A DNA stretch of 64,000 nt. Origin: Diplolepis rosae (Eukaryota > Arthropoda > Insecta > Hymenoptera > Diplolepididae). The position numbers were made by a program, and so were the translations under genes. The notes beneath the pieces are model-generated. The model ran no database searches and was not told the origin of the DNA. It was given only the letters and a program-made list of their open reading frames with translations. Numbering within the stretch: position 1 is the stretch's first letter; every line of letters begins with the position of its first letter. Shown in pieces: positions 1-64,000 of the stretch. The stretch is from NCBI GenBank assembly GCA_030998225.1, contig JAPYXD010000741.1:1674001-1738000 (forward strand), read 5' to 3'.

Positions 1-1
1 T

Positions 2-1312
2 TGGTGGAAGGAAAGAATTGCAATTTGTTTGGATACCTGATTTTGTTAATATATGAGTTCGTGGAGAAAGGAAAAAGGATTGATTTCCTCTAAATATTGG
101 TAGTTGTAGATAACATTCTTCAGTTTTGCGATATTTTACTTCAACCTGTATACATTTTACGATATGTACTACTTCTCCTGCAATTACTGACATATATCCT
201 GGGCCTTTCATTAAATGATATGCAAATTCGTCTGGTGATTGGGTTGCTAAGGTTAATGTATTTCTAAAAACTTGCTGTTCAAGTATGCATCGTTGAGTAA
301 GAACATCGTGATAAAGTCTATTTACTTCAGTGCGTATGTGTCGTTCTACATATATAAATTTAGAGTTGACGTATGTGAAAATGTCCATATTTTGAACTTC
401 TAAATGTTTATTTTCTAAAAATGAATTCCCAGGTCTGGTTTCAAAAATTAATAATTTTGGATGTTCAGTTTGTATTAAAACGTAACTGCAAACTGGTTTT
501 CTTGTTTTTTCAGCCAGTACAAAGGTTATATCTTCAGTCGTTAAAGAATACAAGGTTTCAGAAATGTCTGTCGTGTTGTCATATGTTTTATTTGCTGGTC
601 CTTCATAAATAATTTCATATTTGTTAAAATTACATACGTCATTAGGTAATGTATCCCAGAATGTTTGTCCATATTCTACGTCTGTACAGAATGTGTCTGA
701 AAGTGTGCATATTATTCCAGATCCTAATTGAATTTTATTTGAATTTAAATGAATAGTCGCGTAATGTTCTTGTAAAGTTATTTTGAATATTGCTTGGACT
801 ACGACATTATTCCATGTTCCATATGGGTCAGAAAATTGTGTACCAGTACAGTCTCCATTAGGTGTTACAGAACCTGCTAAAGTAACGCTATGAAATGAAG
901 TTTCATTTACTTTTAACTTTGATATCTGAAGAGAAGGGGTTACTAAAAATGTTCCTATTGTGTGCATTTGATTACATTGATCTCGTGTAACATCATGTAT
1001 ATATTCACTGTGGCCATTTGCAACTATGGAACTGTGAGAATGCATACCACAATGAGAGATGGCGCGTCGAATTTCTAGTTTGCATTGTATTACTTTTGTA
1101 TTTGAAAATCCAGTTAATTGTAAAAGTTGTATATAAACTCTTTCAACATGTACTTGAGATCGAGGTAGATCACATTCTCCTACCTCTAGTAAAGATAATG
1201 TCGTAATATTTGATTGATTTGAACCGCAATCGAATCCTATGATGGCGTAGACTGTTGTTATATAGTTGAATTTGCAAATGAGCAGTGCCAAAACGAAGCC
1301 TCGTAATCCCAT
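2..1312 (-). CDS. Envelope-like glycoprotein, N-terminal 437 codons (runs off left edge)
   Basis: An ATG at 1312-1310 opens a frame with no stop down to base 2, so the gene continues out of the window. The product begins with a short hydrophobic stretch (GFVLALLIC) that fits a signal peptide. An extracellular-looking region follows with many cysteines and several N-x-S/T sequons (for example SNITT and NKTYD). It is the third large gene after gag and pol, the place of env in retrovirus-like elements, where env is usually made from a spliced RNA. I see no R-x-K/R-R furin-like site in the stretches I translated, so it does not look like the baculovirus F-type env of Drosophila gypsy. The N-terminal Cys-Gly and NITT pattern recalls the chuvirus-type glycoproteins found in some insect retroelements, but that is from memory and weak. 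No transmembrane anchor is visible because the C-terminus is missing. Confidence 0.72.
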   Translation of the reverse strand, partial: MGLRGFVLALLICKFNYITTVYAIIGFDCGSNQSNITTLSLLEVGECDLPRSQVHVERVYIQLLQLTGFSNTKVIQCKLEIRRAISHCGMHSHSSIVANGHSEYIHDVTRDQCNQMHTIGTFLVTPSLQISKLKVNETSFHSVTLAGSVTPNGDCTGTQFSDPYGTWNNVVVQAIFKITLQEHYATIHLNSNKIQLGSGIICTLSDTFCTDVEYGQTFWDTLPNDVCNFNKYEIIYEGPANKTYDNTTDISETLYSLTTEDITFVLAEKTRKPVCSYVLIQTEHPKLLIFETRPGNSFLENKHLEVQNMDIFTYVNSKFIYVERHIRTEVNRLYHDVLTQRCILEQQVFRNTLTLATQSPDEFAYHLMKGPGYMSVIAGEVVHIVKCIQVEVKYRKTEECYLQLPIFRGNQSFFLSPRTHILTKSGIQTNCNSFLPP

Positions 1313-1457
1313 CTCTGGAAAAAGGAGGTTCCAATTAGCAGCTTGCTTTGTAAAAAAAAAGAATGAATAAAATTACTTAATAAACAAATTTGTTATTACT
1401 GTTGTATACATATATATATTTTTTTATGATATTTATTAAGTTTTTTATTTTATGTAC

Positions 1458-1739
1458 TTAGTCTATAATATCCAACATGTCAGCTATGACAATATGATCT
1501 GATAGGCGTAAACTGATAATCAAGTTTTTGTATGCGTCTGGTCCTCTTGTTTTGATTGTTGAAAAAATGTCTTTTATTGTATCTGGATTGTTTAGGTTTT
1601 TGCTCCATGTGGGAATATTACAGTCGTCTTGGTTAAAAATTCCAGTTTGAATTAAGTATGGCCAGAGAGCTACCATGTCGATAAAACAGGGAACTATTTC
1701 AATGAGATCATCTATGCGTTTGCGATGAATTTGATCCAT
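1458..1739 (-). CDS. Standalone CARD-domain protein (93 aa) between pol and env
   Basis: This intact ATG-to-stop ORF of 93 codons matches a caspase recruitment domain by eye over its whole length. It starts MDxxxR, has LWPYLIQTGIF (residues 25-35) where CARDs carry helix 2 and the following turn, and has IKTRGPDAY (62-70) where caspase-9-type CARDs carry the L-x-TRG motif between helices 4 and 5. It ends with an amphipathic IADML helix. The length equals one CARD, with no caspase, NACHT or other domain attached. CARDs pair with other CARDs to assemble or block caspase-activating complexes; a CARD-only protein could act as a dominant-negative inhibitor, but that is inference. It lies 212 bp downstream of the integrase stop and 145 bp upstream of the env start, on the same strand. 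It may be a captured host gene fragment such as an initiator caspase or Apaf-1-like CARD. It is intact although gag and pol are broken. Confidence 0.82.
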   Translation of the reverse strand: MDQIHRKRIDDLIEIVPCFIDMVALWPYLIQTGIFNQDDCNIPTWSKNLNNPDTIKDIFSTIKTRGPDAYKNLIISLRLSDHIVIADMLDIID

Positions 1740-1951
1740 TATATCTGGAATAACGTGTTATGTCTAAATTTGTTGTATATATTTTTTATATAAAATATAT
1801 ATTTTTTTATAAATTTTATATATGTATATTTTTTTTTCATTTTTACCATTTATCGACAAAATAAAATTTCTATATTTTGTTTAAACTGTATATGTATACA
1901 TATTTTTTATAATTAAAGTAAAGATATTTTGTTTGTTATTTTTTTATTTAT
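1740..1951 (-). other. AT-rich spacer between integrase and CARD ORF
   Basis: Very AT-rich sequence with T runs and TATATA stretches. It separates the integrase stop from the CARD start. An acceptor site for a spliced CARD or env transcript could lie here or at 1313-1457, but I cannot assign one with confidence. Confidence 0.5.
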
Positions 1952-3343
1952 CTACTTTTGTACTTGTACGTGTGAGCGTTTTAGTCTATTAATGTGAACT
2001 ACAGTAGGTTTGCCTTTATAGCTTATTTTGACATTCCCTTTTCCTAACACTTCCAATATTTCATAAGGCCCTGTATAATGGTTCTCTAGTTTTTTTATTT
2101 TACCTCCTTTTAATAAAAATACGTTGTCTCCAATTTTTACTTCTAAAGGATTTATTTTTTTATCATAATATATTTTCGATTTTACGAAATTAATTAAATA
2201 ATCATCATACGTTTGTAATTTTTCTTGTTGTGATAAAGGTTCGCTGGAAGGTTCACGAGCTAATTTACCAAAAACCAATTCATAGGGTGTGCATTTTGTG
2301 CCTTCATGTACACTAGTATTATACGAGAACATTGCTAGTTCAAGCCAATCATCCCATTCTGAATTTTTTGCAACAAATTGTTTGAGATATTCTCCTAAAA
2401 CATGATGTGAACGTTCTAATGATCCGTTTGATTGAGGATGAAAAGCTGTGGTACGAAATTGTTTAATTCTAAAACGTTTTGCCAATCTTTTTAATAAATT
2501 ACTTAAAAAATCTCTGCCTTGGTCAGTAAGTACTCCTTTTGGTGATCCAAATATGCAAATAAATTTTTTCACAAAAGCATCTGCTATTGTACTAGCTTGG
2601 TGATTAGGAAGAGGTATTGCTAAAGAATATTTGGTAAAATTGTCTTGTATCGTTAGAATATATAAGTTACCAGATTTTGTTTCAGGTAGTGGACCAACAA
2701 TGTCCATTGATATTTTTTCAAAAGCAGTAGTGGGTGTGTCTGTGATTACCATAGGATTTTTTGTTTTGACTCTGATTAATTTTTTCAGTTGACATTGTAA
2801 ACAGCCTTGAATATATTTTTGAATGTCTACTTTCATATTTTCCCAAAAAAATTTTTGGCGAATTCGACTATAAGTTTTTGTGACGCCTTTATGGCCTCCT
2901 AATGCTGAAGAATGAGCTTCTTCGATTAAATGAGTTCGTTGTTCTTTTGTTGGATATTGCGTTATTCCATTGCAAACTATAATTTTTGTAGTTGAATTTG
3001 AAAAAATTGAGTCAAAAATTGATTTCACTTCTTCCCAAAGTATATGATTAATTCTGGAAGTTTTAGAAATACTAATTGATCGTAACTTCAGATTTTGAGA
3101 TAATTCATGTAATGAGTATATTGATAATTTTATATTATTTAATGTTTCGGATAAATTATCTTTAGTTTCTTCTTCAATTGGAAGTGCAAAATGGTAGTAG
3201 TTTCCTTTTTTAATCTCTTTTGCTATCCCTTTTTGTAAATTTTCAAATTTTGGTAAAATTTCACGTTTTTCTAAAGTTTTTGATCCGTTGTCGCGAGGAG
3301 TTCCATTTGTTGTAACAAAATATGCATAATTATCTTTTCGCAT
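1952..3343 (-). pseudogene. pol: Integrase segment of pol (463 aa from first ATG)
   Basis: Ty3/gypsy integrase, which inserts the element cDNA into host DNA. The zinc-binding HHCC domain is visible (H144, H151, C181, C184). The catalytic DDE core is complete: D214 in SMDIVG, D274 in LTDQGRD and E310 in NGSLERS, with the usual 35-residue D-E gap. The C-terminal GPY/F module (YTGPYEI, about residue 423-429) follows and the frame ends at 1952. The ATG at 3343 is only the first Met. The frame is open upstream to 3472, encoding a proline-rich stretch, so this is the end of a pol polyprotein and not a separate gene. A frame change near 3465-3490 cuts it from the preceding linker. The integrase domain itself has no stop. 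Confidence 0.93.
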
Positions 3344-3464
3344 AGTTAATTGATCGCGACATTCAACTAAATTTTTCCTTGTTATAATTTTTTCTGTTTG
3401 AGAGTTTATAGGAGGAGGTTCTGGGGGTGGGCGATTATAATTATCATGATCTTTATCGATTTTT

Positions 3465-4094
3465 TTAACAATTTATTTGAGATCTTCGGTTTAATCTCAA
3501 ATTTTCTTCAAAATAAGGCTCTTCAAATTCTTCTTCCAATTTTTCTTCTTGGTTTTCTTCAAACTTCTCTTCAAAATTTTCCTCAAGATTGTCTTCAAAA
3601 TTTTCTTCAAAATTCTGTTCGAAATTCTTTTCGAAATTGTCTTCAAGATCATCTTCAAAATTATCTTCCAAATTTTCTTCATAATTTTCTCCATCATTTT
3701 CTTCGTGTGAGGTTTCAATGTCGTTGATTTCATCTTCTGAGGTTGAAAAATAATTCTCACTTTCTTCGCTTTCAAATTCATTAATATTTTTTCGCTTCTT
3801 GGCATTCTTCTTCATTTTGTTTTTTGCTTGAGCTTGTTTCAAATAATCTAAATAATCAGGATCAGAGTCGGAATCTGATTCTACTTGTGTTCGGTTTCCT
3901 TTTTGCATATTTATTTCTGGTAAATCATCTTCATATATTTGTTTTCTTGGTCTACCTCTCTTTCTTTTTGTTTGAGAGGGAATATTTTTCAAATTTGTAA
4001 GTAGATTCTTCCTTGGCCTACCTCGAGGTTTTTTCACAAGAGGTTTAGAAGAAAAATTTTCGTCTAATTTTTCTTGAGTTTCATTTCGATTCAT
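3465..4094 (-). pseudogene. AT-hook and acidic-repeat linker of pol (209 aa)
   Basis: This frame lies between RNase H and integrase and differs from both, so it is probably part of pol displaced by small indels. It has two AT-hook cores, RGRPRK, at residues 24-29 and 46-51, each in a basic context. A Ser/Asp-rich patch and a lysine-rich stretch follow. From about residue 135 to the end there is an acidic tract of repeated NFEE/NLEE-like units. AT-hooks bind the minor groove of AT-rich DNA in nuclear proteins such as HMGA. I know of no standard Ty3/gypsy domain of this kind at this place. It could guide integration to AT-rich chromatin (inference). The low-complexity acidic tract may be prone to indels, which would fit the frame breaks at both ends. 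Confidence 0.72.
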
Positions 4095-4104
4095 ATTTTT
4101 TGCT

Positions 4105-6123
4105 TTATCTTGCTCTATTCTCTTTTGAGCTCTTGTGGTAATAGTTTTTCATGATAAATTTTCGTATTTTTTTGGAAAACATTGGACTTAATAAACATAT
4201 TGTCATAAAAATAAGTCTTGAAGCCATATTTTTGAATAAATTTGTGTATTTTAAAATATTCTTACCAATCTCACTAAATGATTCTTCACTAAGGAATTCT
4301 TGTAAAAATTCTGGAATTTTTGTGTCAATATTTAATATTTGGGCTTCTGGAATTTCGCTAAAATGATCTACGTCGTCTGGTACCATTCCCGGATTCAAGT
4401 TTTTTCGTTTTAAAGGTCTTACCTTATTTTTAGAGTTTTCTTGTTTATTTCTTGTAAAAGTTTTCTTGGAAAACGTTTTTTCTTGAGAAGTCATGAAAGT
4501 ATCATTGTCATCAACTTGTAAATATTTTGATTTTTCCTGGCTATCATCAATAAGGTTTCTTGAGAGAGCATCTGCATTTACATTCATTTTTCCTGCTTTG
4601 TAAATTACATCAAAATCATATTCTGCGAGTTTTAATCTCCAACGTGAAACTCGTGAACAAGGGTCTTTAGAATTTTGAAACCAAACTAGAGGTTTGTGAT
4701 CAGTCACTAAAGTAAATTTTCTTCCGTACAAATAAGGACGAAAATGAGTTACACAAAATATTATAGCAAGAGCTTCTTTTTCATATGTATCATATTTTTT
4801 CTCAGTATCACTTAGACTACGTGAAGCATATGCTATTGGTTTATCTTTACCTATTTTACCTTGTGATAAAATACCTCCTATTGCAAATCCTGAGGCATCT
4901 GTTGTGAGTATAAAGGGTTGAGAAAAATCAGGTCGTTGTAAAAGTGGTTCTTCACATAACTTTACTTTTAAAATATCGAAAGCTGCTTGTTGTTTTTCTG
5001 TCCAATTAAAAGGTATATCTTTTTTTAGAAGTTGATTTAAAGGACTTGCAATTTTTGAAAATCCATCAATAAATCGTCTATAATATCCTGCTAAGCCTAA
5101 AAATTGTTTAACATTTTTCTGTGTTTTTGGGACTGGAAAGTTTTTTACAGCTATTATCTTTTTTGGATCTGGACGTACTCCATTTTTATCAATTATATGA
5201 CCTAAATATCCTACTTCAGGTCGTAAAAATTCGCATTTGTCTGGTTGTAAGTGAAGATTTGCTTTTCTAAGTCTTTCTGCTAAATTGTTGAATTTAATTT
5301 CGTGCTCTTCTAGAGTATTTGCATATATAACTATGTCATCAAGATATACAAAAAGTTCCGTTCCGATTAATCCAGTTAATGTTAAATCCATCAATCTTTG
5401 AAATGTGGCTGGTGCAGTTTTCAAACCGAAAGGCATTCTATCGAATTCGTAATGACCGTGAGGTGTGGAAAATGCGGTTTTATGTGAGTCTTTTGGATCC
5501 ATTTTTATATGGTGAAAACCGGTAGCTAAATCAAACACTGAAAAATATTTTGCTGACCCTAGAGAATCAAGTATATCGTTTATATTAGGTAGAGGATACG
5601 AATCGCCAATTGTTTTTTCATTTAATTTACGAAAATCAAGAACCATTCTCCATTTTATTTTTCCTTGGGAGTCAGGTTTTTTAGGAACTATCCACACTGG
5701 AGTGTTATATGGTGATTGTGAGGGCTTGATTATTTTATTTTTTAATAATTCATCGACTTGTCTTGTAATTTCTTTCTTGTGAACTGGGGGAAATCTATAT
5801 TGTCTTGAAAAAATTGGAGCGTCATCTACAGTAGGGATTGAATGTTGTAATACATTAGTAGCTTCAAGTGGTTCTCCTGGGATTTGAAATCTGTCTGCAT
5901 TATTTTTAATTAATTTTTCTACATGTTCATATTCATCTTGATTTAAGTGGTCTAATCGAAGAAGTTTTTTAATAGATTCTACTCTGTCTTCGTCTGTTAC
6001 ATTATAAAATTTACATAAGTCTATTAGAGAATTGTCAGTTTTTAAAAAGTTATTTAATATTTTACTTGATAAATCTTCGTTATTTGTTTGTTTGAAATTA
6101 ATTAAATTTTCAATTTGTTTATA
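4105..6123 (-). pseudogene. pol: Reverse transcriptase and RNase H segment of pol
   Basis: The minus-strand frame is open from 6123 to the stop at 4105. Counting from the GTG at 5697, RT shows the WRMVLDFRKLN block near residues 16-26, FDLATGFHHI at 55-64, the catalytic YLDD at 118-121, and QPDKCEFL in the palm. RNase H follows with D267 in TTDASG, the glutamate of YEKEAL (306-308), D333 in TDHKPL and D376 in NADALS, so all four catalytic positions are present. The RT frame has no ATG near its start because it continues from protease. An in-frame TGA at 6124-6126 and a frame change near 6310-6330 separate it from the protease segment. Past about residue 480 the reading drifts into an unrelated tail, consistent with a frame break before the AT-hook linker. 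Confidence 0.94.
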
Positions 6124-6308
6124 TCATTCTTGTCCTTCAAAGTCTTCTAAATTAACTATTGGGACGGATAATGTAATTGGGATTTCAATTGTGTTTGCAA
6201 ATTTTAAATAAGCTTTTCCTCTGTGATTTTTTACAACAGCGTCACCTACGTAGAGGCCATCTTGGATATGTAATCGAGGTACATACCCTTCACTCTTTTC
6301 TGTATTTT
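6124..6308 (-). pseudogene. pol: Protease-RT connector of pol, interrupted by TGA
   Basis: Above the TGA at 6124-6126 the same frame as RT stays open to about 6320, with sensible composition (for example YVPRLHIQDGLYVGD). This is the connector between protease and RT. One premature stop and one frame change bracket it. The TGA sits where a Trp codon would be easy to lose by a single transition, but that is a guess. Confidence 0.7.
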
Positions 6309-6836
6309 TTATATTAAATAAAATGTTGTCACTGTTCGAGCTGGAATAGTAAATGTATTGGTAGATTTAAAAGGGTAACAGTGGTTCTCAATTTCTAAGC
6401 ATTTTGAAGTATAGTTTATATTCACACTATTATCTTGAAAAAATTCTGATCCTAATACTCCATCTTCTTCTACTGGGACTTCATTGGGAATAATGTTAAA
6501 TATCGTTGGATAACCAAAAATGTTTATTTTTACCTGTCCTAACGTGTAAAGTGGTAAATCATTAATTCCTGTAAGTTTCAATACGTTTTGGCTATTTATG
6601 GGTACTTCAGGGTTGAGAACCTTTTGTTTAATTAAATTTCGAGCAGCACCAGTATCAATCATCATGTGTGTTGGATTTTTTAGACCTTCCGTTGATATTA
6701 TAATTGATGGAATTGAAGTGGACTTTGAAATATTTATTGTCGTTGTTGTATGATCGTTAGAAGTGGATGCCAGTGGTTCGCGATTTATGCTTTCCTCAGT
6801 GCACCCGTGCTGGGGAGAGCTTTGGAGTTTTTCTGA
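6309..6836 (-). pseudogene. pol: Aspartic protease segment of pol
   Basis: The frame opens after a TAA at 6839-6837, overlaps the end of gag by 52 bases and ends at 6309. Counting from the ATG at 6665, the retroviral aspartic protease motif is IDTGAARNLI (active-site D4, T5, G6), followed by a hydrophobic GVLGSEFF stretch near residue 70. The enzyme would act as a dimer to cut Gag and Gag-Pol. The frame is -1 relative to gag, the arrangement expected for ribosomal -1 frameshifting. The C-terminal end runs into a stop just where the RT frame takes over, so a small indel near 6310-6330 has broken the polyprotein. Confidence 0.88.
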
Positions 6837-8209
6837 TTAGCTGTTTGGGATTGGCTATTTGGTCGTATCTTGCAGTCTCGTACTAAATGACCGGGTTGTT
6901 TACAGTAATTGCAAATTATTTCAGTATAATTTGAATTTTGTTGAGTGTTATTATTTTGGAAAAATCTATTTTCATATGGTTTATTTCGATTTTGAAACTG
7001 TCCTGAGTTAAAGTTTTTATACTGTCCTGGATTCAATTGTCTATTAGTATTATTAACATTATTGTTATTATTGTAAACATTTCTAGGAAAATTATTATTA
7101 TTGTTGTATCTTTGTTGTAAAAAATTATTATTATTGTTTCTATAATTGTTATTTCTATTTTGTAAAAAATGATTGTTGTTATTATTAAAATTATAATTTT
7201 TATTTCTTAAAAAATTGTTATTTGGAAAATTATTGTAATTGTTTCTTGCAAAATTATTATTATTATTACCTCTTTCACCATTGAAATTAATATATCTTTG
7301 TTGGTTAGGATTCAACAAATTTTGTTGTTTATTCTTAAGAACTGCATCTTGAGCTTTACTTAAATGAAAACATTTTTCAGTTGTGTGACCTGATTTTTTA
7401 CAAATTAAACAAATAGTTTTATTTTCAAGTGCTACGTTGAATCGGGTGGTTTTATTACTTTTATTATTATTAATTGATTCTTCGGTTTTTAAATAATCCG
7501 TATTTCTATTTCTTCGCAGTGCAGAAGATGCAGCCAGTCTTCGTTCTATGTCTATTGTATCATTAACTACTTTCTTAAATGTGTCCTTTTCTTCTACACG
7601 AATTTCTAACTCAGGACGCAAACCTCGTATAAAACATTGAATTACATCTCTTTCTAAATTTTGTTTGAAAGCATTATCTACCTGACCGTCATTATTAAGT
7701 CTGTGAGCATCTTCTATTCTATCAGCAATTTCTTTAATTCTAGCAGCATAGGAAAGGACATTTTCTCTTTCCCACATAAATGTATTACCTAATTCTCCCT
7801 GCAATTGATATACGCTTTTCGCAGGGGCATATACTCTTTTCAATTTTTCTATTAATTCCTCTATTGTTGCATACGTTGACCCAAAAATACATTTTCGTGC
7901 CTCACCAGACAATTTACCTCTCAATAGACGTGCAAGATTTTCTTGGGCAGCAGGTGTCGGCAGCATTGCCTTTGCTTCCATGCAACCCTCAATAAAATGG
8001 GACAATGGGAGGTTACTTCCGTCGAACAAAGGGACCACCTCTAGCGCGTCGCGTAAGGATACCTGCTGGCTGTTAGGTATGGCTACGGCCATCTCTTCGT
8101 TGTTTACTATTACGGGATTATCCTGATTTATGACTTCTGTATCGCTTTTGTCGTCGTCGCTATCGTTGTTACTAATTAGAGAGTCGCGTGCCAATGAGTT
8201 TTTAAAATT
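6785..8209 (-). pseudogene. gag: Gag, capsid and nucleocapsid part
   Basis: Open frame from just after the TAA at 8212-8210 down to the stop at 6787-6785. The first residue usually reported (8194) is a TTG, so the frame is better read as a continuation of the upstream ORF. It contains a capsid-like helical region (VPLFDGS to about residue 220, counting from 8194). A nucleocapsid follows with two CCHC zinc knuckles, C262-x2-C-x4-H-x4-C275 and C428-x2-C-x4-H-x4-C441. The 120 residues between them are extremely rich in asparagine. Gag forms the particle and the knuckles bind the genomic RNA. The two knuckles are unusually far apart; expansion of the Asn-rich spacer through AAT/AAC repeats is a likely cause. 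Confidence 0.9.
6827..6833 (-). promoter_or_regulatory. Candidate -1 frameshift site (gag to pol)
   Basis: On the minus strand the gag codons AAA-AAC preceded by G give the heptamer G AAA AAC. It sits directly after the stop that opens the pol frame and 40 bases before the gag stop, exactly where a -1 slip is required. It is close to the classic A AAA AAC slippery site but not identical, so P-site re-pairing would be imperfect. No downstream pseudoknot was verified. Confidence 0.45.
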
Positions 8210-8656
8210 TTATTTCAAATTTCTATTTTCTATTGTTATTACCGTTGAGCTTAGCAAATTAGATCCGTCAAAATAAGATAACTCGTTCGTTAATGTTTGA
8301 TCTTGATTACTAGATCCTGTCACAATGCTCAAATCTGGATAGAAACTTGAATGAAATCCGCTAGTTTTACTAGAATTTTCACTTGATATGGTTTGATCAT
8401 TAATTAAAGTCTTGTCGAAACGTGAATCGTCTAGCTGAAGAGTGTTATCTAATTCTTGTTCAGCAAAAAAGGTGTTTGAAATATCCTTGTATTTATTATA
8501 ATCGACTAAATTTTCTTTGATTTTACCTGATCTTTTTAGTTTCAAGGAATCTATTTGATTCTGATCGACAATTTTTGCGAGTTGATTGTCTTGTTTTGCT
8601 TTACTACGCGTAATAACTTTTTGGGCGGATTCTACAGGGGTATTTGAATTTGACAT
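8210..8656 (-). pseudogene. gag: Gag N-terminal extension, ended by in-frame TAA
   Basis: A 148-codon ORF with an ATG at 8656, in the same frame as gag and separated from it by one TAA (8212-8210) and no other gap. It is polar, Ser/Asp/Gln-rich, with a basic TRSKAK stretch near residue 17. It has no recognised domain. Since both sides share a frame, the simplest view is a nonsense change in a longer Gag. A separate small upstream protein or stop-codon readthrough is less likely but cannot be excluded. Confidence 0.65.
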
Positions 8657-9695
8657 TGAGTCATTATAAATTTACAGTTTCTTTTTGTTGAGCGTTATCT
8701 TAGATTATTTATTGTTAATTATCGATTGTTTATAACAATTTAAAAAAACTACATGTAAAATTTTGTTTGTAAATAAAGTGAAATTAGTAAAAATATAATT
8801 TTAATTTATAAAAATTCAAAAAATTTATAATAATAATTTCAAAATATAATTTAATTATTTTTATTTGTTTATAACAATAATTAATATTTTTACTCTTTCA
8901 TTAGGAAATAAGATAATAAAATAAAAATATAATTCTATAAAATATTCAAATAAATTAATAATCGCTCAATTTTCGTAAAATTATAACAATATATATATGT
9001 ATATATTTTGTACCAACCACGTGCGTCTTATAAATTATAATTATCTATTTTATTAATTTATTGAATTATAAATTGTTGTTTTTTTTTTTTTTTTTAATAA
9101 ATAAAATAGTTTATAACAAGGATCAGATAAGATTCGAGTTATGCACAATTTATTTTTCTCTAGACTGGACAAGTTAGGCTCAAGCTCAGATCCTTGGACA
9201 ATCTTTGCAAATAAAAATATTCTGTTCCTTAACAGAGTTAAAATTAAAGTTATAAACAATACAATCACAAGCACTTCGAACTTTGCCCTACCCAATGATC
9301 GTAATCAATGGTGACCGTTCAACGTACCCAAAAGGGACTTATACTCTCGTGTGCTGTTTTTTTTTGTTTGTTTTAACTTAAATCAAAACTTAGTTAACAA
9401 ATTAGAATAATTTTTTAAATAAGATAAGTTACTTAATCACTTAGGTTAGCCTCAAGGTCAGATCCCTGCGTGATTTTTCAAACTTATTTTATTTTATACA
9501 ATTTATATAAATTATAAAATTTCAAAGAAATGATTTGATTATTAAATCATTAAGGTTAGCCTCAAGGTCAAATCCCTTTGTGATCTAACAAATCTATTTT
9601 ATTGAAATTTCAAGTTAAAAGTTGAAATAATATTTCATAATCATTTATTTATTCACTAGAAATAATCAATGTGTTAATTTTCAATTGACTTGTGT
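8657..9695 (-). other. Leader (5' UTR) of the LTR element
   Basis: About 1 kb between the primer site and the first gag ATG. It is strongly AT-rich, with homopolymers (a T run near 9079-9095 and another near 9355-9365). No coding ORF is convincing here; the 80-aa frame at 9053-9295 has no recognisable domain. The leader carries the diverged repeats listed separately and may hold packaging or regulatory signals. Confidence 0.6.
9168..9590. repeat. Diverged repeats in the leader
   Basis: A ~38-bp motif with core GTTAGCCTCAAGGTCA occurs at about 9440-9475 and 9546-9582, with a weaker relative near 9171-9200 (GTTAGGCTCAAGCTCA). In the two good copies the motif starts ATCA and ends GTGAT, so each could fold back on itself. 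Spacing between the good copies is about 106 bp. Drosophila gypsy has an insulator of repeated protein-binding sites in its leader; these repeats sit in a comparable place, but shared function is only a suggestion. Confidence 0.6.
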
Positions 9696-9713
9696 TTCCC
9701 GGCCGATGCACCA
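9696..9713 (-). other. Primer binding site, tRNA-Gly(GCC)
   Basis: The plus strand reads TTCCCGGCCGATGCACCA, identical to the 3' end of insect tRNA-Gly(GCC) including CCA. The minus-strand transcript is thus complementary to 18 nt of that tRNA, which would prime minus-strand DNA synthesis. It fixes the element's orientation and marks the inner edge of the 5' LTR. Confidence 0.9.
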
Positions 9714-9727
9714 GAAAAAAGGAAGTA

Positions 9728-10579
9728 TGTTACGTCACAAATACGTAAATACTTACTTTGATCGAAGATTCCTCGTTTTAAGTTAGGATCGAATGATCCT
9801 CGCTTAGGGATGAGGATAAGTCAATGAAAGACACAATGATTATGAATATAATACAAATTGAATTTATTTTACTGGTTAAAATTTCCGGATATACATTCGT
9901 TAAGACAATTCTTATATAATGTAGGCACAGGCTGGTTGGTACGTAGGTGAGAAAGAGACAAAGAATAAAGATAGAGAGAGAGAGAGGTTCGGTACCTTTA
10001 TGATTCGTAAGTTGTGTTGAGGTTTAATCCACACGGCGGTGAGTTGTAAGTACTGGATCCCCACAGGTGTATTCCAAGTGTGAGAGAGAGACGGAGTTAT
10101 AGGCCGCACAGGTATATTCCGTAAAGGGCGGCGATTCAAATTTACGACACTGTTCGAAGATCTTTACAAGATCTATTCAAGTCTACGATGACTTTTACGA
10201 CTCCCGAACTTGGATTTTAAATTGTCCCAATCGAATTTTATTAATCTCAAACTCAGAGATTTCCGAAGTTAAATTGAAATACCGCACTGGACTATTGTCG
10301 CGAGACCGGTTATAAATCCGAAGGAAAATTTAAGTGTCGAACTAGACGAAGAATTTACTGACTGCTTTCTCTTGGTATGGGCCTCTTTTATATTTTTCTA
10401 TACAAATTGACGGTCAGCAAAAATCGTGACGTAGTCATATCTTCTTAGAGGAGAAGGGGCCCTATACTGCTCCCTACTTCCCCTACTCCCTATTCCCCTT
10501 TATCGATTCTCTCATAGATTTCTAACTCAAACCAGCCTGTGTGTATTATATACATTCAAATACGTCGCGGGACGTGACA
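9728..10579 (-). repeat. 5' long terminal repeat (852 bp)
   Basis: On the minus strand the LTR begins TGTCACGTC at 10579 and ends GACGTAACA at 9728, a short imperfect inverted repeat with the usual TG...CA ends. The outer boundary is sharp because sequence to its right is homologous to env. The inner boundary lies 14 bp from the PBS, a longer gap than usual. The LTR contains a GA-rich run near 9975-9987. ORFs inside it (for example 9912-10139) have no coding character. The partner LTR is outside the window, so the two cannot be compared for age. Confidence 0.8.
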
Positions 10580-10637
10580 TTATATACGTCATTAAGTAAT
10601 GTATCCCAGAATGTTTGTCCATATTCTACGTCTGTAC
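10580..10637 (-). pseudogene. 58-bp fragment of a second env copy
   Basis: Bases 10580-10637 match 630-687 of the envelope ORF at 56 of 58 positions, in the same orientation. The match stops exactly at the LTR edge on one side and at a hAT-like terminus on the other. It is a remnant of an older related element into which both others inserted. It is too short to code. Confidence 0.85.
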
Positions 10638-10760
10638 TAGTGATGGGCGACTGCTCCCTTGACCAGTGGTAAGTAATGTATTACCTGACGTGACGCGGTA
10701 ATTACCGGTCACACTGGTCAGAAGTGGTAATTCTGAATTTTCCCATAATCTGAAAAGTTT
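10638..10760 (+). mobile_element. hAT-like transposon end with palindromic subterminal region
   Basis: The sequence TAGTGATGGGCGACTG resembles the CAGTGATGGGC-type terminal repeat of hAT elements. It begins exactly where env homology breaks. Inside, GACCAGTG and CACTGGTC form an inverted pair about 50 bp apart around repeated GGTAAT/ATTACC words, the kind of subterminal arrangement seen in hAT elements. I did not find the opposite terminus or a transposase, so this may be a truncated or nonautonomous copy. Confidence 0.35.
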
Positions 10761-11461
10761 ATTTGATTAAAAACAGGATTATTTAATAAATGTTAAACTT
10801 TTCAATATAAGTGCAATCAGTTCAACTCAAAGAATTCCTTAAAAGAAGAAAAATAAGGGGAAATGTGAATTTATGGCCAATTTAGCAGACGACAAACATA
10901 CTTTTGCTTATCGGTGCAGTGCACATTAGGGTGGTCCAAAATGGCGACTTTTAAATAAATGCAAACGACCCTCCCCAAAAAGTTTCGAAATCCAAAAAAA
11001 TAAAGGTCCTATTTTTTCTTTTTTCAAAATTTTGATTTTATATGGTGCCTATATATAATATATATATAATATATATAATTGTTCAGGGTTAGGGAAAAGT
11101 TGACATTAAAGTTATAAGGCTTCTAGAGTACTTTTCAGTGAAGAATTTGACCTATCATACATATGGATTTGACGCCCCTAACACACCCCCACGATGCCCT
11201 GAAAACTACCCTTAAATCGAAAAAATGTACATTCTTCAGGAAATTGACTCTTTTAAGCAGTTTATTCTCCTTTTTTTCCGGAAATCATTACTATAGATCT
11301 ATTGGAATGTTTACAAAATTTTTTAGTTAATTTCCATTTATTTAAATAAATTCTAGTTTTTTAAATAATATGTTCTTCTATAAAATTCGTTTTAAATCTG
11401 TTCTCTGAGATCGGAATGGCAGTTTATTATCTGAAAGTAATTTTATTTATTTATTTATTAA
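10761..11461. other. AT-rich noncoding stretch
   Basis: No ORF or RNA gene is convincing. Landmarks are TTAGGGTGGTCCAAAATGG near 10926, which resembles the ends of some insect DNA transposons, and a TA-rich run at about 11050-11080. I could not find an inverted partner for either. Confidence 0.4.
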
Positions 11462-12007
11462 TTTCTTTCTATTGTTTAAACAATTAATTATTATTAATTT
11501 TCTACTTTTTTGCAATTTATGGTAAAAAAGTCAGCTTTTCTTGTGATAAACCTATATATTTTAATTTCAAGGTATCCTCTATACATTATCTAATCAATCC
11601 TAAATTGTTTAAACAAATCCCTATAAGATGATTCTGGCCCAAGAACTGAAGCCTAATGACCATCGTTTGCGTCGGGAGTTCGCGGATTGGGCTCTGGAAT
11701 CAATTGAAAATGATCCCAATTTTCATCAAAAAATCATCTTTTCTGATGAGGCGCATTTTTGGCTCAAGTCTCGGGGGACATTTGGCCGATATATTGTTTA
11801 AATCATAAATGGCATAGAATATCCAATATAATAAAAAAGATTTCGATCAATTCCGAATGAATATTCAGTGTTTTTTTTCAATTTCAAAACATATCACTCT
11901 TATTGGGAAACCCTTTATAGGTTTATCACAAGAAAAGCTGACTTTACCATAAATTGCAAAAAAGTAGAAAATTAATAATAATTAATTGTTTAAACAATAG
12001 AAAGAAA
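11462..12007. mobile_element. Inverted-repeat element (~545 bp) around a transposase remnant
   Basis: The left arm 11462-11556 and right arm 11916-12007 are reverse complements over about 92-95 bp, with a few-base indel (GGTAAAAAAG versus GGTAAAG). Both begin from the outside TTTCTTTCTATTGTTTAAAC. The middle holds a transposase fragment. This looks like an internally deleted, nonautonomous derivative of a Tc1/mariner-type transposon. Confidence 0.72.
11628..11801 (+). pseudogene. Tc1/mariner-superfamily transposase fragment (57 codons)
   Basis: A short frame from ATG to TAA contains LKPNDHRLRREFADWAL, then KIIFSDEAHFWL. The second is the block that carries the middle catalytic Asp in insect Tc1/mariner (IS630) transposases of the kind often annotated Tc3-like. 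A full transposase is about 340 residues. The N-terminal DNA-binding domain, the first catalytic Asp and the last acidic residue are absent, so it cannot act alone. It lies inside the inverted-repeat element and gives that element its family. Confidence 0.75.
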
Positions 12008-12419
12008 AATTTTTACTCAAAATTTAATGATAAAAAAAATGTTTTCTTCAAACAAATTGATTTTTTGAAAAAACGCCATGTTTGAAAAATCTGAAAAAAT
12101 TCATAGTGATAGCCGCAAGTATTACTCAAATTTTAGGTATACAGAGTGGGCACGAGTGGGTTGCAGAATAGGGAATATAATTGGGAGTAGTTTAGTATAC
12201 GAAATACCGCCCAACATGCACTTTCGCTATTCGAAAAGATCTTTTTCAGGCGTTTTTTTTAAATTCGCGCCAGCTCGGAAAAGGTCGTGCATGTCTTGCG
12301 CATGTCTGTTCGCTTTTTTCTAGGTCGGTAATAGTGAATCCTGTCCATATTTAATTTTAAATATGGTACAGGTTAGGTTTTCAAATTTCATTTTTGAAAA
12401 AATAGTAAAAATATTAAAC
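12008..12419. other. Spacer between two inverted-repeat elements
   Basis: No gene recognised. The stretch is less AT-rich than its surroundings around 12140-12320. The 81-codon frame at 12078-12323 has no domain and low-quality composition. Confidence 0.4.
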
Positions 12420-12880
12420 TTAAAAGTGTCATGTTTTAAAAATATTGTCGAAAGTGCGGCAGAATTTTAAACAACAGTGAGTGAATTTATTATTCAGACA
12501 CACAAGTGTAAATAGTTGAAAATTGGAATCAAGTGTGACAGCAAGAAGCTCAGCTTTGTAGTGTGTGATAAAAAATATAAATTTTAACCAAATAAAGAGC
12601 TTTGTTGCTCTAAAAGATTGATAAATGAGAACAGGAATGATTTATGGCATGTAGAATGGTAAGATTTTAAATCTCTATGATAAAAAACATTGAATATTTT
12701 TTTAATGTAAAATTTTCAATTACAATAATATGTTTTAAATTTTCAGAAAAATATCTACTCACTTCAAATGAAGTTAAAAAAAATTTTAAATTTTTGATTT
12801 GACGGGAAATTCAGATATTTTTTATTTCACTTAAAATGATTTTCTTGAAAAGAGACGTTTACTTTGTGAAATGTTTTTCT
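12420..12880 (+). repeat. Left arm of the long inverted repeat
   Basis: Pairs with 14684-15143. Conserved landmarks include GTGCGGCAGAATTTTAAAC near the outer end and GAGACGTTTACTTTGTGAAA at the inner end. Confidence 0.8.
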
Positions 12881-12996
12881 ACATTCTCATCATGGATGAG
12901 AAGGTATTGGTTTTATGTGAAAAATGACTTTCGAAATTTTCATCAAATCTTTACGTTTTGAGACCCCCTGAGTCAGAAAAAATGGTTTTTACGAAA

Positions 12997-12997
12997 G

Positions 12998-13036
<39 letters not shown>

Positions 13037-13037
13037 A
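12997..13037 (+). repeat. (CTGT)n microsatellite
   Basis: About ten CTGT units without interruption, inside the long-inverted-repeat element. Tetranucleotide tracts of this kind are often seen within nonautonomous insect DNA elements. Confidence 0.95.
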
Positions 13038-13279
13038 GTAGGTCGTGTGCGGCATAACTCTCGATAGAATTATCAGATTGAATTGAGCTTCGGTAAACTT
13101 TATCGGAGCCGAAAAAGTAAGGACAAGTTCGTTAACCAGCCACATGCAATCAAAATTGAGTGGTTGAGCACTACTTTTGTGTTTTTGAAAATAATTTTTT
13201 GAAAAAATAAAAAATTTTAATACTGGTTTTACATAGTGCTCATAAATCTCTAAAAATTATCCTGATAACATTTTTTGAT

Positions 13280-13880
13280 TAAATCAAAATTATAAATGTT
13301 ACAGCATATTCAAATTCGAAAAAAGTCAATATCAAAATTCCATTTTCCAGTTAAATTATACGAGATACGAAAAAACGTTATGATACAATATTATTTTCTA
13401 CATAAAGACCTACAAATTTGAATAGTAACATTTTTTCATAAGATGCATATTTTTCTTTTTAATTAAAAAAAAAACTACTGAAAATCCAAAATTCAATTTT
13501 TTAACAATAATATGTAAAATACGAAAAAAACGTAAGAATGCAAAGTTGTTCATTTCGAAAAGATCTACAATTTTTGTTTGACATAGTTTCTGATAAAACA
13601 TATATTTTCCGTTTCAATTCCAAAAATACGATTAAAATTTAAAAATTCCATTTTTTAGACAAAATATTTGAGATACAAAAAAAAGTTTAGATGAAAAATT
13701 ATTTGCCTGAATGAGGTCTACAAATTCTCATTAAGACATTTGGGACAGGATGTATTTTTTTTTATTTGATTTTTAATATTCAAAAAATTCGATTTTTTTC
13801 ACCAAAATATGTGAGATACGAAATAAGCGTTGTTCTGTAAAATCGTTTCCTTAAATGAGGTCTACGATTGTTTTTTTCTT
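13280..13880. repeat. Degenerate ~150-bp tandem repeats
   Basis: The landmark GAGATACGAAAAAACGTT recurs in diverged form near 13361, 13516, 13670 and 13812, each followed by a variant of AAATGAGGTCTACAATT. The spacing is about 142-155 bp. The copies are AT-rich and carry many changes, so the array is old. Confidence 0.65.
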
Positions 13881-13954
13881 TTTGAGAGATTTGGAAGAAA
13901 ATAAATTATTTTAATCATGTAATTTATTAAAAAGTTACTGAAATGTATACAGAA

Positions 13955-14297
13955 AATCGAGCGCGAAGCGCGAGCGTCATGATGAGAATGTGTTCCTTAA
14001 GGCTGATAGAGCCTTAAGTAAATTGAATTTCCTGTTTCACTTAAAATCAAAAAGAAATTGAGTGACTGAGAAAATGTGTAATTCACATCATCTGTAATAT
14101 TATTATAAAATTTGTTTGAGCTTCAGTATCAAATTATAAGAAATAAACATAAATGTATGCGAAGAGCACAAGACCGAGCGCGAAGCGCGAGGTCCAGAAA
14201 GAACGGAGCGCGAAGCGCGACGATCGAATCGCGCGCCCCAGGCGCGCTCAAACTTGCGCGCGAAGCGCGCAATGAGAATGTGCCCGCGAAGCGGGCA
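13955..14297. repeat. Clustered GC palindromes (GCGCGAAGCGCG type)
   Basis: The short palindrome GAGCGCGAAGCGCGA appears near 13958, 14175 and 14205. Related hairpins GCGCGCCCCAGGCGCGC, GCGCGCGAAGCGCGC and CCCGCGAAGCGGG follow up to about 14297. Each could form a tight hairpin with a 2-4 nt loop. They stand out sharply in AT-rich DNA. The overlapping frames at 14112-14335 are by-products of these palindromes and are not genes. Confidence 0.8.
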
Positions 14298-14300
14298 GAT

Positions 14301-14686
14301 TTTTTCTTTTTCAGAAAGAGTGAAAAATGAAGCAAGAGGGAAAAATAAAAGATTTAAGAACTAAAATTGTGTAGGTATTTATGTTTCTTATAAGTTGCCG
14401 TAGCAAAAGTACATAAATAATAATGTAATAATACTTTGAAATATCTTAAAGCTAAACTTTATAATTTATCATTCTGAACAAAATATCAAAACACTAACTG
14501 ATGTTTATGTAATCAAATCCTCGATAGCCATTGATTAGTGTAAAAATTGTTCCCGGGACTAGAAGAAAGGTTTCAAAATTCTGCAAACTGGCTCTTTAAA
14601 TAATTTAATAATTTAATAATTTAAAATTAAATCTTTTATTTTTCCCTGTTGCTTCATTTTTCACTCTTTCTGAAAAAGAGAAAAAA
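14301..14686. repeat. Nested inverted repeat (~52-58 bp arms)
   Basis: Arms at about 14301-14352 and 14628-14686 are near-perfect reverse complements (TTCAGAAAGAGTGAAAAATG on the left), with about 275 bp between them. It lies within the larger element and its right arm touches that element's right long arm. Confidence 0.75.
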
Positions 14687-15143
14687 CATTTCACAAAGTA
14701 AACGTCTCTTTTCAAGAAAATCATTGTAAGTGAAATAAAAAATACTTATCTGAATGTTCCGTCAAATTAAAAATTTTTAGATTTTTTAACTTCATTTGAA
14801 GTGAGTAGATATTCTTCTGAAAATTTAAAACATATTATTGTAATTGAAAATTTTATATTAAAAAAATATTCAATGTTTTTTATCATAGAGATTTAAAATC
14901 TTACCATTCTCCATGCCATAAATCATTCTTGTTCTCATTTATCAATCTTTTAGAGCAACAAAGCTCTTTATATGTTTAAAATTTATATTTTTTATCCCAC
15001 ACTACTAAAGGTGAGCTTCTTGCTGTCATACTTGATACCAATTTTCAACTATTTACACTTGTGTGTCTGAATAATAAATTCACTCACTGTTGTTTAAAAT
15101 TCTGCCGCACTTTCGACAATATTTTTAAAACATGACACTTTTA
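14684..15143 (-). repeat. Right arm of the long inverted repeat
   Basis: Reverse complement of 12420-12880 with modest divergence. It ends at AGTGTCATG-type sequence and is followed at once by the inverted 438-bp-type unit. Confidence 0.8.
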
Positions 15144-15485
15144 ATTAATAATTTTCGATGTTACCGGTATTATAATATTTGAGGAAAGTAGATGGCCTTT
15201 CCGGTTTTGTATCATTATTTAAGTTAGTGAAATATGATCAATAAATAATATTTTTAGATGGTAGAACATTTTTAAGACCGAAAAAAATTTGAAAGCGTGC
15301 ATCTTGCATGTGTCGGAAGGAATCGAACCTCCGAATATACTTATAGTATTATAGTATACTTCATAATTTGTCATTTTAAAAAAATTTCAAAAACCCTCAC
15401 AAAAAATTATACAAAACCGAAAAGGCCATCTACTTTCCTCAAATACTATAATACCGGTAACATCGAAAATTATAAATTAATTATC
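15141..15485. repeat. Inverted unit at the head of the 438-bp array
   Basis: Bases 15149-15341 are the reverse complement of part of the 438-bp unit, including the T-arm motif (GGAATCGAACCTCC near 15319). Bases 15409-15485 return in the direct orientation, so 15141-15211 and 15409-15485 form a palindrome with a ~200-bp loop. This marks an inversion at the array's left edge. Confidence 0.78.
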
Positions 15486-18400
15486 TGGCCTAAAACCTCA
15501 ACAACATCTTAAGAATATACAGAATTGGTAAATTTACCAACTAAGATTGTCGGTTCACAAAAGTGTTCGCAATCAGACCCAATAGAGGTCACGTTAAGCC
15601 CTCATTTTCGTTCAAATAAACATCTAAACTGAAAAGTGAAATACACCGAAAATTATTTGAAATGCTATAAACGGTGTTGGCTTGGTGCGTTTATCACATT
15701 AAGTCCCCGGAAAGGCAAGTATATTCGGAGGTTCGATTCCTCCTGACACATGCAAGATGCACGCTTTCAAATCTTTTTCGGTCTTAAAAATATTCTACCA
15801 TCTAAAAATATTATTTATTTATCATATTTCACTGACTTAAATAATTATACAAAACCGTAAAGCCCATCTAGTTTCCTCAAATACTATAATACCGGTAACA
15901 TCGAAAATTATTAATTAATTATCTTGCCTGAAACCTCAAAAACATGTTCAGAATATACAGAATTGGTAAATTTACCATCTAAGATTGTCGGTTCACGAAA
16001 GTGTTTTCAATCAGACCCAATAGAGGTCACTTTAAGCCTTAATTTTCATTCAAATAATCGTCTAAACTGAAAAGGGAAATATACCGCAAAATATTTGAAA
16101 TGCTGTAAGCGGTATTGGCTTGGTGCGTTTATCACAGTAAATCCCCGGAAAGGCAAGTATATTCGGAGGTTCGATTCCTCCTGACACATGCAAGATGCAC
16201 GCTTTCAAATTTTTTTCAGTCTTAAAAATATTCTTCCATCTAAAAATATTATTTATTTATCATATTTCACTGACTTTAATAATTATACAAAACCGGAAAG
16301 GCCATCTACTTTACTCAAATACTATCATACCGGTAAATTCGGAAATTATTAATCAATCATCTAGCCTAAAACCTCAACAACATCTTAAGAATGTACAGAA
16401 TTGGTAAATTTAAAATCTAAGATTGCCTGTTCACGAAAGTGTTCGCAATCAGACCCAATAGAGGTCACTTCAAGCCTTAATTTTCATTAAAATAAACATC
16501 TAAACTGATAAGTGAAATATACCGCAAAATATTTGAAATGCTGTAAGCGGTATTGGCTTGGTGCGTTTATCACAGTAAATCCCCGGAAAGGCAAGTATAT
16601 TCGGAGGTTCGATTCCTCTTGACACATGGAAGATGCACGCTTTCAAATTTTTTTCGGTCTTAAAAATATTCTACCATCTAAAAATATTATTTATTTATCA
16701 TATTTCACTGACTTAAATAATTATACAAAACCGTAAAGCCCATCAACTTTCCTCAAATACTATAATACCGGTAACATCGAAAATTATTAATTAATTATCT
16801 GGCCTAAAACCTCAACAACATCTTAAGTATATACAGAATTGGTAAATTTACCATCTAAGATTGTTGATTCACGAATGTGTTCGCAATCAGACCCAATAGT
16901 GGTCACTTCAAGCCTTAATTTTCATTAAAATAAACATCTAAACTGATAAGTGAAATATACCGAAATTTATTTGAATAGTTGTAAGCGGTGTTGGCTTGGT
17001 GCTTTTATTACAGTATGTCCCCGGAAAGGCAAGTATATTCGGAGGTTCGATTCCTCTTGACACATGGAAGATGCACGCTTTCAAATTTTTTTCGGTCTTA
17101 AAAATAATCTACCATCTCAAAATATTATTTATTTATCATATTTCACTGACTTAAATAAGTATACATAAGCGGAAAGGCCATCTACTCTCCTCGAATACTA
17201 TAATAACGGTAACATCGAAAATTATTAATTAATTATCTGGCCTAAAACCTCAACAACATCTTAAGAATATACAGAATTGGTAAATTTACCATCTAAGATT
17301 GTCGGTTCACGAAAGTTTTCGCAGTCAGACCCAAGAGATTTCACTTTAAACCCTAATTATCATTTAAATAAACATGTACACTGAAAAGTGAAATATACCG
17401 AAAATTATTTGAAATGCTGTAAGCGGTGTTGGCGTTGTGCGTTTATCACAGTAAGTCCCCGGAAAGGCAAGTGTATTCGAAGGTTCGATTCCTCCTGACA
17501 CATGCAAGATGCACGCTTTCAAATTTTTTTCGGTCTTCAAAATATTCTACCATCTAAAAATAATATTTATTTATCATATTTCACTAACTTAAATAAGTAT
17601 ACATAACAGGAAAGGCCATCTACTCTCCTCAAAAACTATAATACCGGTAACATCGAAAATTATTAATTAATTATCTGGCCTAAAACCTCAACAACATCTT
17701 AAGAATGTACAGAATTGGTAAATTTACCATCTAAGATTGTCAGTTCACGAAAGTGTTTGCAATCAGACCCAATAGAGGTCACTTTAAGCCCTAATTTTCA
17801 TTCAAATAAACACCTAAACTGAAAAGTGAAATATACCGCAAATTATTTGAAATGCTGTAAGCGGTGTTGGCGTTGTGCGTTTATCACAGTAAGTCCCCGG
17901 AAAGGCAAGTGTATTCGAAGGTTCGATTCCTCCTGACACATGCAAGATGCACGCTTTCAAATTTTTTTCGGTCGTAAAAATATTTTACCATGTTAAAATA
18001 TTATTTATTTATTATATTTCACTGACGTAAATAATTATACAAAACCGGAAAGGCCATCTACCTTCCTCAAATACTAGAATACCGGTAATATCGAAAATTA
18101 TTAATCATATATCTGGCCTAAAACCTCAACAACATCTTAAGAATATACAGAATTGGTAAATTTACCATCTAAGATTGTCGGTTCACGAAAGTGTTCGCAA
18201 TCAGACCCAATAGAGGTCACTTTAAGCCCTAATTTTCATTCAAATAAACACCTAAACTGAAAAGTGAAATATACAGCAAATTATTTGAAATGCTGTAAGC
18301 GGTGTTGGCTTGGTGCGTTTATCACAGTAATTTTCCGGAAAGGCAAGTGTATTCGGATGTTCGATTCCTCCTGACATGTGCAAGATGCACGCTTTCAAAT

Positions 18401-18585
18401 TTTTTCGGTCTTAAAAATATTGTATTATCTAAAAATATTATTTATTTATCATATTTCACTGTCGTAAATAATTATACAAAACCCGAAAGGCCATCTACTT
18501 TCCTCAAATAGTATAATACCGGTAATATCGAAAATTATTAATAAATTATCTGGCCTAAAACCTGAACAACATCTTAAGAATATAC
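15395..18585 (+). repeat. 438-bp tandem array with tRNA-like modules (about 7 units)
   Basis: The landmark TGACACATG begins at 15744, 16182, 16620, 17058, 17496, 17934 and 18372 (the last with a diverged tail), a constant 438-bp step. Each unit also carries CATCTACTTTCCTC, ACCGGTAACATCG and AGACCCAATAGAGGTCAC in the same order. Divergence between units is low. Small ORFs inside (for example 15297-15512, 16195-16407, 18302-18511) are not conserved frames. The array ends abruptly at 18585. Confidence 0.93.
15671..18400 (+). other. tRNA-like pol III module, repeated in each 438-bp unit
   Basis: Each unit has an A-box-like TGGCTTGGTGC (starts 15678, 16116, 16554, 16992, 17430, 17868, 18306; units 5 and 6 read TGGCGTTGTGC). 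About 52 bp later comes a T arm GGAGGTTCGATTCCTCC, with a 5-bp stem and 7-nt loop, that contains the B box GGTTCGATTCC. A T-run of 5-7 follows about 35 bp after that, a possible pol III terminator. The 5' acceptor strand does not pair well with the 3' side, so this is tRNA-derived rather than a working tRNA. Unit 5 and 6 T stems are changed to GAAGG. Transcription is not shown. Confidence 0.55.
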
Positions 18586-21500
18586 TCAGCACGTTATTCA
18601 AAATAAGATTGAAATAAAATATAAAATTAATTAACAACTGCCTGGTTGTATTAAACATTCAACATGTTATTCAAGTAAGATTAAAATAAAACATAAGATT
18701 AAAGAACAACATCTTGGTTGTATTAAACACTCAGCACGTTATTCAAAATACGAATGAAAGAAAATATATAATCAAGTAACAACTGCCTGATTGTTTTAAA
18801 CACTCAGCAAGTTCTTCAAGTGTGATTAAGTTAATATATAAAATTAATGAACAACTGCCTGGTTGTATTAAATACTCAGCACGTTATTCAAAATTAGATT
18901 GAAATAAAATATGAAATCAAGTATCAACTGCCTTGTTGTATTAATCACTCAACACGTTATTTAAGTAAGATTGAAATAAAACATTAGATTACAGAACAAC
19001 TGCCTGGTTGTATTAAACACTCAGCACGTTATTCAACATAAAATTGAAATAAAATATAAGACAAAAGTACAACTGCCGGGTTGTATTAAACACACAGAAA
19101 GTTATTCAAGTGTGATTAAAATAATATATCAAATTAAATAGTAACTGCCTGGTTGTATTAAACACGTTATTCAAGTAAGATTAAAATAAAATGCAAAATC
19201 AAAGAACAACTACCTGGTTGTATTCAACACTCAACACGTTATTCAAGTGGGATTAAAATAAAATATAACATGAATGAACAACTGCCTGGTTGTACTAAAC
19301 ACTCAGCACGTTATTCAAAATAAGATTGAAATAAAATATAAAATTAATTAACAACTGCCTGGTTGTATTAAACATTCAACATGTTATTCAAGTAAGATTA
19401 AAATAAAACATAAGATTAAAGAACAACATCCTGGTTGTATTAAACACTCAGCACGTTATTCAAAATTAGATTGAAATAAAATATGAAATCAAGTATCAAC
19501 TGCCTGGTTGTATTAAACACTCAACACGTTATTCAAGTAAGATTGAAATAAAACATTAGATTACAGAACAACTGCCTGGTTGTATTAAACACTCAGCACG
19601 TTATTCAACATAAAATTGAAATAAAATATAAGACAAAAGTACAACTGCCGGGTTGTATTAAACACACAGCAAGTTATTCAATTGTGATTAAAATAATATA
19701 TAAAATGAAAGAACAACGGCCTGGTTGTATTATACATTCAACACGTTATTCAAGTAAGATTAAAATAAAATGCAAAATCAAAGAACAACTACCTGGTTGT
19801 ATTAAACACACAGCAAGCTCTTCAAGTAAGATTAAAATAAAATATAAGATTAAAGAACAACAGCCTGGTTGTATTTAACACTCAGCACGTTATTCAAAAT
19901 AAGATTGAAATGAAATATGATATAAAAGAACAGCTTCCGGGTTGTATTAAACACTCGGCACGTTATTCTAAATAAGATTGAAATAAAATATAAGATAAAA
20001 GAACAACTGCCTGGTGGGATTAAACACACAGAAAGTTATTCAAGTTTGATTAAAATAATATATAAAATGAAATAACAACTGCCTGGTTGTATTAAACACT
20101 TTATTCAAGTAAGATTAAAATAAAACATAAGATTAAAGAACAACTGTCTGGTTGTATTTAACACTCCGCACCTTATTCAACATAAGATTGAAATAAAACA
20201 TAAAATCAAGTAACAAACTGCCTGGTTGTATTAAACACTCAGCACCTTATTCAAATTAAGATTGAAATAAAATATAAGATAAAAGAACAACTGCCTGGTG
20301 GTTTTAAACACACAAAAAGTATTCAAGTGTGATTAAAATAATATATAAAATGAAATAACAACTGCCTGGTTGTATTAAACACTCAGCACGTTATTCAAAA
20401 TTAGATTGAAATAAAATATAAAATCAATTAACAACTGCCTGGCTGTATTAAACACTCGGCACGTTATTCTAAATAAGATTGAAATAAAATATAAGATAAA
20501 AGAACAACTGCCTGGTGGTTTTAAACACACAAAAAATTATTCAAGTTTGATTAAATCAATATATAAAATGGAATAACAACTGCCTGGTTGTATTAAACAC
20601 TCAGCACCTTATTCAACATAAGATTGAAATAAAATATAAAATCAAGTAACAACTGCCTGGTTGTATTAAACACTCGGCACGTTATTCTAAATAAGATTGA
20701 AATAAAATATAAGATTAAAGAACAACATCCTGGTTGTATTAAACACTCAGCACGTTATTCGAAATAAGATTGAAATAAAATATAAAATCACGTATCAACT
20801 GCCTGGCTGTATTAAACGCTCAACAGTTTATTCATGTAAGATTAAAATTAAACATAAGATTAAAGAACAACATCCTGGTTGTATTATACATTCAACACGT
20901 TATTCAAGTAAGATTAAAATAAAATGCAAAATCAAAGAACAACTACCTGGTTGTATTAAAACACTCAACACTTTATTCAAGTAGGATTAAAATAAAATAT
21001 AAGATCGAAGAACAACTGCCTGGTTGTAGTAAACACTCAGCGCGTTATTCAAAATAAGATTGAAATGAAATATAAAATCACGCATCAACTGCCTGGTTGT
21101 ATTAAACACACAGCAAATTATTCAACTGTGATTAAGTTAATACATAAAATGAATGAACAACTGCCTGGTTGTATTAAACACTCAGCACGTTATTCAAAAT
21201 AAGATTGAAATAAAATATGAAATCAAGTATCAGCTGCCTTGTTGTATTAATCACTCTACACGTTATTCAAGTATGATTAAAATAAAACATAATATTAAAG
21301 AACAACATCCTGGTTGTATTATACATTCAACACCTTATAGAAGTAAGATTAGAATAAAATGCAAAATCAAAGAACAACTATCTGGTTGTATTAAACACTC
21401 AACACGTTATTCAAGTAAGATTAAAATAAAACATAAGATTAAAGAACAACATCCTGGTTGTACTATACATTCAACACCTTATACAAGTAAGATAAAAATA

Positions 21501-24500
21501 AAATGCAAAATCAAAGAACAACTACCTGGTTGTATTAAACACTCAACACGTTATTCAAAATACGAATGAAATAAAATATATAATCAAGTAACAACTGCCT
21601 GGTTTTTTTAAACACTCAGCACGTTATTCAAAATAAGATTGAAATAAAATATCTGATAAAAGAACAACTGCATGGTTGTATTAAACACACAGCATGCTAT
21701 TCAACTGTGATTAAAATAATATGTAACATGAATGAACAACTGCCTGGTTGTATTAAACACTCAGCACGTTGTTCAAAATTAGATTGAAATACAATATAAA
21801 ATCACGAATCAACTGCCTGGTTGTATTAAACACTCAACACGTTATTCAAGTAAGATTAGAATAAAATGCAAAATCAAAGAACAACTATCTGGTTGTATTG
21901 AACACTCAACACGTTATTCAAGTAGGATTAAAATAAAACATAAAATTAAAGTACAACATCCTGGTTGTATTATACATTCAACACCTTATACAAGTAAGAT
22001 TAGAATAAAATGCAAAATCAAAGAACAACTACCTGGTTGTATTAAACACTCAACACGTTATTCAAGTAGGATTAAAATAAAACTAAAAATTAAAGTACAA
22101 CATCCTGGTTGTATTATACATTCAACACCTTATACAAGTAAGATTAAAATAAAATGCAAAATTAAAGAACAACATCCTGGTTGTATTAAACACTCAGCAC
22201 GTTATTCAAAATTCGAATGAAATCAAATATATAATCAAGTAACGACTGCCTGGTTGTAGTAAACACTCAGCACGTTATTCAAAATAAGAGTGAAATGAAA
22301 TATAATATAAAAGAACAGCTGCCGGGTTGTATTAAACACACAGCATGTTATTCAACTGTGATTAAAATAATACATAACATGAATGAACAACTGCCTGGTT
22401 GTACTAAACACTCAGCGCGTTATTCAAAATAAGATTGAAATGAAATATAAAATCACGCATCAACTGCCTGGTTGTATTAAACACACAGCAAATTATTTAA
22501 AATACAAATGAAATAAAATATATAATCAAGTAACAACTGCCTGGTTGTTTTAAAAACAGGCAAGTTCTTCAAGTGTGATTAAGTTAATATATAAAATTAA
22601 TGAACAACTGCCTGGTTGTATTAAATACTCAGCGCGTTATTCAAAATTAGATTGAAATAAAATATGAAATGAAGTATCAGCTGCCTTGATGTATTAATCA
22701 CTCAACACGTTATTCAAGTAAGATTAAAATGAAACATAAGATTAAACAACAACTGCCTGGTGGGATTAAACACACAGCACGTTATTCAAGTAAGATTAAA
22801 ATAGTATATAAGATCGAAGAACAACGGCCTGGTTGTATTCAACACTCAGCACTTTTTTCAAAATAAGATTGAAATAAAATATAAGATAAAGGCACAACTG
22901 CCTGGTGGTATTAAACACACAGGAAGTTATTCAATTGTGATTCAAATAATATATAAAATGAAAGAACAACGGCCTGGTTGTATTATACATTCAACACGTT
23001 ATTCAAGTAAGATTAAAGTAAAATGCAAAATCAAATAACAACTACATGGTTGTATTAAACACTCAACACGTTATTCAAGTAAGATTAAAATAAAACATAA
23101 GATTAAAGAACAACATCCTGGTTGTATTAAACACTCAGCACGTTATTCGAAATATGATTGAAATAAAATATAAAATCTCGTATCAACTGCCTGGCTGTAT
23201 TAAACACTCAACACTTTATTCATGTAAGATTAAAATAAAACATAAGATTAAAGAACAACTGCCTGTTGGTATTAAAAACACAGAAAGTTATTCAAGTATG
23301 ATTAAAATAATATATAAAATGAAATAACAACTGCCTGGTTGTATTAAACACTCAGCACGTTATTCAAAATTAGATTGAAATAAAATATAAAATAAAGTAA
23401 CAACTGCTTGGTTGTATTAATCGCTCAGCACGTTATTCAAAATAAGATTGAAATAAAATATAAGATAAAGGCACAACTGCCAGGTTGTATTAAACACACA
23501 GCAAATTATTCAACTGTGATTAAAATAATATATAACATGAATGAACAACTGCCTGGTTGTACTAAACACTCAGCACGTTATTCAAAATAAGATTGAAATA
23601 AAATATAAAATTAATTAACAACTGCCTGGTTGTATTAAACACTCAACACGTTATTCAAGTAAGATTAAAATAAAACATAAGATTAAAGAACAACATCCTG
23701 GTTGTATTAAACACTCAGCACGTTATTCGAAATAAGATTGAAATAAAATATAAAATCACGTATCAACTGCCTGGCTGTATTAAACACTCAACAGTTTATT
23801 CATGTAAGATTAAAATAAAACATAAGATTAAAGAACAACATCCTGGTTGTATTATACATTCAACACCTTATACAAGTAAGATTAGAATAAAATGCAAAAT
23901 CAAAGAACAACTATCTGGTTGTATTAAACACTCAACACGTTATTCAAGTAGGATTAAAATAAAATATAAGATCGAAGAACAACTGCCTGGTTGTAGTAAA
24001 CACTCAGCACGTTATTCAAAATAAGATTGAAATGAAATATAAAATCACGTATCAACTGCCTGGTTGTATTAAACACTCAGCACGTTATTCAAAATTCGAA
24101 TGAAATCAAATATATAATCAAGTAACGACTGCCTGGTTTTTTTTAAACACACAGGAAGTTCTTCAAGTGTGATTAAGTTAATATATAAAATTATTTAACA
24201 ACTGCCTGGTTGTATTAAACACTCAACACGTTATTCAAGTAAGATTAAAATAAAACATAAGATTAAAGAACAACATCCTGGTTGTTTTATACATTCAACA
24301 CCTTATACAAGTAAGATTAGAATAAAATGCAAAATCAAAGAACAACTATCTGGTTGTATTAAACACTCAACACGTTATTCAAGTAGGATTAAAATAAAAT
24401 ATAAGATCGAAGAACAACTGCCTGGTTGTACTAAACACTCAGCACGTTATTCAAAATAAGATTGAAATAAAATATAAAATTAATTAACAACTGCCTGGTT

Positions 24501-27500
24501 GTATTAAACACACAGCACGCTATTCAACTGTGATTAAAATAATATATAACATGAATGAACAACTGCCTGGTTGTATTAAATACTCAGCACGTTATTCGAA
24601 ATAAGATTGAAATAAAATATAAAATCACGTATCAACTGCCTGGCTGTATTAAATATTCAGCAAGTTATTTAAAATACGAATGAAATAAAATATATAATCA
24701 AGTAACAACTGCCTGGTTGTTTTAAACACACAGCAAGTTCTTCAAGTGTGATTAAGTTAATATATAAAATTAATGAACAACTGCCTGGTTGTATTAAATA
24801 CTCAGCACGTTATTCAAAATTAGATTGAAATAAAATATGAAATCAAGTATCAGCTGCCTTGTTGTATTAATCACTCAACACGTTATTTAAGTAAGATTAA
24901 AATGAAACATAAGATTAAACAACAACTGCCTGGTGGGATTAAACACACAGCACGTTATTCAAGTAAGATTAAAATAGTATATAAGATCGAAGAACAACGG
25001 CCTGGTTGTATTCAACACTCAGCACTTTTTTCAAAATAAGATTGAAATAAAATATAAGATAAAGGCACAACTGCCTGGTGGTATTAAACACACAGGAAGT
25101 TATTCAATTGTGATTAAAATAATATATAAAATGAAAGAACAACGGCCTGGTTGTATTATACATTCAACACGTTATTCAAGTAAGATTAAAGTAAAATGCA
25201 AAATCAAATAACAACTACCTGGTTGTATTAAACACTCAACACGTTATTCAAGTAAGATTAAAATAAAACATAAGATTAAAGAACAACATCCTGGTTGTAT
25301 TATACATTCAACACCTTATACAAGTAAGATTAGAATAAAATGCAAAATCAAAGAACAACTATCTGGTTGTATTAAACACTCAACACGTTATTCAAGTAGG
25401 ATTAAAATAAAATATAAGATCGAAGAACAACTGCCTGGTTGTATTAAACACTCAGCACGTTATTCAAAATAAGATTGAAATAAAATATAAAATTAATCAA
25501 CAACTGCCGGGTTGTATTAAACACACAGCAAATTATTCAACTGTGATTAAAATAATATATAACATGAATGAACAACTGCCTGGTTGTACTAAACACTCAG
25601 CACGTTATTCAAAATAAGATTGAAATAAAATATAAAATCACGTATCAACTGCCTGGCTGTATTAAACACTCAGCACGTTATTCAAAATACGAATGAAATA
25701 AAATATATAATCAAGTAACAACTGCCTGTTTGTTTTAAACACACAGCAAGTTCTTCAAATGTGATTAAGTTAATATATAAAATTAATTAACAACTGCCTG
25801 GTTGTATTAAACTCTCAACACGTTATTCAAGTAAGATTAAAATAAAACATAAGATTAAAGAACAACATCCTGGTTGTATTAAACACTCAGCACGTTATTC
25901 AAAATTCGAATGAAATAAAATATATAATCAAGTAACAACTGCCTGGTTTTTTTTAAACACACAGCAAGTTCTTCAAATGTGATTAAGTTAATATATAAAA
26001 TTAATGAACAACTGCCTGGTTGTATTAAATACTCAGCGCGTTATTCAAAATTAGATTGAAATAAAATATGAAATGAAGTATCAGCTGCCTTGATGTATTA
26101 ATCACTCAACACGTTATTTAAGTAAGATTGAAATAAAACATTAGATTACAGAACAACTGCCTGGTTGTATTAAACACTCAGCACATTATTCAAGTAAGAT
26201 TAAAATAGTATATAAGATCGAAGAACAACGGCCTGGTTGTATTCAACACTCAGCACTTTTTTCAAAATAAGATTGAAATAAAATATAAGATAAAGGCACA
26301 ACTGCCTGGTGGTATTAAACACACAGGAAGTTATTCAATTGTGATTCAAATAATATATAAAATGAAAGAACAACGGCCTGGTTGTATTATACATTCAACA
26401 CGTTATTCAAGTAAGATTAAAGTAAAATGCAAAATCAAATAACAACTACATGGTTGTATTAAACACTCAACACGTTATTCAAGTAAGATTAAAATAAAAC
26501 ATAAGATTAAAGAACAACATCCTGGTTGTATTAAACACTCAGCACGTTATTCGAAATATGATTGAAATAAAATATAAAATCTCGTATCAACTGCCTGGCT
26601 GTATTAAACACTCAACACTTTATTCATGTAAGATTAAAATAAAACATAAGATTAAAGAACAACTGCGTGGTGGTATTAAAAACACAGAAAGTGATTCAAG
26701 TGTGATTAAAAAAATATATAAAATAAAATAACAACTGCCTAGTTGTATTAAACACTCAGCATGTTATTCTAAATAAGTCTGTAATAAAAAATAAGATATA
26801 AGAACAACTGCCTGGTGGTATTAAACACACAGAAAGTTATTCAAGTGTGATTAAAATAATATATAAAATGAAATAACAACTGCCTGGTTGTATTAAACGC
26901 TGAGCACGTTATTCAAGTAAGATTAAAATAAAACATATGATTAAAGAACAACATCCTGGTTGTATTAAACACTCAGCACGTTATTCGAAATATGATTGAA
27001 ATAAAATATAAAATCTCGTATCAACTGCCTGGCTGTATTAAACACTCAACACTTTATTCATGTAAGATTAAAATAAAACATAAGATTAAAGAACAACTGC
27101 CTATTGGTATTAAACACACAGAACGTTATTCAAGTGTGATTAAAATAATATATAAAATGAAATAACAACTGCCTAGTTGTATTAAACGCTCAGCACGTTA
27201 TTCAAAATTAGATTAAAATAAAATATAAAATCAAGTAACAACTGCCTGGTTGTATTAAACACTCGGCACGTTATTCTAAATAAGATTGAAATAAAATATA
27301 AGATTAAAGAACAACATCCTGGTTGTATCAAACACTCAGCACGTTATTCGAAATGAGATTGAAATAAAATATAAAATCACGTATCAACTGCCTGGCTGTA
27401 TTAAACACTCAACACTTTATTCAAGTAAGATTAAAATAAAACATAAGATTAAAGAACAACATCCTGGTTGTATTAAACACTCAGCACGTTATTCGAAATA

Positions 27501-30500
27501 AGATTGAAATAAAATATAAAATCACGTATCAACTGCCTGGCTGTATTAAACACTCAACACTTTATTCATGTAAGATTAAAATAAAACATAAGATTAAAGA
27601 ACAACTGCCTGGTTGTATTTAACACTCAGCACCTTATTCAACATAAGATTGAAATAAAATATAAAATCAAGTAACAACTGCCTGGTTGTATTAAACACTC
27701 GGCACGTTATTCGAAATGAGATTGAAATAAAATATAAAATGAAATAACAACTGCCTGGTTGTATTAAACACTCAGCACCTTATTCAACATAAGATTGAAA
27801 TAAAACATGAAATAAATTAACAAACTGCCTGGTTTTATTAAACACTCAGCACTTTATTCAAATGAAGATTGAAATAAAATATAAGATAAAAGCACAACTG
27901 CCTGGTGGTATTAAACACTCAGCACCTTATTCAACATAAGATTGAAATAAAATATAAAATCACGTATCAACTGCCTGGTTGTATTAAACACTCGACACCT
28001 TATTCTAAATAAGATTGAAATAAAATATAAGATAAAAGAACAACTGCCTGGTGGTTTTAAACACACAAAAAGTTATTCAAGTTTGATTAAAATAATACAT
28101 AAAATGAAATAACAACTGTCTGGTTGTATTAAACACGCAGCACTTTATTCAACATAAGATTGAAATAAAATATAAAATCAAGTAACAACTGCCTGGTTGT
28201 ATTAAACACTCAGCACTTTATTCAAATGAAGATTGAAATAAAATATAAGATTAAAGAACAACTGCCTGGTGGTATTAAACACTCAGCACCTTATTCAACA
28301 TAAGATTGAAATAAAATATAAAATCACGTATCAACTGCCTGGTTGTATTAAACACTCGACACGTTATTCTAAATAAGATTTAAATAAAATATAAGATAAA
28401 AGAACAACTGCCTGGTGGTTTTAAACACACAAAAAGTTATTCAAGTTTGATTGAAATAATATATAAAATGAAATAACAACTGCCTGGTTGTATTAAACAC
28501 TCAGCACTTTATTCAACATAAGATTGAAATAAAATATAAAATCAAGTAACAACTGCCTGGTTGTATTAAACACTCGGCACGTTATTCTAAATAAGATTGA
28601 AATAAAATATAAGATTAAAGAACAACATCCTGGTTGTATCAAACACTCAGCACGTTATACGAAATAAGATTGAAATAAAATATAAAATCACGTATCAACT
28701 GCCTGGCTGTATTAAACACTCAACACTTTATTCAAGTAAGATTAAAATAAAACATAAGATTAAAGAACAACATCCTGGTTGTATTAAACACTCAGCACGT
28801 TATTCGAAATAAGATTGAAATAAAATATAAAATCACGTATCAACTGCCTGGCTGTATTAAACACTCAACACTTTATTCATGTAAGATTAAAATAAAACAT
28901 AAGATTAAAGAACAACTGTCTGGTTGTATTTAACACTCCGCACCTTATTCAACATAAGATTGAAATAAAATATAAAATCAAGTAACAACTGCCTGGTTGT
29001 ATTAAACACTCGGCACGTTATTCTAAATAAGATTGAAATAAAATATAAGATTAAAGAACAACATCCTGGTTGTATTAAACACTCAGCACCTTATTCAACA
29101 TAAGATTGAAATAAAACATGAAATAAATTAACAAACTGCCTGGTTTTATTAAACACTCAGCACTTTATTCAAATGAAGATTGAAATAAAATATAAGATAA
29201 AAGCACAACTGCCTGGTTGTATTAAACACTCAGCACCTTATTCAACATAAGATTGAAATAAAATATAAAATTAATTAACAACTGCCTGGTTGTATTAAAC
29301 ACTCAACACGTTATTCAAGTAAGATTAAAATAAAACATAAGATTAAAGAACAACATCCTGGTTGTATTAAACACTCAGCACGTTATTCGAAATAAGATTG
29401 AAATAAAATTTAAAATCACGTATCAACTGCCTGGCTGTATTAAACACTCAAATGTTTATTCATGTAAGATTAAAATAAAACATAAGATTAAAGAACAACA
29501 TCCTGGTTGTATTAAACACTCAACACGTTATTCAAGTAGGATTAAAATAAAATATAAGATCGAAGAACAACTGCCTGGTTGTAGTCAACACTCAGCACTT
29601 TATTCAAAATAAGATTGAAATGAAATATAATATAAAAGAACAGCTACCGGGTTGTATTAAACACACAGCAAATTATTCAACTGTGATTATAATAATATAT
29701 AAAAGGAATGAACAACTGTCTGGATGTATTAAACGCTCAGCAGGTTATTCAAAATAAGATTGAAATAAAATATAAAATGAAACAACAACTGCCTGGTTGT
29801 ATCATACATTCAACACGTTATTCAAGTAAGATTGAAATAAATCATCAGATCACAGAACGACTGCCTGGTTGTAGTAAAAGCTCAGCACTTTATTCAAAAT
29901 AAGATTGAAATAAAATATAAGATAAAGGCACAACTGCCTGGTGGTATTAAACACACAGGAAGTTATTCAATTGTGATTAAAATAATATATAAAATGAAAG
30001 AACAACGGCCTGGTTGTATTAAACACTCAACACGTTATTCAAGTAAGATTAAAATAAAACATAAGATTAAAGAAGAACATCCTGGTTGTATTAAATACTC
30101 AGCACGTTATTCGAAATAAGATTGAAATAAAATATAAAATCTCGTATCAACTGCCTGGCTGTATTAAACACTCAACACGTTATTCATAATAAGATTGAAA
30201 TGAAATATAAGATAAAAGAACAACTGCCTGGTGGTATTAAACACACAGAAAGTTATTCAAGTTTGATTAAAATAATATATAAAATGAAATAACAACTGCC
30301 TGGTTGTATTAAACACTGAACACGTTATTCAAGTAAGATTAAAATAAAACATAAGATTAAAGAACAACATCCTGGTTGTATTAAACACTCAGCACGTTAT
30401 TCGAAATAAGATTGAAATAAAATATAAAATCACGTATCAACTGCCTGGCTGTATTAAACACTCAACACGTTATTCATAATAAGATTGAAATGAAATATAA

Positions 30501-32065
30501 GATAAAAGAACAACTGCCTGGTGGTATTAAACACTCAGAAAGTTATTCAAGTGTGATTAAAATAATATATAAAATGAAATAACAACTGCCTGGTTGTATT
30601 AAACACTCAGCACGTTATTCAAAATTAGATTGAAATAAAATATAAGATAAAAGAACAACTGCCTGGTGGTTTTAAACACACAAAAAGTTATTCAAGTGTG
30701 ATTAAAATAATATATAAAATGTAATAACAACTGCCTGGTTGTATTAAACACTCTTTTCAAGTAAGATTAAAAAAAAATAGGATTAAAGAACAACTGTCTG
30801 GTTGTATTTAACACTCCGCACCTTATTCAACATAAGATTGAAATAAAACATAAAATCAAGTAACAAACTGCCTGGTTGTATTAAACACTGAACACGTTAT
30901 TCAAGTAAGATTAAAATAAAACATAAGATTAAAGAACAACTGCCTGGTTGTATTAAATACTCAGCACGTTATTCGAAATAAGATTGAAATAAAATATAAA
31001 ATCTCGTATCAACTGCCTGGCTGTATTAAACACTCAACACGTTATTCATAATAAGATTGAAATGAAATATAAGATAAAAGAACAACTGCCTGGTGGTATT
31101 AAACACTCAGAAAGTTATTCAAGTGTGATTAAAATAATATATAAAATGAAATAACAACTGCCTGGTTGTATTAAACACTCAGCACGTTATTCAAAATAAG
31201 ATTGAAATAAAATATAAGATAAAAGAACAACTGCCTGGTGGTTTTAAACACACAAAAAGTTATTCAAGTGTGATTAAAATAATATATAAAATGTAATAAC
31301 AACTGCCTGGTTGTATTAAACACTCTTTTCAAGTAAGATTAAAAAAAAAATAGGATTAAAGAACAAATGTCTGGTTGTATTTAACACTCAGAACCTTATT
31401 CAACATAAGATTGAAATAAAATGTAAAATCAAGTAACAACTGCCTGGTTGTATTAAACACTCACCACGTTATTCAAGTAAGATTGAAATAAAACATTAGA
31501 TTACAGAACAACTGCCTAGTTGTATTAAACACACAGCAAGTTATTCAAAATAAGATTGAAATAAAATATAAGATAAAAGAAAAACTGCCTGGTGGTATTA
31601 AACAAACAGAAAGTTATTAAAGTGTGATTAAAATAATATATGAAATGAAATAACAACTGCCTGGTTGTATTAAACACTCATCACGTTATTCAAAATAAGA
31701 TTGAAATGAAATATAAGATAAAAGAACAACTGCGTGGTGGTATTAAACACTTTATTCAAGTACGATTAAAATAAAACATAAGATTAAAGAACAACTGCAT
31801 GGTTTTATATAACACTCTGCACCTTATTCAACATAAGATTGAAATAAAATATAAAATCAAAAAACAACTGCCTGGTTGTATTAAACAATCAGCACGTTAT
31901 TCAAAATTAGATTGAAATCAAATATGAAATCATGTATAAACTGCCTGGTTGTATTAAAGACTCAACACGTTATTCAAGTGTGATTAAAATAATATATAAA
32001 ATGAAAGAACAAAGGCCTGGTTCTATTATACATTCAACGCGTTTTTCAATTAAGATTAAAACAAA

Positions 32066-33585
32066 ATATAAGATTAAAGAACAACTGCATGGTTTTATAT
32101 AACACTCTGCACCTTATTCAACATAAGATTGAAATAAAATATAAAATCAAGAAACAATTGCCTGGATGTATTAAACAGTCAGCACGTTATTCAAGTGAGA
32201 TTAAAATAAGACATAAGATTAAAGAACAACTACCTGGTTGTATTAAACACTCAAAGCGTTATTCAAGTAGGATTAAAATAAAATATAAGACCGAAGAACA
32301 ACTGCCTGGTTGTAGTAATCACTCAGCACGTTATTCAAAATAAGATTGAAATGAATTATAAGATAAAAGAACAACTGCCTGGTGGTATTAAACACTCAGA
32401 AAGTTATTCAAGTGTGATTAAAATAATATATAAAATGAAATAACAACTGCCTGGTTGTACTAAACAATTTATTCAAGTAAGATTAAAATAAAACATAAGA
32501 TTAAAGAACAACTGCCTGGTTGTATTTAACACTCAGCAAGTTATTCAGGTGTGATTAAATTAATACATAAAATGAATGAATAATTGCATGGTGGTATTAA
32601 ACACACAGAAAGTTATTCAAGTGTGATTAAAATAATATATAAAATGAAATAACAACTGCCTGGTTGTATTAAACACTCAGCACGTTATTCAAAATTAGAT
32701 TGAAATAAAATATAAAATCACGTATCAACTGTCTGGTTGTATTAAAAACTCGGCACGTTATTCTAAATAAGATTGAAATAAAATATAAGATAAAAGAACA
32801 ACTGCCTGGTGGTTTTAAACACACAAAAAGTTATTCAAGTGTGATTAAAATAATATATAAAATGAAATAACAACTGCCTGGTTGTATTAAACACTTTATT
32901 CAAGTACGATTAAAATAAAACATAAGATTAAAGAACAACTGCATGGTTTTATATAACACTCTGCACCTTATTCAACATAAGATTGAAATAAAATATAAAA
33001 TCAAGAAACAATTGCCTGGATGTATTAAACAGTCAGCACGTTATTCAAGTGAGATTAAAATAAGACATAAGATTAAAGAACAACTACCTGGTTGTATTAA
33101 ACACTCAAAGCGTTATTCAAGTAGGATTAAAATAAAATATAAGACCGAAGAACAACTGCCTGGTTGTAGTAATCACTCAGCACGTTATTCAAAATAAGAT
33201 TGAAATGAATTATAAGATAAAAGAACAACTGCCTGGTGGTATTAAACACTCAGAAAGTTATTCAAGTGTGATTAAAATAATATATAAAATGAAATAACAA
33301 CTGCCTGGTTGTATTAAACACTTTATTCAAGTAAGATTAAAATAAAACATAAGATTAAAGAACAACTGCCTGGTTGTATTTAACACTCAGCAAGTTATTC
33401 AGGTGTGATTAAATTGAAACATAAAATGAATGAATAATTGCATGGTGGTATTAAACACACAGAAAGTTATTCAAGTGTGATTAAAATAATATATCAAATG
33501 AAATAACAACTGCCTGGTTGTATTAAACACTCAGCACGTTATTCAAAATTAGATTGAAATAAAATATAAAATCACGTATCAACTG
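32066..33585. repeat. Local direct duplication in the satellite, offset 854 bp
   Basis: About 670 bp starting near 32066 recur almost unchanged from near 32920. The rare words GCATGGTTTTATATAACACT, AAGACCGAAG and CAGGTGTGATTAAATT occur in both. The offset of 854 bp is twelve monomers less one short deletion. Confidence 0.85.
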
Positions 33586-35199
33586 CCTGGTTGTATAAAA
33601 CACTCAGCAAGTTATTCAAGTATGATTAAAATAATATATAAAATGAAAGAACAACGGCCTGGTTCTATTATACATTCAACGCGTTATTCAAGTAAGATTA
33701 CAATAAAACATAAGATTAAAGAACAACATCCTGGTTGTATTAAACACTCAGCACGTTATTCGAAATAAGATTGAAATAAAATATAAAATCACGTATCAAC
33801 TGCCTGGTTGTATAAAACACTCAGCAAGTTATTCAAGTGTGATTAAAATAATATATCAAATGAAATAACAACTGCCTGGTTGTATTAAACACTCAGCACG
33901 TTATTCAAAATTAGATTGAAATAAAATATAAAATCACGTATCAACTGCCTGGTTGTATAAAACATTCAGAAAGTTATTCAAGTGTGATTAAAATAATATA
34001 TAAAATGAAAGAACAAAGGCCTGGTTCTATTATACATTCAACGCGTTATTCAAGTAAGATTACAATAAAACATAAGATTAAAGAACAACATCCTGGTTGT
34101 ATTAAACACTCAGCACGTTATTCGAAATAAGATTGAAATAAAATATAAAATCACGTATCAACTGCCTGGCTGTATTAAACACTCAACACTTTATTCATGT
34201 AAGATTAAAATAAAACATAAGATTAAAGAACAACATCCTGGTTGTATTAAACACTCAGCACGTTATTCGAAATAAGATTGAAATAAAATATAAAATCACG
34301 TATCAACTGCCTGGCTGTATTAAACACTCAACACTTTATTCATGTAAGATTAAAATAGAACATAAGATTAAAGAACAACTGTCTGGTTGTATTTAACACT
34401 CCGCACCTTATTCAACATAAGATTGAAATAAAATATAAGATAAAAGAACAACTGCCTGGTGGTTTTAAACACACAAAAAGTTATTCAAGTTTGATTAAAA
34501 TAATACATAAAATGAAATAACAACTGCCTGGTTGTATTAAACACTCAGCACCTTATTCAACATAAGATTGAAATAAAATATAAAATCAAGTAACAACTGC
34601 CTGGTTGTATTAAACACTCGGCACGTTATTCTAAATAAGATTGAAATAAAATATAAGATTAAAGAACAACATCCTGGTTGTATCAAACACTCAGCACGTT
34701 ATTCGAAATGAGATTGAAATAAAATATAAAATCACGTATCAACTGCCTGGCTGTATTAAACACTCAACACTTTATTCAAGTAAGATTAAAATAAAACATA
34801 AGATTAAAGAACAACATCCTGGTTGTATTAAACACTCAGCACGTTATTCGAAATAAGATTGAAATAAAATATAAAATTAATTAACAACTGCCTGGTTGTA
34901 TTAAACACTCAACACGTTATTCATGTAAGATTAAAATAAAACATAAGATTAAAGAACAACTGTCTGGTTGTATTTAACACTCCGCACCTTATTCAACATA
35001 AGATTGAAATAAAATATAAGATAAAAGAACAACTGCCTGGTGGTTTTAAACACACAAAAAATTATTCAAGTTTGATTAAATCAATATATAAAATGAAATA
35101 ACAACTGCCTGGTTGTATTAAACACTCAGCACCTTATTCAACATAAGATTGAAATAAAATATAAAATCAAGTAACAACTGCCTGGTTGTATTAAACACT

Positions 35200-38100
35200 C
35201 GGCACGTTATTCTAAATAAGATTGAAATAAAATATAAGATTAAAGAACAACATCCTGGTTGTATTAAACACTCAGCACGTTATTCGAAATAAGATTGAAA
35301 TAAAATATAAAATCACGTATCAACTGCCTGGCTGTATTAAACACTCAACACTTTATTCAAGTAAGATTAAAATAAAACATAAGATTAAAGAACAACATCC
35401 TGGTTGTATTAAACACTCAGCACGTTATTCGAAATAAGATTGAAATAAAATATAATATCACGTATCAACTGCCTGGCTGTATTAAACACTCAACAGTTTA
35501 TTCATGTAAGATTAAAATAAAACATAAGATTAAAGAACAACATCCTGGTTGTATTATACATTCAACACCTTATACAAGTGAGATTAAAATAAAATGCAAA
35601 ATCAAAGAACAATTACCTGGTTGTATTAAACACACAAGACGTTATTCAAGTAGGATTAAAATAAAATATAAGATCGAAGAACAACTGCCTGGTTGTAGTA
35701 AACACTCAAAGCGTTATTCAAGTAGGATTAAAATAAAATATAAGACCGAAGAACAACTGCCTGGTTGTAGTAATCACTCAGCACGTTATTCAAAATAAGA
35801 TTGAAATGAATTATAAGATAAAAGAACAACTGCCTGGTGGTATTAAACACTCAGAAAGTTATTCAAGTGTGATTAAAATAATATATAAAATGAAATAACA
35901 ACTGCCTGGTTGTATTAAACACTTTATTCAAGTAAGATTAAAATAAAACATAAGATTAAAGAACAACTGCCTGGTTGTATTTAACACTCAGCAAGTTATT
36001 CAGGTGTGATTAAATTGAAACATAAAATGAATGAATAATTGCATGGTGGTATTAAACACACAGAAAGTTATTCAAGTGTGATTAAAATAATATATCAAAT
36101 GAAATAACAACTGCCTGGTTGTATTAAACACTCAGCACGTTATTCAAAATTAGATTGAAATAAAATATAAAATCACGTATCAACTGCCTGGTTGTATAAA
36201 ACACTCAGCAAGTTATTCAAGTGTGATTAAAATAATATATAAAATGAAAGAACAACTGCCTGGTTCTATTATACATTCAACGCGTTATTCAAGTAAGATT
36301 ACAATAAAACATAAGATTAAAGAACAACATCCTGGTAGTATTAAACACATTTAGCACGTTATTCAAAATTAGATTGAAATAAAATATAAAATCACGTATC
36401 AACTGCCTGGTTGTATAAAACACTCAGCAAGTTATTCAAGTGTGATTAAAATAATATATAAAATGAAAGAACAACTGCCTGGTTCTATTATACATTCACC
36501 GCGTTATTCAATTTTGATTAAAATAAGACATAAGATTAAAGAACAACTACCTGGTTGTATTAAACACTCAAAGCGTTATTCGAAATAAGATTGAAATAAA
36601 ATATAAAATCACGTATCAACTGCCTGGTTGTATAAAACACTCAGCAAGTTATTCAAGTGTGATTAAAATAATATATCAAATGAAATAACAACTGCCTGGT
36701 TGTATTAAACACTCAGCACGTTATTCAAAATAAGATTGAAATAAAATATAAAATCACGTATCAACTGCCTGGTTGTATAAAACATTCAGAAAGTTATTCA
36801 AGTGTGATTAAAATAATATATAAAATGAAAGAACAAAGGCCTGGTTCTATTATACATTCAACGCGTTATTCAAGTAAGATTAAAATAAAACATAAGATTA
36901 AAGAACAACATCCTGGTTGTATTAAACACTCAGCACGTTATTCGAAATAAGATTGAAATAAAATATAAAATCACGTATCAACTGCCTGGCTGTATTAAAC
37001 ACTCAACACTTTATTCATGTAAGATTAAAATAAAACATAAGATTAAAGAACAACTGCCTGGTTGTATTTAACACTCGGCACGTTATTCTAAATAAGATTG
37101 AAATAAAATATAAGATAAAAGAACAACTGCCTGGTGGTTTTAAACACACACAAAATTATTCAAGTTTGATTAAATCAATATATAAAATGAAATAACAACT
37201 GCCTGGTTGTATTAAACACTCAGCACCTTATTCAACATAAGATTGAAATAAAATATAAAATCAAGTAACAACTGCCTGGTTGTATTAAACACTCGGCACG
37301 TTATTCTAAATAAGATTGAAATAAAATATAAGATTAAAGAACAACATCCTGGTTGTATCAAACACTCAGCACGTTATTCGAAATGAGATTGAAATAAAAT
37401 ATAAAATCACGTATCAACTGCCTGGCTGTATTAAACACTCAACACTTTATTCAAGTAAGATTAAAATAAAACATAAGATTAAAGAACAACATCCTGGTTG
37501 TATTAAACACTCAGCACGTTATTCGAAATAAGATTGAAATAAAATATAATATCACGTATCAACTGCCTGGCTGTATTAAACACTCAACAGTTTATTCATG
37601 TAAGATTAAAATAAAACATAAGATTAAAGAACAACATCCTGGTTGTATTATACATTCAACACCTTATACAAGTGAGATTAAAATAAAATGCAAAATCAAA
37701 GAACAATTACCTGGTTGTATTCAACACTCAACACGTTATTCAAGTAGGATTAAAATAAAATATAAGATCGAAGAACAACTGCCTGGTTGTAGTAAACACT
37801 TTATTCAAGTAAGATTAAAATAAGACATAAGATTAAAGAACAACTGCCTGGTTGTAGTAATCACTCAGCACGTTATTCAAAATAAGATTGAAATGAATTA
37901 TAAGATAAAAGAACAACTGCCTGGTGGTATTAAACACTCAGAAAGTTATTCAAGTGTGATTAAAATAATATATAAAATGAAATAACAACTGCCTGGTTGT
38001 ATTAAACACTTTATTCAAGTAAGATTAAAATAAAACATAAGATTAAAGAACAACTGCCTGGTTGTATTTAACACTCAGCACGTTATTCAGGTGTGATTAA

Positions 38101-41100
38101 ATTGAAACATAAAATGAATGAATAATTGCATGGTGGTATTAAACACACAGAAAGTTATTCAAGTGTGATTAAAATAATATATCAAATGAAATAACAACTG
38201 CCTGGTTGTATTAAACACTCAGCACGATATTCAAAATTAGATTGAAATAAAATATAAAATCACGTATCAACTGCCTGGTTGTATAAAACACTCAGCAAGT
38301 TATTCAAGTGTGATTAAAATAATATATAAAATGAAAGAACAACTGTCTGGTTCTATTATACATTCAACGAGTCATTCAAGTAAGATTACAATAAAACATA
38401 AGATTAAAGAACAACATCCTGGTAGTATTAAACACATTTAGCACGTTATTCAAAATTAGATTGAAATAAAATATAAAATCACGTATCAACTGCCTGGTGG
38501 TATTAAACACACAGAAAGTTATTCAAGTGTGATTAAAATAATATATAAAATGAAATAACAACTGCCTGGTTCTATTATACATTCAACGCGTTATTCAAGT
38601 AAGATTAAAATAAAACATAAGATTAAAGATCAACATCCTGGTTGTATTAAACACTCAACACCTTATTCGAAATAAGATTGAAATAAAATATAAAATCACG
38701 TATCAACTGCCTGGCTGTATTAAACACTCAACACTTTATTCAAGTAAGATTAAAATAAAACATAAGATTAAAGAACAACATCCTGGTTGTATTAAACACT
38801 CAGCACGTTATTCGAAATAAGATTGAAATAAAATATAATATCACGTATCAACTGCCTGGCTGTATTAAACACTCAACAGTTTATTCATGTAAGATTAAAA
38901 TAAAACATAAGATTAAAGAACAACATCCTGGTTGTATTATGCATTCAACACCTTATACAAGTAAGATTAGAATAAAATGCAAAATCAAAGAACAACTATC
39001 TGGTTGTATTAAACACTCAACACGTTATTCAAGTAGGATTAAAATAAAATATAAGATCGAAGAACAACTGCCTGGTTGTAGTAAACACTCAGCACGTTAT
39101 TCAAAATAAGATTGAAATGAAATATAAGATTAAAGAACAACATCCTGGTTGTATCAAACACTCAGCACGTTATTCGAAATGAGATTGAAATAAAATATAA
39201 AATCACGTATCAACTGCCTGGCTGTATTAAACACTCAACACTTTATTCATGTAAGATTAAAATAAAATATAAGATCGAAGAACAACTGCCTGGTTGTAGT
39301 AAACACTCAGCGCGTTATTAAAAATAAGATTGAAATGAAATATAATATAAAAGAACAGCTGCCGGGTTGTATTAAACACACAGCAAATTATTCAACTGTG
39401 ATTAAAATAATATATAACATGAATGAACAACTGCCTGGTTGTACTAAACACTCAGCACGTTATTCAAAATAAGATTGAAATAAAATATAAAATTAATTAA
39501 CAACTGCCTGGTTGTATTAAACACTCAACACGTTATTCAAGTAAGATTAAAGTAAAATGCAAAATCAAAGAACAACTATCTGGTTGTATTAAACACTCAA
39601 CACGTTATTCAAGTAAGATTAAAATAAAAATAGGATTAAAGAACAACTGCCTGGTTGTATTTGACACTCAGAACCTTATTCAACATAAGATTGAAATAAA
39701 ATATAAAATCAATTAACAACTGCCTGGTTGTATTAAACACTCGGCACGTTATTCTAAATAAGATTGAAATAAAATATAAGATAAAAGAACAACTGCCTGG
39801 TGGTTTTAAACACACAAAAAATTATTCAAGTTTGATTAAAATAATATATAAAATGAAATAACAACTGTCTGGTTGTATTAAATACTCAGCACGTTATTCG
39901 AAATAAGATTGAAATAAAATATAAAATCACGTATCAACTGCCTCGTTGTATAAAACACTCAGAAAGTTATTCAAGTGTGATTAAAATAATATATAAAATG
40001 AAAGAACAAATGCCTGGTTCTATTATACATGCAACGCGTTATTCAAGTAAGATTACAATAAAACATAAGATTAAAGAACAACATCCTGGTTGTATTAAAC
40101 ACTCATCACGTTATTCAAAATAAGATTGAAATAAAATATAAAATCACGTATCAACTGCCTGGTTGTATAAAACTCTCAGCAAGTTATTCAAGTGTGATTA
40201 AAATAATATATTAAATGAAATAACAACTGCCTGGTTGTATTAAACACTCAGCACGTTATTCAAAATTAGATTGAAATAAAATATAAAATCACGTATCAAC
40301 TGCCTGGTTGTATAAAACATTCAGCAAGTTATTCAAGTGTGATTAAAATAATATATAAAATGAAAGAACAAAGGCCTGGTTCTATTATACATTCAACGCG
40401 TTATTCAAGTAAGATTAAAATAAAACATAAGATTAAAGAACAACATCCTGGTTGTATTAAACACTCAGCACGTTATTCGAAATAAGATTGAAATAAAATA
40501 TAAAATCACGTATCAACTGCCTGGCTGTATTAAACACTCAACACTTTATTCATGTAAGATTAAAATAAAACATAAGATTAAAGAACAACATCCTGGTTGT
40601 ATTAAACACTCAGCACGTTATTCGAAATAAGATTGAAATAAAATATAAAATCACGTATCAACTGCCTGGCTGTATTAAACACTCAACACTTTATTCAAGT
40701 AAGATTAAAATAAAACATAAGATTAAAGAACAACATCCTGGTTGTATTAAACACTCAGCACGTTATTCGAAATAAGATTGAAATAAAATATAAAATCACG
40801 TATCAACTGCCTGGCTGTATTAAACACTCAACACTTTATTCATGTAAGATTAAAATAAAACATAAGATTAAAGAACAACATCCTGGTTGTATTAAACACT
40901 CAGCACGTTATTCGAAATAAGATTGAAATAAAATATAAAATCACGTATCAACTGCCTGGCTGTATTCTCAACACTTTATTCGAGTAGGATTAAAATAAAA
41001 TATAAGATCGAAGAACAACTGCCTGGTTGTATTTAACACTCCGCACCTTATTCTAAATAAGATTGAAATAAAATATAAGATAAAAGAACAACTGCCTGAT

Positions 41101-44100
41101 GGGATTAAACACACAAAAAGTTATTCAAGTTTGATTAAAATAATATATAAAATGAAATAACAACTGCCTGGTTGTATTAAACACTCAGCACCTTATTCAA
41201 CATAAGATTGAAATAAAACATGAAATAAATTAACAACTGCCTGGTTGTATTAAACACTCGGCACGTTATTCTAAATAAGATTGAAATAAAATATAATATA
41301 AAAGAACAACATCCTGGTTGTATCAAACACTCAGCACGTTATTCGAAATAAGATTGAAATAAAATATAAAATCACGTATCAACTGCCTGGCTGTATTAAA
41401 CACTCAACACTTTATTCAAGTAAGATTAAAATAAAACATAAGATTAAAGAACAACATCCTGGTTGTATTAAACACTCAGCACGTTATTCGAAATAAGATT
41501 GAAATAAAATATAAAATAAATTAACAACTGCCTGGTTGTATTAAACACTCAGCACTTTATTCATGTAAGATTAAAATAAAACATAAGATTAAAGAACAAC
41601 TGTCTGGTTGTATTTAACACTCCGCACCTTATTCAACATAAGATTGAAATAAAATATAAGATAAAAGAACAACTGCCTGGTGGTTTTAAACACACAAAAA
41701 ATTATTCAAGTTTGATTAAATCAATATATAAAATGAAATAACAACTGCCTGGTTGTATTAAACACTCAGCACCTTATTCAACATAAGATTGAAATAAAAT
41801 ATAAAATCAATTAACAACTGCCTGGTTGTATTAAACACTCGGCACGTTATTCTAAATAAGATTGAAATAAAATATAAGATTAAATAACAACATCCTGGTT
41901 GTATTAAACACTCAGCACGTTATTCGAAATAAGATTGAAATAAAATATAAAATCACGTATCAACTGCCTGGCTGTATTAAACACTCAACACTTTATTCAA
42001 GTAAAATTAAAATAAAACATAAGATTAAAGAACAACATCCTGGTTGTATTAAACACTCAGCACGTTATTCGAAATAAGATTGAAATAAAATATAATATCA
42101 CGTATCAACTGCCTGGCTGTATTAAACACTCAACAGTTTATTCATGTAAGATTAAAATAAAACATAAGATTAAAGAACAACATCCTGGTTGTATTATACA
42201 TTCAACACCTTATACAAGTGAGATTAAAATAAAATGCAAAATCAAAGAACAATTACCTGGTTGTATTAAACACACAAGACGTTATTCAAGTAGGATTAAA
42301 ATAAAATATAAGATAAAAGAACAACTGCCTGGTGGTATTAAACACTCAGAACGTTATTCAAGTAGGATTAAAATAAAATATAAGACCGAAGAACAACTGC
42401 CTGGTTGTAGTAATCACTCAGCACGTTATTCAAAATAAGATTGAAATGAATTATAAGATAAAAGAACAACTGCCTGGTGGTATTAAACACTCAGAAAGTT
42501 ATTCAAGTGTGATTAAAATAATATATAAAATGAAATAACAACTGCCTGGTTGTATTAAACACTTTATTCAAGTAAGATTAAAATAAAACATAAGATTAAA
42601 GAACAACTGCCTGGTTGTATTTAACACTCAGCAAGTTATTCAGGTGTGATTAAATTGAAACATAAAATGAATGAATAATTGCATGGTGGTATTAAACACA
42701 CAGAAAGTTATTCAAGTGTGATTAAAATAATATATCAAATGAAATAACAACTGCCTGGTTGTATTAAACACTCAGCACGTTATTCAAAATTAGATTGAAA
42801 TAAAATATAAAATCACGTATCAACTGCCTGGTTGTATAAAACACTCAGCAAGTTATTCAAGTGTGATTAAAATAATATATAAAATGAAAGAACAACGGCC
42901 TGGTTCTATTATACATTCACCGCGTTATTCAAGTAAGATTACAATAAAACATAAGATTAAAGAACAACATCCTGGTAGTATTAAACACATTTAGCACGTT
43001 ATTCAAAATTAGATTGAAATAAAATATAAAATCACGTATCAACTGCCTGGTTGTATTAAACACTCAGCAAATTATTCAAGTGTGATTATAATAATATATA
43101 AAATGAAATAACAACTGCCTGGTTCTATTATACATTCACCGCGTTATTCAATTGTGATTAAAATAAGACATAAGATTAAAGAACAACTACCTGGTTGTAT
43201 TAAACACTCAAAGCGTTATTCGAAATAAGATTGAAATAAAATATAAAATCACGTATCAACTGCCTGGTTGTATAAAACACTCAGCAAGTTATTCAAGTGT
43301 GATTAAAATAATATATCAAATGAAATAACAACTGCCTGGTTGTATTAAACACTCAGCACGTTATTCAAAATTAGATTGAAATAAAATATAAAATCACGTA
43401 TCAACTGCCTGGTTGTATAAAACATTCAGAAAGTTATTCAAGTGTGATTAAAATAATATATAAAATGAAAGAACAAAGGCCTGGTTCTATTATACATTCA
43501 ACGCGTTATTCAAGTAAGATTAAAATAAAACATAAGATTAAAGAACAACATCCTGGTTGTATTAAACACTCAGCACGTTATTCGAAATAAGATTGAAATA
43601 AAATATAAAATCACGTATCAACTGCCTGGCTGTATTAAACACTCAACACTTTATTCATGTAAGATTAAAATAAAACATAAGATTAAAGAACAACATCCTG
43701 GTTGTATTAAACACTCAGCACGTTATTCGAAATAAGATTGAAATAAAATATAAAATCACGTATCAACTGCCTGGCTGTATTAAACACTCAACACTTTATT
43801 CATGTAAGATTAAAATAAAACATAAGATTAAAGAACAACATCCTGGTTGTATTTAACACTCCGCACCTTATTCAACATAAGATTGAAATAAAACATAAGA
43901 TAAAAGAACAACTGCCTGGTGGTTTTAAACACACACAAAATTATTCAAGTTTGATTAAAACAATATATAAAATGAAATAACAACTGCCTGGTTGTATTAA
44001 ACACTCAGCACCTTATTCAACATAAGATTGAAATAAAATATAAAATCAAGTAACAACTGCCTGGTTGTATTAAACACTCGGCACGTTATTCTAAATAAGA

Positions 44101-45550
44101 TTGAAATAAAATATAAGATTAAAGAACAACATCCTGGTTGTATCAAACACTCAGCACGTTATTCGAAATGAGATTGAAATAAAATATAAAATCACGTATC
44201 AACTGCCTGGCTGTATTAAACACTCAACACTTTATTCAAGTAAGATTAAAATAAAACATAAGATTAAAGAACAACATCCTGGTTGTATTAAACACTCAGC
44301 ACGTTATTCGAAATAAGATTGAAATAAAATATAATATCACGTATCAACTGCCTGGCTGTATTAAACACTCAACAGTTTATTCATGTAAGATTAAAATAAA
44401 ACATAAGATTAAAGAACAACATCCTGGTTGTATTATACATTCAACACCTTATACAAGTGAGATTAAAATAAAATGCAAAATCAAAGAACAATTACCTGGT
44501 TGTATTAAACACACAAGACGTTATTCAAGTAGGATTAAAATAAAATATAAGATCGAAGAACAACTGCCTGGTTGTAGTAAACACTCAACACGTTATTCAA
44601 GTAAGATTAAAATAAAATATAAGACCGAAGAACAAATTCCTGGTTGTATTAAACACTCAGCACGTTATTCAAAATAAGATTGAAATGAATTATAAGATAA
44701 AAGAACAACTGCCTGGTGGTATTAAACACTCAGAAAGTTATTCAAGTGTGATTAAAATAATATATAAAATGAAATAGCAACTGCCTGGTTGTATTAAACA
44801 CTTTATTCAAGTAAGATTAAAATAAAACATAAGATTAAAGAACAACTGCCTGGTTGTATTTGACACTCAGCACGTTATTCAGGTGTGATTAAATTGAAAC
44901 ATAAAATGAATGAATAATTGCATGGTGGTATTAAACACACAGAAAGTTATTCAAGTGTGATTAAAATAATATATCAAATGAAATAACAACTGCCTGGTTG
45001 TATTAAACACTCAGCACGATATTCAAAATTAGATTGAAATAAAATATAAAATCACGTATCAACTGCCTGGTTGTATAAAACACTCAGCAAGTTATTCAAG
45101 TGTGATTAAAATAATATATAAAATGAAAGAACAACGGCCTGGTTCTATTATACATTCACCGCGTTATTCAAGTAAGATTACAATAAAACATAAGATTAAA
45201 GAACAACATCCTGGTAGTATTAAACACATTTAGCACGTTATTCAAAATTAGATTTAAATAAATTATAAAATCACGTATCAACTGCCTGCTTGTATAAAAC
45301 ACTCAGAAAGTTATTCAAGTGTGATTAAAATAATATATAAAATGAAATAACAACTGCCTGGTTCTATTATACATTGAACACGTTATTCAAGTAAGATTAA
45401 AATAAAACATAAGATTAAATATCAACATCCTGGTTGTATTAAACACTCAACACCTTATTCATGTAAGATTGAAATAAAATATAAAATCACGTATCAACTG
45501 CCTGGCTGTATTAAACACTCAACACTTTATTCAAGTAAGATTAAAATAAA
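35200..45550. repeat. Higher-order duplication of ~6.6-6.8 kb in the satellite
   Basis: The rare word CAGGTGTGATT lies at 36001 and 42641 (offset 6640) and at 38088 and 44880 (offset 6792). The rare AACACATTTAGCACG lies near 36345, 38426, 42984 and 45223, and CACACAAGACGTTATTC near 35635, 42277 and 44510. So a long block containing 35.2-38.7 kb was copied to 41.8-45.5 kb, with later indels. A subsidiary step of about 2.1-2.6 kb is also visible. Confidence 0.78.
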
Positions 45551-48500
45551 ACATAAGATTAAAGAACAACATCCTGGTTGTATTAAACACTCAGCACGTT
45601 ATTCGAAATAAGATTGAAATAAAATATAATATCACGTATCAACTGCCTGGCTGTATTAAACACTCAACAGTTTATTCATGTAAGATTAAAATAAAACATA
45701 AGATTAAAGAACAACATCCTGGTTGTATTATACATTCAACACCTTATACAAGTGAGATTAAAATAAAATGCAAAATCAAAGAACAATTACCTGGCTGTAT
45801 TAAACACTCAACACGTTATTCAAGTAAGATTAAAATAAAATATAAGATCGAAGAACAACTGCCTGGTTGTATTAAACACTCAGCACGTTATTCAAAATAA
45901 GATTGAAATGAAATATAAGATTAAAGAACAACATCCTGGTTGTATCAAACACTCAGCACGTTATTCGAAATGAGATTGAAATAAAATATAATATCACGTA
46001 TCAACTGCCTGGCTGTATTAAACACTCAACAGTTTATTCATGTAAGATTAAAATAAAATATAAGATCGAAGAACAACTGCCTCGTTGTAGTAAACACTCA
46101 GCGCGTTGTTCAAAATAAGATTTACATGAAATATAATATAAAAGAACAGCTGCCGGGTTGTATTAAACACACAGCAAATTATTCAACTGTGATTAAAATA
46201 ATATATAACATGAATGAACAACTGCCTGGTTGTACTAAACACTCAGCACGTTATTCAAAATAAGATTGAAATAAAATATAAAATTAATTAACAACTGCCT
46301 GGTTGTATTAAACACTCAACACGTTATTCAAGTAAAATTAAAGTAAAATGCAAAATCAAATAACAACTACATGGTTGTATTAAACACTCAACACGTTATT
46401 CAAGTAAGATTGAAATAAAACATAGGATAAAAGAACAACTGCCTGGTTGTATTTGACACTCAGAACCTTATTCAACATAAGATTGAAATAAAATATAAAA
46501 TTAATTAACAACTGCCTGGCTGTATTAAACACTCGGCACGTTATTCTAAATAAGATTGAAATAAAACATAAGATTAAAGAACAACTGCCTGGTGGTTTTA
46601 AACACACAAAAAGTTATTCAAGTGTGATTAAAATAATATATAAAATGTAATAACAACTGTCTGGTTGTATTAAATACTCAGCACGTTATTAAAAATAAGT
46701 TTGAAATAAAATATAAAATCAAGTATCAACTGCCTGGTGGTATTAAACACTCAGAAAGTTATTCAAGTGTGATTAAAATAATATATAAAATGAAATAACA
46801 AATGCCTGGTTCTATTATACATTCAACGCGTTATTCAAGTAAGATTAAAATAAAACATAAGATTAAAGAACAACATCCTGGTTGTATTAAACACTCATCA
46901 CGTTATTCAACATAAGATTGAAATAAAATATAAAATCAAGTATCAACTGCCTGGTTGTGTAAAACTCTCAGCAAATTATTCAAGTGTGATTAAAATAATA
47001 TATCAAATGAAATAACAACTGCCTGGTTGTATTAAACACTCAGCACGTTATTCAAAATTAGATTGAAATAAAATATAAAATCACGTATCAACTGCCTGGT
47101 TGTATAAAACATTCAGAAAGTTATTCAAGTGTGATTAAAATAATATATAAAATGAAAGAACAAAGGCCTGGTTCTATTATACATTCAACGCGTTATTCAA
47201 GTAAGATTAAAATAAAACATAAGATTAAAGAACAACATCCTGGTTGTATTAAACACTCAGCACGTTATTCGAAATAAGATTGAAATAAAATATAAAATCA
47301 CGTATCAACTGCCTGGCTGTATTAAACACTCAACACTTTATTCATGTAAGATTAAAATAAAACATAAGATTAAAGAACAACATCCTGGTTGTATTAAACA
47401 CTCGGCACGTTATTCTAAATAAGATTGAAATAAAATATAAAATCACGTATCAACTGCCTGGCTGTATTAAACACTCAACACTTTATTCATGTAAGATTAA
47501 AATAAAACATAAGATTAAAGAACAACTGCCTGGTTGTATTAAACACTCAGCACCTTATTCAAAATAAGATTGAAATAAAATATAAGATAAAAGAACAACT
47601 GCCTGGTGGTTTTAAACACACAAAAAATTATTCAAGTTTGATTAAATCAATATATAAAATGAAATAACAACTGCCTGGTTGTATTAAACACTCAGCACCT
47701 TATTCAACATAAGATTGAAATAAAATATAAAATCAAGTAACAACTGCCTGGTTGTATTAAACACTCGGCACGTTATTCTAAATAAGATTGAAATAAAATA
47801 TAAGATTAAAGAACAACATCCTGGTTGTATCAAACACTCAGCACGTTATTCGAAATAAGATTGAAATAAAATATAAAATCACGTATCAACTGCCTGGCTG
47901 TATTAAACACTCAACACTTTATTCAAGTAAGATTAAAATAAAACATAAGATTAAAGAACAACATCCTGGTTGTATTAAACACTCAGCACGTTATTCGAAA
48001 TAAGATTGAAATAAAATATAAAATCACGTATCAACTGCCTGGCTGTATTAAACACTCAACACTTTATTCATGTAAGATTAAAATAAAACATAAGATTAAA
48101 GAACAACTGTCTGGTTGTATTTAACACTCCGCACCTTATTCAACATAAGATTGAAATAAAATATAAGATAAAAGAACAACTGCCTGGTGGTTTTAAACAC
48201 ACAAAAAATTATTCAAGTTTGATTAAATCAATATATAAAATGAAATAACAACTGCCTGGTTGTATTAAACACTCAGCACCTTATTCAACATAAGATTGAA
48301 ATAAAATATAAAATCAATTAACAACTGCCTGGTTGTATTAAACACTCGGCACGTTATTCTAAATAAGATTGAAATAAAATATAAGATTAAAGAACAACAT
48401 CCTGGTTGTATTAAACACTCAGCACGTTATTCGAAATAAGATTGAAATAAAATATAAAATCACGTATCAACTGCCTGGCTGTATTAAACACTCAACACTT

Positions 48501-51500
48501 TATTCAAGTAAAATTAAAATAAAACATAAGATTAAAGAACAACATCCTGGTTGTATTAAACACTCAGCACGTTATTCGAAATAAGATTGAAATAAAATAT
48601 AATATCACGTATCAACTGCCTGGCTGTATTAAACACTCAACAGTTTATTCATGTAAGATTAAAATAAAACATAAGATTAAAGAACAACATCCTGGTTGTA
48701 TTATACATTCAACACCTTATACAAGTGAGATTAAAATAAAATGCAAAATCAAAGAACAATTACCTGGTTGTATTAAACACTCAACACGTTATTCAAGTAG
48801 GATTAAAATAAAATATAAGATCGAAGAACAACTGCCTGGTTGTAGTAAACACTCAGCACGTTATTCAAAATAAGATTGAAATGAAATATAATATAAAAGA
48901 ACGGCTGCCGGGTTGTATTAAACACACAGCAAATTATTCAACTGTGATTAAAATAATACATAACATGAATGAACAACTGCCTGGTTGTACTAAACACTCA
49001 GCACGTTATTCAAAATAAGATTGAAATAAAATATAAAATTAATTAACAACTGCCTGGTTGTATTAAACACTCAACACGTTATTCAAGTAAGATTAAAATA
49101 AAACATAAGATTAAAGAACAAAATCCTGGTTGTATTAAACACTCAGCACGTTATTCGAAATAAGATTGAAATAAAATATAATATCACGTATCAACTGCCT
49201 GGCTGTATTAAACACTCAACAGTTTATTCATGTAAGATTAAAATAAAATATAAGATCCAAGAACAACTGCCTGGTTGTAGTAAACACTCAGCGCGTTATT
49301 CAAAATAAGATTGAAATGAAATATAATATAAAAGAACAGCTGCCGGGTTGTATTAAACACACAGCAAATTATTCAACTGTGATTAAAATAATATATAACA
49401 TGAATGAACAACTGCCTGGTTGTACTAAACACTCAGCACGTTATTCAAAATAAGATTGAAATAAAATATAAAATTAATTAACAACTGCCTGGTTGTATTA
49501 AACACTCAACACGTTATTCAAGTAAGATTAAAGTAAAATGCAAAATCAAATAACAACTACATGGTTGTATTAAACACTCAACACGTTATTCAAGAAAGAT
49601 TAAAATAAAAATAGGATTAAAGAACAACTGCCTGGTTGTATTTGACACTCAGAACCTTATTCAACATAAGATTGAAATAAAATATAAAATCAATTAACAA
49701 CTGCCTGGCTGTATTAAACACTCGGCACGTTATTCTAAATAAGATTGAAATAAAATATAAGATAAAAGAACAACTGCCTGGTGGTTTTAAACACACAAAA
49801 AGTTATTCAAGTGTGATTAAAATAATATATAAAATGAAATAACAACTGCCTGGTTGTATTAAACACTCAGCACGTTATTCAAAATAAGATTGAAATAAAA
49901 TATAAAATCACGTATCAACTGCCTGGTTGTATTAAACACTCAGAAAGTTATTCAAGTGTGATTAAAATAATATATAAAATGAAATAACAAATGCCTGGTT
50001 CTATTATACATTCAACGCGTTATTCAAGTAAGATTAAAATAAAACATAAGATTAAAGAACAACATCCTGGTTGTATTAAACACTCAGCACGTTATTCGAA
50101 ATAAGATTGAAATAAAATATAAAATCACGTATCAACTGCCTGGCTGTATTAAACACTCAACACTTTATTCATGTAAGATTAAAATAAAACATAAGATTAA
50201 AGAACAACATCCTGGTTGTATTAAACACTCAGCACGTTATTCGAAATAAGATTGAAATAAAATATAAAATCACGTATCAACTGCCTGGCTGTATTAAACA
50301 CTCAACACTTTATTCATGTAAGATTAAAATAAAACATAAGATTAAAGAACAACTGTCTGGTTGTATTTAACACTCCGCACCTTATTCAACATAAGATTGA
50401 AATAAAATATAAGATAAAAGAACAACTGCCTGGTGGTTTTAAACACACAAAAAATTATTCAAGTTTGATTAAATCAATATATAAAATGAAATAACAACTG
50501 CCTGGTTGTATTAAACACTCAGCACCTTATTCAACATAAGATTGAAATAAAATATAAAATCAAGTAACAACTGCCTGGTTGTATTAAACACTCGGCACGT
50601 TATTCTAAATAAGATTGAAATAAAATATAAGATTAAAGAACAACATCCTGGTTGTATCAAACACTCAGCACGTTATTCGAAATGAGATTGAAATAAAATA
50701 TAAAATCACGTATCAACTGCCTGGCTGTATTAAACACTCAACACTTTATTCAAGTAAGATTAAAATAAAACATAAGATTAAAGAACAACATCCTGGGAGT
50801 AATAAACACATTTAGCACGTTATTCTAATTTAGATTGAAATGAAATATAAAATCAAGTATCAACTGCCTGGTTGTATAAAACACTCAGCAAGTTATTCAA
50901 GTGTGATTAAAATAATATATAAAATGAAAGAACAACTGCCTGGTTCTATTATACATTCAACGCGTTATTCAAGTACGATTAAAATAAAACATAAGATTAA
51001 AGAACAACTGCCTGGTTGTATTAAACACTCACATCGTTATTCGAAATAAGATTGAAATAAAATATAAAATCACGTATCAACTGCCTGGTTGTATTAAACA
51101 CTCAGCAAGTTATTCAAGTGTGATTAAAATAATATATCAAATGAAATAAAAACTGACTGGTTGTATTAAACACTCAGCACGTTATTAAAAATTAGATTGA
51201 AATAAAATATAAAATCACGTATCAACTGCCTGGTTGTATAAAACACTCAGCAAGTTATTCAAGTGTGATTAAAATAATATATAAAATGAAAGAACAACGG
51301 CCGGGTTCTATTAAACATTCACCGCGTTATTCAAGTGAGATTAAAATAAGACATAAGATTAAAGAACAACTACCTGGTTGTATTAAACACTCAAAGCGTT
51401 ATTCGAAATAAGATTGAAATAAAATATAAAATCACGTATCAACTGCCTGGTTGTATAAAACACTCAGCAAGTTATTCAACTGAGATGAAAATAATATATT

Positions 51501-51949
51501 AAATGAAATAACAACTGCCTGGTTGTATTAAACACTCAGCACGTTATTCAAAATTAGATTGAAATAAAATATAAAATCACGTATCAACTGCCTCGTTGTA
51601 TAAAACACTCAGCAAGTTATTCAAGTGTGATTAAAATAATATATAAAATGAAAGAACAAAGGCCTGGTTCTATTACACATTCAACGCGTTATTCAAGTAA
51701 GATTAAAATAAAACATAAGATTAAAGAACAACATCCTGGTTGTATTAAACACTCAGCACGTTATTCGAAATAAGATTGAAATAAAATATAAAATCACGTA
51801 TCAACTGCCTGGCTGTATTAAACACTCAACACTTTATTCATGTAAGATTAAAATAAAATATAAGATTAAAGAACAACATCCTGGTTGTATCAAACACTCA
51901 GCACGTTATTCGAAATGAGATTGAAATAAAATATAAAATCACGTATCAA

Positions 51950-51958
51950 CTGCCTGGC
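51950..51958. repeat. Left flank target word, copy A
   Basis: CTGCCTGGC in satellite DNA next to the poly(A) tail. The same word, extended CTGCCTGGCTGTATT, starts at 55939 on the other side, giving a possible target-site duplication whose length is blurred by the T run. Confidence 0.6.
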
Positions 51959-52333
51959 TTTTTTTTTTTTTTTTTTTTTTTTTTGGTGAGGAGGAAAAAT
52001 GGCAAAATCTTTTATAGACGTTGTACAGGACTCTCCTAGGACGGGTCTAGGCATACCTGTTAAAACCAGAAAACCCCCTCTCTCGAACCAATACACCACC
52101 CGCGGAACCGCCTTTCGGCTTTGAACTTCACGGGTGGTTGGTTCCATTAAAGTCGCGTGCGACTCTTCCGTCATCCGTTCGCTCGGAACTTCCACCCGCG
52201 GCCACCCGCCCACTAGGACAACCGACCAGCCGCGCCACCCAGGGGAGAAACAAACAGATTCCTCCCCCGAACGACGCGGACAGTCAAGTCTACCCGAGAC
52301 GCAGGACCGCGGGCGCAGGCCCCGATGCGATTT
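51959..52333 (-). other. 3' UTR and poly(A) tail, copy A
   Basis: About 350 bases follow the ORF2 stop, ending in 26 A on the element strand. Frames here on either strand (for example 51890-52213) are not coding. The segment is almost identical in copy B. Confidence 0.8.
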
Positions 52334-54229
52334 CTACTGGCCCTCCCCGTTGTTTCGCTCCCGACGCCCATCAAGCTCCCTCGTCTTCATCACAAGTGTG
52401 ACGAATGACTCGATGAGCGTCCAGAACCGCTCAGACTGGAGCATGAGGGGGACCATCGTGTCAGGAGTAAGTTCGGAACCCACCGCCTGACCGAGGACCC
52501 CCCTAGCCACACCCCATTTTGCGCAGACGAAGAGTGCGTGCTCTGCGTTATCCACCGGGGAATCGCAGTAGCAACACGTCTCCTCGTCTCTCTTCTTAAA
52601 GCGCCTCAGGTACGCGTTAAAACAGCCATGGCCCGAGAGCGCTTGTGCCAAGTAAAAGCCGACTTCCCCGTGCTTTCTGTTCAGCCAGGTGGCGAGCTCC
52701 GAGATCAGGCGGTAGGTCCATCTCCCTGTCTGCTCACCATGCCATCTCATCTGCCATTTCTCGACGAGTCTGCGCCTTCCATCCTTGCGGATGGCCTCCT
52801 TCGCGCGAGCGATTTTCTGCAGGTCGGCGCAGGTAAGCTCCTTGCGAAGCTGAAAGGTTTCCTGCCTTTCCTCCGCCAATAAATCTATTGGCGGGACGCT
52901 CGCCAGGACCAGCACAGCGCTCGTCGAGATAGTTCTATATGCCGAAACTATTCTCAGCGCGACAAGTCTCTGCGCCGAGAACAGCTTCTTCTGAATAGCA
53001 TGGTTTTGCAAGGCATTGGCCCAGACCGGAGCTGCATAAAGCAGCTTCGAATGGACCACGCTCGCCACCAATCTTCTTTTCGCTTCCCTGGGTCCACCAA
53101 TGTTTGACATAAGCCGGGCCAAGTTTGCTCCACATTGGATGGCTTTGGCGGCTGCGATCTTTAGGTGTTCGCCAAAGCTAAGCCTACGATCCAGCTGCAC
53201 CCCCAGGTACTTAATGCTTGTTTTCCACTCGACTTCATGCTCTCCGAGAACGATCCTCGGGTATTGGAAGGATCTCCTGTCCGTAACGAGCAAAGCCTCG
53301 GTTTTCTCAGGGGCCAATTTAAGACCTCTGCCATCCAACCAGCGCTTCGCTCGCCACAGACTTTCATTGATCCTCAGCTCTAGGATTCCGACGTCGTCAG
53401 CGGCGCACACGACAAGTGCGTCATCCGCGAAGCCGACGATGCTCGTTCCAGCAGGCAGGTCCATGCGCAGGAAATCGTCGTACATGACGTTCCAAACGAG
53501 TGGACCCACCCGCGACCCTTGAGGGGCGCCACATGTCATCTCCTCCTTGAGAGACCATTTGTCGCCCTCATATATCACCCACCTGTCGCTCAGATAGTCA
53601 TCTATCATTCGCAACAGGTAGTCTGGAACCTTTTTCCGCACCATCGCCTCGATGCAGATGTTCCATCTCGCGGTATTGAACGCATTGCGTATGTCAATGC
53701 TAATCAACGCACAGAATCCCTTACGCTTACCAGTTCCTTTTCTTGCATTTGTGGCGATGTTAACCACAGCTTGGATGGCGTCCACCGTGGACCTGCCTTT
53801 CCTGAATCCGAACTGGTTTTCCGAGAGCCCGTTCTCCCTGACCAAGAGAGCCTGAAGCCGTTGTAGAATCAACTCCTCCAGAAGCTTCCCCATCGTATCC
53901 AATAGGCATATTGGTCTATACGACGAGGCGACCCCTAGAGGTTTGTTGCCCTTCCTCAGCAGGACCAACCTCTGCTTCTTCCAATCTGCGAAGAACCTCC
54001 CCTCCCGAAGACAGGAGTTAAAGGCTTCTAGGAGGATCTCTGGGTACGCCCCGATCACCTCTTTGAGGATCTCGTTCGGCACCCCGTCGATACCTGGCGC
54101 TGTATTTGCCTTAAGCCTTCCACCCGCTCTCTTTAGTTCTTCGAGAGTGAAGAGTTCTTCGCGCCGGACCACGCAGGAACTTCGGTCCTGTCTTTGGAAC
54201 GGCTCCACGTGTGGAAACAAGCTACACAC
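52334..54229 (-). pseudogene. ORF2 reverse transcriptase and C-terminal zinc knuckle, copy A
   Basis: A 631-codon frame, counted from its first Met. RT blocks are clear: GIDGVPNEIL (46-55), YRPICLL (104-110), NQFGFRKGRST (138-148), IDIRNAFNTARW with catalytic D179, APQGSRVGPLVWN (235-247) and the catalytic FADD (267-270). Near the C-terminus, CYCDSPVDNAEHALFVC is the C-x2-C-x7-H-x4-C knuckle of R1-type ORF2 proteins. There is no RNase H. This protein would carry out target-primed reverse transcription at the site cut by the endonuclease. The natural stop seems preserved here, unlike copy B. Upstream, an extra base near 54270 puts the linker in another frame. Confidence 0.92.
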
Positions 54230-54251
54230 AATGTACTGGACTCGATCGGGA

Positions 54252-54794
54252 TTATCCAGGCCCGGGGTCTTTTCTTCTAGCCACCAATCTCTTGGTGACT
54301 ATTTTGAAGGCGAGACCCCATGGGTCCTTCTCGACCTCACCGATCAAGTCTTTCCAGCATTGAAGTCGGCTTTTCTTTATGCCTCGCTTCAAAGCTGTTT
54401 TTGCCCCTTTCCATGCCTCGTGCAGCGTAGCATCCCCCTTTGAACGGGTGAATTTTCGCCGCGCTGCGAGGCATTCTCGACGTAGGGCTGCCAACTGGTC
54501 GTTCCACCAGTACATCGAACCCTTGGCTTGCCTGCGCTCACGGCGAGGCATCGAGTAGTCGCAAGCCGCGACCACCTTCTGCCTCACCGAGCGCACAGCA
54601 GCTTCAAACGACCCAGCAGGGCAGACCCAACCAAGCTCATCGATGAGCCTGGTTTCTTCGAGGTGTTCGCGAAGTCTTTCCCTGCTGAGTCGTCTCGTGT
54701 TCCAGGAGGGGCTCCTTCCTTCGCCGCCCCTACCCTTATCCACCGCCTGGCACCGTTGTTCTAGTGTAAATTCGATGCACCGGTGGTCACTCAA
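54252..54794 (-). pseudogene. ORF2 endonuclease end and linker, copy A
   Basis: The frame begins with the SDH motif (SDHRCIEF), the last catalytic block of the APE-type endonuclease; the reported first residue is a TTG inside an open frame, not a real start. The rest is the helical, Arg/Lys-rich linker (for example YWWNDQLAALRRECLAARR) that precedes RT in R1-clade ORF2. It ends out of frame (RRKDPGPG) because of an extra base near 54270. Confidence 0.85.
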
Positions 54795-54861
54795 GGTTAT
54801 TACCTCGAGGACCGACCAGTCGCTTATCCTTGAAGCGAGGCGAGGTGCGGCAATTGTGAGA

Positions 54862-55461
54862 TCAATTTCCTCGTCTGAACGTAAATTCCCCGCCCTGATT
54901 CAAGACGGTCAGTTCGTTCCTAGCGACCATCTCGCCAACCAAGATTCCCCTCCTATCTAGGCGGGCTTCACCCCACTCGGGCGACTTACTGTTGAAGTCC
55001 CCCCCTATGAGGGATCGCCCGATGGCCTCACGGAGGCTTTCCTCAAGGAGGAGGATCTGGGTCTCAAAGACATCGAAGGGATCGCCGGGGGAGAAGTAGC
55101 AGCTGTACACACGCACACCCGCCACCTCCACCCAGACGAACCCCGCGTCGGTCTCCAGGAAGTCCCCGACGCCCAAATCAGGGTTACAAACAAGGATGCC
55201 GGCCCTCCTTGATGCATCCTGATACCAAGCAGAGTTATCGGACCACTTGTACTGCTCACTAATGAGCAGCACCTCAGCCCTCCTCTCCCTGGCAGTCTGC
55301 ATCAGGAGGTCCTGGGCATCCTTCCCCCTTCCGAGGTTGAGTTGCAGGAACTTCAATTCCTGCCTCTCAACCTCCGAAGCTCTTCCCGGAAGACCGGGCA
55401 GGAGCCGCTCCCCGACACATGGGCGACATCTTTTTCGCCCCTGTCTGCACATGACAGGCAC
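54862..55461 (-). pseudogene. ORF2 APE-type endonuclease, N-terminal part, copy A
   Basis: The endonuclease opens with LKFLQLNLGRG (Asn42), has ISEQY with Glu69, and IGGDFNSKSPEWG with Asp155 and Asn157, the catalytic blocks of APE-like nucleases in non-LTR elements. Its frame ends at FRRGN because copy A lacks 12 bases present in copy B here. The remaining SDH block is in the next ORF. Its start overlaps ORF1 by about 110 bases in another frame, typical of the R1 clade. The exact start codon is uncertain. Confidence 0.88.
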
Positions 55462-55936
55462 CTTGGTGGTGCCTTACAGGTCCCGGCCAAGTGTCCCGTG
55501 GCGCCGCACCTCCAACAGGCGTTTTTCCTGTCGGGGTTGCTGCAGCCCCGGGACCCGTGGCCGTACCCAAGGCACCTGAAGCAGCGGGCGACTTCCAGGT
55601 GTTCGCGAATGCGGCACTCTACCCACCCGATCCTCAACTTACCTAGCCGAAGCAGACGCGCGGCGTCTGCCTCAGCCAGCCGGATCACTGCAGTCTTCAC
55701 CCCACCAAAGCGGGTGAAGAGCCTGCAGGACCCCTCAAAAGCTGGTCTGCCCAATGCCAAGCACAGGGCAGACACAACCTCTTCTTTTTCAACGGTCTCG
55801 TCGAGGTCCCTAATTTCGAGGGACCTCGTTGAGATCAGGGATGAAATTTGCGCCCTTTCCCCGACCGCCAGGTCGAGCTCCTTTCGGAAGGCCGAAACGT
55901 CTCCCCCCTTTTTGAGGACCAGAAGGACTTCTTCCT
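55353..55936 (-). pseudogene. ORF1 C-terminal part with CCHC knuckles, copy A
   Basis: The frame read from Met at 55775 to the stop at 55353 holds CFRCLGYGHGSRGC and CWRCGATGHLAGTC (C-x2-C-x4-H-x4-C). A third, wider knuckle follows, starting CLSCADRG and ending HVSGSGSC. This trio is the nucleic-acid-binding end of R1-clade ORF1 (Gag-like) protein, which packages the element RNA. Full proteins are several hundred residues; here only about 190 remain and the N-terminus is lost by 5' truncation. An extra C near 55907 in this copy shifts the frame upstream. Confidence 0.88.
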
Positions 55937-55938
55937 TC

Positions 55939-57038
55939 CTGCCTGGCTGTATTAAAAACTCAACACTTTATTCATGTAAGATTAAAATAAAACATAAGAT
56001 TAAAGAACAACTGTCTGGTTGTATTTAACACTCCGCACCTTATTCAACATAAGATTGAAATAAAATATAAGATAAAAGAACAACTGCCTGGTGGTTTTAA
56101 ACACACAAAAAATTATTCAAGTTTGATTAAATCAATATATAAAATGAAATAACAACTGCCTGGTTGTATTAAACACTCAGCACCTTATTCAACATAAGAT
56201 TGAAATAAAATATAAAATCAAGTAACAACTGCCTGGTTGTATTAAACACTCGGCACGTTATTCTAAATAAGATTGAAATAAAATATAAAATCACGTATCA
56301 ACTGCCTGGTTGTATTAAACACTCGGCACGTTATTCAACTGTGATTAAAATAATAAATAACATGAATGAACAACTGCCTGGTTCTATTATACATTCACCG
56401 CGTTATTCAAGTGAGATTAAAATAAGACATAAGATTAAAGAACAACTACCTGGTTGTATTAAACACTCAAAGCGTTATTCGAAATAAGATTGAAATAAAA
56501 TATAAAATCACGTATCAACTGCCTGGTTGTATAAAACACTCAGCAAGTTATTCAAGTGTGATCAAAATAATATATCAAATGAAATAACAACTGCCTGGTT
56601 GTATTAAACACTCAGCACGTTATTAAAAATTAGATTGAAATAAAATATAAAATCACGTATCAACTGCCTGGTGGTATCAAACACACAGAAAGTTATTCAA
56701 GTGTGATTAAAATAATATATAAAATGAAATAACAAAGGCCTGGTTCTATTACACATTCAACGCGTTATTCAAGTAAGATTAAAATAAAACATTAGATTAA
56801 AGAACAACATCCTGGTTGTATTAAACACTCAGCACGTTATTCGAAATAAGATTGAAATAAAATATAAAATCACGTATCAACTGCCTGGCTGTATTAAACA
56901 CTCAACACTTTATTCATGTAAGATTAAAATAAAACATAAGATTAAAGAACAACACCCTGGTTGTATTAAACACTCAGCATGTTATTCGAAATAAGATTGA
57001 AATAAAATATAAAATCACGTATCAACTGCCTGGCTGTA
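55939..57038. repeat. 72-bp satellite between the two R1-clade copies (1.1 kb)
   Basis: About 15 monomers. The first ~350 bp match the right flank of copy B (from 61023), and the last ~700 bp match the left flank of copy A (from ~51260), including the rare word CTATTACACATTCAACGCG. That is what a tandem duplication through the insert would leave. Confidence 0.93.
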
Positions 57039-57464
57039 TTTTTTTTTTTTTTTTTTTTTGGTGAGGAGGAAAAATGGCAAAATCTTTTATAGACGTTGTA
57101 CAGGACTCTCCTAGGACGGGTCTAGGCATACCTGTTAAAACCAGAAAACCCCCTCTCTCGAACCAATACACCACCCGCGGAACCGCCTTTCGGCTTTGAA
57201 CTTCACGGGTGGTTGGTTCCATTAAAGTCGCGTGCGACTCTTCCGTCATCCGTTCGCTCGGAACTTCCACCCGCGGCCACCCGCCCACTAGGACAACCGA
57301 CCAGCCGCGCCACCCAGGGGAGAAACAAACAGATTCCTCCCCCGAACGACGCGGACAGTCAAGTCTACCCGAGACGCAGGACCGCGGGCGCAGGCCCCGA
57401 TGCGATTTCTACTGGCCCTCCCCGTTGTTTCGCTCCCGACGCCCATCAAGCTCCCTCGTCTTCA

Positions 57465-59420
57465 TCACAAGTGTGACGAATGACTCGATGAGCGTCCAGA
57501 AGCGCTCAGACTGGAGCATGAGGGGGACCATCGTGTCAGGAGTAAGTTCGGAACCCACCGCCTGACCGAGGACCCCCTAGCCACACCCCATTTTGCGCAG
57601 ACGAAGAGTGCGTGCTCTGCGTTATCCACCGGGGAATCGCAGTAGCAACACGTCTCCTCGTCTCTCTTCTTAAAGCGCCTCAGGTACGCGTTAAAACAGC
57701 CATGGCCCGAGAGCGCTTGTGCCAAGTAAAAGCCGACTTCCCCGTGCTTTCTGTTCAGCCAGGTGGCGAGCTCCGAGATCAGGCGGTAGGTCCATCTCCC
57801 TGTCTGCTCACCATGCCATTTCGTCTGCCATTTCTCGACGAGTCTGCGCCTTCCATCCTTGCGGATGGCCTCCTTCGCGCGAGCGATTTTCTGCAGGTCG
57901 GCGCAGGTAAGCTCCTTGCGAAGCTGAAAGGTTTCCTGCCTTTCCTCCGCCAATAAATCTATTGGCGGGACGCTCGCCAGGACCAGCACAGCGCTCGTCG
58001 AGATAGTTCTATATGCCGAAACTATTCTCAGCGCGACAAGTCTCTGCGCCGAGAACAGCTTCTTCTGAATAGCATGGTTTTGCAAGGCATTGGCCCAGAC
58101 CGGAGCTGCATAAAGCAGCTTCGAATGGACCACGCTCGCCACCAATCTTCTTTTCGCTTCCCTGGGTCCACCAATGTTTGACATAAGCCGGGCCAAGTTT
58201 GCTCCACATTGGATGGCTTTGGCGGCTGCGATCTTTAGGTGTTCGCCAAAGCTAAGCCTACGATCCAGCTGCACCCCCAGGTACTTAATGCTTGTTTTCC
58301 ACTCGACTTCATGCTCTCCGAGAACGATCCTCGGGTATTGGAAGGATCTCCTGTCCGTAACGAGCAAAGCCTCGGTTTTCTCAGGGGCCAATTTAAGACC
58401 TCTGCCATCCAACCAGCGCTTCGCTCGCCACAGACTTTCATTGATCCTCAGCTCTAGGATTCCGACGTCGTCAGCGGCGCACACGACAAGTGCGTCATCC
58501 GCGAAGCCGACGATGCTCGTTCCAGCAGGCAGGTCCATGCGCAGGAAATCGTCGTACATGACGTTCCAAACGAGTGGACCCACCCGCGACCCTTGAGGGG
58601 CGCCACATGTCATCTCCTCCTTGAGAGACCATTTGTCGCCCTCATATATCACCCACCTGTCGCTCAGATAGTCATCTATCATTCGCAACAGGTAGTCTGG
58701 AACCTTTTTCCGCACCATCGCCTCGATGCAGATGTTCCATCTCGCGGTATTGAACGCATTGCGTATGTCAATGCTAATCAACGCACAGAATCCCTTACGC
58801 TTACCAGTTCCTTTTCTTGCATTTGTGGCGATGTTAACCACAGCTTGGATGGCGTCCACCGTGGACCTGCCTTTCCTGAATCCGAACTGGTTTTCCGAGA
58901 GCCCGTTCTCCCTGACCAAGAGAGCCTGAAGCCGTTGTAGAATCAACTCCTCCAGAAGCTTCCCCATCGTATCCAATAGGCATATTGGTCTATACGACGA
59001 GGCGACCCCTAGAGGTTTGTTGCCCTTCCTCAGCAGGACCAACCTCTGCTTCTTCCAATCTGCGAAGAACCTCCCCTCCCGAAGACAGGAGTTAAAGGCT
59101 TCTAGGAGGATCTCTGGGTACGCCCCGATCACCTCTTTGAGGATCTCGTTCGGCACCCCGTCGATACCTGGCGCTGTATTTGCCTTAAGCCTTCCACCCG
59201 CTCTCTTTAGTTCTTCGAGAGTGAAGAGTTCTTCGCGCCGGACCACGCAGGAACTTCGGTCCTGTCTTTGGAACGGCTCCACGTGTGGAAACAAGCTACA
59301 CACAATGTACTGGACTCGATCGGGATTATCCAGGCCCGGGGTCTTTCTTCTAGCCACCAATCTCTTGGTGACTATTTTGAAGGCGAGACCCCATGGGTCC
59401 TTCTCGACCTCACCGATCAA
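57465..59420 (-). pseudogene. ORF2 reverse transcriptase, copy B
   Basis: A 651-codon frame with the same RT blocks as copy A (APQGSRVGPLVWN, FADD). It extends about 40 residues further upstream because the linker-RT junction is in frame here (RRKTPGLDNPDRVQY). After the zinc knuckle (CYCDSPVDNAEHALFVC) one C is missing from a C run near 57574, so the last ~50 residues are replaced and the frame ends at 57465. A and B thus differ in which part is intact. Confidence 0.92.
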
Positions 59421-59868
59421 GTCTTTTCCAGCATTGAAGTCGGCTTTTCTTTATGCCTCGCTTCAAAGCTGTTTTTGCCCCTTTCCATGCCTCGTGCAGC
59501 GTAGCATCCCCCTTTGAACGGGTGAATTTTCGCCGCGCTGCGAGGCATTCTCGACGTAGGGCTGCCAACTGGTCGTTCCACCAGTACATCGAACCCTTGG
59601 CTTGCCTGCGCTCACGGCGAGGCATCGAGTAGTCGCAAGCCGCGACCACCTTCTGCCTCACCGAGCGCACAGCAGCTTCAAACGACCCAGCAGGGCAGAC
59701 CCAACCAAGCTCATCGATGAGCCTGGTTTCTTCGAGGTGTTCGCGAAGTCTTTCCCTGCTGAGTCGTCTCGTGTTCCAGGAGGGGCTCCTTCCTTCGCCG
59801 CCCCTACCCTTATCCACCGCCTGGCACCGTTGTTCTAGTGTGAATTCGATGCACCGGTGGTCACTCAA
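59410..59868 (-). pseudogene. ORF2 endonuclease end and linker, copy B
   Basis: Starts at SDHRCIEF (TTG is not a true start) and continues through the same linker as copy A. It ends early at CWKRLDR because one T is added near 59424, shifting the frame before the DLIGEVEKD stretch. Confidence 0.85.
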
Positions 59869-59935
59869 GGTTATTACCTCGAGGACCGACCAGTCGCTTA
59901 TACGAGAAGCGAGGCGAGGTGCGGCAATTGTGAGA

Positions 59936-60546
59936 TCAATTATTGACCCCCGCTCCTCGTCTGAACGTAAATTCCCCGCCCTGATTCAAGACGGTCAGTT
60001 CGTTCCTAGCGACCATCTCGCCAACCAAGATTCCCCTCCTATCTAGGCGGGCTTCACCCCACTCGGGCGACTTACTGTTGAAGTCCCCCCCTATGAGGGA
60101 TCGCCCGATGGCCTCACGGAGGCTTTCCTCAAGGAGGAGGATCTGGGTCTCAAAGACATCGAAGGGATCGCCGGGGGAGAAGTAGCAGCTGTACACACGC
60201 ACACCCGCCACCTCCACCCAGACGAACCCCGCGTCGGTCTCCAGGAAGTCCCCGACGCCCAAATCAGGGTTACAAACAAGGATGCCGGCCCTCCTTGATG
60301 CATCCTGATACCAAGCAGAGTTATCGGACCACTTGTACTGCTCACTAATGAGCAGCACCTCAGCCCCCTCTCCCTGGCAGTCTGCATCAGGAGGTCCTGG
60401 GCATCCTTCCCCCTTCCGAGGTTGAGTTGCAGGAACTTCAATTCCTGCCTCTCAACCTCCGAAGCTCTTCCCGGAAGACCGGGCAGGAGCCGCTCCCCGA
60501 CACATGGGCGACATCTTTTTCGCCCCTGTCTGCACATGACAGGCAC
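59936..60546 (-). pseudogene. ORF2 APE-type endonuclease, copy B, in two frames
   Basis: The first part (from 60546) carries LKFLQLNLGRG. A base missing near 60365 relative to copy A moves the rest, including ISEQY and IGGDFNSKSPEWG, into the frame that ends at 59936. There the frame runs FRRGAG and then stops, because a G run appears one base too long. The 12 bases deleted in copy A are present here. Confidence 0.87.
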
Positions 60547-61022
60547 CTTGGTGGTGCCTTACAGGTCCCGGCCAAGTGTCCCGTGGCGCCGCACCTCCAA
60601 CAGGCGTTTTTCCTGTCGGGGTTGCTGCAGCCCCGGGACCCGTGGCCGTACCCAAGGCACCTGAAGCAGCGGGCGACTTCCAGGTGTTCGCGAATGCGGC
60701 ACTCTAACCACCCGATCCTCAACTTACCTAGCTGAAGCAGACGCGCGGCGTCTGCCTCAGCCAGCCGGATCACTGCAGTCTTCACCCCACCAAAGCGGGT
60801 GAAGAGCCTGCAGGACCCCTCAAAAGCCGGTCTGCCCAATGCCAAGCACAGGGCAGACACAACCTCTTCTTTTTCAACGGTCTCGTCGAGGTCCCTAATT
60901 TCGAGGGACCTCGTCGAGACCAGGGATGAAATTTGCGCCCTTTCCCCGACCGCCAGGTCGAGCTCCTTTCGGAAGGCCGAAACGTCTCCCCCTTTTTGAG
61001 GACCAAAAGGACTTCTTCCTTC
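60438..61022 (-). pseudogene. ORF1 C-terminal part with CCHC knuckles, copy B
   Basis: One open frame of about 190 codons inside the element. Upstream it reads into satellite (first Met at 61043), showing the natural start is lost. A region with RSLEIRDLDETVEKEE lies upstream of the three zinc knuckles. This conserved block precedes the knuckles in R1-clade ORF1 proteins. This copy is better preserved than A over this stretch. Confidence 0.9.
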
Positions 61023-64000
61023 CTGCCTGGTTGTATTAAACACTCAACACTTTATTCATGTAAGATTAAAATAAAACATAAGATTAAAGAACAACTGTCT
61101 GGTTGTATTTAACACTCCGCACCTTATTCAACATAAGATTGAAATAAAATATAAGATAAAAGAACAACTGCCTGGTGGTTTTAAACACACAAAAAATTAT
61201 TCAAGTTTGATTAAAACAATATATAAAATGAAATAACAACTGCCTGGTTGTATTAAACACTCAGCACCTTATTCAACATAAGATTGAAATAAAATATAAA
61301 ATCAAGTAACAACTGCCTGGTTGTATTAAACACTCGGCACGTTATTCTAAATAAGATTGAAATAAAATATAAGATTAAAGAACAACATCCTGGTTGTATC
61401 AAACACTCAGCACGTTATTCGAAATAAGATTGAAATAAAATATAAAATCACGTATCAACTGCCTGGCTGTATTAAACACTCAACACTTTATTCAAGTAAA
61501 ATTAAAATAAAACATAAGATTAAAGAACAACATCCTGGTTGTATTAAACACTCAGCACGTTATTCGAAATAAGATTGAAATAAAATATAAAATCACGTAT
61601 CAACTGCCTGGCTGTATTAAACACTCAACACTTTATTCATGTAAGATTAAAATAAAACATAAGATTAAAGAACAACTGTCTGGTTGTATTTAACACTCCG
61701 CACCTTATTCAACATAAGATTGAAATAAAATATAAGATAAAAGAACAACTGCCTGGTGGTTTTAAACACACAAAAAATTATTCAAGTTTGATTAAATCAA
61801 TATATAAAATGAAATAACAACTGCCTGGTTGTATTAAACACTCAGCACCTTATTCAACATAAGATTGAAATAAAATATAAAATCAATTAACAACTGCCTG
61901 GTTGTATTAAACACTCGGCACGTTATTCTAAATAAGATTGAAATAAAATATAAGATTAAAGAACAACATCCTGGTTGTATTAAACACTCAGCACGTTATT
62001 CGAAATAAGATTGAAATAAAATATAAAATCACGTATCAACTGCCTGGCTGTATTCTCAACACTTTATTCAAGTAGGATTAAAATAAAATATAAGATCGAA
62101 GAACAACTGCCTGGTTGTAGTAAACACTCAGCGCGTTATTCAAAATAAGATTGAAATGAAATATAAAATTAATTAACAACTGCCTGGTTGTATTAAACAC
62201 TCAACACGTTATTCAAGTAAGATTAAAATAAAACATAAGATTAAAGAACATCATCCTGGTTGTATTAAACACTCAGCACGTTATTCAAAATACGAATGAA
62301 ATAAAATATATAATCAAGTAACAACTGCCTGGTTGTTTTAAACACACAGCAAGTTCTTCAAATGTGATTAAGTTAATATATAAAATTAATTAACAACTAC
62401 CTAGCTGTATTAAACACTCAACACGTTATTCAAGTAGGATTAAAATAAAATATAAGATCGAAGAACAACTGCCTGGTTGTAGTAAACACTCAGCACGTTA
62501 TTCAAAATAAGATTGAAATGAAATATAATATAAAAGAACAGCTGCCGGGTTGTATTAAACACACAGCAAATTATTCAACTGTGATTAAAATAATATATAA
62601 CATGAATGAACAACTGCCTGGTTGTACTAAACACTCAGCACGTTATTCAAAATAAGATTGAAATAAAATATAAAATTAATTAACAACTGCCTGGTTGTAT
62701 TAAACACTCAACACGTTATTCAAGTAAGATTAAAGTAAAATGCAAAATCAAATAACAACTACATGGTTGTATTAAACACTCAACACGTTATTCAAGTAAG
62801 ATTAAAATAAAACATAAGATTAAAGAACAACATCCTGGTTGTATTAAACACTCAGCACGTTATTCAAAATAAGATTGAAATGAAATATAAGATAAAAGAA
62901 CAACTGCCGGGTTGTATTAAACACACAGCATGTTATTCAACTGTGATTAAAATAATATATAACATGAATGAACAACTGCCTGGTTGTACTAAACACTCAG
63001 CACGTTATTCAAAATAAGATTGAAATAAAATATAAAATTAATTAACAACTGCCTGGTTGTATTAAACACTCAACACGTTATTCAAGTAAGATTAAAATAA
63101 AACATAAGATTAAAGAACAAAATCCTGGTTGTATTAAACACTCAGCACGTTATTCAACATAAGATTGAAATAAAATATAAAATCAAGAAACAATTGCCTG
63201 GATGTATTAAACAGTCAGCACGTTATTCAAGTGAGATTAAAATAAGACATAAGATTAAAGAACAACTACCTGGTTGTATTAAACACTCAAAGCGTTATTC
63301 AAGTAGGATTAAAATAAAATATAAGACCGAAGAACAACTGCCTGGTTGTAGTAATCACTCAGCACGTTATTCAAAATAAGATTGAAATGAATTATAAGAT
63401 AAAAGAACAACTGCCTGGTGGTATTAAACACACAGAAAGTTATTCAAGTGTGATTAAAATAATATATAAAATGAAATAACAACTGCCTGGTTGTATTAAA
63501 CACTCAGCACGTTATTCAAAATTAGATTGAAATAAAATATAAAATCACGTATCAACTGCCTGGTTGTATAAAACACTCAGCAAGTTATTCAAGTGTGATT
63601 AAAATAATATATAAAATGAAAGAACAACGGCCTGGTTCTATTATACATTCACCGCGTTATTCAAGTAAGATTACAATAAAACATAAGATTAAAGAACAAC
63701 ATCCTGGTTGTATTAAACACTCAGCACGTTATTCGAAATAAGATTGAAATAAAATATAAAATCACGTATCAACTGCCTGGTTGTATAAAACACTCAGCAA
63801 GTTATTCAAGTGTGATTAAAATAATATATCAAATGAAATAACAACTGCCTGGTTGTATTAAACACTCAGCACGTTATTTAAAATTAGATTGAAATAAATT
63901 ATAAAATCACGTATCAACTGCCTGCTTGTATAAAACACTCAGAAAGTTATTCAAGTGTGATTAAAATAATATATAAAATGAAAGAACAAAGGCCTGGTTC
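61023..64000. repeat. 72-bp satellite, right block, continues past window
   Basis: Same monomer family. It contains words typical of the left part of the main block (AAGTTCTTCAAATGTGATTA near 62350) and of the 32-33 kb duplication (AAGACCGAAG near 63326). Monomer types from distant parts of the array are therefore mixed here. Confidence 0.97.

Follow-up and report, generated by a model that had tools for sequence, protein, structure and literature searches.

What is a CARD-like gene doing in a retrovirus-like element of Diplolepis rosae, and is it a CARD at all? CARDs are domains through which cell-death caspases dock. We examined the ORF in the window (the whole stretch of DNA that was analysed, 64,000 nucleotides), in other copies of the element and in relation to host genes.

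A complete CARD ORF between integrase and env

The 93-aa CARD-only ORF (1458..1739, minus strand, stop included) was complete in the ORF list, running from ATG to stop over 93 codons. It was flanked by the integrase region (1952–3343) and by env1 (1312 to past the window start), all on the minus strand, and the Pfam matches of these neighbours confirmed the arrangement given in the preliminary description. The window protein alone scored E 0.001 and 19.5 bits against Pfam CARD (PF00619), below the gathering score of 23.9, and PDB sequence searches with this protein or with a shallow 29-sequence alignment found no significant CARD. The assignment became clear with more divergent relatives. CARD matches were found in 34 of 39 aligned family members (E up to 1; best E 4.8e-07), and the protein P0029 exceeded the Pfam cut-off at 25.5 bits. 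The CARD-family search of the wasp's own genome gave 61 Pfam CARD matches, 37 of them above the cut-off (best 29.9 bits), including four that passed only with in-frame neighbours and one that was a host gene, L049. An earlier structure model built from 29 close sequences reached a pLDDT of only 60.6; the model from the 39-sequence alignment reached 93.1 (pTM 0.84) and had the six-helix death-fold bundle of a CARD. The CARD identity first proposed from the letters alone was upheld by these profile matches in relatives and own genome, by the predicted structure and by its fold match to known CARDs. Profile and predicted fold together showed that the window ORF encodes a CARD that stands alone and is of the type seen in initiator-caspase prodomains.

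The CARD type was examined by profile and by single sequence. Searched against all PDB sequences, the family profile matched CED-3 (4.2e-5), caspase-9 (from 4.0e-4) and Dronc (6.7e-4), followed by an unrelated xylanase (0.013), NLRC4 (0.081) and RAIDD (0.31); Apaf-1 and CED-4 were absent from the matches up to E 1. Direct profile comparison gave 23.3 bits for caspase-9, 22.8 for Dronc, 11.0 for L049, 6.6 for host Dark and 5.2 for Apaf-1. The single window CARD scored 47 against Dronc (BLOSUM62, local; shuffle mean 24.7, sd 4.6), and the observed score was reached by 4 of 2000 shuffles for Dronc, 79 for caspase-9 and 1664 for Apaf-1. Because the two profile comparisons together favour CED-3, caspase-9 and Dronc over Apaf-1/Dark, the element CARD is, by sequence, of the initiator-caspase type, a claim carried more by the family profile than by the single sequence. 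The caspase-9/Apaf-1-type pattern noted earlier therefore held on its caspase side and, by sequence, failed for Apaf-1/Dark. A catalytic caspase domain was absent after the CARD: the ORF ends there and env1 follows, so the protein is not a caspase.

The CARD ORF lies within a 17.6-kb LTR element

On the minus strand, the genes were ordered ORF0, gag-like, protease-like, RT/RNase H, low-complexity ORF, integrase, CARD and env1. The 5' LTR (852 bp; 9728..10579, minus) had its partner at L033 474–1325 (C413:1666974–1667825); the two were 99.4% identical, with 5 mismatches in 852, had TG..CA ends and were bordered by a TTAT duplication. Since the LTR pair, these ends and the duplication mark both limits, the element measures 17,606 bp (C413:1666974–1684579), extending past the window start by about 7 kb, where further accessory ORFs lie. 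Downstream of the 5' LTR on the element strand lay a probable primer-binding site (9701..9713, minus; TGGTGCATCGGCC on the element strand), presumably of the tRNA-Gly type; stretches that we take to be PBS-like and PPT-like stood at the expected places. ORF0 (148 aa; 8210..8656, minus), upstream of gag, had no Pfam family above the cut-off. It was followed by a gag-like ORF with a CCHC zinc knuckle (6785..8194, minus; zf-CCHC E 2.1e-4, above cut-off), an ORF that we take to be protease-like from its DTGA motif (6309..6665, minus) and reverse transcriptase with RNase H (4105..5697, minus; RVT_1 E 5.3e-36, RT_RNaseH E 5.3e-39). Between RNase H and integrase, an acidic ORF of low complexity that contains tandem repeats of 12 bases (3465..4094, minus) used another frame than the RT ORF and matched AT_hook at no better than E 0.64. 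The integrase region of pol (rve E 3e-13, Integrase_H2C2 E 3.2e-21) was without a short stretch found in copy L001. The first 437 codons of env1 (1..1312, minus) matched Monjiviricetes_fusion at E 5.1e-168, and its remainder left of the window (L031 2498–1782) at E 1.9e-68; the chuvirus-type assignment of env1 comes from this Pfam family match. TG..CA LTRs with a target duplication of 4–6 bp and the pol order RT, RNase H, integrase are those of Ty3/gypsy elements, and the CARD ORF was shown to be accessory to an LTR element of that type, 17.6 kb long and equipped with env.

This copy was inserted inside env1 of another copy, the start of whose interrupted fragment (10580..10637, minus) was 97% identical to window 629–687 and whose other side was found at L033 1–472. 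Nested or rearranged copies were also seen at L034 958–1966 (where one more LTR adjoins a piece of env1 and an incomplete integrase) and at C413:1662878–1663153 (another CARD copy ~12 kb left of the window's). Elsewhere in the window, two nearly identical ORFs (52334–53893 and 57465–58967) read, from their translations, as LINE-like reverse transcriptases, beside endonuclease-like ORFs (54862–55452 and 60091–60537).

Directly upstream of the CARD ATG, a stretch of pyrimidines and CAG resembled a splice acceptor (1740..1760, minus; putative function). A YAG lay ≤15 nt upstream of the ATG in 59 of 66 CARD ORFs (30 of them near-identical copies), compared with 293 of 1076 background ATGs, and in 21 of 26 distinct upstream sequences. 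The env1 start followed directly after CCTCCTTTTTCCAG. Errantivirus env is made from spliced subgenomic RNA, and by analogy the YAG before the CARD ATG fits the production of spliced subgenomic RNAs here.

The CARD gene is conserved in many copies and divergent subfamilies

A search of the 757.7-Mb genome with the CARD protein gave 1166 candidates, and all 150 places that were scored matched. By hand count, 63 of these 150 rows, the window copy included, were identical over 93 residues, 9 had one in-frame stop and 141 had none. Integrase, CARD and env were all present at 29 of the 30 best loci, the exception being L021, in whose 1.5-kb flank no integrase was found. Ten loci taken from the CARD-family search were compared: eight of them (L044–L048, L050–L052) had the same order of integrase, CARD and env, at identities to the window of 46–58% for CARD, 68–84% for integrase and 55–84% for env pieces; L053 had a CARD with no integrase or env in its flank, and L049 was the host CARD gene. 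When 50 of the 61 genome CARD matches were examined as loci (L044–L093), the element-CARD profile matched 48, two of which were host genes (L049, weakly, and L062), and gave no match to L057 or L060. Accessory-gene status and position were borne out by this recurrence between pol and env in many copies and several subfamilies.

Among 11 representatives (55 pairs; Nei-Gojobori), ten pairs with dS under 0.5 were usable for dN/dS. Eight gave 0.19, 0.20, 0.24, 0.25, 0.19, 0.28, 0.13 and 0.26, and the pairs with dS of 0.12 and 0.04 gave 0.55 and 0.59; the remaining 45 were at or near dS saturation. The dN/dS values, rather than a formal test, show that purifying selection maintained the CARD as the element diverged into its subfamilies. 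That the CARD ORF arose by chance, or is a piece of host sequence trapped at a single locus, has a negligible probability and was rejected: its one point of support is the single-sequence Pfam score under the cut-off, against which stand the 150 matching places, 141 of them stop-free, the same position in divergent subfamilies, the low dN/dS and the confident predicted fold. The conserved CARD gene belongs to a young, many-copy retrovirus-like element.

Host relatives and the probable origin of the CARD

Annotated relatives were found in the cynipid Belonocnema kinseyi (P0086, LOC117174601; P0092 and P0093, LOC117169146). In the own genome, a host gene on contig C395 (L062 2303–2697) had two exons and an 89-bp gt-ag intron, as read from the sequence, and ended after its CARD. 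The gene was identical to P0086 at 77 of 100 positions and to the window CARD at 49 of 93. The 23 kb surrounding it, searched as three pieces, contained no LTR and no match to the other element proteins tested (pol, env). Caspase matches in the own genome lay on C95, C352, C408 and C313, with none on the contig of the C395 gene; a search of 3 kb upstream of the C95 caspase yielded no CARD exon of host Dronc. Other host CARD genes were L049 and L057.

A maximum-likelihood tree built from 38 sequences grouped the C395 gene with P0086 and P0100 (support 100) and placed this clade beside the L051 subfamily (63). The branches of Dronc, Dark and L049 were long and poorly supported, two of them (Dark and L049) even arising within an element subfamily, so that the family cannot be rooted with this tree. 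The phylogeny that had been suggested against Dronc, Dark and other CARDs thus placed the host C395 clade beside one subfamily and left Dronc and Dark poorly placed.

We propose that the element CARD was probably captured as the spliced mRNA of a wasp-lineage host CARD gene, as the gene structures suggest. The intron-bearing host relative backs the host capture put forward in the preliminary description, the direction being unproven by the tree. Under the opposite direction, the host gene on C395 and the corresponding B. kinseyi gene would have been domesticated from an element CARD, with later gain of an intron and an older source for the element CARD. The host clade does sit among element subfamilies (support 63 with L051), and no clear named relative outside Cynipidae was among the protein matches listed (best 120 of 141 in the last search). 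We nevertheless consider domestication the less likely direction, given the intron in the host gene and none in element copies, the lack of LTR, pol or env matches in the 23 kb around C395, and the weak tree base (supports 26–64); uptake of a spliced host mRNA by the element is the more economical account.

Further accessory genes and a second env

The part of the element left of the window aligned at 96–99.6% with all three other copies compared; copy L039 was without about 0.4 kb found in L033. Downstream of env1 lay a 194-aa ORF (L031 421–1005; dsrm, PF00035, E 0.0014, below cut-off), a Baculo_F-type env (L032 1172–2500, continuing into L031; E 1.3e-15 for the L032 part), two Cys-rich ORFs (135 aa, L032 335–742, and 99 aa, L039 3258–3557; no Pfam family above cut-off) and a 154-aa ORF (L033 1793–2257; dsrm E 3.7e-6). 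Copy L036 had a 243-aa ORF between env1 and the 194-aa ORF (L036 2191–2922; two dsrm stretches, E 2.4e-12), where the window copy had no ORF of at least 60 aa. The 243-aa and 154-aa ORFs both belong to the dsrm family. The former matched at all 150 places scored among 1500 candidates (84–100% identical; in-frame stops in 16 rows by hand count).

Divergent subfamilies L106 and L107 also had dsrm matches downstream of env1 (E 6.6e-4, 6.4e-3 and 3.3e-6, and a fourth at 0.066 where another family scored better) and starts of a Baculo_F ORF (E 6.8e-5 and 0.02, both below cut-off), one of these six matches being above the Pfam cut-off. By tblastn, the 243-aa and 194-aa proteins matched L107 at 34% and 52% identity. 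By sequence family, this one element has two unrelated envs, a Monjiviricetes (chuvirus-type) fusion protein and a baculovirus-F type, and its dsRBD ORFs downstream of env1, accessory genes of a second kind, are candidate suppressors of RNAi.

Possible functions of the element CARD

In the mechanism that we propose, the element CARD would mimic the Dronc prodomain and dock on the CARD of host Dark, the Apaf-1 homologue, competing with Dronc for Dark and keeping Dronc from the apoptosome. Cells that express the element or are infected could then survive long enough for particle formation and spread, and the dsRBD proteins encoded downstream of env would work alongside the CARD, against RNA interference. 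Overall, these features suggest that the element may restrain both cell death and RNA silencing in its host. The full reading, of a probably host-captured and selected accessory CARD acting as a Dronc-mimic decoy on Dark, with dsRBD proteins directed against RNAi, stands in our judgement at an even chance.

The partner may not be Dark, because the basic residues R13, R52 and R56, through which caspase-9 presumably contacts Apaf-1, are mostly not kept in the element CARD, and the host Dronc CARD was not found. The CARD could instead act on the host C395 protein, on another host CARD protein such as L049, or on the element's own proteins as an assembly scaffold. Mimicry of the C395 protein is conceivable since the nearest host gene is CARD-only with no caspase found nearby, and the further host CARD genes L049 and L057 add to the candidates; the profile, which favours apical caspases over L049 (11.0 bits) or Dark (6.6), argues against such a partner, and we regard it as rather unlikely. 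Less probable again is that the CARD promotes caspase activity, as a CARD-only nucleator that clusters and activates Dronc, either for sublethal caspase activity or for release and spread via dying cells. Caspase CARDs do assemble in solved structures near the model, such as the caspase-1 CARD filament, and a caspase-type CARD could also self-associate, but death of the carrier cell would be costly for a vertically inherited element. The decoy on Dark remains our preferred reading.

On the wider view, that this is an unusually large insect retrovirus-like lineage with a counter-defence cassette (an initiator-caspase CARD decoy aimed at the apoptosome, several dsRBD proteins against RNAi and a pair of fusion proteins unrelated to each other, of Monjiviricetes and baculovirus-F type), acquired from its host and from other viruses and held under selection, we are tentative, placing it slightly short of an even chance. 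If the decoy reading is true, apoptosis would join small-RNA silencing as a barrier that exerts selection on insect endogenous retroviruses, and Dronc-Dark signalling could be probed with the element, a natural tool that is genetically defined. It would also be a case of a retroelement collecting genes from host and viruses in the manner of large DNA viruses. The host gene with an intron and the element gene without one offer a traceable pair for the study of gene capture.

Comparison with known systems

The preliminary description knew of no described Ty3/gypsy or errantivirus-like element with such a gene; no LTR element or retrovirus with a CARD gene was among the literature matches listed (subscription papers and repeat databases lay outside the search), and a word search of PMC12992720 and PMC13172572 gave no 'accessory', 'additional ORF' or 'caspase'. 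The prodomains of the initiator caspases Dronc, caspase-9 and CED-3 are the best sequence and fold relatives of the element CARD; unlike the element protein, these have a caspase domain after the CARD. ICEBERG is a vertebrate CARD-only regulator that acts on caspase-1 in mammals, and regulators of its type have no demonstrated sequence link to the element CARD. Iridovirus CARD proteins (ranavirus vCARD and those of lymphocystis disease virus and cod iridovirus) are likewise virus-encoded, small and of about equal length, although iridoviruses are large DNA viruses of vertebrates. They matched the model with fold match probabilities of 0.99 and 0.97; because identity was 12% and Foldseek E 0.36 and 0.5, this is a fold-level match and common origin is not claimed. 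Ranavirus vCARD has been named a putative evasion protein (PMC3407895, from the accessible text).

LTR elements whose glycoprotein belongs to the viral group of env1 occur among Hymenoptera Gypsy and mosquito BEL-Pao (Anakin) elements: Gypsy fragments lie next to chuvirus-type glycoproteins in Hymenoptera, and mosquito BEL-Pao elements carry them (PMC10084718, PMC7642597). The accessible parts of these descriptions mention no CARD, dsRBD or second env, all of which stand within 17.6 kb here. With errantiviruses, the insect Ty3/gypsy elements with a baculovirus-F-type env, the element has RT, integrase, LTRs and a Baculo_F env in common, a likeness drawn from these shared parts rather than from an RT phylogeny; unlike them, it adds an unrelated second env of the Monjiviricetes fusion type, a CARD and dsRBD ORFs.
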